Below are positions 1 through 64,000 of a stretch of DNA of 64,000 nt, piece after piece. This DNA is from Henckelia pumila (taxonomy: Eukaryota > Streptophyta > Magnoliopsida > Lamiales > Gesneriaceae): positions 147,388,861 to 147,452,860 of the forward strand of contig NC_133122.1 in assembly GCF_033568475.1 (NCBI RefSeq). The letters are read 5' to 3'. Within the stretch, counting starts at the first letter, position 1; the number at the start of each line of letters is the position of its first letter. Below the pieces are notes generated by a model. The model ran no database searches. It was given only the letters and a program-made list of their open reading frames with translations, and was not told where the DNA came from. Made by a program: the position numbers and the translations under genes.

Positions 1-1
1 G

Positions 2-1302
2 TCTGAAAATTTGGAAATGTGTCTGATGGATGTTGTTACAGCTTACTTATACGGATAACTTGATATTGATATATACATGAAAATCCCTGAAGTATTTAAG
101 ATGCCTGAGGCACAAAGTTCAAAACTCAGAGAATTTTATTCTGTAAAATTGCAAAGATCATTATATGGGTTGAAGCAATCCGGCCGAATGTGGTATAATC
201 GGCTAAGTGAGCACTTGATGAAAAAGGGATATGTAAATGATCCAATATGCCCTTGTGTTTTCATCAAGAAAACAACATCCGGATGTGTAATTATTGCTGT
301 ATATGTTGATGATTTAAACATCATTGGAACGAATAAAGAAATTCAAGAGGTTATGATGTACTTGAAGGAAGAATTCGAAATGAAGGATCTTGAAAAAACC
401 AAGTACTATCTGGGTTTGCAAATAGAATAAAAAGAATGTGGAATTTTTGTTCACCAGACAAATTATACAGAAAATATCCTTAAACGTCTTAATATGGATA
501 AATCAAATCCATTAAGTACTCCAATGGTTGTAAGATCATTAAACATAGAAAAGGATCCATTTCGTCCATGTGAAGATGATGAAGTTATTCTTGGTCCAGA
601 AGTACCATATCTAAGTGTCATTGGTGCCCTTATGTATCTTGCAAATTGCACTAGACCAGATATATCTTTTGCTGTAAATTTATTGGCAAGATTCAGTTCA
701 TATTCAACAAAGAGGTACTGGAACGAAATTAAACATATATTTCGTTATCTACGAAAAACAACAGATTTGGGACTTTTGTACTCAAAAGACACCAATCAAA
801 GTATCATTGGTTATGCTGATGCTGGATATTTATCTGATCCACATAAGGCACGTTCCCAAATCGAATATGTATTTACTCGTGGAGGCACCGCAATTTCTTG
901 GCGTTCACAGAAGCAAACACTCGTAACAACTTCATCAAATCACGCCGAGATTATTGCATTACATGAAGCAAGTCGTAAATGTGTATGGTTAAAGTCAATG
1001 ACCAAACATATTCAAATATCGTGTGGATTGACAGTAGACAAGAAGCCTGTGACACTATATGAAGATAATGCTGTATGTATTGCTCTCAAATAAAAGAAGG
1101 ATATATCAAAAGTGACAGAACCAAACATATCCCCCAAAAATTCTTTGCCTACACTCAAGAGTTTGAGAAGAATAAATATATTGATATATGTTACATTCAA
1201 TCAAGTGAGAACTCATCAGATCTCTTCACAAAGGCACTTCCCACGACGATATTCAGAAAGCATATATACAACATTGGGATGCGCAATCTACGGAATATGT
1301 GA
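2..1302 (+). pseudogene. copia reverse transcriptase-RNase H, broken
   Basis: Reading from base 2, the frame gives the RT segment before and after the catalytic site, including YGLKQSGRMWY and the YVDDL box (encoded near 301-318), then the RNase H part with SNHAEIIALHEA and the terminal SSDLFTKALPT motif. There is an in-frame TAA at 56-58, another TAA at 428-430, and a 2-base insertion near 1085-1090 that shifts the last ~70 codons into another frame. Such pol proteins copy element RNA into DNA in cytoplasmic particles; this copy cannot make one product. Confidence 0.9.
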
Positions 1303-1467
1303 AGAATCACTCATGTTAACATGAGGAGGAGTTTACGTGGCTGCACTCTTTTTCCCTTACTATGGTTTTTATCCCACTGGGTTTTTCCTAGTAAGGTTTT
1401 TAACGAGGCAGTATAAAACACGTAATGAAGACAAGCATCATATCACGATCATCATCACAAGGGGGAG

Positions 1468-1743
1468 TGTTGAAAAATATATTATTATTATTAATATTAT
1501 GTTGAATATTGAATGTTGAATGTTGAATATTGAGTTGTAAAATGTGGAAAATTAGTGTGTGATGATGTCGATGATGATGTATTTATTTTTGGACTAATCT
1601 CAAATGTGGATCTATAAATAGGTCTCCATTTGTGATGAAAAATACAATTGAGTTGAGAGAAAAATATTATAAATGTAGAGTTTGATATATTTTGAGTTTT
1701 GGAGTATTTACTTTTTACCGTAAATTTTTACTTTTTCACAACA
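1468..1743 (+). repeat. 3' LTR of the leftmost copia element
   Basis: It starts TGTTGAAAAA right after a GGGGGAG purine tract and ends near CACAACA, giving the expected TG...CA ends and a length of about 276 bp. A TATA-like CTATAAATAG lies at about 1610-1620. The exact right edge is judged only from the terminal CA and from where similarity to 6410 onward begins. Confidence 0.7.
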
Positions 1744-1744
1744 C

Positions 1745-3600
1745 TTACGTTGATTTGTTTACTTTTCTATTTAATTATATAGAAACGAACCCAGCTCCGT
1801 TAACGAATGCTTAACTCATACGTCACGACTCATGCATTCATTAAGGCTACTCATCCATCAGAGGCTTGGCCAGACCTGTAGGACTACCTAAGCCACGATG
1901 TTGTAAGAGGTCAAGACGACAAAAATACAGTCCCGGGATACCTCATCACCTAGCAAATAGAGTGGGTTCAGGATTTCCCCATGAGACAAAATCTTAGGAA
2001 CTTGATCCACTCCTAAGTATTCTATGTTAAGCACTACATTATTTCTCCTAGAACACAAAAAAAAGTCATAGTGACTATAAACAATTCAAAAAAGTCATTG
2101 TGACTATAAATAATTCAAAAATTCATAGTGATTATAAATAATTCATCAAGTCATAGCGACTATAAAAAAAATTTCAGAAGAAGTTATAGTGACTATAAAT
2201 AATTCAAAAAGTCATAGTGACTATAAATAATTCATCAAGTCATAACGACTATAAAAAATTTTCAGAAGAAGTTATAGTGACTATAAATAATTCAAAAAGT
2301 CATAGTGACTATAAATAATTCATCAAGTCATAGCGACTATAAATTTTTTTTTTCAAAAGAAGTCATAGCGACTATAAATAATTTATCAAGTCATGATGAC
2401 TATAAAAATTCATGAAGTCATAGCGACTTTACAAAAATAATTTTTCAAAAAAGTGATAGTTACTATAAAGAAAAACTCAAAAAGTCATAGCGACTATAAA
2501 AAATTCATGAAGTCATAGCGACTATAAAAAAATATTTTTTTAAAAAAGTCATAGCGACTATAAAAAAAAACCCAAAAAGTCATAGTGACTATAAATAATT
2601 CATGAAGTCATAGCGACTATAAAAAATTTCAGAAGAAGTCACAGAGACTATAAATAATTTATCAAATCATGATGACTATAAAAATTCATAAAGTCATAAA
2701 GACTATAATTTTTTTTTCAGAAGAAGTCATAATGACTATAAATTTTTTTTCAGAAAAAGTCATAGAGACTATAAAAAATTTATCAAGTCATAGCGACTAT
2801 AAATTTTATTTCAGAAGAAGTCATAGTGACTATAAATTTTTTTTCAGAAAAAGTCATAACGACTATAAATATTTTTTCAGAAGAAGTCACATCGACTATA
2901 AAAAATTTATCAAGTCATAATGACTATAAAAAAATTCACCAAGTCATAATATTTTTACAATATTAGACAAAAGTTATAGAAGTGAGACAATCAAAATTCT
3001 CACCGATTTTATGGTGAAGCAGACCATGCATTTAAACACAAATAAAATAATTATTATCAACAACAAATAACATGTGTATATATGCATATGCGTGTATATA
3101 CATGCATCTATCCATCCCTCTCACGGCCCAAGGAATTCATCATCGCTTCGTCGCCACGCCATTGTCGTCGCACTATCATCGCCGCCATACCACGGCCCCA
3201 GTCGCACCGCAACCACCGCGCCCAAGAAATAGAGCATCCACCGGCGGTGGATGTTCCATGCTGAAAGTCGACTTCGGGCACTGTTTTTTCTCCATCTCCT
3301 CGTGCGTCCATGTTCCTCGCACAGAAATAACACGAACGATGGCGCCTCCATCGATCCAGATCAGGAAAGCTTGGAAGCCACTCCATGGCTGGAAATCAAC
3401 GAGAGCCCATCGCCACATTTTAATCGCGCCTCTAACCACCCTCCTCGAGCAGCATCGATCGAGCCAGATCCGTACGCATCCACCGATAATGGATGCTCCG
3501 TGGCTGGAAGTCTATCTCCGAGATTTGCCGCATCTCCTTTCTCCTATCACAGCCATAGCCGGTTGATGCCGCCGCCGCCAATTTAGCCGTCAGTCGATGA
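1745..3600 (+). repeat. repeat unit copy A (retroelement 3' region with minisatellite)
   Basis: This stretch matches copy B (6410-6571 joined to 11730-13800). It starts with the shared segment around 'TTGTTTACTTTT', then a block containing 'GTCCCGGGATACCTCA' at about 1931, then the minisatellite (2056-2950), then a segment that begins 'GTGAGACAAT' near 2985 and continues as G+C-rich sequence to about 3600. Short open frames in 3072-3586 occur on both strands and are not conserved as protein, so I treat them as noncoding. Similarity to copy B fades after about 3400-3600. Confidence 0.75.
2056..2950 (+). repeat. minisatellite A, AGTCATAGCGACTATAAA-type
   Basis: About 35-40 imperfect units carry the core AGTCATAG(C/T)GACTATAAA followed by variable A/T spacers such as TAATTC or TTTTTTTTCAGAAGA. 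The core is itself an inverted repeat: AGTCA-TAG-TGACT in the common T variant. The same array occurs at 11887-12760 in the matching position of copy B. One frame stays open for about 80 codons near 2669-2920 only because one subtype has a 33-base period. Confidence 0.9.
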
Positions 3601-5780
3601 TCCTTGGTGACTAAAAGAGTGAATAAAAAGACAAAGTTTTACGATTGTGAATTACCGACTTTGCCCTTTTATTCTCCTGTCCATGTATTCCTAATAAATA
3701 TACAAAGAGATATAAAAGTAATATACAACACACATAGTACATTTTGTGTAAGAACATATAAGTAAATTTTTATAGGGCATTAATTAGTGCCTCAATAATG
3801 GTTTCATATATATTTTTATTAAGCCTTTATTATTGACATTTAATTGGTTAAAATGGTGTCTTCTACAACTAAAATATGAATAATGTGTGAATAAAATATT
3901 AGATCAATTATATAAAATATTTTTTTTCTCAATTCAAAACTGATACATGATTGTAAATTACATGATATAATATACATTGAAAATATATGATAATAGGATC
4001 ATCAAGGTGAAGAAAAAATAACGAGTACTTGACTACCTAATCATGGAAAAACATATATTTCTTTTCAAGATGGATAAATAATCTAGTGAAAATTAAAGAA
4101 AAATTGTCCCTCTAAATTGTCACGGAAGGCTTGCAAATACCATGGCAAAAAATCTTCGAAACTAGCTAAAATGTCAAAAGAGTAAATGATACCGAAGAAG
4201 AAAAAAGAAAGATTCACCAAAATCTATAAATAAGAAATAATATGAGAAAATATCGGAACAACCAACACATGAAATCGTTGATATCGAAGATGATGAGAAA
4301 CTGTTTGCGTTTACTCAAAGAAGAAGACACATAATAAAACAGATGAATGGATCGGATGTCCAAGTGGTTACGATGAAAAAGACAAAATTTGAATATTTAA
4401 GTTGTTTATCGTTCGTAGTATGATGTGAACATTCAAATTAATCTGAGATACACAATTAATAATAAAATTAAAATTAAAGTTAAAATTTTTGAGTAGCTTA
4501 AAAAAATGAACATGATTTTTGAATTCCAGAAAAGAACTATTTCTCAATCTTAATCCACATTTACAACCATAAAAATGTGTTTTAAAAAATGTCCGAATAG
4601 AAAACATCATCATACATATTATTAGGACTAAATTTATGAAATTTAGATAACATCTATATTTTGTAGGAAATTTTAACTCATTTTTAATCAAACTAAAATA
4701 TTATCATATATATTAAGGAGATGGATTTTAATTTCAGAAAATAAATTTTAAAAAATGATTATAACTCTGAGTGATATGACCCATAAATTATAAATTGATT
4801 ATGGTTAAATATTAGATCAATTATATTAGTAATTATATATACATTGATATTTTAAATTATTAAATTTTAAAATAATAAACAATGCTATGTTTAAATAATA
4901 ATACCAATAACCATAAAACGGGTTTAGAGGAAATGATATTTTAATAGTTAAAAAAGTATATATCAATAAAAAAACAAAATTTAGAATAAGACCATATTTA
5001 CTTAACATGACGATTTCATTTAATTTGTTTTCATAAAAAATTATTCATGATATGCAATTTATGAAGATGATAGTTTTTTGATTGTGTGAATGAAATATTA
5101 GATCAATTATATTAGTAATTATATATACAATGATATTTAAATTATTAAATTCCAAAAATAATAAACAATGTTATGTTTAAATAATAATAACAATAACCAT
5201 AAAACATGTTTAGAATAAATGATATTTTAATAGTAAAAACAAGTATCAATAAAAAATAAAATTTAGGACAAGACCCCCGTTACTTAACATGATCATTTCA
5301 TTTAATTTGTTTTCATAGAAATTTATTCATGATATGCAATTTATGAAGATGATATTTTTTTTATTGTGTGAATGAAATGTTAGATCAATTATATTAGTAA
5401 TTATATATACAATGAAATTTTAAATTATTAAATTCTAAAATAATAAACAATGCTATTAGCCAATAAAAAATGAGTAATATTAGGTTGATATAATTATATA
5501 TTAATTAAGTTTTTATAATTTTTATTTAAAATTTTGTTCTTTCGTATCTATACAAAAATATCAAGGTTTCAAAAATATATTTTTTAATTCTAATCTTTTT
5601 TAAATTGTTATCAGAAGTTTTAAATTTTGTTTTTCTTCTTTCAATTTTTTTTTGTTTGAAAGGTTTCTCTTTTCAAAATTAATAAGTCTTGTATTTTGAA
5701 TTTATTTATATAAAAATTATGTCCTAGCCAATATTTGACTTTTACATTTATATCGTTGTATGTATTTACTTTTATATAAA
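3601..5780. other. A+T-rich spacer with decayed repeats
   Basis: I see no gene here. The stretch contains a tandem duplication of about 288 bp (see 4812-5460) and, at about 3900-4160, a copy of the sequence found at 5780-6020 ('GATACATGATTGTAAATTAC' occurs in both). That repeated block immediately precedes the gag remnant at 5981, so it is probably another fragment of the same retroelement family. Confidence 0.6.
4812..5460 (+). repeat. tandem repeat, ~288-bp period, ~2.3 copies
   Basis: The segment 'GATCAATTATATTAGTAATT' recurs at about 4813, 5101 and 5383, and the following sequence matches between copies (for example 'AATAATAAACAATG'). The third copy is cut off at about 5460. The unit is A+T rich and encodes nothing recognisable. 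Confidence 0.75.
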
Positions 5781-5980
5781 TTTTTTTGTTTTTCTCATTT
5801 CAAAATTGATACATGATTGTAAATTACATGATATAAAATATATTGAAAATATATGATAATAAGATCAACAAGACGAAGAAAACATAACGAGTACTTGACT
5901 ACCCAATCATGAAAGCATACATTTTTTTTCAAGATGGATAAATAACTTAGTAAAAATTAAAGAAGAAGCGCCTCTATGTA

Positions 5981-6238
5981 TTGTCACGGAAGGATTGCAA
6001 ATATCATAGCAAAAAATCTTCGAAACTATCTGACTTTACTCATGCGGTTCATGAAGTTCCACACGTGAACCACGATATGTTATCTGTAATAATGCAGCAG
6101 AACTTGCGTCCTGGAAGGTTCAAGGAATATATAGCAGAAAAATCCCCGAACACCTTGGAGGAGTTGTTGTCTATAGCCGAAAAATACATCCTTATCGAGA
6201 AAACTGATGAGTTGCACTCCTCGGAAAAAAGAAAATGA
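5981..6238 (+). pseudogene. gypsy-type gag fragment
   Basis: The 85-residue frame contains LRPGRFKEYIAEKSPNTLEE followed by LLSIAEKYILIEK. This matches the end of the plant Ty3-gypsy gag domain, where a 'glkpG.f...l...pp.t..ell.rAekyi..E' pattern is usual. No upstream capsid part or downstream protease is visible, so it is a fragment. It lies on + just before repeat unit B, and the LTR at 14341-14764 has the same orientation. That is consistent with gag, a 3' region with tandem repeats, and a 3' LTR of one pol-less gypsy element. Confidence 0.6.
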
Positions 6239-6571
6239 AATGAAAAATACAATGAAATATAACGCAGGAAAGAGAGTTATGTCAATCTAAAAAAACTCTA
6301 TACTCATAGAGCAAACACCTGCAATCTAAAATAAATTGCTTGCCGCTAATTTATTTGCTCTGCAGATCAAAACTTTTATTTAATTCTCTTTTATTTTAAG
6401 TTTAATAATAAACTTACGTATATTTGTTTACTTTTATATTTAATTATATAGGAAGGAACACAACTCCGTCAACGAATGCTTAACACATACGTCACGATAC
6501 CTGCAATCATTAAGGCTACTCATCTATCAGAGGCTTGGCCAGCCCTGTAGGACTACCTTAGCCACCATGCT

Positions 6572-7941
6572 TGACCGGCTAAATCGGTGTGATAAAAATC
6601 TACTGGCAAGCGTTCCAGGTCAAGTAATAATAAAGTGGACAGAGAGTCCAAGTATCGATCCCATATGAATTGTTGTCAATTCTCAAGATTTAATTATTTT
6701 ACTTAATCTAGACAAAATAATAAAGAAAGATGCAAATAATTAAATAAAAATTTGATTACTAAAAATAATAAGAAATAAAATAGAAAAAGAATAAATTAAA
6801 TTAAATAGAGACAACCAAGATACACGCAGGTACCGAACAAATCATGTAACATGTGGCCGATTCAGGACTCAGATTTAATCTTAGATTACGGGAATTATCC
6901 TAACTTGTTCAAAGGTCTATTTCTAGAACAATCAAACCTACTCAAATATTGACGGATTAATCTTTTGTAATTCTAATCAAATTTGAATGCATTAAATATT
7001 TGTGAAAATTCAGTTTACACCCAAACCGCACACTGAAACCGAATTCTATTTCTAGTCGGTTTTACCATGTGTTAATTATCAGAGTGATCGAAATCAATAC
7101 CTCCTCTGTCGACGTGGAATCGATTAACATTCAAGCAAACAGTTGATCAGGCTATTCACAAAACAAATATAAATCTGACAATCAATAAAATAAAATCAAG
7201 TCTGAAAAATCCCAAACAAACATCCAAGTTTTCTATATGAATTTGTTTGGCCCAATCACACCGTCTTGGTTGAAAACAAACTACTCAATAATTTAAAACA
7301 ATAATTTAAAACTAAAAATAAGAAGAAAAGAAAAGAGAAATATTCTCTCCCTAGCCTTGTAGCCGCCTCCTTTGCGTTGTTCACGATCTGAAACTTCTGA
7401 ACCCCCAAAAATATGATATATCTTCTATTTATATGGTCCAGAACCCATATCAATTAATTTCCTTCCAACACAAGTACTTTTCAGAACAGTCTGACGCCGG
7501 AACCCGCGCGCGCGCCTGGAAGAAGTCTCGCTCGCGCGCACAACAAAATAATAGATTTCTGAAACTCTGATTCGCACCGGGCGAGCTCAAATCTCGCTCG
7601 CGGGCCTCACATTTTCTGCTGCGAGTGACAATTTTGAAAATTTATATCTCGAGTTCTAACCGTCGGATCGAGCTGAAATTTGGACAGCAGCTTTAAAACA
7701 TCTTGAATTCATTCTAAATGGTAGAGATCGGATTTAGATCTCTATAAAATTAAATATGATATTTTTGACCAAGGCTTCTCCGTAACTCACTCTTCAAAAA
7801 TCCATTTTCCTACAAAATCAACCCGGAGAGTGAAATACACACATGCACTAAAACACATAAAAACACATAAAAACAATATGAATGGACACAAAATAAACAT
7901 AAAAAATAACACAAAATAATGCACACAAAATGCACTTATCA
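6572..7941 (-). repeat. 3' LTR of the gag-only gypsy element
   Basis: This 1370-bp LTR matches 10345-11724 along its length with scattered substitutions. It contains a short CpG-dense patch around 7500-7610 with runs such as CGCGCGCGCG, embedded in A+T-rich sequence. A TATA-like CTATTTATA lies at about 7422-7434 on the + text (TATAAATAG on the element strand). Confidence 0.9.
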
Positions 7942-9199
7942 ACACCCCCACACTTAAACCTTGCTCGCCCTAGAGCAAGACATGCAAAAACAATATGCAA
8001 ACAACGACATAAGAATGAGTCATGAACAACATAGCCTCCGATAAGTTCCAACTTCAATCAACTAAAAACCACAACAACTTCTGATTGTCCACAATACACT
8101 ATCAGTTTAACGTAAACGTGTGTGTGTTCCATGTCATTCCAGTTTCGTGCAAGTTAAAAAGAATCCATCCCAAGAATGTTTAGCGACCTATGACAATTCA
8201 GTGCAAGTGTCACAATCCAGAACTCTTTCATCCCAACAATCCCAAACAAAACATGCACTTTATTGAGATTAATTACATACCTCCGGATTTTGCACCCAGT
8301 ATTTTTAAGCCCCAATAATTACCCGCAAACTTAGCTATTACTAAGATAGGATTCTAATTTCAATCCCCTCGTCTATAGCCCGGATGGATCATCAATCCCA
8401 TTTAACCCGCAAACTTAGCTATGAAAAATTGAATAGAATTTCAATCAATTTCCAAACCCGGATGGAATTTTTATTTTAAAATTTCAATTTTTTTTTTACC
8501 CCATGGAATCCGCATAATTAATCAAAAACAAGGGATTAGGATTTCAATCCCTCGCTCGTAACCCGGAAGGAGTTAACTAATGTTTTCAACAAAAAAAAAT
8601 TCAAAAATTTTAAAGGTACGCCCAAGATCATACATGCAATGTCTAACAACCATCAAGAATTCAAAGACACTATCATGATCAACAAGCATCTATTGTCGTG
8701 CAATGGTCAAACAAACACGAACTTCATCAATTACATCGCTACACTACACCAGTCTAACAGGCGTGCTTAACATGATTCACGATTCAACCAACAGCTTCTC
8801 ATGTTCAATCAAAAGCAACATTTTCACAAAAACAATTTTAAAAACTCTATCATCATAGGCCAAAAATCATCATTCTACTTATTCACACAAGAAAAACACA
8901 AAACATAATGATATGCATGATTACGAACTATATGCAATAAACTAGACCAAATGAATGCAAACAACAACACAAACAAAACTAATCTACCCCCCATACTTAT
9001 CCAAAGCATTGCCCTCAATGCTTTAGATACAATGAACAGAATGCATAAACAAACTCACAAATGCAAGACGAACAAAAACACAATGAAAACAAAAATAACA
9101 CTCCCTTGGTTATAGATTCGTCCTCTTCCTCCTCGACAGTATCAGTTGGAGCAATAACAGCAGACTGGGATGAGAAAGAAGCAAAAATAAAAAATAAAA
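7942..9199. other. internal noncoding region of the gag-only element
   Basis: About 1.25 kb between the gag frame and the 3' LTR contains no recognisable protein in either strand. Three similar short segments recur: 'CCCGCAAACTTAGCTAT' near 8321 and 8406, and 'AACCCGGATGG'-like pieces near 8378, 8455 and 8560. This suggests an old local tandem duplication. It is the place where pol would sit in an autonomous relative. Confidence 0.6.
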
Positions 9200-10200
9200 C
9201 TAAAAACAAAAATAAAATAAAATAAAAAAATCAAGGGAAAGAACACTGGGTTGCCTCCCAGTCAGCGCTAAATTTATAGTATACAGCCCGACTATGCAGA
9301 AGCAACCATCAAAGAGCGGCTGCCGCCCATAGTAAGAATCATACGACTCTACGTATGAGTCTTGATTTCCTACGCCCTCAAGCTTGGCGTGATATTGACT
9401 TTGTAAGCTCGTCGGTACAACAATACTCTTCAAGAACTGATTATTTTGGAAGGAGACTCCGAATCTAGGCTGAAGCTCATCGAGGATGTAATACTGTGGA
9501 GTTGACGTCAATGAAAAGAATGGATCTTCAAGTGGTGTGCATGTAAAGTCTATTGACGAGTTTAAGTCCTCCACCTTGAATGTTTCTTCCTCCTCCACTG
9601 TCACTTTTAGCTTATCTTCACATGAATATATCTCAAAAAATATATTCTCTTGATCTGGCTCAAGTTCTTCATTCGCTTGATAGATCTCAGAAACTGGTTC
9701 TATAAGAAGCGCAATTTGTTCATCCAAGAAACTCAAAGAGTTGATCCGGCTTTCTAAGAACTTATTTATCTCTGTCTGTTGTCGCACGATGTTTTCCAAC
9801 TGAGCCACATGATCCTCAGAATTCCCTATACACTCTTCTTGATGCTCAGGTGGTTGGTTCGCAAAATTTTTAGAGTTGATATCTGAAGGATATTGGTGAC
9901 TTCAACCCTGCAGTGAAGGATCACAATGCCAATGGTAGTCAAAATCCGCCATATCATTTAACAAGTGCATCGCACTGTCGTAATCTCTGTTGAACAAGTG
10001 ACTGCCAGTGGCCAAAGCTCCATAATCTATCCAATGTCTTGTTAGCTCATCCAAACCACCATAAAAATTTGAACTAGAGTGTAGTTTAAAAAATCATGGC
10101 ATCGAAATCTGTTCGCCAAATCATTGAATCTCCCCCAAGCATCATAGAAAGGCTCCGAGTATTGTTGGTCAAACCTTGTGAACACCTGTTGATGATCCAT
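9200..10200 (-). pseudogene. gag of the gag-only gypsy element, broken
   Basis: The frame starts at ATG 10200 with MDHQQVFTRFDQQYSEPFYD, then AWGRFNDLANRF. This is the conserved E-(S/P)-(I/F)-Y-(E/D)-A-W-x-R-F signature of the plant gypsy retrotrans-gag domain. The next part (FYGGLDELTRHWIDYGA, then LLNDMADFDYHW) fits the domain end. It continues in another frame because one T is missing near 10062, and a TGA replaces TGG near 9902. The 202-residue frame 9808-9200 is the acidic C-terminal part (MAQLENIVRQQTEINKFLES). No zinc knuckle was seen. The product would be the capsid protein, but this copy cannot make it intact. Confidence 0.75.
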
Positions 10201-10320
10201 ATCCAAGTACCTCACAAGTAAGAAACAATAAAATTAAAATTAATAAAAATTAATAAATAAATAACAATAATAAAATGTCTAGTCTCAACCAAATAATCTA
10301 TCATAATATTAACTAAACAG

Positions 10321-10338
10321 TCCCCGGCAACGGCGCCA
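10321..10338 (-). other. primer binding site, tRNA-Asp type
   Basis: On the minus strand the sequence TGGCGCCGTTGCCGGGGA begins six bases inside the 5' LTR edge (LTR starts at 10345). It is complementary to the 3' end of plant tRNA-Asp including CCA. It fixes the element orientation. Confidence 0.93.
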
Positions 10339-10344
10339 AAAACT

Positions 10345-11724
10345 TGATCGGCTAAATCGGTGTGATAAAAATCTACTGGCAAGCGTACCAGGTCAAATAA
10401 TAATAAAGTGGACAGAGAGTCCAAATATCGATCCCACGGGGACTGTTGTCAATTCTCAAGATTTAATTATTTTACTTAATCTAAACAAAATAATAAAGAA
10501 TGATGCAACGAATTAAATAAAAATTTGATTACTAAAAATAATAAGAATTAAAATAGAAAAAGAATAAATTAAATTAAATAGAGACAACCAAGACACACGC
10601 AGGTACCGAACAAATCATGTAACATGTAGCCGATTCAGGACTCAGATTTAATCTTAGATTACGGGAATTATTCTAACATGTTCAAATATCTATTTCTAGA
10701 ACAATCAAACCTAATCAAATATTGACGGATTAATCTTTCGTAATTCTAATCAAATTTGAATGCATTAAATATTTGTGAAAATTCAGTTTACACCCAAACC
10801 GCACACTGAAACCAAATTCTATTTCTAGTCGGTTTTACCATGTGTTAATTATCAGAGTGATCGAAATCAATACCTCATCTGTCGACTTGGAATCGATGAA
10901 CATGCAAGCAAACAGTTGATCAGGCTATTCACAAGACAAATATAAATCTGACAATCAATAAAACAAAATCAAGTCTGAAAAATCTCAAACAAACATCCAA
11001 GTTTTCTACATGAATTTGTTCGGCCCAATCACGCCGTCTTGGTTGAAAACAAACTACTCAATAATTGAAAACAATAATTCAAAACTAAAAATAAGAAGAA
11101 AAGAAAAGAAAAATCTTCTCTCCCAAACCTTGTAGCCGCCTCCCTTGCGTTGTTCACGATCTGGAACTTCTGAACCCCCAAAAATATGATATATCTTCTA
11201 TTTATATGGTCCGGAACCCATATCAATTAATTTCCTTCCAACACAAAGACTTTTCGAAAAATTCTGACGCCGGAACCCGCGTGCGCGCCTGGAAGAAGTC
11301 TCGCGCGCGCGCACAACAAATTAAAAAATAGATTTCTGGAAATCTGATTCGCGCGCGGGCGACCTCAAAACTCGCTCGCGCGCCTCACATTTTCTGCTCC
11401 GAGCGATGATTTTGAAAAATTAATATCTCAAGTGATAACCGTCGGATCGAGCTGAAATTTGGAAAACAACTTTAAAACATATTGAACCTAATTTGGAACG
11501 GTGGAGATATGATTTGGATCTTTATAAAAGTAAATATGATTTTTTGACCAAGGATGCTCCGTAACTCACTCTTCAAAAATCCATTTTCCTACAAAATCAA
11601 CGCGGAGAGTGAAATACACACACATGCATTAAAACACATAAAAACACATAAAAACAATATGAATGAACACAAAAAAAAAACATAAAATATAACACAAAAT
11701 AATGCACACAAAATGCACTTATCA
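10345..11724 (-). repeat. 5' LTR of the gag-only gypsy element
   Basis: This 1380-bp LTR matches 6572-7941. On the element strand it begins TGATAAGTGCATTTTGTGTG and ends CGATCA. It has the same CpG-dense patch (about 11275-11390) as its partner. The primer site follows directly at 10338. Confidence 0.92.
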
Positions 11725-11729
11725 ATGTT

Positions 11730-14060
11730 GTAAGAGGTCAAGATGACAAAAATACGGTCCCGGGATACCTCACCACCTAGCGAATTGAGTGGGTTAAGGA
11801 CTTCCCCATGAGACAAAATCTTAGGAACTTGATCCACTCCTAAGTACTTCATGTTAAGCACTACGTTATTTCTCCTAGAGCGCAACAAAAATTCATAGCG
11901 ACTATAAAAAATTTAAAAAATTCATAGTGACTATAAATAATTCAGAAAGTCATAGCGACTATAAAAAATTTTCAGAAGAAGTCATAGCGACTATAAAAAA
12001 TTTTCAGAAAGAGTCATATCGACTATAAACAATTCAAAAAAGTCATAGCGACTATAAACAATTCAAAAAAAATCATATCGACTATAAACAATTCAAAAAA
12101 TTCATAGCGACTATAAATAATCCAAGAAGTCTTAGAGACTATAAACAATTCAAAAAAGTCATAGCGACTATAAACAATTCAGAAAAAGTCATAGCGACTA
12201 TAAACAATTCAAAAAAGTCATAGCGACTATAAATAATCCAAGAAGTCATAGCTACTATAAAAAAATTTCAGAAGAAGTCATAGCGACTATAAAAAATTTT
12301 CAGAAAAAGTCATAGAGACTATAAAAAATTTTTCAGAAAAAGTCATAGTGACTATAAAAAATGTTTAAGTTATAGAGACTATAAAATTATTTTCAGAAGA
12401 AGTCATAGTGACTATAAAAAATGTTTAAGTTATAGAGACTATAAAATTATTTTCAGAAGAAGTCATAGTGACTATAAAAATTTTTTCAGGAAAAGTCATA
12501 GAGACTATAAATTTTTTTTCAGAAGAAGTCATAGTGACTATAAAAAAGTTATCAAGTCATAGCGACTATAAATTTTTTTTCAGAAGAAGTCATGGTGACT
12601 ATAAAATTTTTTTCAGAAAAAGTCATAACGACTAGAAATATTTTTTCAAAATAAGTCATAACGACTATAAAAAATTTATTAAGTCATAATGACTATAAAA
12701 AAAATTTATCAAGTCATGATAACCATAAAAAATTCACCAAGTCCTAAAGACTATACAGAATCATAGCCCTAAGGGGTTACATCCAATGCACCAACCTAAG
12801 AGGTTATGTGAAATACACTAACTCAAGGGTTTTCATCGAAAATACTACTCCAAAGTATTGCAGAAAACGCATTCCCTCAAGAGATTGCTACGAAGACAAA
12901 ATTCTCCAAGGCGTTCGGAAAACTCTCCGTCTAAAATATTATATGTGGCGGTCCTAACGCATCCACCAGAATAGCAGTTGCGGTCCAAAGCCCATATGTG
13001 AGCAAAAGAAATAACCGCCGTTATACCTAGCGGTCCGATTTTTGAAAATAGTGAAAATTCACTTATTACATTCACTATCATCGTTAGGTTCCGCTAGATC
13101 AACAAAACAGTTGGTATTTCGGTTCACCCTCAACAAATACAATACCTTATACCAGAACGGACACCCCACCAAATATATATATTTTTAAAATATATATCTA
13201 GTACACATTTTCCACTACCACTCAATGCAAATAAAAAATTCATAATATTTTTAAAATATTAGAAAAAAAGTTGTAAAAGTGAGACAATAAAAATTCTCAC
13301 GATTTTATGGTGAAGTAGATCATGAATTTAAACACAAATAAAATAATTATTATCAACAACAAATAACATGTGTATATATGCATATGCGTGTATATACATT
13401 CATCTATCCCATCCCTCTCACGGCCCGAGGAATTGGTCGCCACTTCATCGCCGCGCCATTGTCGTCGCACTATCATCGCTGTCGTACCACGGCCGCCGTC
13501 GTGCCGCAACCACCGCGCCCAGTTCGAGCCAGGAAATAGAGCATCTGCCGACGGTGGACGTTCCATGCTGGAAGTCGACTTCGGGCACTGTTTTTTCTCA
13601 ATCTTCTCGCGCGGCCATGTTTCTTGCACAAAAATGCCACGAACGATGCCGCCTCCATCAAGCCAGATCAAGAAAGCTTGGAAGGTAATCCATGGCTGGA
13701 AATCGACATGAGCCGTTGCCAAATCTCCCAGCCGTCATCGTCTTCGCTGCCTCTCCTTCTCTCCGTCGTGCCGCCGCCTCTCAACTTGTCTGCGATGATC
13801 CATGGTGATGGTGGAGGATTGCATAGATGGGGATATACACATATTTGCAAGCATAGATACACATATACATACAATACATATTTTATCTTGGGAGAGGAGA
13901 AGAAGAGAGGAGAGAGAAAAATAGATTTGATTTGTACCTATCATGATATTATTTTGACTCTCTTTGATCTGTTTTTTCCACCCGCGGCTGCTGCAATAAA
14001 AAAATTCAGAAACAATATTGAGTTATTAAGTTGTGATGAAAACACTACGGTGCTGAATTT
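11730..14060 (+). repeat. repeat unit copy B (continuation after the gypsy insertion)
   Basis: Joined to 6410-6571 across the inserted element, this restores the order seen in copy A: 'GTTGTAAGAGGTCAAGA' (11728), the 'GGTCCCGGGATACCTCA' block, the minisatellite (11887-12760), and the block with 'GTGTATATATGCATATGCGT' (13369) followed by G+C-rich sequence. Small frames in 13297-13722 on both strands resemble those of copy A only at the DNA level. I do not call a protein. Confidence 0.75.
11887..12760 (+). repeat. minisatellite B, AGTCATAGCGACTATAAA-type
   Basis: About 35 units share the core of minisatellite A. A longer block of about 60 bp ('ATGTTTAAGTTATAGAGACT' through the next unit) is repeated exactly at 12361-12420 and 12421-12480, which shows recent local duplication. 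Spacer types are ordered: AACAATTCAAAA types come first, and TTTTTCAGAAGA types come last. Confidence 0.9.
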
Positions 14061-14325
14061 ATAATAGTAATACAACTAGAGTTCTACTGAGTTTCTACAA
14101 TTATTATTCTGGCAGGACTTTGATTCATATCATATTACACCACAATCCTACTGCAATTTTATGTTCATTATTCAGACAGGACTGTGAATCCAGCAATTTT
14201 CAATTCAACTAGGACTTTGTTTCCTACTATCTGCAATTCAATTGCAACACTTCCTATTACAATTACTCTGTCACAGTATCTCCAAATTTTCTACTCTCGG
14301 TCATCTCGCTGAAATGACATGCCCG

Positions 14326-14340
14326 AGAGTGGGGGGCTTA
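14326..14340 (+). other. polypurine tract before the gypsy 3' LTR
   Basis: The stretch GAGAGTGGGGGGCTTA-like (about 14326-14341) directly precedes the TGATGGG start of the LTR. In LTR elements this purine tract primes plus-strand DNA synthesis and marks a 3' LTR on the + strand. Confidence 0.7.
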
Positions 14341-14764
14341 TGATGGGTTATTATCCAGTTTGAATTTCTCTCGGGCCCAAGCCCAATGACTCAATCCATT
14401 TGGATCTCATATTATTTATTGGGACACTTTATCAAGGCCCAAAAATTCCAAAAATCCCATATGAGGTTCAAACTCATGAAACTCTCCGACTATCTATAAA
14501 TAGCTCAAGTACTCTCGTTATTAAGGTACGCACTCTATAGTCACATGCTATAGTTTTCTAGAACTTTTATTGGGCAAATACTGACTTGAACGTCGGAGTG
14601 TTTTCACCGAGCAACCCCCGGCGCCACTCACTTTGCTTTGTGATGCAGGTAACAACCCACGAAGTTCAGACTTTGGAACAGTTCGAGTATTAATCCGGAT
14701 ATCCAAATCCCTACCAATTACCCAGATTCTCTCCAATCGGGCAATATCAATTTTTTGCTACATC
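14341..14764 (+). repeat. gypsy-type 3' LTR
   Basis: The LTR runs from TGATGGGTTATTATCC to TTTTGCTACATCA (424 bp, TG...CA). It carries a TATA-like 'CTATAAATAG' at about 14494 and the phrase GACTTGAACGTCGGAGTG at about 14582, which is common in the R-U5 part of plant gypsy LTRs. No 5' LTR partner was found in the window. It ends immediately beside the purine tract of copia-2 (14765-14790). Confidence 0.78.
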
Positions 14765-14969
14765 ACTTTCCCTTCCCCCTTTTTGACATCACCCTGCTGT
14801 AAATGAAGTACAATTTATGCAAATTGAGCACCAAAATTTGATTTCATCTAATTTATCTTGGCCTCAATTATTTTTTATGATCGATGAATCTGAGAAGATA
14901 AATCACCAGTAGTGACAACCGTTTGATGTTCAAGATTTGTAATCTGAGCTTTTTGGTCAATTGCCATTT

Positions 14970-16056
14970 GTAGTAACTTGGATAACTCTCTTTCAACTAT
15001 GCATCAAAAGTGGGTCATAGAATAAAAGGCTGCGGAATTTCTGGTTTCTGTATCTTTCACCAAAAGTCAAATAGTCTAGTTGAGTGTAGACAGTATCATT
15101 TGAAATTGGAATATCTTCTGGTAGAGAGTCAGATTCTCTAAAAAGAAGATGAGAAAGCAATTGTTTTTCTTTTAATAGAGGTACCTGAACCTGTTGGTCT
15201 TCTGAATCAAAATCTTCTGATTGGTGAGAAGAAGATACCAACTCTTTACTCATCATTTTAGGTGTTTGAACATGTTGTTCTGATGTCTTTGAGAACTCTG
15301 ATTGTGAAGACTTAGGAGGAGATGATATTTTTGGAGAAGGATCCCTAGGTTCTTCAATGTCAGGAGAGGGATCTCTGGCAAATTCAGTTATTGAGGATTG
15401 AACAATCATGGAATCATCAATTATCTTGGTTGAACTGGATGGAGATATGAAAAGCTCTTTCTCTGTGTTTGTTTCCATGTTGTCAGCATGTTTCTCAGGA
15501 AGTTACAGTTAACACAACAATCGAACAACATCATCAACAGAAGTCATTGAAACTTTTGGAATAGAAACTTCAGCAGTTGAAGTACCAACAGTTGACAATT
15601 CAGGATGGCAGATGGTTTGGTGGGAGTCTCTACAACTTTTTCATTTCCTTTTCCCTTAAGTTCTGGAAGGCCTTAAGTCATATGAGTGACGTTGGGTTCA
15701 ACAATCTTAATTCCTAATAGAGTTGTAGTTGCAAAAATTGGAGAAGGTCGAAGAGGAGCTCCAATGTGCTTGACCAGTTTCAACATCTTAAAGGATGAAT
15801 TCTTGCGTACTAGTTCAGTAGTTAAATCAACAATAGCAGCCTTTGCAAGAACATCAAGAGTTGAGGCAGTCTTGGTAGGAGATTTTTGCTTGGTAAAAAC
15901 ATGAATAAGAGGAGTTTCATCTGCAATTGGCTCATCCTCAGATTCAACAATAACTAATTTCCTTTTGACTGACCCCTTCTGCTTCTTAAGAACTTTGGAT
16001 TTACCAGTTGAAGTTTTTGATAAATCAGATTGATTTTCACCTTCTTCATTCTTAAA
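14970..16056 (-). pseudogene. C-terminal part of the copia-2 additional ORF
   Basis: The longest open piece (15478-14993) is Ser/Pro/Glu rich, with repeats of the type RDPSPDIEEP and RDPSPKISSP, and has no recognised domain. More in-phase fragments lie up to 16056, where copia-1 inserted; the frame's N-terminal part continues at 24870. I place it in the additional ORF because it follows RT on the same strand and precedes the purine tract. Its function is unknown. Confidence 0.5.
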
Positions 16057-17358
16057 TGTTAGAACCTAATTGGGGGGGGGGGGGGGGGAAATTTAGGTTC
16101 TATTGGCAACTTTAGCAATTTAAAGCGATTATGCAAATACGCAAGCGGAATACTTAAAGAAATTAATAATAAGTGCAGTAAATAAATGCGTAATGTAAAT
16201 AATGCAGTAAAAGGGATAAGAGATGTTTATGGAAGTTCGACGATAAATCATCTACGTCTCCCCTTCTTGGTTAAGATCGATTAACCAAGGATCCACTAGC
16301 ACTTCGAACGACTTGGCTTTGATGGCTCCAAGGATAGCCTTACAACTTTACACGATCACCGCGCCGATACAACTCAACACTTGGCCTTAAGGGCTCCAAG
16401 GATAGCCACAATACTCGTAAATACACTTGGCTTCACACACAAGTGTTTACAATAACTGAGCAACCAACTCACGAATGAACTTATACAAACAACCCTCGAT
16501 TTTGAATATATATCTCACAAATATTTTTTTTAACTCTTGTAGGAGATGAACTTGCTTGCAAAGAGAATTGAGAGTGAATTGGTGAGTTGAGAAGGCTTGA
16601 AATGGCATGTATTTATAGGTGCCAATCCGAATGGGTTCGGGTCGTTCGAACGGGCCTTCGGGTCGTCCGAACCCTCTCTGATTGAAGTTCAAATTCTTAC
16701 GGCTGGTGAACTGTTCGGGTGGTCCGAAGTCATCTTCGGGTCGTTCGAACGGCGGCATTAAATTCATTCCGGCAAATTTTCTTCCGACAAAATCTTCATG
16801 GTTGTAAAGGAGTTCGGGTCGTCCGAACCTGTCTTTGGGTCGTCCGAAGTACTCATTTCGTGGCCTCCGAAAGTGCCTTCGATCTTTATTTAATTTCTGG
16901 AAAATCTTCGGGTCGTCCGAACTCACTTCGGATCGTCCGAAGTAGTCTTTTCGTGGCCTCCGAGAGTGCCTCCGATCTTTATTTAATTCCTGGAAAATCT
17001 TCGGGTCGTCCGAACTCACTTTGGATCATCTGAAGTAGTCTTCGAAGTCTTCGAACTTGTCCTCCAATCTTTATTTAATTCTGAAATACTTCGGAGCATC
17101 CGAAGTTGTCTTCGGGTCGTCCGAACCTGGACAGATTTGAACTTTTGAATTTTTATTCCCAATTTTTTTGTTATCGGTTCTTGCTTCCAATATTATCTAT
17201 TCTCAAAAATATTATTACCTGCAAATTTCTCACTTTAAACTGTTAGTAACAATTAACTGAGTTTTGTAATCATCAAAACAATTTAATTATGAGAATTGTT
17301 AATGCATTAAAAACATTAATCTCATTACACGAGATTTGTATGCGTTTAAGGCGTAACA
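16057..17358 (-). repeat. 3' LTR of copia-1
   Basis: On the element strand it reads TGTTACGCCTTAAACGC to GGTTCTAACA (1302 bp). It holds the TTCGG-N5-CCGAA array (16636-17126), a TATA box (TATAAATAC, + text 16609-16618), and at its 3' end an inverted repeat AGAACCTAA/TTAGGTTCT enclosing a 17-base C run on the element strand. Confidence 0.95.
16636..17126 (-). promoter_or_regulatory. U3 palindrome array TTCGG-N5-CCGAA (3' LTR)
   Basis: Full matches of TTCGG-N5-CCGAA start at 16657, 16714, 16813, 16907, 16927, 17000, 17090 and 17112. One-mismatch copies start at 16636, 16735 and 16834, and a weaker one near 17020. The spacer is always five bases, often GTCGT. Part of the array sits in an ~88-bp tandem repeat (about 16850-17040) with 'GGCCTCCGA' and 'GATCTTTATTTAATT'. 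The array lies upstream of the TATA box on the element strand, so it is in U3. Confidence 0.88.
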
Positions 17359-17641
17359 ATCTCCCCCTTTTTGATGATCACAAAACTTGGTTAAATAGGA
17401 GAAATAAAATAAGGCAATAATATATTTAAACAAATTTACTCAAATATTGTTTAAGCTTTTAAAACTCCCCCTCAATTTAATAAATAATTATTCAACCAAA
17501 TTAATTCTCCCCCTTTTTGCGATAATCAAAAAGCAATTAAAAGACAAGAAAATTAAATTACACAATAATTTCATTAAACTAATTTAGAAATTTTTACATT
17601 AAAAGCATAAACAAGTACAACTTAAAATGCAAAAATAAAAT

Positions 17642-18874
17642 CTAAGAGTCATCATCGTGCTGCGGCGGAGGATAGCAAGAGAAAAAGTCATCGAAGCGAG
17701 TCTCCAGCGAGGCAACTCTCATAGTCAATGCATCCATAGAGGCAGTAGAAGATGCAAAGTGGCTGGCTAGATTCCCTTCAATGCGCTGAAGAGTCTCGAA
17801 AAGACGATCAGTCTGAGGAGCGGGGGTCGCAGGAACTTCGGGTAACTCAAATGGAAGCTCGCCAAGATTTGTAAAAGTATGAAAACCAAAAGAAGAAGGT
17901 CCTCCTTCTTCGGCAGGCGGCCCATTGGGAAAACCCTTAGCTTGAGAAGTGGGTGAAAGACTCGAATAAGGAAGTGAAAAATGTTTATTTGGAAGATATT
18001 TTTTAAAGGCACGAGTTGGGTCATTAACCCAACAAGAAAGGACAGGATTCCAAGATAGTTCCATCTTGGTAATCGAAGAATGGTTGAAAGTGTGGAAATC
18101 AAAGATGGGAAGAGCATTTGGGTTATCAAAAGATATGTCAAAATGAGTCAAAATGCGGTTGATGACACGAGCAAAAGGTAAAGAAACTTTCCTCGTGGCT
18201 TTAGCCGCATTATGCATAGCCTACATAATGAATCGAGAAAGGTTGAAAGGACGGGAAGAGACAATATGGTAGAGAACATAAAGATCAAGATATTTGCAGG
18301 TGGATGAGTCTCCACTGCACGGAATGATGGAAGTAGTGATCAATTTCTGAATGATTTGGTAGTCGGGACGGAGTTGTTTCAAATAAAGACGATCGTCTGC
18401 AACAGTGGCTGGACGACCAAAAATGGTAGAAAGAACCTCATCTCGATCAAAAGTAGGATCATCAGTGGGCCATCCCTGACCGAAATAGTTGCTGGGTCCC
18501 AGCAAAGGAAGGTCAAACCACTCGGCAAAGTTGGAGACAGAAAAGCGAACATGCCGACCCTGGACAATCGTGGCGATATGAAGCTCCTCGCCAAGTTCGA
18601 GTTCCAGGTTGGCGTAGAACTCGTAAAGTAGCTCTGGAAAGATGGCATCCGGAATGGAAGGCTGGAAAAAGGATTCCCAATGTTGGGCAGCAATGAGAGG
18701 CAATAAAAGCAGATGTGATGTCGCAAGATAGGTGACATAAAAAATACGATCGGGTAAAATCGGTCGAGTGGGATAATCCTCAGGGATAGGACGAGAAATA
18801 GCCGATAAATTTGGATCATGGATAGGGATTGGGCGGCTAGAGCTGGCTTGATCACGACGACGTTTGGTAGGCAT
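17642..18874 (-). pseudogene. additional ORF of copia-1 (putative plant transposon protein domain), one in-frame stop
   Basis: The frame starts at ATG 18874 (MPTKRRRDQASSSR) and would code about 410 residues but for a single TAG at 18221-18223. The N-terminal half contains HWESFFQPSIPDAIFPELLY, then EFYANLELE and VQGRHVRFSVSNFAEWFDLP. This resembles the 'putative plant transposon protein' domain found in ORFs of SIRE-type copia elements and many annotated plant TE proteins. The second half has a Pro-rich patch and a C-terminal amphipathic stretch (RIEGNLASHFASSTASMDAL, then MRVASLETRFDDFF). It lies downstream of RNase H in the sense direction. Its role is unknown. A TATA box lies about 60 bp upstream. 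Confidence 0.75.
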
Positions 18875-18928
18875 TTTTTAGGCTAAAGAAAATTTTTAGG
18901 GGTGAAGAAATCGGATGGCCCGAGGGGG

Positions 18929-18937
18929 TATATATAG
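18929..18937 (-). promoter_or_regulatory. TATA box upstream of the additional ORF
   Basis: The + text GTATATATAGC (minus GCTATATATAC) lies about 55-60 bases upstream of ATG 18874 and directly downstream of the palindrome array 18945-19267. Position and spacing fit a core promoter for a separate transcript of the additional ORF. This is inference from layout. Confidence 0.6.
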
Positions 18938-18944
18938 CAAATGG

Positions 18945-19267
18945 TTCGGACAATCCGAACTGAGTTCGGACGGTCCAAACCTGATTACCGAGGGATAAGA
19001 TTGACAGTCTATAATTCAAGTTCAGAGGACCCGAAGTACATTCAGATGGTCCGAACAGTTCATTTTTAAGTTCGGGTGGTCCGAAGTGTTTCAAAGGGCC
19101 CGAAGCTGAGGCGGTCAAAATTCAATGTTTTACCGCCCATAGTTCAGACGATCCGAAGCTTGTTCGGAGGGCCCGAACTGGCTAATTAGGAGGGAATATT
19201 GAAAGTCTTGAATTGAATGGGCGCGAGGCCGTTCGGACGATCCGAACTATGGTTCGGGTGGTCCGAA
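18945..19267 (-). promoter_or_regulatory. internal palindrome array TTCGG-N5-CCGAA
   Basis: Perfect copies start at 18945, 19071, 19163, 19232 and 19253. Copies with one mismatch start at 18965, 19021, 19041 and 19143, and a weaker one near 19090. The spacer is always five bases. The array lies in the gap between the end of RNase H (19475) and the additional ORF (18874), just upstream of its TATA box. Confidence 0.88.
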
Positions 19268-19474
19268 CTAGCCGAAGTTTCAAAAAATCAAAAAAAATGA
19301 CCCTTAAATTAAAATTTGCAATTTTAAGTATTAAATCAAATAATTCACATAAAATGTGAGCTTTTTAATTTTGAATAAATATAATTGATTTATATTATCC
19401 AAAATTAATTTGCTCGATTTTAATATTAAGCTCCCCCTTAATATGACATTAAATTTATTTATGTTCGTAAGTAT

Positions 19475-21499
19475 TTACAACTCAATCATGCCAAGTTCAC
19501 CACGCAAACGAATAAAATTATTTTCATCTAGTGGTTTTGTAAAAATATCGGCAATTTGATTTGATGTGTCAACATATTGAAGTTCAACTTCATTTCGTTC
19601 GATGTGGTCACGAATAAAATGATGACGAATGTCAATATGTTTGGTGCGCGAATGTTGAATCGAATTCTTTGTAAGACAAATGGCGCTAGTGTTGTCACAG
19701 AAAATAGGGATTTTTGAAAAAGAGACGCCATAGTCGAGCAATTGATGCTTCATCCAAAGAATTTGCGCACAACAACTACCAGCAGCCATATATTCGGCTT
19801 CGGTTGTTGATAACGCAACACAATTTTGCTTTTTCGAAAACCAAGAAACTAAACAGTTTCCTAAAAAAAAACAAGTTCCACTAGTGCTTTTTCTGTCCAC
19901 CTTATATCCACCAAAGTCGGCATCACAATATACTTTTAAATCAAAGAAAAAATTTTTCGAATACCACAAGCCGAGATTTGGAGTATTTGAAAGATATTTG
20001 AAAATGTGTTTTAAGGCGAACAAATGTGATTCCTTTGGACATGATTGAAATCGTGCACACAAGAAAACACTAAACATAATGTCAGGTCTACTAGCAGTAG
20101 CATAAAGTAAGGAGCCAATCATACTACGAAAGGAAGATTGATCTACAGATTTACCATTTTCATCCTTGTCGAGTCTGATTGTTGTGCTCATCGGTGTGGA
20201 TGATGATTTTGTGTTCTCCATCCCAAACTTCTTTAGAATCTCCTTGATGTATTTGCTTTGGTTCACAAAGAACCCATCCTTGCACTGCTTGATTTGCAAT
20301 CCGAGAAAATAATTAAGTTCCCCCATCATGCTCATCTCGAAGTGATCCTGCATAAGCTTGGAGAAATCTTGACAAAGAGTTTTGTTAGTAGAACCAAAAA
20401 TTATATCATCAACATAAATTTGAACAATCAAAAGATCATTTTTGACATTCTTGGTGAATAAAGTAATGTCGATCTTTCCTCTTGAAAAACCATTTGAAAG
20501 CAAGAAAGTGGAAAATTTATCATACCAAGCTCTAGGAGCTTGTTTCAATCCATACAAAGCTTTGTTTAATCTATACACATGATCAGGCAGTAAAGCATCA
20601 ACAAAGCCATCAGGTTGTTCAATATGAACTTCTTCTTTCAATTTACCATTCAGAAAAGCACTCTTAACATCCATTTGAAATAACTTAAAATTTCTAGAGC
20701 AAGCAAAAGCAAGTAGCATGCGAATGGATTCTAGTCTAGCAACAGGCGCATATGTCTCATCATAATCAATGCCTTCTTCTTGACTATATCCTTTAGCTAC
20801 TAGCCTAGCTTTATTTCTAGTGATAGTGTCATGCTCATCAAGTTTATTCCTAAACACCCATTTAGTTCCAATAATAGATCTATCATGCGGCCTAGGAACA
20901 AGATTCCAAACATCATTACGTTTAAACTCATTCAATTCATCTTGCATAGCAATAATCCAAGAATCATCTAATAAAGCATCATTAATGCACTTAGGTTCAA
21001 CATGTGAAACAAAAGCAAGATGATTGCAAATATTATTAAGAGAAGAACGAGTGGTTACTCCCTTCGAAGGACTTCCAATGATAAGATCTATAGGATGATC
21101 TTTGTGAAGCGTCCAATCCTTCGGAAGTGGTGTTTCCTCAACAGAAACATCTAAATCATTTAGACTTGATGAAGCCATCTCTTCTTCGAGCAATTCTACA
21201 TCATCGTTAGTATTACAAGAAACTATAGTTTCATCAAAGATAACATGCATGGATTCTTCAATAAGTAAAGTGCGTTTATTAAATACTCGAAAAGCCTTAC
21301 TTGTGGTAGAATATCCGAGAAAAATACCTTTATCGGATTTGGCATCAAATTTGCCAAGGTTGTCTTTACCGTTATTATGAATATAGCATTTGGAACCGAA
21401 AGCTCGAAAGTATGAAATGTTAGGCTTTCTCCCTCTCCATAATTCATATGGAGTTTTCTTGAGAATTGACCTTATTGATACAGGATTAATGATGTACAA
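19475..21499 (-). pseudogene. copia-1 integrase C-terminal part, reverse transcriptase and RNase H
   Basis: This 674-codon frame is the second part of the gag-pol polyprotein. In order it has the integrase tail ([20 protein letters not shown], then [16 protein letters not shown]), RT with [23 protein letters not shown] and the catalytic YVDDI, and RNase H with [19 protein letters not shown] and the terminal [13 protein letters not shown]. It ends with a TAA-type stop at 19475. It is out of frame with the upstream part because one base (a T of the Cys-Tyr codons) is missing near 21500. The RT itself appears intact. The protein would reverse transcribe element RNA in virus-like particles. Confidence 0.93.
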
Positions 21500-23520
21500 G
21501 CAGTGTTCATTGCTTCAGCCCAAAAATATTTTGGTAAAGAATGCTCACATATCATGGTCCTCGCAATCTCCACAAGTGTCCTATTTTTCCTCTCAACGAC
21601 CCTGTTTTGTTGAGGAGTCCTAGGACAAGAAAAATTATGACCGATGCCTTTCTCTTCACAAAAGTTTGAAAAACTCTCATTTTGAAATTAAGTTCCGTGG
21701 TCACTACGGATCTGTTTTATAGATATATTTTTCTCATTCTCAACTCGTTTGACAAAAGTTTTAAAATAATCAAAGGCATCATTTTTGTATGCTAAAAACA
21801 ATGTCCACGTGTAACGTGAGAAATCATCCACAATGATAAATGCATAAAGCTTCCCTCCTAGGCTAGCGTTCCTCGAGGGACCACATAGATCTAGGTGAAA
21901 ATGTTCAAGGGGCATAGAATTAGATATAAAATTTTTGCTTTTAAAAGATTCTCTTGTATGTTTGCCAAGTTGACACGCATCACAAACAGAATCTAATTTT
22001 AAATTGAGTTTTGGCATACCAACAACTAAATCAAGTTTAAAAAGTTTTTCTATGGTACTAGGACCAACATGACCTAGTCGTCTATGCCAAAGAATGTTGT
22101 CATCAACATTCAAGGATACAAGGCTTTTAATATTTGATAAAGATAAATTGTTTAAAGAAATCTTGTATACATTTTCACTTCTATATCCTTTGAAATTTAT
22201 GGATTTGTTAGTCATGAGTGATATAGTGCAGTGTTGGGGAGTGAATTTGACTTCATAACCTCTATCGCACAATTGACTTATGCTTAGTAGATTATGTTTA
22301 AGCCCTTTCACTAGGAGTACATCATCAATCAAGCAAGATTTAGATATACCTATTGAGCCGATTCCTTCAATTACTCCTTTGCTGTTGTCTCCAAAGGTGA
22401 CAGTTCCCTTCTCCTTTGGTTTGATGGATTGGAGTAGATCTTTGTTTCCCGTCATATGTCTAGAACATCCACTGTCTAGATACCATATGCTAGGGAGAAC
22501 AGTTTTTCTATTTCCCTCATCATCGTCGTCGGAGACGATGTCATCACTTTTAGCCATGAGGCAAATGTTAGCTTCCTCCTCGTCATCGTCGCTATCGCTC
22601 CAAGTGGCTAGAAGTGCTTTCTTCTTTCCTTTGTCAGATTTCTTCTTGAGAGGGCACTCATTTGCATAATGCCCTTGTTGTTGACAGTTGTAGCAAGTAA
22701 CTTCCTTGTCCGTCTTCTTTTTGAAGTTGTTTCCTCGCATAAATCTTTTGAATTTTCTTGCGAAGAGTGCCATATCATCATCATCTTCTTCTTCGACTTG
22801 GGTAGATAAGACAATCCCCTTTGCCTTGTTCTTTTCATCCTCTCTCTTTGACTCTTTCCTTGTAGATACTTCTAACTCATGGGTTTTTAGGGTCCCATGG
22901 AGTTGATCAAGATCATAGGAAGCGGTGTCGCCTTTGTTGGATTCTATGATAGCCGTCCTCTTGGCATCCCACTCCTTGGGTAATGCGCGTAGAGCTCTCC
23001 TCCACACTTGTTTGGTTGGATATTGTTCCCCGAGTTGGGCTAGCTCATTGATAATTTGAGTAAGCCTTCGGAACATAGTATCTACATCTTCACTTGATTC
23101 CATCTCGAATGTTTCATATTTGAGTTGGAGTAGATCGATCTTCGTTTCTTTGACTTGATTAGTCCCTTCATGGCATATCTCCAACTTGTCCCATATCTCT
23201 TTAGCGGATGAGCACATTGAGATCCGATTGTACTCGTTCATATCTAAGGAACAATGAAGAATATTCATGGCTTTAGCATTTTGAGATATAAGTTTCATAT
23301 CCTCCTTAGAAAAGTCGTCCATTCCCTTAGGAATTTTGACACCCTCAACCTATTTAGTAGGTATGTAGGGACCTTTCACAGTAACCTTCCAAAGGTCATA
23401 ATCTACGGATTGGATATATAGGGACATTCGGTTTTTCCAATATCCGTAGTTTATGCCATTGAAAAGAGGAGGACGATTTGTTGATTGCCCTTGAGCATAG
23501 TCGCTCGCTAGATTTGCCAT
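21500..23520 (-). pseudogene. copia-1 gag, protease and integrase core
   Basis: The frame starts at ATG 23520 (MANLASDYAQGQSTNRPPLF), 34 bases after the primer site. An in-frame TAG lies at 23350-23352, so the longest open piece starts at 23322. It contains the gag domain (EIWDKLEICHEG region), a zinc knuckle CYNCQQQGHYANEC, the aspartic protease motif WYLDSGCSRHMTG, the integrase HHCC finger (WHRRLGH ... CDACQLGKH), and the integrase core starting DLCGPS and VDDFSRYTW. A TAA at 21688-21690 replaces the Glu codon after RSDHGT; the final catalytic Glu region (VVERKNRTLVE) follows in the same frame at about 21600-21550. Two stops make this copy defective. Confidence 0.93.
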
Positions 23521-23553
23521 AAGAACCTTTTTGAAAATATTTTGAAAAAGATA

Positions 23554-23565
23554 GCTCTGATACCA
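23554..23565 (-). other. primer binding site of copia-1, tRNA-Met type
   Basis: On the minus strand TGGTATCAGAGC lies just inside the 5' LTR, which ends at 23568. This sequence is the usual copia primer site complementary to the 3' end of initiator tRNA-Met. Confidence 0.95.
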
Positions 23566-23567
23566 CT

Positions 23568-24864
23568 TGTTAGAACCTAATTTGGGGGGGGGGGGGATTT
23601 AGGTTCTATTGACAACTTTAGCAATTTAAAGCGATTATGCAAATACGCAAGCGGAAGACTTAAAGCAATTAATAATAAGTGCAGTAAATAAATGCGTACT
23701 GTAAATAAAGCAGTAAAAGGGATAAGAGATGTTTATGGAAGTTCGACGATAAATCGTCTACGTCTCCCCTTCTCGGTTAAGATCGATTAACCAAGGATCC
23801 ACTAGCACTTCGAACGACTTGGCTTTGATGGCTTCAAGGATAGCCTTACAACTTGACACGATCACCGCGCCGATACAACTCAACACTTGGCCTTAAGGGC
23901 TCCAAGGATAGCCACAACACTCGTAAATACACTTGGCTTTACACACAAGTGTTTACAATAACCGAGCAACCAACTCACGAATGAACTTATACAAACAACC
24001 CTCGATTTTGAATATATATCTCACAAATATTTTTTTTAACTCTTGTAGGAGATGAACTTGCTTGCAAAGAGAATTGAGAGTGAATTGGTGAGTTGAGAAG
24101 ACTTCAAATGGCATGTATTTATAGATGCCAATCCGAATGGGTTCGGGTCATCCGAACGGGCCTTTGGGTCGTCCGAACCCTGTCTGATTGAAATTCAAAT
24201 TCTTACGGCTGGTGAACTGTTCGGGTGGTCCGAAGTCATCTTCGGGTCGTCCGAACGGCGGCATTAAATTCATTCCGGCAAATTTTCTTCCGACAAAATC
24301 TTCATGGCCGTAAAGGAGTTCGGGTCGTCCGAACCTGTCTTTGGGTCGTCCGAAGTAGTCATTTCGTGGCCTCCGAGAGTGCCTTCGATCTTTATTTAAT
24401 TTCTGGAAAATCTTCGGGTCGTCCGAACTCACTTCGGATCGTCCGAAGTAGTCTTTTCGTGGCCTCCGAGAGTGCCTCCGATCTTTATTTAATTCCTGGA
24501 AAATCTTCGGGTCGTCCGAACTCACTTCGGATCATCCGAAGTAGTCTTCAAAGTCTCCGAACTTGTCCTCCGATCTTTATTTAATTCTGAAATACTTCGG
24601 AGCATCCGAAGTTGTCTTCGGGTCGTCCGAACCTGGACAGATTTGAACTTTTGAATATTTATTCCCAATTTTTTTGTTATCGGTTCTTGCTTCCAATATT
24701 GTCTATTCTCAAAAATATTATTACCTGCAAATTTTTCACTTTAAACTGTTAGTAACAATTAACAGAGTTTTGTAATCATCAAAACAATTTAATTATGAGA
24801 ATTGTTAATGCATTAAAAACATTAATCTCATTACACGAGATTTGTATGCGTTTAAGGCGTAACA
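23568..24864 (-). repeat. 5' LTR of copia-1
   Basis: This 1297-bp LTR matches 16057-17358 with scattered differences. The C run at the 3' end is 13 bases here against 17 in the partner. The palindrome array lies at about 24139-24634 and the TATA box (+ text TATTTATAG) at about 24117-24124, downstream of the array on the element strand. Confidence 0.95.
24139..24634 (-). promoter_or_regulatory. U3 palindrome array TTCGG-N5-CCGAA (5' LTR)
   Basis: The array repeats that of the 3' LTR with about a dozen copies and constant five-base spacers. Two half-site differences from the partner restore palindromes. For example, the copy near 24243 reads TTCGGGTCGTCCGAA here, while its partner at 16735 has TCGAA at the right arm. 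It lies upstream of the element's TATA box and is the only array that can drive full-length transcription. Confidence 0.85.
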
Positions 24865-24869
24865 TTAAA

Positions 24870-25530
24870 TTTTTGCAATTCATCATCAGTAAAAGTGTTT
24901 TTCTTAATGAAACTAGTTATGAATGCATTATCTATAACTTTGGAGTGAGGAAGCGGATCATCCAAAACGACATTTGCACCCAAAATTTTCAACGTATAAC
25001 AAATTTGAATAGCAAAGCCCTGAGATTGATGCTTACCTCACACCATTTCAGTAAAAATGTAGAAGAAAATATCTGACCAGTTTACCTTTAGCTTTGAGGC
25101 AATGAGCACAATGACTTGAAGTTTTTCCAGAGTAATCTTCTCAAAGGTGCCGGCCTTTTCCAGTAATCATTTGGCCACAATATTTTCCAACCACCCATAT
25201 TCCATAATCAAATCCATTTTGTAGCCTGGATCTTTGAAAGGAGCACCAGTAATGGAGAAATTTTCCATCCAGATAGCCATGTTACCATAAGAACGTCAGA
25301 AAACTTTTGAGCACCAACAGTGAACAATTCAAGAGAATCACCAAAAAATTTCTAAGATATGGAATATTTCTCTCCCATAACATTGCTACAAATACATCCA
25401 TATTGCATAGATGCGTTCTTGAAAAATTCATTGATCACCTTCGTAGAATAGTTTGGTGCACATGACAGAAAATGACGGAGCCCTGAGGCTTCAAACATAT
25501 CCAAAATAAAGTTAATAGATTCATTGTTGA
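24870..25530 (-). pseudogene. N-terminal part of the copia-2 additional ORF
   Basis: On the minus strand, after the broken RT at 25530, fragments in several frames read INEFFKNASMQYGCIC and GEKYSIS. This is the '.EFY.na..........v.G..v.is' pattern of the same plant transposon protein domain seen in copia-1. The remainder continues at 16056 because copia-1 split it. There is no intact frame. The join between RT and this segment seems to have lost the RNase H domain. Confidence 0.5.
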
Positions 25531-27437
25531 CATTGTAATATCAACTGGTGTCCCCCTTTCATCTTTGTCTAGTTTAATTGATGCACTCATTGGTGTACTA
25601 ATAGATGAGAATTTTTTCATTAAAAATGTTTGATACGCTCTTTAGAGTATTTGGACTGGTTAATGAATATTCCTTTGTCTAGTTGCTTTACTTACAGTCA
25701 TAAGAAGAATGTTAATTCTCTCATCATTCTCATTTCAAACTTATCATGCATGAGGTTGGATAACTTTTGACATAGTTTGGGGTTAGTTGATCCAAAAATG
25801 ATATCATTAACATATATTTGAACTAGTAGAATATAATCTCCTTTAGCATATTTGAAAAGAGTCTTATCTACAGTACCAATAACAAAATCGTGATCAAGAA
25901 GAAATTTAAGAAGAGTATCATACCAAGCTCTAGGAGCTTGCTTTAGTCCGTATAAATCTTTATCTAATTGATAAACAAATGAGGATGAGTTGGATTGACA
26001 AAACCTAGTGGTTGTTCGACATAAAATTCTTCTTGAAGAAGATCATTTAGAAATGCTAACTTGACATCCATTTGATAAAAGAAATCCTTGAATGAAGCAT
26101 AAGCAAGGAATATTCTTATAGCTTCCAGTCGTGCGACTGGTGCAAATGATTCATCAAAGTCAATTCCTTCCTCTTGTTTATAACCTTGAGCAACAAGTCA
26201 AACCTTGTTTCTCACCACTGTTCCATTCTCATCCAGTTTGTTTCTGAATACCCATCTAGTACCTATGACATTTTGATTTTCAGGTCGAGGTACTAAATTT
26301 CATACTTTACTTCTTTCGAACTGGTTGAGTTCTTCTTGCATTGCATCAATCCAACTTCCATCAGCTAATGCTTCATCAACCTTCTTAAGTTCATTATGAG
26401 AGATAAAAGTTGCATGCAAAAATTCATCTATATTTAGTCTTCTTGTTCTAATGGGAGTAGTTGGATCACCTTTGATTAAATCAGGTAGATGATCGTTTCA
26501 TAGAAGATTTGGTTCAATAGGGTTAGTTAGAACTGGTTCTTCTTGTTGAACTGCTTTTTCTTCAATAATAATAATTGGTTCATTATTTTGTTGTGGTAAA
26601 TTCTCAACTGTTCTATTTCAAATTCAGCAGTTGGAATATAAGCATTGTTGTACAACTATTCTGAGCAGTTGACTTTGTCATCCTCCTCTATCATAGTATT
26701 CTCAAGTCTATGACTTAAATCATTCAAATTTATATCATTGGATGTAGTACAAACAGATGATTAATCAAATACAACATAAATAGTTTCTTCAACAGTTAGA
26801 GATTTCTTGTTAAAACTCTATAAGCTCTACTAACTGCTGAATAACCGATAAATATCCCCTCGTCTGATTTAGTATCAAAAGTAGTCAGGTGAGTTTTTTC
26901 CATTATTATGAATGTAACAAGTACAACCAAACACCTTAAAATATGAAACATCAGGTTTCTTATCATTCCAGATCTCATAAGGAGTTTTATTGTGTTTCTT
27001 GTTAATCATTGACCTATTTTGAGTATAACAAGGAGTATTAACTGCTTCAGCCAAATTTTTTTGAGATATATTAGAGTCTGCAATCATGGTTCGAGCTGCT
27101 TCTTTAAGAGTTCAATTTCTTCTTTCTGCTATACCATTTTGTTGTGGAGTTTGAGCTGCTGAAAATTCATGTCTAATTCCATGATTATCTAGATAGGAAG
27201 TTAGATTTTTATTTGTAACTTCTGTACCCCTATCACTTCGAATTATATTGATCATATAAGCTTTTTCATTTTGCGGTCGTTTAAAAGTTTGATCAATTGA
27301 ATACATGTTTGATAATTTGATGGTAGAAAAATCAACCAAATGAATTTTGAATAATCATCTACTACTACTACAAGAATGTACCTCATTTCCCCTAAACTCT
27401 TTATAGGAATAGGACCAAAAAGATCCATATGCAACAA
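25530..27437 (-). pseudogene. copia-2 integrase core and reverse transcriptase, decayed
   Basis: Pieces read LLHMDLFGPIPIKSLGEMRY (integrase core start, near 27437), FSAAQTPQQNGIAERRN (integrase Glu region, 27112), KTPYEIWNDKKPDVSYFKVF (27000) and, in RT, the Ala-rich '[12 protein letters not shown]' segment around 25915-25940 and a VDDI-like region around 25800. The last recognisable motif is STPMSASIKLDKDE at about 25570-25615, where RNase H should begin. Frames are broken many times. It is part of the old element that hosts the other insertions. Confidence 0.85.
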
Positions 27438-27447
27438 TCCTAAACAT

Positions 27448-29392
27448 TGTGTGAAACCTCGGTTCTAAACAAATAATCTCGGACTAAACAACAGACCGTG
27501 CGCCTCCAGTCCATGCATCCCACTGTTCTTCTCAACAGGGGATGCGCTCGGTCTGCTAAAAACAGCAGACCGAGCGAGTCTGTTAAAAACAGCAGGCCGT
27601 GCGCCCCTTGCTGCATAGCCAAAACAGATCAGAAACTCAGAAAACTTGATTCCGACACATTCAAATCATAATCATGCAATACAAAAGCAGTTCTTCCAAC
27701 TGATACATGAAGTTCTAGAGCTTAACAACAGCTCAAAGTATAGAACATGCAACAACACATTCAATCAAAAAGCTCGCATAAACAATACAACATAATAACG
27801 AAGTTCGATATCTAAACATGTTCCAACATCACTAGGTAGACATGCTGACACGACTTCTAAACCGAGTCTCACTTCTATTCCTTGATCCCGAAGCTAACCA
27901 TGCCTCTTCTGACTTGGTCCTGCCCCACCTGTTTTGCCAAGTGCACATACAAAACAAAGCAACAGCCGGATAAACCTGTGAGAATGGTATTCCCAATAAA
28001 AGCAACATAACAAGTAATACATGTAATATCTCAACAACATGCTTACAAGACAACATAATCATTCAAGATAATGATATGCATGTCTTTAAAATAGGGATAT
28101 CAATTCTGATAAACAAGAGATTGCTGCTGTACTTTTGGGATCCCAAGGATAAGATCACGTAACGACTCACCGACTCTCTCAATCGATGTGGTGCCACACA
28201 TATTACTCCCCTAGACTTTGGTGCAACTATAAGGAGTATACTGACACTAGGTGAACCTCTACACCCAGGCCACTCAGAGTATAGATCCCAAAACGTCTAA
28301 ACAAAAAGGGTTGTTCTGCCCGCTGAAATCAAAGTTGGCTCAAGATGAATGCATAACAAAACATAAAACATAAGCCACATAATAAGAGTTCATTCAATCA
28401 AAAAAATACAAGTTCCACATGCTAGAACAAGTATTGATGCAATATGTGATTTTAAGGGAAACTCGAGAACCAGCTGTCCCGAATATGCTATCCCGCTAAC
28501 GATGACTTCTTTTACCTTTCAATGCAGTAGATCCAACTCGGGATAAGCTACAACAAAAGATTGTATCAAAAACTATACAACCTAAACAACAACAACGGCT
28601 CAAGGAAATCTCTTTACCGTTCTTCGTCCAACTCTCGACGATCAAATGTTGTTAACACAGGGCTCGACAAACTCCAACGAATCTGTACGAAGACAAGAGA
28701 TGATCAACAACAACGATCACTCACAAGCCAAAGTTCAAAAATTCAAAAACGGTTCGAAATCCCAAAAACTCAAACCGGCGGCATAACGACTATAAATGAA
28801 CAAACCGGAAATGCAGACAGCAGTTCAACAACGATACTAACTCATAACAATGCTAAGACAACAACAATAAGGCAAACCCATCAAATCTCAAAACTAGATT
28901 TTCGAAAATGGGCTTCCAAAAATCATAACAAATCCGAATGTCGCTCTATTTCAAAACCGACAGATAATAAACGATCAGAACTCTGCCAAGAACAACATAC
29001 TCGAATCTCGAACGATTCTAACAACATCCGAAAATTAGAATGTATCTGATCGTAGAAAAACTTACGATATAACAAAGCTCTCGCTGCAGTGATCGCTAAT
29101 CTGCCTTCATAAATAATTTTCAACGGACGGATCGACCGGAAACCTAAATCTGAAAGCTTGAAAAGGCTAAGGGGTGTTTCAATGGAGGAGGAGCGGCCAA
29201 GGGAGAGGGATGAATACTATTCCCAAGTCAAACAAGACAAGATAATATACAAAACTCCATTTTTGCACTTTACTCCCTGAAATTTCCAAAATTTGCAAAA
29301 TAGACCCTGATCAAAATCAAGTCGGCTCTTGAACTCTGTAATCTCCGATTAACTCCAATAAACTCATTTAAGATAAAAATGGGTCGTTACAA
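27448..29392 (-). repeat. 3' LTR of the chromodomain gypsy
   Basis: On the element strand the LTR starts TGTAACGACCCATTTTTATC, immediately after the purine tract, and ends GGTTTCACA(CA) near 27448-27450. It is about 1.94 kb long. Near the end it contains a perfect 13-bp inverted repeat (27545-27576). Frames found inside it (for example 28561-29049) have no protein similarity that I can see. Confidence 0.8.
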
Positions 29393-29489
29393 TTCTCCCC
29401 CACTAAAAAGAGATTCCGTCCTCAAAATCAATAAGAATCACAACTCATAAGATAGAATAAAGAACTAAAGACAGTAAGAAGAACTCACG

Positions 29490-32483
29490 TCAACCGAATA
29501 ACTCAGGAAAACGTTGTCTTATGTCGGATTCTGTCTCCCAAGTTGCTTCTTCGACGCCGTGATGGCTCCACTGCACTTTCACCAACGGAATTAACTTGGT
29601 TCTGAGTTGCTTCTCCTTCCGATCAAGGATCTGAATCGGTCGCTCAAAATAGCTCAGAGTCTCGTCTAACTCGGCTTCGTCAGACTAAAGAATATGAGAA
29701 GAATCTGGATGATACTTCCGCAGCATAGAGACGTGAAAAACATCGTGAATACCAGATAAAGACGGAGGAAGTGCAAGTCTGTAGGCAAGATCGCCTATCT
29801 TCTCGAGAATCTCGTACGGACCGATGAATCTCGGAGATAACTTCCCTCTCTTACCAAATCTGACAGTACCTCTGAAAGGAGCAATCTTAAGGAATACACG
29901 GTCTCCCTGCTCAAAACTCAGAGGTCTACGTCTGACATTCGCATATTTTGCCTGTCTATCCTGAGCTGACTTCATTCTCAACTAAATGATCTTAACTTGC
30001 TCTGCCATATCTCTAAGAATATCCGGTCCCAAATCCGGTGACTCGGACAAATCATCCCAAAACAACGGAGATCAGCATTTCTTACCGTACAAAGCCTCAA
30101 AAGGTGCCATACCAATAATTTCTTGGAAGCTGTTGTTGTATAAAAACTCGACAAGAGGCAAAGAATCTTGCCAGCTAGTGCCTAAGTCCAGCACTACCGC
30201 TTGCAGCATATCCTCTAACGTCTGAATAGTTCACTCTGACTATCCGTCGGTCTGAGGATGATAAGCTGTACTCAGATGAAATCGAGTACCAAGTGCCTCC
30301 TGCAGACTATGCCAAAAGTGCGAATTGAATCTAGGGTCTCGATCTGAAACGATCGACTTCGGCACCCCATGCAATTTCACAACATTGCTAACATACAACT
30401 TAGCCATCTGATCGTGACGATACGTCATCCTGTATGGAATAAAACAAGCAGACTTCGTCAATCAGTCGATCACTACCCAAATAGCATCACACCCTCGAAC
30501 GAACCGTGGTAGCTTCGTGACGAAATCCAAAGAAATGTGATCTCATTTCCATTCAGGAACAGATAGACTGTGCAACAGACCACCCGGTCGCTTCCTTTCT
30601 GCTTTCACTTGCTGACAGTTCAAACATCAAGATACAAACCTCGCAACATCGCTCTTCATTCTCTTCCACCAAAACTGGTTCTTCAGATCGTTGTGCATCT
30701 TATGGCCTCCAGGGTGAACACTGAACCGACTGCAATGAGCCTCTCGGAGAATACGCTGTCTCAACTTCGAAATATCAGGCACAAAAATACAGTTATTCAC
30801 AAACAAAACGTCATCTCCAACCTGGAATTCAGACTGATGCCCAGATCTGACTTTCTCTACTGAAACCTGAATGCTTGAATCAGACTTCTGTGCTTCTTTG
30901 ATCACAATAAACAACTCCGGCTCGGCTTGAATAGAAAAAACTTTGATAGTCTTCCTATCTGTTTCAAACTCTAAACCAGAAGTGCAACAATCATCGATCA
31001 ACTCAGAAACACCAATAGTAGAAAAAGATAAAGAACAAAGCTTTCGGCTCAAGGTATCTGCAACTGCATCCGACTTTTCCGGATAATACTTGATTTCACA
31101 GTCGAAATCCTTCAACATATCTAACCATCTTTTTTATCTCATATTCAGATCTGCCTGAGAAAACAAGTACTTAAGACTCTTATGATCAGAAAAGATCTCG
31201 AAAGACTCACCATAAAGATAGTGACGCCAGATCTTCAGAGCAAAAACAATCGCAGCTAGTTCAAGATCATGAACTGGATAACGAGTCTCATGCGGTTTCA
31301 GCTGCCTCGATGCATATGCTATTACATGCTAATGCTGCATAAGAACACATCCCAAGCCTCGGTTAGAAGCATCACAATAGACTGTGAAACCTCCAGTACC
31401 TTTCGGAATAGAAAGAATCGGAGCACTGGTCAGCCTCCTCTTCAGATCAACAAAGCTAGCCTCACAATCTACAGTCCAGACAAAAGGCGCGTTCTTCTGA
31501 GTCAGCTGGGTAATCGGCTTGTCAATAGAAGAAAAACCCTCGATGAATCGGTGATAATAACCAGCTAAACCCATAAAGCTTCTGATCTCAGGTACTGATA
31601 TTGGTCTAGGTCAATTCATAACCGCTTCAATCTTGCTGGGATCGACAGAAATCCCATCTCCAGAAATAATGTGACCGAGAAAGACAACTCGATCCAAACA
31701 GAATTCACACTTAGACAACTTGGCAAACAACTGCTCAACTCGCAAAATCTGCAAGACGATCCTCAAGTGCTCTGCATGGTCAGTACGGTTCTTCGAGTAG
31801 ATAAGAATATCATCGATGAAGATAATGACAAACTCATATAAATAACGCTGAAAGATACGGTTCATTAAACCCATAAAAACCGCTGGAGAATTAGTCAAAC
31901 CAAACGGCATGACTATAAACTCAAAATGACCATACCTCGTTCTGAATGCGGTCTTAGGAACATCTTCCTCTCGCACTCTCAGCTGATGATAACCTGACCT
32001 CAGATCAATCTTAGAATAGACAGAAAAACCCTGCAGCTGATCAAAAAGGTCATCTATTTGGGGTAAAGGATACCTGTTCTTGACTGTAGCCTGATTCAAT
32101 TGACGGTAATCAATACAGAGTCGCATAGAACCATCCTTCTTTCGAACAAACAGAACAGGAGCACCCCTAGGCGATACACTAGGTCTGATGTATCCCTTGG
32201 CAATCAAATCCTCAAGCTGCTCCTTCAACTCTTTCAATTCAATCGGTGCCATATGATAAAAAGATTTGGAAATAGGTTGAGTACCTGACAACAAATCGAT
32301 GTTGAATTCGATCTCTCGAATAGGTGGCAATCCAGGAACATCTTCCGGAAACACATCAGCAAATTCTCTAACCACTGGTATATCAACCAATTCAGGGCTA
32401 GATTTAAGTACATCCACTGCATAAACCAAAAATCCCTCTGCACCTCTCTGTAACAAACGAGTCATAAATAACACTAAAATCAA
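29490..32483 (-). pseudogene. gypsy RT, RNase H, integrase and chromodomain, broken
   Basis: RT (32483-31611) carries [30 protein letters not shown] and the catalytic [10 protein letters not shown]. RNase H follows (VYCDASNRGLGCVLM near 31350). Integrase has the HHCC finger region (FSVHPGGHKMHNDLK), the IVSDRDPRFNSHFW catalytic Asp segment and the AYHPQTDG motif. The end has [11 protein letters not shown]-like SH3 sequence, a VKVQW...EEATWE chromodomain and ELFG before the stop at 29490. Stops near 31330, 31130, 30620, 30465, 30235 and 29985 are TAG/TAA in place of Gln or TGA in place of Trp. RT itself has one long open frame of 290 codons. Confidence 0.9.
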
Positions 32484-32982
32484 AGGAATTCTAGATCGAG
32501 AACCCTTACCAAAGAATTTCTACTCGTCTGCCATTTCAAATTTTTATAATTAACTACACATCAAAATGAGAGAAACATATTAACTGTGCAATCGAAATCC
32601 AAAATATTCCAGCTAAAAATACACAACAAGTGTTTGTACTCATCCTATCAAACTTAGTAGTATCAAACCATAAATACATGTCATCTAGAAATTCTGTTCA
32701 AAAACTCACTCCTTGCATCAAAAGAACCAAATCCTCATGAATATTTCCCTTGAGTTACGTACCTACAAGAGAACACATCAAAAAGATCGAATAAATCTTA
32801 TCGGTAATAAATTCTATGTTTACAATAATTAATCATACAAGAAGATCTGCATGACCAACAATCTCCCAGTTCCCCAGTGCAAACAAATGATATTTGATGT
32901 GCAACCAGTGAACTCTAAATACATTAACATACACACCAGCATAATATAGATTTCAGCAGTGAAGGGATAATGCAATTGCTTA

Positions 32983-33864
32983 TCAATGAGCAACATGAAC
33001 GTTAAACTTGGCAAGAGTTGTTTCAACCCACTCTTCAAACACTAAACCAAAGAAATATCTGATAGTAAAAAATAAAATCAGATACTCTGAGCTAAGAAGC
33101 ACTAAGTACTCAATCAGAGACCAATTTGTTTATCAAGTTCATCCAATTTCTGAATGCGTGACAAAGCATTAAACTAACAAATATATATCACTTTCACGAA
33201 AATAACACCTCACCAAACAACTTTCAAGGTATAACTACATGTTTTCATCAATTGGTCCTCTTTTCTATGAATTAATTAGGCAATTTCAATTGGGTTCAAA
33301 AGTTACAAAAATTACACCATTTGGCAGCATTATCAGCAGATGATTACGATTTACAGGTCCATTTGCAAGCAAATAAGATGGTTGTCACCAAGTGAATTTC
33401 CAAATCAGCAGTTTAGGGAACAACACGCTGACAAATCAAAGCCGAAGAAATCACAATCAAGCAAAGAGAACAATGGGATGGCCGATAGCAGTGATTATCT
33501 TCAGCAGTCCAAAGCCCCCTCTCTATTCCTGTAAAGAAAATCGGGAGTTAGGGAAAAAAGCATAAACACAATGGACTAAATTGCAAAGAGAACAATCGGG
33601 AGTTAGGAAAATCGAGGACTAAACACCAATACACAAAGAGACTTATGGCTGAAATCAGGATTTAGGAAAATTGGGTCTTTCACTTGGATACACGCTTGGA
33701 TTTTGGGGAGTAATTAATAGCGACATCCTCGTGAACCAACCCTTCAACCAATAATGCACGTACCTGTCGCTACAACCATCTGAGCTCAAAGCCAGAGTCT
33801 TAACAGGGGAATGCTTTGCGGGAAGGGTTACGATAACTGAAGATCGATCGATCGATCGATCTAG
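32983..33864 (-). pseudogene. host gene fragments captured in the CACTA-type element
   Basis: On the minus strand two exons splice in frame. Exon 33173-33122 has an acceptor TTTGTTAG and reads FNALSRIQKLDELDKQI; its donor is G|GTCTCT. Exon 33041-32983 has acceptor GGTTTAG and reads FEEWVETTLAKFNVHVAH before TGA. The joining codon is Val. Upstream, a CT-rich leader (about 33900-33950) precedes an open stretch ending at a good donor, GACAG|GTACGT (33764). Intermediate exons are unclear. I do not recognise the protein; the visible part is hydrophilic and helical. It may be expressed only if the element's own promoter or the captured leader works. Confidence 0.45.
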
Positions 33865-33949
33865 ATAAGAAGTAAGAACTAGGGAACATCGACAAAAGAT
33901 GAGAGATGAGAGGAGAGAGAGAGAAGTCGTTGTGGGTCTTTTTTTAGCT

Positions 33950-34330
33950 TGTATAATAGAGAAAACACAACGTATTTATAATCCATCGTGTTTATGTGTT
34001 TTTTTATTTTATTTTATTTTATAAATAAATACACAACGATTTAAAAATCTTTTGTCGAATATGTCAATAATCCGTTGTCTATTTGATTCCAAAAACGCAC
34101 AACGACAACGGTTTAAAATTACCGTTGTCTTTAATTTTAAAAAAAGCGCTCATAAACAACGGTTAATAAAAACCGTTGTCGTAGAACACCAATTACAACA
34201 ATTTTCTTAAATTCGCTGTCTTAAAATTAAAAAAAACGCACATCCACAACGGTTTTAGTATAAACCGTTGTCAAAAGCCAAAAATCAACAATTTTTCTAC
34301 AAATCCGTTGTATTTTTAGTGTGGTTAATT
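33950..34330. repeat. CACTA subterminal repeats (ACAACGG / CCGTTGT)
   Basis: The heptamer ACAACGG or its complement CCGTTGT recurs about ten times, often as facing pairs such as ACAACGGTTAATAAAAACCG near 34158. Subterminal arrays of this type bind the transposase in characterised CACTA elements. Here they support the element's identity. Confidence 0.7.
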
Positions 34331-34359
34331 AGCATGCTTGTTGTAGTGAACCAACTCAT

Positions 34360-36880
34360 TTTGACTCAAACTAGAGTTGACTTGAAGTTTAGATGATTTA
34401 ATCGTTTATGTAATAGCCATTGTTTCACATTTCGTGAAATAAAACATGTAGGAGAAGAAGGTTGACTGTGTTGCTAGTTTATCTTATAAGTATTCTGTTC
34501 TCTTAAACCAGTTAATATGACTTCTCCATTCTTATACTTTATCTTAAAAGTTTGTTGAAGAAATTCTACAACATAACCATTATCATATAATTGGCTAATG
34601 CTAATCAGATTATAACATAGATTTTCAACAAGTAAAACATCATTGATAACAATATTTTCATGGATAATCTTACCATTACCCACGGATTTACCAATCGAGT
34701 TATCTCCAAATGTAATCTTTGGACCTTTGATATCAATTATTTTAGATAGTAATTCTTTATTTCTGATCATGTGTCTTGAGCATCCACTGTCTAAGTACCA
34801 ATTAGTCTTTTCATCATGTTATTCAATAATGAACTTTGGTATCCTTATATTGTTTGGGTCCTTGATAGATTAGTCTTTTCAAAACCCATATTTGGATTAT
34901 CTTAACATATCTACATGTTTGCTCATAAAAAATTCTCATTGATTTTTCATTTCTTCGAGGATCATAAGCAATGATAGATTTGACCATTTGTTTCATAGAC
35001 CTTGGATTTTTATTATCTAGTCTGTACATTCTCTGAACTGGTCTACAATTAAAATTTTGTCTATAATATCTCTTTTGATCATTTGATCTATACGGGACTG
35101 GTTTCTTCCAGGTATAACTGGACTAATTTATTCTAAGCAGTCCTGAATTCAATCGTGTTGTTCTAGATAAACTGTTCTTTGGTTCTTCATATCCTAATCC
35201 TTTATACTTAGATTTGACTTCATAATAGATTGCATTTTTTTAGACATAACATGATCATATACAATATTATCTTAAAGTTCATCATGATCATAGATTGTAC
35301 TAGATCTTACAAAATTGATCTTTCCTGAATTCAATTGCAATTTTGTGTTATTCTCAACAACATTGCATGTTTCAAACCCTAGTCTAGTCTTATCATTAGA
35401 CTGTTTTTTATTATCATGAATCTCATTCAAAGATACAGAAGACTTGTTCCAAGAATTAAGAGTTGCAAGCAACTTTTGATTTTCTTTCAGAGTCTCTTGG
35501 AGCATTCTTCTCATATCTTCATTCTCAGTACTCAGCAGATTTAGCTTTTCTCGTAGACTGTCAAGTTCCTTTAGTTGCACACAACTAGATTCATTTGGAT
35601 TATATTTGAGTTTATAATTTTTTGTTGTTACTTCCTTGAATGATTGAGTGAGTTTCATGTAATCTTTAGTCATTTCATGTAAAGCAGTTACTAAATTTTC
35701 TCGTGTAAATTCTAAAGATCCAAAATCAAATACCTCATTTTTTTCTTCTTCTAGTTGGGACTTGGCCATAAGACATTGTACATTCTCATCATCACTCTCA
35801 TCTGATGAACTGTCAGAACTGGATAATTTTGAATCTGATTCCGCCCATTTGCTTTTGTTATCACCGGCCACTAGAACTTTTTCTTTTTTTTTCTTCTTGA
35901 ATGTCCTTATCTCATCTTTTCCCTTCTTTTTCTCGAATGATTGTTTCTTTTAATTTGTTCCGGGCTTGGTACATTCTGCAATAAAATGACCTTTCTTGCC
36001 ACAATTATAACACGCAGTACCATTGTCTGTATGATCATTTTTATAATAAGTCTTAATAAATTTGACTGATTTTTACGCATAAATTTACCAAACTTCTTGA
36101 CAAAAAAAGACATGGCTTCATTGCTTATTTGTTCTGCTGTCATCTTTGTTGAAACCTCCTCAACTGGTGAGCATGCAACAATCGTGGTTAGTGCTTTTGT
36201 AGGTTGAGAAGGTGAAGAATCCTCTCTCTTTCTTATTCCAAGTTCAAACTCATAGGCCTTAAGATCTGCAAACAAATCATGTAGCTCGAGTTTTCTTAGA
36301 TCCTTGGATTCCATCATGGCGATTGTTTTGACATCCCATTCTCTAGGCAAATCTCTCATTACCTTCAAGGAAGTTTCATGATTAGAGTAAGTTTTACCAA
36401 GAGAAATAATTTCACAAATAATATTGCTAAATCGTTCATCAAACTCAACCATAGTTTCCCCTGGCTTCATCTTGACGTTGTCAAACTCTGAGTGGCAATG
36501 GTGAGCTTATTTTCTTTGGTTTGGTAGTTTCCATCACACAATTGGGTAAGCTTCTCCCAGATTTCTTTTGCGATAGTGTAATTTTTGATCTTGCTAAACA
36601 TATTCTTGTCCATCGTTTTGTGGAGAATATCCTTGGCAACATTATCAATGTTTGCTTTTTTTTTAATCTTATGTAGTCCATTTAGATCTATGTTTTTCAA
36701 CAATTTGAGGTTCTCCGCTTGACATAGCTACGACAGTATTGATCTTAGTGATTTTCATAGGACCATCTGTGATAACATATCACATATCACCATCTTGTGC
36801 TGATAAATGAGCCTGCATACGAATTTTTCAATCATCATAATCTTCCTTAGAAAACATATGAATCTTGTTAAATGCAGATG
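34360..36880 (-). pseudogene. copia-2 gag and protease, decayed
   Basis: The gag start reads MTSAFNKIHMFSKEDYDD at about 36879, followed by TGA stops at the sites of Trp codons. The gag body (36470-35907) has MMESKDLRKLELHDLFADLK. The zinc knuckle CYNCGKKGHFIAEC is encoded near 35965-36010. A 199-codon open piece (35871-35272) is acidic then coiled-coil-like (SLREKLNLLSTENEDMRRML). The protease/pre-integrase part (34770-34474) has KITFGDNSIGKSVGNGKII and LCYNLISISQLYDNGY. It ends in RLNHLNFKS at about 34400, the integrase zinc finger, just before the CACTA-type insertion. Confidence 0.85.
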
Positions 36881-36920
36881 TCATAACGAGTATGATAATA
36901 TCAACGAGTAAGGAAAACTT

Positions 36921-36932
36921 GCTCTGATATCA
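36921..36932 (-). other. degenerate primer binding site of copia-2
   Basis: The + text GCTCTGATATCA is the complement of TGATATCAGAGC, which differs by one base from the tRNA-Met primer site TGGTATCAGAGC. It lies three bases from the LTR edge at 36935. Confidence 0.8.
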
Positions 36933-37737
36933 CTTGTTAGGATCGAATATGTATATAGAGGGGGGGTGAATACACACTTAAAATATTTCAAAATATTATC
37001 CAAAACTTTTCGCGAGCAGTCTTGATAGTGTTAATTATCAATACTATTTCCGTTATTCTCAAAAGCATTTTGGACTACTAAAATATTGCTGATAAACAGT
37101 CCAAGTTCCTTTGTGATATCTATATATGTAAGAGTAATAACTTGTGCATATAGAATAAATGAGACAAGATATTATGAAAGTATCGAAAAAACACTTTTTT
37201 TACGTCTCTCCTTCTTTCACTTAGTAAGGAATTACTAGAATACTTTGGTTTATACACTCCTTTGCATATAAATCACTTCAATCGTATGACTTATCCTTTT
37301 TCTAGATCTTAACTCCTAGTTCTACACACAAAATAAGACACTAAGTCTTAACAACAACGAGTGAAACAAATTGGGGATTGAATGAATCCATAGATTCAAT
37401 CTATTGAGCAACTATTCTTCAACACTTTGTGAATGAGCAGTTGAGAGTTGTCTTGATGTCCTTGGTGATCCTTTAGATGATCTGATGAATGACTTGTATA
37501 TATGGGATTTTTGAGCAAATAAGATCTGTAGATTCAAAGTGCTCGGAGATATAGCTATTGTATGTTTTTCTTTGTATGTATCTTTACTAAATTTTTTATG
37601 AAGTTTTCTCTCTAGTATTTATAGTCATCTTTTGCAACGTTCTTTAAGATGACTTAAATTCTCTTTGAACTGTCTTGTTATATTTTTGAGAGTCTTCATA
37701 AATATCTTCATAAATGCTAGCCGAGATCCAATATGAG

Positions 37738-39123
37738 TGTAGCGACCCTACCCGAATCCACTACCTAATCAGAGTAATTAGCGCATGCAGTACATAATTA
37801 AAGCGTAAAGAGCGGATAATTTAAATACAATGAATCTAATCGGCAGAATACAACCGACGACAGTAAAAAGTGTATAATACTCTTATACAAAAATATCAAA
37901 AGTTTAGGGTATCAAATTCCCTAACAACTACCTCCTCTCAGGTACCAGCCTCAACCCTGCTGCGAACCGTCGGGACCGTCCAAACTCAAACCTGTTCTGC
38001 CACAAGGTATCCCACGAACACCAAACAGAGGGACGTGAGCGACTACGCTCAATATGAAATCAATGATATATAAAAAAAAATGAAGCATACAAATGAATTT
38101 AAAATCTTGGGTAAAAAAGTCTGCTTAGGGGCACCATGAATACACAATATCGTGCTAAGAGAGCGACTCCGCGGGGTACTCGTATATTCTCCTATCAACT
38201 ATAGCGTCTACTCCACCATCATGGTCATTCCTAGTGATAGCAAAACCGGGGGCTGAGCCTCCCCAGACATGAATCCATAAGGAGTAACTCATCACCGATG
38301 AAAACTGTCTCGACTTGCATCATACTTGATGCAATCTCATGTAAATCATGCATGTGCTAAAGCGGTAAAAAATGGAATACAAAGCACATAAAAATGCAAC
38401 ATATAAGCATATATATCATGCCAACTATCTCGTCAGTACTTATTTACCTCTAACACTGCAGGCCAAATCCTAGCACACCGGTCTAGATCCCACACCTACA
38501 AGTCCACACTATTGCGGCTACAATGCAAACACCCATGCATCACTAAATAAGCTCTAAAAGCCTTGACTAAGCTATTTCATACTCCTAAATATTTTTAGAA
38601 AGTCAAGGCTATACCTGCGTCCCTCGTCAGCCCGTTGTTGACAATTGCCTCAAAACTTAGGCGCAACTCTGCTACTATCCCCGTAGCGCCTAGCCACTTT
38701 CGGATTTTCAATGGGACGCCTAGAAGACTAGAAATATCCTAAATATACTAAGAAGCAAGAGAGAAGAAAATAACTCGTTTCAACCAAATGAGCTCTCGGA
38801 CCTCCCTTTTATAGACGGAGATTGAACTCGTTGCATGCACGCCACGTGCCCTGCCAGCTCATCGGATCGTCCGTTCATCCCTACCGGAGCATTTGATGTC
38901 CGATCATGATATAAGCAATGACATCATCTTGCTGACGTCGATGATGACGTAGGCCCTAGCCATATCGGAGCGTCTGTTCCCTGATCGGACCGTCCGATCG
39001 CACCGTCCGATCGCACCGGAGTCTTCGATCCTCCAACGTAGCCTCCGAACTATCATTACCCCATTTGTTTAATTAATTGAGATTAATTCCTTAATCACCG
39101 TATTTTGGGTACGGATTACTACA
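37738..39123 (-). mobile_element. solo LTR inserted in the copia-2 LTR
   Basis: This 1386-bp sequence has ends TGTAGCGACC...GGATTACTACA on + (TGTAGTAATCC...GGTCGCTACA on -). It is flanked by ATGAG (37733-37737) and ATTAG (39124-39128), a target duplication with one mismatch. A TATA-like TATAAAAGG lies on the minus strand at about 38806-38815. There is no internal region, so it is best read as the product of recombination between two LTRs of a gypsy-type element. Confidence 0.8.
38868..39030 (-). promoter_or_regulatory. TCGG-N5-CCGA palindromes upstream of the solo-LTR TATA box
   Basis: A perfect ATCGG-ACCGT-CCGAT lies at 38984-38998. Related sites are TCGGATCGTCCG near 38870, TCGGAGCGTCTG near 38964 and ACCGTCCGATCG near 39001. 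All lie upstream of the minus-strand TATA box at about 38810. Spacing and core match the copia-1 arrays although the LTRs are otherwise unrelated. Confidence 0.65.
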
Positions 39124-39425
39124 ATTAGTGATATTTAATCCTTGTGGCTTATTAATATGTTCAATAAATTCTCTCTCGAAAATCTTCAAATATAACGAAG
39201 AGTCTTCTTGAGCTGACGAAAAGCCTTTAATTCTTTGAGCATTTCAAATAATCATCTGAGCAGTTCAGGCCGTTTGAGGATTTGAGCAATTCAAGCCTTG
39301 AGCACTCCGAATAGTCTCTGAGCAGTTCAAGCAGTTCGAAGATCCCTTTGAGAGTTTAAGCTTTTTCCCTGTTTTAAAAGACTTGGCAGTTCAATTTTGT
39401 GATCACCAAAATTAAGGATCCAACA

Positions 39426-41340
39426 CCTAATGTGCGCGTGGGCTAGTGAGGAGTTATTGCTCGAATTAATTTGAAGGAACAAATTGATATGCAGATCCTA
39501 CAGCTCTCGGGTCACTCATCTCATACTTAACTTTGGAGTTCTTATGTGATGAGATCCCGAAAAGAACATACAACTTGTTGATATGAGTAGTACATATCAT
39601 ATTTTAAGCCCTCTTCAGCCGTCTAGTCACATACCTATACACTTCCGATGTGGGATCGGAACATTTTGTTCCTTTTCGCTTAAAAACCTACCAAGATTCG
39701 TTCCTTGTCTGTGCACTTTTTTAGAACCGGCGATCACTCTCGTTTATAATCGAGTCAAGCTCGAGCTTTATTTAACAAATATATTTGTGGCTCACGAGTT
39801 TATTCTAGCTTTTATCGAGCCTAAATAATCTTAATAAATATAAATTATAAATTTAAATATTCATTAAATTTATTAAAAAACTACATTTACATTTAGAGAA
39901 AAATATAATATTCTTATTAAAATTTGTAATTTTATTATAATAATAGATTTTTATATATTTTCTATAAGTGAAATTGAAATCTATAAATTAAATATCAAAA
40001 TGATTATTTTTTTCATCTAAAAGTTGACTCACTAGCCTACTAACGAACATGTTCACGAGCTAACGAGCCGAATATCGTAAAGCTCGAGCTTTGTTTGTTT
40101 ATCTTAACGAGCCTCATTAAACGAGCTTTTATCGAATCGAGCTTCGAATATCTCACGAGCGGCTTGGTTCATTTACATCCCTACCCTCAAATATGTAAAA
40201 TTATCTCTATCACATCAAGAACTTTTTTGTCAATATTCAGCAGATGGAATAAACTTGAGGGACTGAATTTAGCACATAAGTAAACCGAGGGACTGAACTG
40301 GGAAGATGACTAAAATACAAGGATGTTATGGATTATCCTTTTTCTAATTTGGGCTATCTGAAAACATGTCTCTCATGATGAGTCATTCTTTTGATCCATT
40401 AAAGTGGTGTTTGAGAGAGTTTTTAGGAAGCACTTTTCAACTTTTCTTTCACAAAATTTTGAAATTTTGTTAAGAAAAAGCTGAGAAGTACTTTCTAGAA
40501 TCTTTCCTAAACACTACCTAAGTATAGACGGGAAGCTTAAACGGGACATGAAGGAGACAACTTAACATTCTTGAGCGCTGTTTGGTGTGCGCGAATGATA
40601 CGATAGTAAATGATTATATATGATAGTTACCGACGCACACACATTGCGTGTGTATAATTAATGAATAAATCGATATTAATTTATTTATTTAATACGTGTA
40701 AAGATGAGAATACATAGTTCTATAACGGTTTTTTTTCAAAAATTTTCAAATATAGAAGTTTTCCAAACCGTACACAATAAATTCTCAATTGAAAAAATTT
40801 GCAGAAGAGAAGGGCAAATTGGGGAAAAAAAATTTGGTGTGTCCAAAACATATCAAAAACAGTTTTTTTTTTTTAATATCCTTAACTATTATAAAATAGT
40901 AAAAATAGTGAATATATATATATATATTCCATCAAACGATATGCTCAAATTCTACAAATAATTATCCCCACATCCCATGAATCAAACAATGATAGACCAA
41001 ATTAGCATACAAGTAAATTGAGTGACTAAACTAGAAAAACATAGCTAAACTGGATGGATAATTTTTTTGTTTTTATTTTTGAAATATTAGATGGATGATT
41101 ATTATTATTTTTGAATCAAGATGGATGATTTTTAAGTATTAATAACATGGGTTTTGGCCCACGGTCGATATAGTATGTGCCCAGTTAAGATATTTAGGCC
41201 TATAAACAGAAAGCCCAAATTGGTGGTGGATGAGATTTTATTTATACATATATTATTATCCATAGAGAAATAAAATTATTATTTTACCATATCAGAATTT
41301 ATTTATTTAGTTTCTATAATGGAAAAATAAAGATAGAACT
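39426..41340. other. intergenic DNA between the transposon nest and NCA1
   Basis: I see no gene. At about 39735-40190 is a dispersed-repeat-like stretch with many CGAGC/GCTCG words (for example TCACGAGCGGCTTGGTTCAT near 40155), of a type common in plant spacers. A hAT-like MITE lies at 40403-40519. A TA microsatellite lies near 40912-40927. Confidence 0.6.
40403..40519. mobile_element. short inverted-repeat element (hAT-like MITE)
   Basis: The left arm AGTGGTGTTTGAGAGAGTTT and the right arm, read in reverse (TAGGTAGTGTTTAGGAAAGA), pair along most of ~50 bases, leaving a short A/T loop. Total length is about 117 bp. The GTGTTTGG-like ends suggest hAT origin, but I could not fix the target duplication. 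Confidence 0.5.
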
Positions 41341-41480
41341 AAAATCGAGGTCCTCTCCCGATTTCTTCTGTTCATTCCACCGTGCTTTCTCGTTCTCCGT
41401 GGCTGTGTTTGTGGTTCACGCAATTCATCTTTGCATTTTGGTTAGATTAGAAATTGCAGGGCACTCGGGAATTGCAAGAG

Positions 41481-42355
41481 GTAGATTTACAAAGACCATT
41501 TCTTGTTTGATTTAGGTTCATCATCGTATCTTCCCCTTGGATTTCGGGTCTTTATGATTTTTTTGATCGAGTATTTGTGCTGTTCATGTATCTGTGTTCC
41601 CTTTTGTTATTTTCAGTATTTTGTTATCTAGAAATGCTTAAATTTATGATATTATGACGTTTCTTTTATTCAATAAAGAAACTTGTTTTGCTAGTGTGTT
41701 GAAATTTTGCAGCAAATGTACGTTGACAGAATCTGTTGGTTGTTTTTGGTTCAAAAGTGGTTGTAATTATAGTGGAGAAGTTGTGTGCAAGGTAGATTCT
41801 GCCTTGTTTTATTTAGATGATGTATGTCAGATGTTTGGTTTTTCACTTTTAGAAATTAGTGAGTTGTATTTGCGTTTCTCGTCTAGTTTTTGTAACTGGG
41901 TGTTATTACGTTGTATCACATGATCAATTCAATCAACTGTACTACTCTATCTAGTAAATGTAACAAGGATTACATTTTTAAGAATGTTGGACACAAACAG
42001 TGAGTAAGGTTCCTTGTAAGTGCCGGGCACTGCTAAGTCTTCTTTCATTTCACCGTTAGTTTATCTGTTTTGCTGTTATGTTACGTTTTGCTTTTTTTTG
42101 TTTTGTTTTTTTAAACTGTATAAATATGCTAACTAGTGTTGTGAACTCAAGTGGGTAGATTATCAAAATACCGATTTCTGATTACTTCTAAAAATTGCCG
42201 TAATTTGATTCTCTATGCTAAAATATTTAAACTACGGTGTGGTGTTTTTTCTGTGGATTCCTTTGTTTGCGGGGAGGGGGAGGCTCTCTCATTTTCAAGG
42301 TTTGTCATTTGTAAATTTTACATGAATTTCGGAACCGGTCATCTTCCTATTGCAG
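41481..42355 (+). other. probable 5' UTR intron of NCA1
   Basis: A donor GCAAGAG|GTAGAT at 41480/41481 and an acceptor TATTGCAG|GTGTGAACC at 42355/42356 would remove 875 bases and place the ATG 13 bases into the next exon. The T-rich interior fits a plant intron. Without transcripts the donor is uncertain. Confidence 0.5.
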
Positions 42356-42367
42356 GTGTGAACCAAG

Positions 42368-44324
42368 ATGAAACCTGTCTGCCCTTTTATTAAAGCTTCT
42401 CGACCTGATGATGCATCTATTAAAAAACCTGGTGAAAACCAACATAAACAGCAGTCAACCAATGATGCCACACCTCAGAAAGATTCAGCAATTACTCCCA
42501 AGTGCCCCTATGGATACGATTCTCAGACATTTAAGTTAGGCCCTCTCAGCTGCATGATATGCCAAGCACTTCTTTTTGAATGTAGCAAGTGTGTGCCTTG
42601 TTCCCATGTATATTGCAAGTAAGAGAAATGCACTGAAATTTTGTTCATCAATTAGTTTCCTCGTGTGCTTTCTATATGAATGTTCTTGATGAATTCTTTT
42701 CATGAAATTAGAGCTTGTGTATCACGCTTCAAGGATTGTCTTTTATGTGGTGCTGACATTGTGAAGATTGAAGATGATCCTAATCTTCAAGCTGTAGTCG
42801 ATCGCTTTATTGATGGTCATGCAAGGATCAAAAGGTCTCAAGTTGAGACTGACAAGGAAGAAAAGGAAGGCGAAAAGAAAAATGTGATATATGAGGATGT
42901 GTCCCTTGAGAGAGGTGCTTTCTTGGTGCAGCAGGCCATGAGGGTAAATTTTTTAAATTTCTGTCATTTGCCTATTGTTGATGCCACAAGTGATCTTAGA
43001 ATTGCAGGTAACTGTTCTGTTATGAAACCACACCAGATTAGCTGATGTAATTTGATTACTTTATCTGTTCACGTTTCTTTTATTGATCTGTACAACATTA
43101 AGGACATGGAGTACATTTGCTGTATAAAAAATAGGGAATGCATGTTGACTACATTTAATTTTGTTGTTCTCGCCCTATTCTTTTATAACATCACACCAAA
43201 TTAGCTAATATGTTCTGATTTCTATATTTATTGATATTTTTTTCTTGTAGGCACTTCGTGCTAATAACATAGGAAGTGCAAAATCAAGGCTTAGCATATG
43301 TGTGGAAGATGTTAGAGAACAATTGGAAAGGATTGGAAACACTCCTGAGTTATGCTCTCAGTTGGGTGCGGTTTTAGGTATGCTCGGTGATTGCTGGTAT
43401 GCCCATCATCTTTGTCTGAATTTAGAAATTTTGTGTTTTTAGTAGTTAAAATTTAGGATATATGATAGGGCATTGCTTTTTGAACCAAAAATAACACTGG
43501 TTGTTGCAGTCGAGCAACTGGAGATGCTAGTGCTGCAATATCATACTTTGAGGAGAGTGTCAGCTTCCTTGCAAAAGTATCGAAGGATGATTTGGAGGTA
43601 TGAATTTCTATTACGCCTCTGAACTACCATTTTTCTGCAAATCCAGCTTGATACAACTTGTGTTTGGACCTGTGCAGATAACACATACACATTCTGTTTC
43701 TCTCAATAAAATTGGGGACCTAAAGTACTATGAAGGGGACTTGCAGGCTGCAAGATCCTATTATTTTAAGGCTTTGGAAGTTCGCCGTAATGCAATCGAG
43801 TACCATTCAAACGTTTCATCGCTGGTGAGCAATTGATAAAACATAAGTGCTGCTTGTTTCCAAATCCTCTAAACGTGACTCTGATCAACAATATTTTTCT
43901 TTGGTGATGGGTTTATTATAAGCTTAGAACATGATCATAGTATTTGTCCCTTCTACACTGATGTTTTTCTTCTAATTGTGTTTTATTTTTAATCATAAAC
44001 TCAGGTTATAGATGTAGCTACATCGCTGGCAAAAGTGGCTGATGTTGATAGAAACCTGGCTAACGAAGACACAGCTATCGCTGGCTTTCAGGAGGGCATT
44101 AAATTGTTGGAATCTCTAACAATAAGAGCTGAGGAAGTTGGTCTTGAACAACGGGTATGAATTTTCCATAATTTTCCTTCTAAATCTACGTTAAATGGAT
44201 CAGCTTATCATCACTTTTTTGTTTGTTTGTTTGTTTTTTAAATCTTGTATTTGATCTAGACCTTTCTTGCACGCAGCGTCTTTCAGTGCTGGAGTTCCTC
44301 AACAGCCAACTTGCAAAAAGATGA
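42368..44324 (+). CDS. NCA1: NCA1-like protein (catalase activity chaperone), 7 exons
   Basis: Exons are 42368-42618, 42712-42943, 43251-43396, 43510-43597, 43678-43824, 44005-44154 and 44277-44324; they join in frame to 353 residues with GT-AG introns. The N-terminus has one CPF.KA.RPDDAS segment, then CPYGYDSQTFKLGPLSCMIC starts a C3HC4-type RING (Cys62-Cys65-Cys75-Cys78-His80-Cys83 and the CLLC pair). The rest is TPR-like helices (LVQQAMRALRANNIGSAKSR; LNKIGDLKYYEGDLQAARSY). In Arabidopsis NCA1 binds and holds catalase in its active form in the cytosol and peroxisome path, supporting removal of hydrogen peroxide under stress. Arabidopsis NCA1 is longer, with several copies of the CPF-RPDD motif; here there is one. 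A polyadenylation-type AATAAA lies at 44354. Confidence 0.93.
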
Positions 44325-45530
44325 CCACCCTATGCAAGAATGAATTGTTCTGTAATAAAATGTAGTGTCTAGTTGTTACATAAATAAGTCATAGGAACCA
44401 CTCGTATATAGCTTCTATATAGTAACTTTTACTTCCTCGAACAAGAATCAGATTAAAAATTCCCCAATCCATTGCTATTTTGATTCTTGTCAGAGCCCGT
44501 TTCTGTTGGTTCTAACATTATTTTTTTTGGTTTTTGGTTTCATGTTACAAGAAACAAAAAAGGGAAAAATTGTTTCAATAAACGCAGTGACTTCCTCAAT
44601 CCTAAACAGTGATATTTTAATCTCTTTTCATATTTTGATATTATTTTACACTTTAGCTCTGTTTTTCCATACTTTTTGATCGCAATGTCTTTTTGCTTCC
44701 ACTGTTTCAATAAAATGCAGTGACACTGACGACTTCAATCATATACAAATCTTTTTCATATATTGATGCATAGAATTATACGACAGAGGACGTCCCAAAA
44801 TTTATACAATCCAACAACCATGAATTCTTTTGCCAAATTGGGATGGCCAAAGTCGTCGGTAGGAAAGTTCAATTTGAGAAAACAACCCAAAAAAATACCA
44901 TTATTTATTCTGAGTTGTGAAAGATTTCCGACGCCCACACACCAATTTTCAGGCAATGTTTCTTGACAACTAGTTCGATTTGTGGAGGAATTTTGGAATA
45001 AAATCGAATGATGAAATGAAAATAAAGTTCCTAGGGTTTTAATTTTACCGACATGTTCAAATCTGAGAACTATTTCGGATCAATTTTAAAAACTTTAGGA
45101 ATTAAATAAACTTATGGATATATCAAGAAAATCGGAAATAACGCACTCAACATGATTTAAGTTGATCGAGTAGACATAATAATAGTATAATTTACAGGTT
45201 ATTAAATCAGTTTTACACAGGAAGGGGAATAACTCAAAACTATTGGACATATTATATCTTTCGTATTAGATGGGTTAGTTTGTGCTATATCGGAAGTGTT
45301 TTTTCCCCAATTTCAATATCATTAGATCACGTTAAATATTTTTATAAAAATTGTGATATGTTTTGATAATCCAATGATTGATCATCCGGGTAGAGTACTT
45401 TATGTCAGGCATAAAATAATAGGCGTTAGAGAGAGAAAAAATGTATTGTACCTTATACAAGAGAAGTCGGGGGTTGCTTACTTATGTAGAGTCCTGGAAC
45501 CCGCGAGGATTAGAAGACCCTTTTCCCGCC
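44325..45530. other. NCA1 3' flank and POLD2 promoter region
   Basis: The first ~80 bases are the NCA1 3' UTR (AATAAA at 44354). The remaining ~1.1 kb is spacer. Only short frames occur, on both strands (44756-44966), without protein signatures. The upstream region of POLD2 has no clear TATA box. Confidence 0.6.
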
Positions 45531-48500
45531 ATGGAAGCTGCGCCCATGGAGGTCGATTCAGACAACGGCGTCCTCCTCAGAAAGCAATCTCTTTATAAAT
45601 CCTTGGTAACGACCCCGATTTTCAAACTGTTTCTTCCTTGCATTTACAAATTTCCTGTTTTTTTTTTCCTTCAAAAAGTCTATGTTTGTTTCGTAGTGCT
45701 TGCTCAATTCAACGTGTTTTTTCTTTACTTGATCGTAGGATGAGACCTTTAAGATACAGAAGGAAATGTACAAAGGGCAGCAGTACAGTCAAATATATTT
45801 TGCAAGATTACATCTCATGAGAACCCTTCTTTACTCACTTCTCCCCACCTGGAAGCCCCATCTGCCTGGTATTGTCGCTTTTCTTTTCAATTCAATGTAG
45901 ATCCCTTGCAGATTTTTGTGCAAAGCTTCCGACTTTACTTCCAGCTCTTGTCTTCAATCACCTTAACTCGTGCTAGTTTCTTTCTTTTTGATTTTGTTAT
46001 TTTTACTACTGTTATAGCTTATGAAACTGGAGAAATTGTTTTAAAGGAGCATTTCTTGAGTTTAGTGGTCTTATGCATAATTACTTGTGTAATAACCACA
46101 CGAGTAACTCACAGAGAAATTGAACAAAAAAGGGAGCAGATGGAAAACTCGATCAACAGTCTCTGCTATTCACTTTGTGTTTGAAATGTTCTATTTCAAC
46201 CATATTCCATGACTTGAACTAGTTGACAAAGCAGAAAATATTTGCTCCTTGATTTTGCCACCTTATTTGAAAATCCTATTGAACCTGGAGATTTCGGCTA
46301 TTTACCCAAAAAGTAACACGGACAGAAAGAAAATGAACCTTAGTTGAGCCCTGGTGGCCTTTCGCCCTATTTGTAGAATATGAATGTCTGGTTAAACTGA
46401 CCATATTTTTTTGGTTGTATGGTGATAATGTCTCTGGTTTATGGTCATTAAAACTATGATCACAGTTGTATAGGCACTGAGGCCCGCAGTAAAATGTTTT
46501 CAAAATGGTATAACTTATTAAAGGACTTGATGAATGGAACTATTGACACAGATTAGTGTAACAAATAGAACAGAGAGTGTGGGAGTGAGGAATGAGATGA
46601 GCATTCTTAAGTTTTAACTTGGACATCTTTCTGTGTCTATTTGCTCTCGCTCCCATGTCTTCGTGTGTAGATATTTTGTCATAGAATTTTATGGAAATCT
46701 TATATGGTTTTGTAACTTGTATGGTCTAATAAGTTTACGGTAGGTGGTTTCCTGCATAAACCAATCTTCATGGTTAGCTTCACATTGTCCTTCCATGTTT
46801 GCTGCAGTTTGTACCGTGCTAGGATTGGAAGAAGGAAAGGAATGTATTATTGTTGGAACACTTTACAAGGATATGAAACTTAAACCTTCAATTCTTGATG
46901 AGTACTCTAAGGAGGTGCTGAGGCTGTGGTTGCTTCACTGTTTAATGTTTTTACACTTGGACAAATTTAAAAACTTCTTTATCCTGAATCTTTTCATTCC
47001 TAATATATGGTACACAGAGGTCTGTAACCCCGCTTGTAAAACCCCATAATTTTATGCACTCCGACGATTTTCTAGTTTTGGAAGATGAGAGCGGAAGAGT
47101 CAAACTTCGTGGCACTCTTCTTGTGCCTTCTATATATGTTACAGGTATGTGTGGAGCTTGGCACTAGTTTTTGGAATTGGCCACCTGATAATAGGTCGCA
47201 AGTTTGCACACTTCACATTATTTCATTCTGTTTGAGTCAATTATGATCTACTGAAATTGGCTCCAAAAAAATCTTTATCTGGGGGTTTTCTCAATTTCCG
47301 CAATTGGTGCCTCCTCAAATGAATTCAAATGTTTGACTTGTTATAAAAATTATTCATGAAGAATTTATGACAAGTTTCACAGTTCTAGATCTTTACATAA
47401 TAATTCATTGCCTTTGTGCTTGCAATCTGTAATTCTGCTTGACTTATTTAATCTGTAGGTATAGTTGTTGCCTTACATGGAAAAGAAACCGGTGCTGGTG
47501 ATTTTTTGGTTGAAGATGTCTTAGAAGCCGGGCTTCCTCACCAGATAGCACCCACACTTGGTTCTGGTAGAAGCACAGTTAACTTCCTATGTTTTTCCAG
47601 TCTGGTCTAAGCCATGCTTTTATTGCATTTGAATGAATATCATTGATGGATAGTAGACTAGATGAAGGAATCAAGTGCTTACAAATGCAAGGATTGGGGT
47701 TGAAAATTTTTGGAAGAAGGCCTTACTTTAGTGATGCTTATGAACGATATTATGTTAGTAGAGGAAATCACTATATGGATTTTAACATATGAGCGCAAAA
47801 TGAGCGGTTGTTTGAATTCAACTCATAGTTTCAATAAAACATGTGTTTATGACATCAGATGCCACAGACTCCCAAATAATCTCTACAACTTCATACTGAT
47901 TTTTATGTTTGCCATCTTTATACATTAATGTAAAAACATGATGTCTATTAGCCTGCATCATCAGGGTGACCATCTTGGAATGTCATTGCCCCATTCAAGA
48001 ACTTATATCTTTGTACCTTGATAAGAGATACCGATCTACATGAATGAGAACTAACTAAAACAACATCTAAACTTCAAGAGATTTTTCTCAGTCATCATTA
48101 TGGTTTAACATGGTTAGAATCACCGGAATTCGTTTAAATACATGAGTAGCTCGATGATCTCTGGACTGTGTGCTATTTATTTGTTTGGATTCCATCTGAA
48201 ACAGGTGACGATAAATATGTTGTTTTTGTATCGGGGTTGAGTGTCGGGAGCACCGTTTCTAATCCTCTCCATTCTCAGCTATTGGTGGACCATATAACTG
48301 GACATCTAGGAGATGACAAGGTTCAGACAATCTTCATATGCTATTTTGCTTGATTGTCATGCTATTACTTTGCGAAGGATGGTCCATCTGATCTTGCATA
48401 AATGTACAATGTGTCAGGAACAAGGCATTGCGGCTAAAATTGTTCAGGTAGTCATAGCGGGGAATTCCGTTGAATATCCACGCGGACTTCTTAATGGTCA

Positions 48501-50690
48501 GGTAATACCATTGTTCCCATAATAATTATTATTATACCATGACTTCTTACTTCTTCTTCGACCTTGTCGTATTCTGTTTTGATATATATAATCTTTCTAA
48601 ATCTTGAAAATGGTGAAATTGATTAGCCATCATAAACTTTTTATGAGAAAATGGATCGTTATCGAAGCACAATATCTGCAGATGTAGATATTTAAAGCCA
48701 ACTGTTTCCAAAAACTCCAGCCAATTCTGAGTATGGCAAAAAGAATGGCAACTGCCGGATACCAAACAATTCTGACTCCCTGATATGTCATGCCATGCCG
48801 TGTGATTACCAAAGACACTTTACTGATAGATTATAGATAGCAATAAAATTGAATGAAATCTGGTTTGTATTGAGCATCTAATCATGTTTGTGTATGTTAG
48901 TTTTTGTGATGTCTTCACTTGAGCATTGCAGAATTTGGGTTCAAAGGAGCAATCTAGACTAGCTGAGCCAATAAAAGAGCTTGATATCTTTTTAACTCAG
49001 GTAATTTATCGCGATTATGCTGCCACACAAATTGGATGACGAACTATGATGCATGTTTGAAACAACGTGCAGATCACTGCCAGTGTACCATTAGATATAA
49101 TGCCTGGAACCAATGACCCTGCAAATTTTTCTTTGCCGCAACAGGTTTTTGTTACTCTGATCCCATCCAGGATTATATGCTGCATTTATGTTGACTATAT
49201 TGTTTTTAACTTCAATCTTTCTCCCTGTTGTATATGTAAGCCTTTGCATAGATGCCTTTTTCCTGGATCATCAGCTTTTAACACTTTCAGATCGTGCACT
49301 AACCCTCATTCCTTTGAGATAGACAATGTGAGGTAAGGTGTATTATCTAAAGTTTAAACCAATATATGTTGGATTTGGGTTAACATCTTTTATTTTCATA
49401 TTTTCTTCAGGTGTCTTGGAACATCAGGTCAGAATATTGATGATCTAGAGAAGTATTCAGATGCAAAAGATAGACTTGAATTTGTGGAAAGAACATTGAG
49501 ATGGAGGCACCTAGCACCAACAGCCCCGAACACTCTTGGTTAGACCTGCTTCTTTTTTTTTTTTTTTCTTTTGTGATCTTGATTCCTGGTGATCTTTTTG
49601 CTGCTTTGTGAATTTGGATGTGTGGTTAAAAGTTGACAATTTTTTTCGTTATATGGTGTTTGCAACTCTTGTTTGTGGTCGTTAAAACTCAAGTATGAGC
49701 TATATATTAGGTACTGATGCAGCAAAATTGCACATCTTCTCACAGCACTTAAAATCAAACAAAGTTCAAACGATTGATTATTTGTGTCAGAAGTTCTTAT
49801 TTTAAAATCGTTTGATAAAAATCATTCATCCTCTCAAACTTTGCAGGTTGCTATCCCTTTACTGATAGAGATCCATTTTTCATTGAGACATGCCCTCATG
49901 TTTACTTTGTGGGCAATCAGGATAAATATCAAACAAGCTTGATCAAGGGTATGGATGCATATTATATACTCTGGCATTTAGAATGTAGCTAGGTTTTACC
50001 TATCACACAGAAATTAACTGGTAGCATTAAATTGCAGGATCAGAGGGGCAAGTGGTTAGACTCATTTGCATTCCTAGATTTGCTGAAACAGGAGTTGCTG
50101 TGGTGGTAAGATTTCTTTTATGCACTTTTATGCTGTGGTGGTTTAAAGTTAAAATTTAAAAATTGAATATCATCCCAAGATCTTCATGATAAAATTCAGT
50201 TTTCCAACTCTTTGGGAACTAGCACAATTCTTTCCGAATTATTTTTTGATGGGTCCTGCAACCGACCGAGTGACCTATTTATTCACATCCGAGGACCAAG
50301 AAATTTGGTTGCCGAGATATACAATCTCCACTTTTACAATATTGATATCTTCTTGTCATGGCATTCAATTTATACAGAAGACCGCATAAAATCATCAAAT
50401 AACAGCAGTGTAAGAAAAACCATGAGGGAATTAGCAATCATACTCAGCATAACCAGGGAAAAAAGGACCACTTAGCATCAAATTTATTTCAAGTTTGGTG
50501 GTTAGAATCTTGTGAAGCTTATAAATTATGATGATTTTTTGCCTGCAGCCTTGTCTACTCATACTTCAGCCTAACTTTTGATTTGACACGGTCTCTCTTG
50601 ATGCACAAGTTTATTTCCCCCTTTTCGCAGTTGAATTTGAGGAATCTTGAATGCCATGCTCTCAGTTTTGGCACTCAACTTGGTGCATAA
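45531..50690 (+). CDS. POLD2: DNA polymerase delta small (regulatory) subunit, 14 exons
   Basis: Exons are 45531-45605, 45739-45868, 46808-46914, 47018-47144, 47459-47566, 48205-48320, 48418-48501, 48932-49000, 49073-49144, 49241-49332, 49411-49538, 49847-49948, 50038-50105 and 50631-50690. All junctions are GT-AG and phases fit, giving 445 residues, the usual plant length. Landmarks are [20 protein letters not shown], the OB-fold part ([14 protein letters not shown]) and the phosphoesterase-like part ([67 protein letters not shown]). The protein tethers the catalytic subunit POLD1 to the other subunits in the nuclear replicative polymerase. The phosphoesterase domain is known to be inactive in the family. 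It lies on the same strand about 1.2 kb after NCA1. Confidence 0.94.
46270..46510. repeat. dispersed repeat in POLD2 intron 2 (copy 1)
   Basis: The segment from about 46376 to 46500 matches 49612-49745 in intron 11: GAATGTCTGGTTAAA against GGATGTGTGGTTAAA, TTTGGTTGTATGGTG against TTTCGTTATATGGTG, and TATGGTCATTAAAACT against TGTGGTCGTTAAAACT. Both are in the same orientation. The family is not recognised. Confidence 0.6.
49605..49750. repeat. dispersed repeat in POLD2 intron 11 (copy 2)
   Basis: Partner of the segment in intron 2. It begins beside a T-rich tract (49551-49569) and ends near 'GTACTGATGCAGCAAAATT', which corresponds to 'GCACTGAGGCCCGCAGTAAA' in copy 1. It could be a small inserted element or a remnant of an old local duplication. 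Confidence 0.6.
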
Positions 50691-51418
50691 ATAGAAGGTA
50701 TTATTCAAACTTGTTTAAGTATCATCAGTAGTTACCTTATTCGAGACAACTTGTTTAGTTGTCCATTGATATTGACTGAATCTCCTCTAGAATACTCAGT
50801 CCTCGGCTGTTACCTAAAATATATGGGTTTTTTTCTTTCTTGTTTTTTTGTTTTTTGAAAGGCCAAATGATGGGATTAGGGTTGCAGTTTGCATTGCAAA
50901 AATTCTTCATTCCTCAGGTTAAAAGCAGTTTAGCAGCTCAATTTGATCCAATCAGGAGGTTGCGGTGTATACTAATATCAGATCAGCTTGATTGATCCAC
51001 ATTGCTAATCTTTCTGTAGTTGACATGAGATTTTTGTCCTGTCTCATGTATTTTTTTTTTCCTTTTTCTTCCAAAAACTATTTTGATCATACTAAATATG
51101 TCAAATCATGTACCGTTATTTCTCTTTGCATGGATATGTGTTTGTTGCAACATTTTCCAGTTGGTTAATTTTACTGTTTAGCTAGTTAATGTAGCAATCA
51201 CTGGGACAGTAATCTCAAGTTTGCAAGTAAAAGTCGATGACAATGGAATTTAATTTACTATTATATGATGAAATGCAGAAAACATACAATGAAAACAATA
51301 TAAATAAAGACACCCCCGCAATCAAGAGGATACATAGGAAGCAACACAAACACAGATTACAAAGCATGCAATGAATGATTTTAAAGGTCACTGGTATCTC
51401 ATCATATATGTTGCAGTT
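50691..51418. other. convergent spacer between POLD2 and the germin-like gene
   Basis: It holds the POLD2 3' UTR and the 3' UTR of the germin-like gene, which converge. An AATAAA-type signal for the minus-strand gene is not clear. I see no further gene. Confidence 0.6.
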
Positions 51419-52179
51419 CTAGAACTTAGCTTGGAGCTGATCCACAACACTCTTATCCACTTGGAATGCCTTGGCAAGAATGTCACTGCTAAAATCAGGA
51501 TTCGATCCGAAAACCGCATTCGCGATTGTAATGACTCCTGGATTCTGGCTACTCAATCCAGCAATTGCAACAGCATTTCCAGTTCCAACGTTGCGCTGGA
51601 AGTGGACGAGTCCCACCGGGAACACGAAAACATCGCCTTTCTGAAGGGTTTTTGTGATCAGACTATTACCAGGGTTCGAGGTTACGAACCCGACTTGGAG
51701 GGAACCCTCGATGACTGTCAAGATTTCAGTGGCTCTAGGGTGAGTATGTGGAGGGTTGATGCCCCATGGTGCGTAATCGATGCGAACCAGCGAGATTCCA
51801 AGAGTGTTGAGGCCTGGTACTTGAGCTACATTCACTGGGGTAACCTTGGAGCCATTGGGATTTGATGTGTTGCCTGCCAAGTGCAGTCCACTGAAGGAGA
51901 AGTCACTGGCTTGAACCAATGCAGGACTCTTGCAGGCCAATCCATTCACTTTAGCTGCAATCACACAACCAGTGAAAGTTATAATTATAACTAGTTAACC
52001 ATGAAATTTATGCTAATCAATAAATAACCACAAGATGGTATATATGTGAAGGAGTGTTAACCACCTGAGCTACTGGGATCAGCAACACAGAAATCTTGCA
52101 ACGGACTCGGCTCAAATGCGAACGCAAGGAGGCCAAAAGACAGGCTCACGAGGCTCAACAAGATAATGAGCTTTGCCAT
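51419..52179 (-). CDS. germin-like protein, subfamily 1 type, 2 exons
   Basis: Exon 1 is 52179-52065 and exon 2 is 51954-51419, joined in phase across GCTCAG|GTGG and TTGCAG|CT to 216 residues. The first ~22 residues ([20 protein letters not shown]) are a secretion signal, followed by the mature N-terminus [12 protein letters not shown]. The cupin core has both germin boxes: [17 protein letters not shown] (His-X-His and Glu) and [18 protein letters not shown] (His), so the Mn site is complete. The two Cys of the N-terminal loop (FCVAD, LACK) are present. Such proteins form apoplastic hexamers; some have superoxide dismutase or oxalate oxidase activity, but function cannot be told from sequence. 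A TATA box CTATAAATAA lies about 90 bases upstream (52267-52276). Confidence 0.95.
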
Positions 52180-52266
52180 GTTAATCTTGATACAATAAAG
52201 TTGATAGCAGAAGTAGAATGTAATCTGAGATTTTGAGTGATATTTCTGCTAAGCAAATAAAGCTCG

Positions 52267-52276
52267 TTATTTATAG
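52267..52276 (-). promoter_or_regulatory. TATA box of the germin-like gene
   Basis: The minus strand reads CTATAAATAA about 88-97 bases upstream of the ATG, a usual plant distance once a short leader is allowed for. Confidence 0.75.
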
Positions 52277-52279
52277 AGT

Positions 52280-53736
52280 CATGCAACACTCGTAGAGATG
52301 TGTTTCTAGTGAAGGCCGTCCTAATTGCATGCCGTCTTAATTAATAATTTGCTAAGACGGTCAAATTTGGACATCATATGTCCAACGGGTCCAAATCAAT
52401 TTTTTTTTTAATCAGAGGTTTGAATCAGTTTTGATTGGGGAACACCTCATCTTTTATCATGTGTCTTCCAAGTGTACATCAAGAATTAAATATGTGCAGA
52501 ACATCAAAAGTTATTCTTTTTAGAGTAAAGGTTGGAGAAAACATTATAATTTTTATTTATTTATTATTATTTTTTTCCAATGGGATGAATCTATATATGC
52601 TTATACTATAAGACGATGTTCGCACGAACATTTCGCTTCAAAACAAAAAAGTGAGTTTCATCAGTACTTTTTGTTTTGCAGCACGATATAACATAGACTC
52701 GCTCTTTAATCTGAGGAGATTTGGGAAAATTGTCCAACCCAACATTTAGTAGAGTCCAGAAAATGTGATAGAATAATGTGCTCGAAACTGGACAATGATA
52801 AATGATGATCACTTTTCCTTCTGTAATAAAATGTAGCTATATTCGACAAAAATGCTCTAATACAGATTGGTTACTCAACATATATGTTTTAATATCCAGT
52901 CACTGATAGGCAACATAAATATATTCGAAAATTTAACGTAAGATTTTAAATAAGCATGGTATTTTACATTTACGATAAATCTTTTTGTGAGCTTGTGGAG
53001 TTGTGGAATGAAATTATTATTAAGTTTTTAGAATAATTCAAGGCATCCTCACATCTGCCTTCTTGTGGTGGCAGCATAGATTCGATCCAACCAGCATAAA
53101 CCAAAAAAATTGTGAAAGTACGATAAGATATTTTAGATATAGATAATTATTACATTTATTTAAATAGATATTTACGATTTTTTTATTAAATAAAAACTTG
53201 ATATTTTCGGTACTTAAAAATGTTATACGAAAACAGCTAATCTAACATCCTCATACTTCATAATATCACGACGTTGATGATGAAGAATGATATAGATAAT
53301 ATAGATAAGAAAAAAAAACAATACACAATAATAAATAGATCACATAAATAAAATCTATGAAAGGCTTAAAAAAATGAGAAAATTGGTACTCATATTGGAT
53401 CATTTCCAAACACATCCATATCCAAATGCTAGGACGGCAAGGTTACATTATATAGGGTCAGATGATCTAAAACAATGAAACATGAAGCAAATTTGTTGTC
53501 GGATAAGAGGTGACATATGCCCCTTCATTCAAAAACTCGAAATCATAAGAATATTTGAAACACACGTCTATTCTACAAAATGATATCAATCATAGGGAGG
53601 GAGAAGATGAAAATTTTGGATCAGATGATATTTTTTCAATTCCAAATCTTTCATATGTTCAAAACAAAAGACTGGGAGGAAAGAACAAGGAAAAGGCAAA
53701 TGAGAAGCAGCATGTGATTCGAATAAATAGCTTCTA
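52280..53736. other. spacer between the germin-like gene and actin copy 1
   Basis: It contains the promoter of the germin-like gene on the left and the 3' region of actin copy 1 on the right. From about 53550 the text resembles 61600 onward (for example 'GCAGCATGTGATTCGAATAA' in both), so the actin duplication includes 3' flank. No gene is seen. Confidence 0.6.
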
Positions 53737-55235
53737 TCATTGATTTTCCTGCAAGTTCTTTGAAATTGAGCATTTTTTATGAACAATCGAAGGCCCGGAC
53801 TCATCATACTCTGCCTTGGTTATCCACATCTGAAATCAGGAAAACAAGAAGAATCAAGCATTTGAAACATTTCAAATTAATCAGTATGCACTATAAAATT
53901 GTTAAATTTACCTGCTGAAATGTGCTGAGAGAGGCCAGAATGGAACCTCCAATCCATGCACCATACTTCCTCTCAGGTGGAGCCACAACCTTAACATTCA
54001 TGCTGCTGGGAGCTAGTGCCGTAATCTCCTTGCTCATCCTCTCCGCGATACCTGGGAACATGGTGGAACCACCACTGAGGACAATGTTACCATACAGATC
54101 CTTCCTGATGTCAGCGTCGCACTTCATGATAGAACCATAGGTGATTTCATGAATTCCAGCACCAGCAGCTTCCATCTCAGTCATTAATGGCTGAAAAAGA
54201 ATCTCAGGGCCGCGGAATCTTTCATCACCAATAGTAATCACCTGTCCGCCAGGCAGCTCATAGTTCTTCTTCACAGAAGAACTGGTCTCGGCCCTTTCTA
54301 GTTCTTGTTCATAATCGAGAGCAATATATGTTAGCTTCTCTTTTATGTCCTTCATAGTCTCATAATCCATAACAACGTTGAAATGGTAGCCTCTTTGACA
54401 ATGTATCTTTGCGAGGTAGTGAGTGAAATCACGTCCAGCGAGATTAAGACACAAAATTGCATGGGGGAGTGCATAACCTTCGTAGATAGGGACTGTGTAG
54501 CTGAAACTATCCCCAGACTCGAGAACAATACCTGTGAATAAAGTGAAGACGTTTCGGTATATATATGTAAATAATAGAATAGGTCCTATTAATTTGTCCC
54601 TTAAAAAATGGATGAACGTTTTTCCTACCGGTGGTACAACCACTGGTATAAAGGGAGAGAACACCCTGAATGGCGGCATACATAGCAGGGGTGTTGAAGG
54701 TCTCAAACATGATTTGAGTCATTTTTTCACGATTGTTCTCCGGATTAAAAGGAGCTTCTGTCAAGAGAATTGGGTGCTCCTCAGGAGCCACATGAAGTTC
54801 ATCATAGAATGTATGGTGCCATATCTTTTCCATATCATCCCAATTGTTGACAATTCCATTCTCAATTGGATACTTATGACTTAAGATACCTCTCCGTGCT
54901 TGAGCCTCATAACCTACATACACATCTTTGCGGTACATGTGAGTGATCATCACTCCAGTGTGACGAGGGTGTCCCACTATGCTAGGGAAAACTGCTCTTG
55001 GAGCATCATCACTAGCAAATCCAGCCTGAAAGTCAGGAGCGCCAAGTAAACGATAAGTTTGTAAAATGGTTATAGATCTGCCTACCACCGTTTTTTAGCT
55101 TCAGAATGGAACCACATACCAATTTATGCAAATTTTAGCATTGCCACCAACAGATAATAGGTTTAAGGTATTGGATGCTAAACGTACCTTGACCATTCCA
55201 GATCCATTGTCACAAATAAGAGGCCTCCCTGCCAT
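53737..55235 (-). CDS. divergent actin, copy 1, 4 exons
   Basis: Exons are 55235-55188, 55025-54629, 54531-53912 and 53829-53737, at the intron positions usual for plant actins; they join to 385 residues. The N-terminus is short ([16 protein letters not shown]), and the first phosphate loop is intact. Compared with standard actin (muscle numbering) the changes are: His73 to Asn (YPIENG), the DNase loop rewritten ([18 protein letters not shown]), Asp154 to Glu, Gly158 to Ser and His161 to Tyr (LESGDSFSY). Gln137 and Asp157 remain. The last exon runs past the usual C-terminal KCF to [13 protein letters not shown]. Exons are open and splice sites good, so it may be expressed, but polymerisation and ATP turnover are probably altered. 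Confidence 0.92.
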
Positions 55236-55260
55236 CTAAAACGTGACCTGAAAAAATAGT
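55236..55260 (-). other. 5' UTR exon end and leader-intron acceptor of actin copy 1
   Basis: The minus strand reads TATTTTTTCAG|GTCACGTTTTAG just before the ATG. Plant actin genes usually have a leader intron at this place, and actin copy 2 has the same arrangement. The leader exon itself was not located. Confidence 0.6.
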
Positions 55261-56651
55261 GAATTTCATAATTCCCCCAAGTCTCAAGATTGATTCTCTG
55301 AATTTAAAGCCTTTGGAATCAAGAAAATTCAACTAGGACTGATGCATATATATACGGATAATTTAAAGAACCGAACATCACAACTATGACAAATGACCTT
55401 CAATGAAATACGCAACATGGCAAGAAATTGGTCCATCGCTTCCTCGCAAATACAATTTCAAATCTTTGGTACCCAGCACATCCTTTGAGACCGATTCACT
55501 AGCAAACATTGAACACCCAAACACTCAAAATCTAAGACCATGTAATCTTTTTCCCATATTGAATTAATCATCCATCATATACATATATATATTTCAACAA
55601 GTAAATTGTAGAGATTTCAAGGAAAGGTATAATTTCACAAGGGCCCTTTAGATCCCATATACCTGCAAATACATGAAAGATAAAAATTCGACCAATATGC
55701 ATGGCCCGAGTCACGTCTGACCTTCAGTGATTAATTAGCACCGAACCACTCATCATCGCAAAAATTCAAAAAAAAAAAAAAAAAAAAAAAAAGGCCACAT
55801 GATTTGAACTTTGAAGGCAAAAAATTGAACCTGTGATTGTAACTCTGAAGTTTTGCTAAATGCTTGTCAGTATTCAAAAAAAAGGCGGGCAGCCATCCAC
55901 CGCTCAGGGATTTTTTTATTTTATTTTCTTTTTAATTTAGTCTAAATATAATATTTGACCAGTAATTCTTTTATATCGAATCATGCGAAGATTTAATCCA
56001 GAGATTTATGGGAGTGCATTCAGTAGGGGAGATTGGGTGATTTTTTTTTTTTTTTTGAAAAAATTGTATATATCACCCTTAAATTGGGTTCGCTGATAAT
56101 TTTTTGTGCAATTTTTTTGAGTTAAAAACCCTCTATGTTTTTGGATAGGTAGCACACGCACCCCAACACAATTTTTAGTCAAATAAAAAATCAAAATGCC
56201 AAAATTGCCCCTACATAAATAATAAGATATCTGTCACCGATATCATTCATTTTTCTTCCCTTTCTCTCAGCCATCACTGATATCTTTCATTTTTTCGTCC
56301 CTTTCTCTCAGCCAAACCCTAAACATATGAACTTATTGTTGCTGAAATTTCAATCGGACACCTCCCATGGTCAATTGATTGCTCATCTTCAAGATTTGTA
56401 TTTCGTAACTTCATATGGTAAGTTTTCCTTGGAATTTTTTTCACCAACTTTTATGTTTTGGATATGATCGGTTGGTTCGTTGATTCTGTTATTCTTTTTT
56501 CTCAAAATTTATGTTTTTATTTTTTAAAATTACAGCGTACATTGAGGTATCTTTATTTCAATGATAGATTCGACAGTTAGGATCGAAATGTGGCTTGGTG
56601 GGAAATTTGATGAGAAGTGTTATAGAGGTGGATTGAAATATATCATCGGTT
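55261..56651. other. spacer upstream of actin copy 1
   Basis: The right part may contain the actin leader exon and promoter. A 25-base A run lies at 55769-55793 and a T run at 56040-56055. At 56225-56420 a gene-start-like stretch occurs: a partly duplicated ~42-bp piece (TTTCTCTCAGCCA twice), ATG near 56329, then CATATG|GTAAGT. It is too short to call a gene. Confidence 0.5.
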
Positions 56652-57340
56652 AGGTCCTGTCCCCAGCAGAGACAGTATTACCCGTTAAGATCTGGTGTCC
56701 ATCTTTTACGGCTTATCTAGCCAACCAGATCAAGCATCGCAACATCATCTGATGTCCCTCTTTTACGGTCCATTTAACCAACCAGATCAAGTAGTGCATG
56801 ACTTCACCAGGCAGTAGCTTGACACACTAAAACTTCTAAGGAGGTCACCCATACTAGCTATTTCTATTCTCACTCATGCACGTTTAACCCAAAAATTCCT
56901 CCTCCCAAAGAAGTATACTTATATGCTTCTTGGAAGACACAAACCCATGACCTCTCTTTAATACCAGTTGTTGGGTCAAGCGCTTGCCGATTTACCAAAA
57001 ACTATAAACCTATAAGTGTTAGCCAAGGTGCAACTTTATTCCTTATACTTGTGGCATCGCAGATGAGTCGAGCTGTTAAGTCCATGAGTCCAAGGAGAGC
57101 ATGTTTTATTGCTGGTGTTGTTTCATATCCCTTCGAGATCAATTTTATCCTTTTCTCTACCAACGGCCCTGTCCTCAACAGAGACAGTATTACCTATTAA
57201 GATCTGGTGTCCTTTTTTAATGTACCATCTAACCAACGAGATCAAGTAGCGCACCGTCAACAGCTTGACGAAATAGAGCTTCGCAAGAGGTCATCAATCT
57301 TAGTACTACTCTCACTTTTGCACCTTAACGCAATTTTTTT
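56652..57340 (-). mobile_element. Cassandra-like TRIM remnant with 5S-rRNA-like segments
   Basis: Two segments on the minus strand resemble the 3' half of plant 5S rRNA: about 56890-56838 and 57335-57285 (the + text AGGTCACCCATACTAG and AGAGGTCATCAATCTTAG corresponds to CCTAGGATGGGTGACCT). Each lies in a repeated block ('CAGAGACAGTATTACC', 'AAGATCTGGTGTCC' at about 56668 and 57178). A tRNA-Met-like primer site (TGGTATTAAAGAGAG, 56952-56966 in + coordinates) abuts an LTR edge TGTTGGG (56969 on +). Cassandra elements are small non-coding retrotransposons with 5S sequence in their LTRs. Here the right LTR is nearly complete and the left LTR truncated. Confidence 0.75.
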
Positions 57341-58689
57341 TTAAATAAACACTTAAAAAAATATTTTTTCAGAAGATAGAATTTATAGATTCTGGTTTTT
57401 TGATTCTAATTATATTTTAAAATAAAAACAAAGCACTTTTCAATATTTATTGAACGTCAAAACCGTTTCTTCTTTTGTTAATAAAAACACTTTAAAAACA
57501 GGACTTATTTATTTATTTATTTTTAAAGTTACAGTTTCTGTATCTAAACATGATCTTAATTAATGGATGAAATTTAAACATAGAATACAAGAAAAAGTCG
57601 AAACGAAAGCACCTGAGGAAAACCTACGCCTTAAGAGTAATTTTTTGGAAATTCAGGTAGCATGGGCAACACTAGGGCACCCAAAAGGCAAAGTTGGCCT
57701 AACGAGCGTTCGTGTTGTTTCATGAATGTAACAAAGAATTTATGTTTAAGAGAACTAATTTTAGAGGGTGTCTGATTGAGCTTATAACCTTATAAAGCTG
57801 TTTTTGGAGTTTATAAACTTGTAAAAATTAATTGACAAAAAGTCGATTGATTAAGATATCCCCAATATTATGCTACTCTCGTGTAATTTAATTATAATAT
57901 TTTAGAGTATACTTTTAAAATTTTAATATATCTATCGTCATTTTATATATTATAATTGGTTCATTGTTCAAATCATTCATATGAATCTCCATCAATCAAA
58001 AACTTTTGATATAATATTATGTGAGTTTAAAAAAAAAAAAAAAAGTTAGTATGAGTAAAAGTAATTGATTTATTTGATATTTATGTATGCATCATGTGCA
58101 TAGAAGCATTGATATTGTACATCTGTACATGTATTACACACGTGCATGAACTAGTATTTTTAAAAAATATAAACTTATAAATAATTTCTTTTAATTTTTT
58201 CAGAAAAAATAATTTCTAGCATATATAATCCGACAATTATTTATACTATTGTGAGATTCATAGGTTAATTTTGTGAGACAATTATCTATTATTCGATCAA
58301 TTCTATCAAAAATATTATTTTTTATGGCAAAATATTAGTTTTCATTTTATTTATGGACCCATCTCAGAAACAACCTACCCATTTAGTAACTATCTCACCT
58401 CAAAAAAAATATTATTTATTATAGAAAAAATATTATTTTTCACTCTATTTATGGACTCATCTCACAAATAAATATCCGTAAGACCGTCTACTACAGATTA
58501 CTGACGTAAATATATTCAAAATGTAAATAGTAATATTAAATTTAGCTCAAGCTTTGAAGTCTGCAAGGTATTTTAACACAATCATAAAATGACACAAAAG
58601 TATGAGACTATCTCATATATCAATTTTATCAGACGAATCTCCGACTCAACTCAATTCATAAAAAATGTTACTTCTTATATAAAATGATT
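57341..58689. other. A+T-rich spacer
   Basis: No gene is visible. Degenerate GAGAC/GTCTC inverted pieces at about 58245-58500 and 58598-58680 resemble the clearer element at 60839-61011. Confidence 0.55.
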
Positions 58690-59008
58690 ATTTTGAATCA
58701 AACACCTCTGCAAAATATTAAAAATATGACGCTTCTCCTATGTGAAAATTTAATAGGCATATCCACTTTTAACTTTTTATAAAAATGCATGTTTTACCTT
58801 TCTGATAATTGTGATTTGGTTGACATGCGTCTTTCCTGCATTGGGTATGCATTTTCTTGATAATATAAAATATTTGGCACAAAAATCCCCCTATATGATT
58901 ATAATAATTTTTGGATTTGTTAAAATACAACACTTATATCATAATACAACAATTTTTCTTCACAAAAATCCAATGATAAAATATTTATTAAAAATTATCA
59001 CTTTATTA

Positions 59009-59212
59009 TGGGCAATTTGCTCAACAATCCCCAAATGCAAACATGTTTTGTTTTGGGGTCCCTAGTCATAAAATGTGGTACAAAACAATACAAGATATGG
59101 TACAAAACCATACAAGATGTGGTACAAATTAACAAAAAATGTGGTACAAAAAAATGGCTAGGGAGTGCAGAGCAAAACATGTTTGCATTGGAGATTTTTG
59201 AGCAATTTGCAC
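59009..59212. mobile_element. MULE-like MITE with internal GTGGTACAAA repeats
   Basis: This 204-bp element has inverted arms of about 58 bases (GGGCAATTTGCTCAACAATC on the left; the right arm reads, in reverse, GTGCAAATTGCTCAAAAATC). It is flanked by the 8-bp duplication CTTTATTA (59001-59008 and 59213-59220). Between the arms four copies of (G/A)TGGTACAAA lie in tandem. The paralogous site near 60770 lacks it. TIR style and duplication length fit a Mutator-like origin. Confidence 0.78.
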
Positions 59213-59566
59213 CTTTATTATTGTTTTCAATTTTTTAATATTATTAAATTTTATATTTTCAATACTATTTTTCTTAATTAATTTTTTATTACTAATAATA
59301 TTATTAATTTGTTTTGATATCATTTTTTATTTCAAGAAGGAAAAGATATCTAAAATAACTTATTTATCAAGTGGATGAAGTAAATATTCAAATAAATATT
59401 TAAAAAATGATATTATTTGTCAAATGATGATAATCCTCTTGTTCTACATTTTTATGATAAATTAATTTATAAAAAAATATTACATAAAACCCAATATTAA
59501 ATTTAGGAGAAAAAAAAAGAAAGATATTCATAAAAAACAATAATATTTTTTTAAAATAATTCTTAA

Positions 59567-60303
59567 GGGTGAATTGGTGTTCAGTCACTAAATCAAAAGT
59601 CAAATTAAGAATCAGTCCCTTGTCAGGAAAAAGTTGTTTGCACTCCCTGAGCCCAATAATTTTTCTCGAATAAAATTGAGTACAAAACATTGAAAATATG
59701 GCACACGTACATGATATTTGACCACTAATTGTTCAAGATCGAGTACAAAAAATAAGATTTTGAGTATAAAATCTAAACATCTTTATTAATGTGAACTTGC
59801 AACATATATTTGAGTACTCAAAAATCATATATTTGTACCAGATCTAACACATTGGGTACTCAAATATCATATATGTGTAACATATTTTCAATTTTTTGTA
59901 CCGATTTTCATCTAAATAAGATAAATATGTTATTAATATCAATATTTTTTGTAGTACTCGAAAATCATATATTTGTACCAGATCTAACACATTTGATGCT
60001 CAAAATCTCATATATTAGTACCGTATTTCTAATATTTTGTACCGATTGTCATCTAAAGAAAACAAATGTGTCATTATATCAATATTTGCTTACATATTTG
60101 AGTACTCAAAAATCATAAATTAGTACCAGATTTGAAACAATTGATACTCAAATATCATGTACTTGTACCATATTTTTCATGTTTTATACCGAATTTCATC
60201 CGAAACAAAACATATAGGCTCAGGGAGTTTAAACAAAGTTTTTTTTGACAGGGACTGATAACTGATTTAGGTTTAGGTTTGGGGACTGAATTATAAATTA
60301 CCG
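59567..60303. mobile_element. second MULE-like MITE with ~145-bp internal repeats rich in GTAC
   Basis: This 737-bp element has inverted arms of about 85-90 bases (both arms include TCAGTCCC and AACTCCCTGAGCC-like sequence). The flanks AATTCTTAA (59558-59566) and AATTTTTAA (60304-60312) are a 9-bp duplication with one change. Inside are about three copies of a ~145-bp unit with 'GTACTCAAAAATCATA' and 'TTGTACCAGAT' (near 59814, 59955 and 60103). No transposase is present. Confidence 0.75.
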
Positions 60304-60838
60304 AATTTTTAATCTAGACAAGGTTAATTTAGTAAAATGACAACTAATTTGACCATTGTTTGTTTTGTTGGCAAGTGTGCAAATTTTATAAAAGGTTAAG
60401 GGTGGGTATGCCTATTAAATTTTTATAGGAGAGAAGTGTATTTTAAATATTGCATAGGGGTATTTGGTGCAAAAAATTCAATATAAAATAAAGTATTTTT
60501 TGCACTAAACACTCATGTGAAATATTGAAAATACATACTTCTCCACTATGAAAATTTAATAGACATACAAATTCTTAAATTTTTATAAAATTTTCATGTT
60601 TTATCCTTCTCATGGATATTTGCATATGGTGTAAAAATACCCCTAAATTATCATTATAATCTTTAGATTTATTCAAATACATCACCCATATATATCATAT
60701 AATCATAATACAACATTTTTCTTCACAAAAATCTAATTATAAAATATTTATTAAACATTTCATTTTATTACTATTAATTTTTTCATGTTATTAATTTTTT
60801 TATTTTCAATATTATTATTTTTTAATTAATTTGTTATG

Positions 60839-61011
60839 ACAAAAACTCCTATGAGACGGTCTCAAGAGTCATTTTTTTTTGAGACGAGTCTCTTAAATAG
60901 GTTATCCATTAAAAAGTATTACATTTTATGCCAAAAATATTACTTGTTATTATAAATATGGGTAGAATTAACCCGTCTCACGGATGAGACCGTCTCACAG
61001 GAGTGTTACTC
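60839..61011. mobile_element. short inverted-repeat element with GAGACGGTCTCA ends
   Basis: The left end has CTCCTATGAGACGGTCTCA and the right end TGAGACCGTCTCACAGGAG, inverse to each other. The flanks GTTATG (60833-60838 and 61012-61017) are a 6-bp duplication. It sits in copy 2 of the spacer duplication and is missing from copy 1. Confidence 0.68.
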
Positions 61012-61540
61012 GTTATGTTATTACTAATAATAATATTAATTGAATTTGATATATATATTTTTTATTTCAAAAGGAAAAAAATAACTTTTAAAAAATTAAT
61101 TATCAAGTGGATGAATAAAATGTTTCAAATAAATATGTAAAAACGATTAATTATCAAGTCGATGGTAATCCTCTCGTTTTTCATTTTTACGATACTTTAA
61201 ATTTTAAAAAAATAATCTTACATAAAACCTATTATTAAATTTAAGAGAAAAAAATAAAGATATTCATCAAACATAACGATGTTTTTTATAATTATTTTTA
61301 ATCTAAACAAGACATATATACAGTTTTAATCTTACATAAGCATCTATATTTTAGTTTTAATGTTTTGAAGTTTTATAATAAGAATTGAGAGTAATTTAGT
61401 AGAATGACAACTATAATTTGACCATGTGTTTGTCTTTGGACTAAGTGTGCAAATTTTATAAAAACAAATCAAGGGTACTGGTATGTCTATTGAATTTTCA
61501 TAGGAGATAAATAATTCACATAAATTTTAGTATAAAAAAC

Positions 61541-61784
61541 TCATATAATATATGTTACTTTTCGCTTTAATTATGGGTTAACTTGTCTTACGAATACACA
61601 CAAAATACTTGCTCATAATTGAAATACACAACTATTCAACAAAATCAGAGGGAGCCGAATAGTTAAGCTAAGATAATATTTTTGCCATTCCCAATATTCA
61701 AATGTATAAAATTGAAGACCGGGAAGAACGAACAAGGAAAAGCGAACAAGAAGCAGCATGTGATTCGAATAAATGTTGTCTTCA
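61541..61784. other. 3' flank of actin copy 2
   Basis: This stretch resembles 53550-53736 (both contain 'GAACAAGGAAAA' and 'GCAGCATGTGATTCGAATAA'). It is the duplicated 3' untranslated and flanking sequence of the actin pair. No separate gene is seen. Confidence 0.6.
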
Positions 61785-63685
61785 TTAATCATGTTTGTCC
61801 TGTGAGTTTTTTGGAAAACATTTTTTATGAACAATCGAAGGCCCATACTCGTTATACTCTGCCTTGGTTATCCACATCTGCAATCATCAAAACAAGAAAA
61901 ATCAAGCATTTCAAAGCACCAAGCATAAATAAAAACAAAAGAATCGATACAAGTTAATTAATTAAACAGGAGTGCAAGAATGGCCCCTATAGAAACGCGA
62001 CATGTACACAGTTTTTTAGTTTTAAAGATTTAAGTTGCATTGTTACCATTCGCTAATAAGTAGCTATAGTTTTTGTTCCAAGACCATGTATTTGATACCC
62101 ATGAATTGCAAGAAGTGCAATTATTGCAAAAGGAATTGCTGTGGTGCAACGAATGTAAGTGCTAGAAAAACGATCGAACCGTGATACTTAAGGTTATTGT
62201 TCGACTTAAAAATCTAAGTTGCAGCTACGTCGCTAGTTAGAGTTTTCGGTCGCACAGCCTCCCATACATTTGTTCCTGTTACCAATCTTTTTGTCCTTGG
62301 AAACAAAGTAATCACAGAAAGCGAAAAATAAACCGTAGAAACCTTTCCTATATAAGTGTTAAATTTACCTGCTGGAATGTGCTGAGAGAGGCCAGAATGG
62401 AACCTCCAATCCATACACTATACTTCCTCTCAGGTGGAGCCACAACATTAACATTCATGCTGCTCGGAGCAAGTGCCGTAATCTCCTTGCTCATCCTTTC
62501 CGCGATACCTGGGAACATGGTCGAGCCACCACTGAGGACAATGTTACCATACAAATCTTTCCTAATATCTTCATCACACTTCATGATAGAACTATAGGTG
62601 CTTTCATGAATTCTAGCATCTTTCATCCCAATCATTGACGGCTGAAAAAGAATCTCAGGGCTGCGGAATCTTTCAGAACCAACAGTAATCATTCGTCCAT
62701 CAGGCGTTTCATAGTTCGTCTCCACAAAAGAACTGGTCTTTGACATTTCTAGCTCTTGTTCATAATCGAGAGCAATATATGCTAACTTCTCTTTCACGTG
62801 GGCCATAATATCAGTTTGCATAGTAAAGGAGGTAGGAGGGTTGAATATCCTCATGAGGTTTACAGTGATATCACGCCCACCGAGATCAAGACACGAGATC
62901 GCATCGTGGAGAGGATAACCATCACAGATGGGGACTATGTGGCTGAGACTATGCCCAGAGTCAAGAACAATACCTGTGAACAAAGGGAAGGCGTTTCAAT
63001 ATTGTATATGTAAATAATAGAATAGATACCATTTATCCTTTAAAAATGGATTAACATTTTTCCCACCAGTCTTACGACCACTGGCATAAAGGGAGAGAAC
63101 ACCCGGAATGGCGACACACATAGCAGGGGTGTTGAAGGTCTCAAACATGATTTGAGTCATTTTTTCACGATTATTCTTGGGATTAAAAGGAGCTTCTGTC
63201 AAGAGAATTGGGTGCTCCTCAGGAGCCACATGAAGTTCATCATAGAATGTATGGTGCCATATCTTTTCCATGGCATCCCAATTGTTGACAATTCCATGCT
63301 CCAATGGATACTTCAGTGATATGATACCTCTCAATGATGCAGCCTCATCACCTACATATGCATCTTGTCGGCGGAAATTGGCAAACTTCTCTGCAATGTT
63401 AAGAGGATGTCCCACTATGCTAGGGAAAATTGCCCTTGGAGAATCATCCCCAGCAAATCCGGCCTGAAAGTTGGGAACACAAATTAAACAACAACTTTCT
63501 ATGATGGTTATAGATCTGTCTCCCACCTTTTTTAACTTCATATTGGTACTGCACGTACCAATTTATGCAAATTTCAGCATTGCCGCCATCAAACAATAAG
63601 TTTAAGGCGTCAATGCTAAACATACCTTGATCATTCCAGTTCCATTGTCACAAACAATAGCCCCCGTATCCTCAAAATCTGCCAT
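61785..63685 (-). CDS. divergent actin, copy 2, 4 exons
   Basis: Exons are 63685-63626, 63463-63067, 62973-62369 and 61877-61785, joining in frame to 384 residues. The N-terminus [20 protein letters not shown] is close to plant actin. Against muscle numbering Gln137 is Pro ([10 protein letters not shown]) and Asp157 is His with Gly158 Ser (LDSGHSLSH); His73 and His161 remain. The DNase loop ([20 protein letters not shown]) is unlike standard actin. The C-terminus extends past KCF as [13 protein letters not shown], parallel to copy 1. Gln137 and Asp157 are needed for ATP hydrolysis and phosphate/Mg contacts in characterised actins, so normal turnover is unlikely. All splice sites are intact. 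The last intron (61878-62368) is 491 bases against 82 in copy 1. Confidence 0.92.
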
Positions 63686-64000
63686 CTCAAAAGTGACCTG
63701 GAAACAATAGTGAAACGAACTTCTTTTGTGAAAAACGGTTTCACTGAACATGCATATATGTCGCGCACAGGTCAAGTCATGGCAAATGGAATAGAAATAC
63801 AAAACTAGAATTTGATCGCGGGATTGCAGCTGAATAATTGATGTGCTAGCACATGCATGACGTGCCATTCCAGTTAAGCCTTTGTAAAGTTACAAATTTA
63901 AAAGATGCTATGCCACATCGAATGATATTGCAAACAAGACGTTATATAAATGTGAAAACTTCGAGACCTAATTGTAACAATCTTCTCCTCCAACTAAAAA
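63686..64000 (-). other. 5' region of actin copy 2
   Basis: The minus strand reads TTGTTTCCAG|GTCACTTTTGAG directly before the ATG, a leader-intron acceptor matching copy 1. The leader exon and promoter would lie beyond or near the window edge. Nothing else is seen. Confidence 0.55.

Follow-up and report, generated by a model that had tools for sequence, protein, structure and literature searches.

A Sirevirus-type Ty1/copia retrotransposon in the genome of Henckelia pumila carries an array of ten 15-bp palindromes and a likely TATA box directly upstream of its additional open reading frame (aORF). We consider it probable (about 0.6) that this module acts as an internal promoter for RNA polymerase II and gives the aORF a transcript of its own. 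The element lies in a 64,000-nucleotide stretch of DNA, referred to here as the window, for which a first-pass annotation had been made from the sequence alone. The evidence consists of the exact spacer and pairing of the palindromes, a TATA box that is kept at a steady distance from the aORF start, purifying selection on the aORF, and one switch of motif version that is common to the LTR and internal arrays.

The element and its additional ORF

The element is read from the minus strand of the window and has the following parts.

23568..24864, minus strand: 5' LTR (TG...CA), 96.9% identical to the 3' LTR
16057..17358, minus strand: 3' LTR
24865-24869 and 16052-16056: 5-bp target-site duplication TTTAA at both element ends
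23554..23565, minus strand: primer binding site (PBS) region TGGTATCAGAGC; the Sirevirus PBS is TATCAGAGC
21688..23349, minus strand: gag, zinc knuckle, Pol_BBD, pre-integrase and the start of integrase (below cut-off), from Pfam
19475..21514, minus strand: pol piece with an SH3-like domain and RVT_2 (Pfam)
17642..18874, minus strand: aORF, with PF20167 (Transposase_32) in its N-terminal half
17361..17369, minus strand: terminal polypurine tract (PPT), joined to AT/TG at the 3' LTR (junction AGATTG)

The Pfam domain order is copia-type (Retrotran_gag_2, zf-CCHC, Pol_BBD, gag_pre-integrs, rve below its cut-off, then RVT_2), and the RNase H end of the pol piece is assigned by its position and by our reading of the sequence. 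The PBS region, a few bases past the 5' LTR, is the sole PBS match within the window. Identical copies of the PPT (AAGGGGGAG) are found on the minus strand at 17361-17369, 17507-17515 and 19431-19439, and a poly-C signal can be read near the end of both LTRs. A PBS of this kind, repeated PPTs and poly-C are the Sirevirus marks that we take from the account of Bousios et al. 2010 (PMC2829016). The window element fits a Sirevirus-type Ty1/copia, a class that rests on these structural marks.

The only Pfam domain found in the aORF is PF20167, described as a 'putative plant transposon protein' (E 1.6e-15). The N-terminus of the predicted protein, MPTKRRR, resembles on reading a nuclear localisation signal, which would not suit an envelope protein. 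A single-sequence structure model of the N-terminal piece reached a pLDDT of 38 and is too poor to show a fold.

The window copy itself is probably dead and may be silent. Its gag-pol frame is interrupted between the piece at 21688..23349 and the next piece, there is an in-frame TAG at 18221-18223 in its aORF, five of its ten internal palindromes are changed, and it has lost 22 bp of leader. Elsewhere in the window, an ORF with an RVT_1 reverse transcriptase (31614-32519, E 6e-36) belongs to another retroelement, and a stretch at 25916-26260 resembles the pol segment 20518-20866 at about 70% DNA identity and is perhaps a second copia remnant adjoining the window element. Actin coding pieces are found on the minus strand at 53894-54718 and 62351-63562, possibly from duplicated or broken actin genes.

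The internal array and its TATA box

Between the pol piece and the aORF the following features were located.

18945..19267, minus strand (the sense strand of the element): internal array of ten TTCGG-N5-CCGAA palindromes
18929..18936, minus strand: likely internal TATA box TATATATA
18910..18924, minus strand: degenerate palindrome (two mismatches) between the TATA box and the start
18874-18872, minus strand: ATG of the aORF

The first-pass annotation had described ten palindromes, five of them perfect, followed by a TATA box and then an ATG, and this arrangement was confirmed. Scored as TTCGG-N5-CCGAA matches at up to two mismatches, the array contains five perfect palindromes (at 18945, 19071, 19163, 19232 and 19253), four with one mismatch (18965, 19021, 19041 and 19143) and one with two (19090). 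Two more matches with two mismatches lie at the array edges, the degenerate palindrome at 18910 and one at 19262 that overlaps the array. The whole window holds 54 matches at this threshold, as compared with 15.0 expected and a maximum of 28 in 100 shuffles.

The annotation had also placed the ATG 55-60 bases beyond the TATA box. That is about right for this copy, in which 62 bp separate the start of the TATA box from the ATG, and it is not typical of the family: the distance is 82-85 bp in 37 of the 39 copies that could be aligned, 62 bp in the window copy and 49 bp in one other. The window copy departs from the rest because it lacks 22 bp of leader.

Conservation of the array, the TATA box and the aORF

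Within the family of the window element (family A), searches located the array at 40 or more places (201 candidates, 40 of them scored) and the N-terminal piece of the aORF at 150 or more (1,113 candidates, 150 of them scored). The best 30 loci of each search were merged into 42 places, of which 39 were aligned over the region and three (L028, L031 and L047) were dropped. The commonest row of the alignment has ten perfect palindromes that form five pairs, with starts 21, 21, 19, 20 and 20 bp apart. Every aligned copy but one (38 of 39) contains the TATA octamer, the exception being L044.

To keep out most of the decay due to methylation, changes were counted at A/T columns. Across the 39 copies the palindrome arms changed at 9 of 1544 cells, the spacers at 24 of 846 and the linkers at 103 of 3700. 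The TATA octamer has 0 changes in 304 cells, and the 8-bp gap before it, counted over all of its bases, has 26 in 304. Since the copies are related, the cell counts are not independent and the comparisons were made by column-level Mann-Whitney tests, in which the arms vary less than the linkers (p=0.008) and the spacers (p=0.012), and the TATA box less than the linkers (p=0.02) and the leader (p=0.04). Upstream of the array, the non-coding stretch also changes slowly (67 of 6196); the arms are not clearly slower than it (p=0.10), and the corresponding value for the TATA box is p=0.06. This comparison slightly lowers the probability that we give to the internal promoter. The arms match the pace of the end of pol (18 of 3314). 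These rates describe the interior of the array as a fast-changing stretch whose arms stay near coding pace. CpG sites in the arms are subject to decay: 77 changes were counted in 1544 cells, and 74 of these are C>T or G>A.

Three diverged families were each represented by one locus, namely B (L069), C (L072) and D (L080), in which the aORF piece is 70% identical, 73% identical and, over 170 residues, 62% identical, respectively. The array is present at all three loci, with the TATA box at -84, -84 and -83, respectively, and the palindrome between the TATA box and the start is also found in families C and D. The start codon is lost in C, which reads ATT, and in D, which reads CTG, and these two loci are therefore regarded as decayed copies. 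Between families the aORF has a dN/dS of 0.12-0.19 with a dS of 1.06-1.98, which is close to saturation (first 217 codons; 5 of 23 family-A copies used), and the aORF is thus under purifying selection at this level. For the 23 close copies, the pooled pN/pS is 0.71.

A further 20 diverged copies were chosen to span 69-82% identity from 150 scored aORF hits. All 20 keep the array, with 7 to 10 cores at no more than one mismatch, and the case that the first-pass annotation had set against its own reading, a member that keeps the ORF and lacks the array, was not found among these copies of the lineage. The exact TATA octamer is found in 17 of the 20, at -83 or -84 in 15 and at -54 and -78 in the others; of the three remaining copies, two have no octamer, and in the third it differs by one base and lies at -83. 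Four of the 20 have no ATG at the start. A search of viral contigs, in a set that may omit records of this genome, found no relatives there.

High-scoring ORFs with PF20167 also occur outside these families (150 of 5,990 first-look genome candidates were scored). The palindrome motif is absent from the neighbourhood of a different PF20167 ORF at all three such loci that were fetched (L070, L071 and L073), and the domain as such was rejected as the carrier of the array.

The LTR arrays

Both LTRs of the window element contain a palindrome array in U3.

24142..24631, minus strand: U3 array of the 5' LTR, with 10 exact palindromes, all of the T..A type
24116..24123, minus strand: likely TATA box TATAAATA of the 5' LTR
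16636..17125, minus strand: U3 array of the 3' LTR, with 8 exact palindromes
16610..16617, minus strand: likely TATA box TATAAATA of the 3' LTR

The order of array and then TATA box that had been described for U3 is present in both LTRs. Part of each U3 array (16813-17125 and 24319-24631) is made up of a 93-bp tandem repeat in 3.4 copies, so the LTR arrays grow partly by duplication. The further proposal that the internal array is a copy of this regulatory module was rejected: among the matches listed, the 5' LTR and the internal stretch share 18 bp at E <= 1e-3, and beyond these 18 bp the arrays cannot be aligned. The motif and its grammar are common to the LTR and internal arrays; alignable sequence is not. 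The proposed internal promoter-like module thus stands as far as the array and TATA box are kept with the aORF, at a steady distance and with slower arms, and falls as far as its derivation from the LTR is concerned.

The arms occur in two versions, T..A (TTCGG-N5-CCGAA) and A..T (ATCGG-N5-CCGAT). In family A all 10 exact palindromes of the 5' LTR are of the T..A version, as are all 10 internal ones in the commonest row of the alignment. Family B has the A..T version both in the LTR (5 of 8, the others being mixed) and internally (5 of 7), and four further family-B copies have it internally in 5 or 6 of 7 or 8 palindromes. The LTRs of A and B are 94.7% identical over 418 bp of their 3' part and 84% identical over about 90 bp at their start; their U3 arrays do not align. 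On the sequence, the difference between A and B is one concordant switch of motif version in the LTR and internal arrays, and it counts as a single event. The same outer bases were replaced in both arrays, neither of which is a copy of the other, and this is what a shared reader would impose. Family C has T..A in the LTR (4 of 5) and is mixed internally.

The motif across the genome

Exact sites were counted in the 884.66-Mb genome. There are 38,159 sites of TTCGG-N5-CCGAA and 73,985 of ATCGG-N5-CCGAT, while the reversed controls give 223 and 367, respectively. The reversed control contains no CpG, and a change of spacer length is the better control: a spacer of 4 gives 1,665 sites (control 362) and a spacer of 6 gives 674 (control 301), so that N5 exceeds N4 and N6 about 23- and 57-fold. 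The looser pattern TCGG-N0-20-CCGA has 323,991 sites as compared with 163,712 reversed, a difference of only about twofold that is not evidence, given that the reversed pattern has no CpG. Among the first 100 places listed for this pattern, at the start of contig C1, the spacer is 5 in 71, and 64 of these 71 have A..T spacer ends.

The palindromes are also paired across the genome. Two T..A palindromes with no more than 30 bp between them occur 9,200 times, and the control gives 0. In the first 72 plus-strand pairs of the genome-wide listing, the distance is 19-22 bp in 52 cases. In the copia LTR, copia internal and gypsy arrays alike, the spacing of neighbours peaks at 19-21 bp, with 4-6 free bases between them. 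Constant spacing combined with free sequence is the usual sign of neighbouring dimers touching on one face of the DNA, and from the spacing such a contact may be expected here as well.

The same motif in Ty3/gypsy LTRs

Eleven loci were sampled from the motif listings, chosen for the spacing of their motif clusters from the start of one contig, and ten of them proved to be Ty3/gypsy elements. Three elements (L003, L001 and L004) account for eight motif loci that had been cut automatically; L003 is Ty3/gypsy by Pfam, with a chromodomain match below its cut-off, and L001 and L004 are assigned by tblastn to L003 (93% and 76%). Seven interiors were fetched from between motif clusters about 5.3-6.2 kb apart. 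Six of these are gypsy by Pfam (L074, L075, L077, L078 by gag alone, L079 and L081) and one by tblastn (L076), and none of the seven contains the exact motif away from the LTR side. An eighth interior, between clusters 2 kb apart, is the copia aORF of L080. In the gypsy pieces fetched, which are parts of elements, no aORF match was found.

Versions of the motif differ among gypsy elements too. L004 (C1:295246-298260) and L075 (C1:193900-196380) are 94% identical over 225 integrase residues, and in the LTR stretches examined L004 has T..A (5 of 5) while L075 has A..T (2 of 2). This difference may be a second sign that whole arrays switch together.

Proposed mechanism and alternatives

In the mechanism that we propose, each 15-bp palindrome (WTCGG-N5-CCGAW) would be read by a dimeric DNA-binding factor, and two dimers would lie side by side about two helical turns apart, with starts at 19-21 bp and a linker of 4-6 free bases. 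Five dimer pairs would thus be placed just upstream of the TATA box. Binding is predicted to activate transcription that starts at the internal TATA box and provides the aORF with its own short-leader transcript, and the same factor would read the LTR array. The putative factor is taken to be the host's own because the motif also fills the LTRs of Ty3/gypsy elements, with no aORF match in the pieces fetched. A search of the open-licence literature found no plant factor known for this palindromic site; LBD/LOB proteins may be considered as candidates.

The main rival to an internal promoter is that the LTR transcript serves for expression of the aORF, through splicing or suppression of a stop, and that the internal array has some other role. 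Both routes have precedents, splicing in barley Bagy2 and stop suppression in SIRE1, as related in PMC7264820 and PMC2829016, and A-like leaders have a pyrimidine tract and a TAG just before the ATG that make a plausible 3' splice site. However, the 60 bases that precede the ATG contain no AG in the five family-B leaders read (L069, L097, L098, L099 and L101), and all five have the TATA box at -84. Simple stop suppression fits poorly because about 600 bp lie between the pol stop and the aORF start. We regard expression from the LTR transcript as unlikely.

Less likely again is that the palindromes act as RNA, as hairpins or as silencing targets, with foldback RNA that feeds small RNAs. RNA of the array folds strongly (-121 kcal/mol, z -6.6, with none of 100 shuffles as low), and palindrome regions in the LTRs of maize Sireviruses are described as small-RNA hotspots (PMC5311732). 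But any palindrome folds, and the finer expectations of a hairpin lack support: the spacers of pair partners are not complementary (2.32 of 5 positions vs 2.42 expected, 47 pairs), and in the arms C>T changes, which keep a G-U pair, are about as frequent as G>A changes (51 of 1158 vs 41 of 1158, no clear bias). A hairpin also leaves the TATA box and its steady distance unexplained. The RNA hairpin was rejected as the main function; a silencing role may exist beside the promoter, since a host response and a promoter can both hold.

We consider it improbable that the aORF product is itself the palindrome-binding protein and controls both its own gene and the LTR, as a feedback or anti-silencing factor. 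The nuclear-signal-like N-terminus would suit such a protein, and in the copia copies examined the array is accompanied by the aORF, a rule that is also reported in PMC2829016. Against this, the same report describes the motif in Sireviruses without ENV, and the motif is abundant in Ty3/gypsy LTRs, in pieces with no aORF match, although the protein could still act there in trans.

Least probable of all is that the arrays are functionless tandem duplications, due to neutral descent or repeat expansion. In favour of this, the LTR array has its 93-bp duplication, copies share ancestry and the arms are not clearly slower than the stretch upstream. Against it, linkers differ among the internal pairs while the spacing stays constant, changes are rarer in the arms than in the linkers or spacers, and the grammar, with its marked excess of N5 over N4 and N6, is common to two superfamilies.

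Relation to known systems

Internal promoters of retroelements are familiar from foamy viruses, which have an LTR promoter and an internal promoter for accessory genes. The foamy virus internal promoter works alike, in animal viruses to which the Henckelia element has no relationship. The maize element Grande belongs to Ty3/gypsy. Its gene23 is likewise an additional gene between pol and the 3' LTR with its own promoter; it differs in being antisense, and the account in PMC7264820 mentions no shared palindrome module.

The closest system is the repeated motif (RM) of Sireviruses. The study of Bousios et al. (PMC2829016) determined that 13 Sireviruses contain palindromes, 12 of them with a CGG-CCG core. 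Nine Sireviruses with ENV have additional palindromes in the linker, 77 of 79 of which lie upstream of ENV, and four without ENV are reported there to have no linker palindromes. The RM is thus like the arrays described here, as CGG-CCG palindromes are arrayed in the LTR before the TATA box and a second time before the extra gene, and the HOPIE consensus given in that paper, CGGACCGTCCG, is the core of a palindrome type found in H. pumila. The authors spoke in favour of an internal promoter, but none could be identified. The 2010 paper already contains both the arrays in front of ENV and the case for an internal promoter, and the arrangement in the window is not novel as stated; within the open-licence literature searched, this paper, as far as its text was available, is the only report of palindromes upstream of the extra gene, which is not proof that others are absent.

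Three features seem to extend the 2010 picture, namely the steady placement of the TATA box, the rule of pairing and the occurrence of the motif in Ty3/gypsy LTRs, and the switch of version in both arrays likewise goes beyond the RM. The RM was called Sirevirus-specific in PMC2829016 and was absent from the classic Ty1/copia elements compared there. In the H. pumila genome the same motif with the same spacing is found in Ty3/gypsy LTRs, outside that restriction. No report of the motif in Ty3/gypsy elements was found in the open-licence literature searched, which is not proof of absence. A maize study published in Genome Research in 2016, as cited in PMC5311732, likewise described a palindrome-rich, variable region of Sirevirus LTRs; as presented there, it concerns LTRs and small RNAs and not an internal promoter.

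Implications

How Sireviruses express their extra gene is treated as an open question in PMC2829016 and PMC3414828. With the TATA box at a steady distance from the ATG, a search for the start site of the aORF can be aimed at a precise position.

A broader reading is tentative and, in our judgement, somewhat doubtful. One host factor, or a few that alternate between T..A and A..T outer bases, would read the more than 110,000 exact sites, which are often paired; Ty1/copia Sireviruses and Ty3/gypsy elements, two unrelated superfamilies, would have converged on this factor or traded U3 modules; Sireviruses would have added an internal promoter; and whole arrays would switch together in a manner that resembles an arms race. 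A single factor, if true, would explain why a motif once regarded as restricted to a single genus occurs more widely. If one factor runs the LTR, the internal promoter and the gypsy LTRs, the activity of very many elements would be tied to one host regulator.
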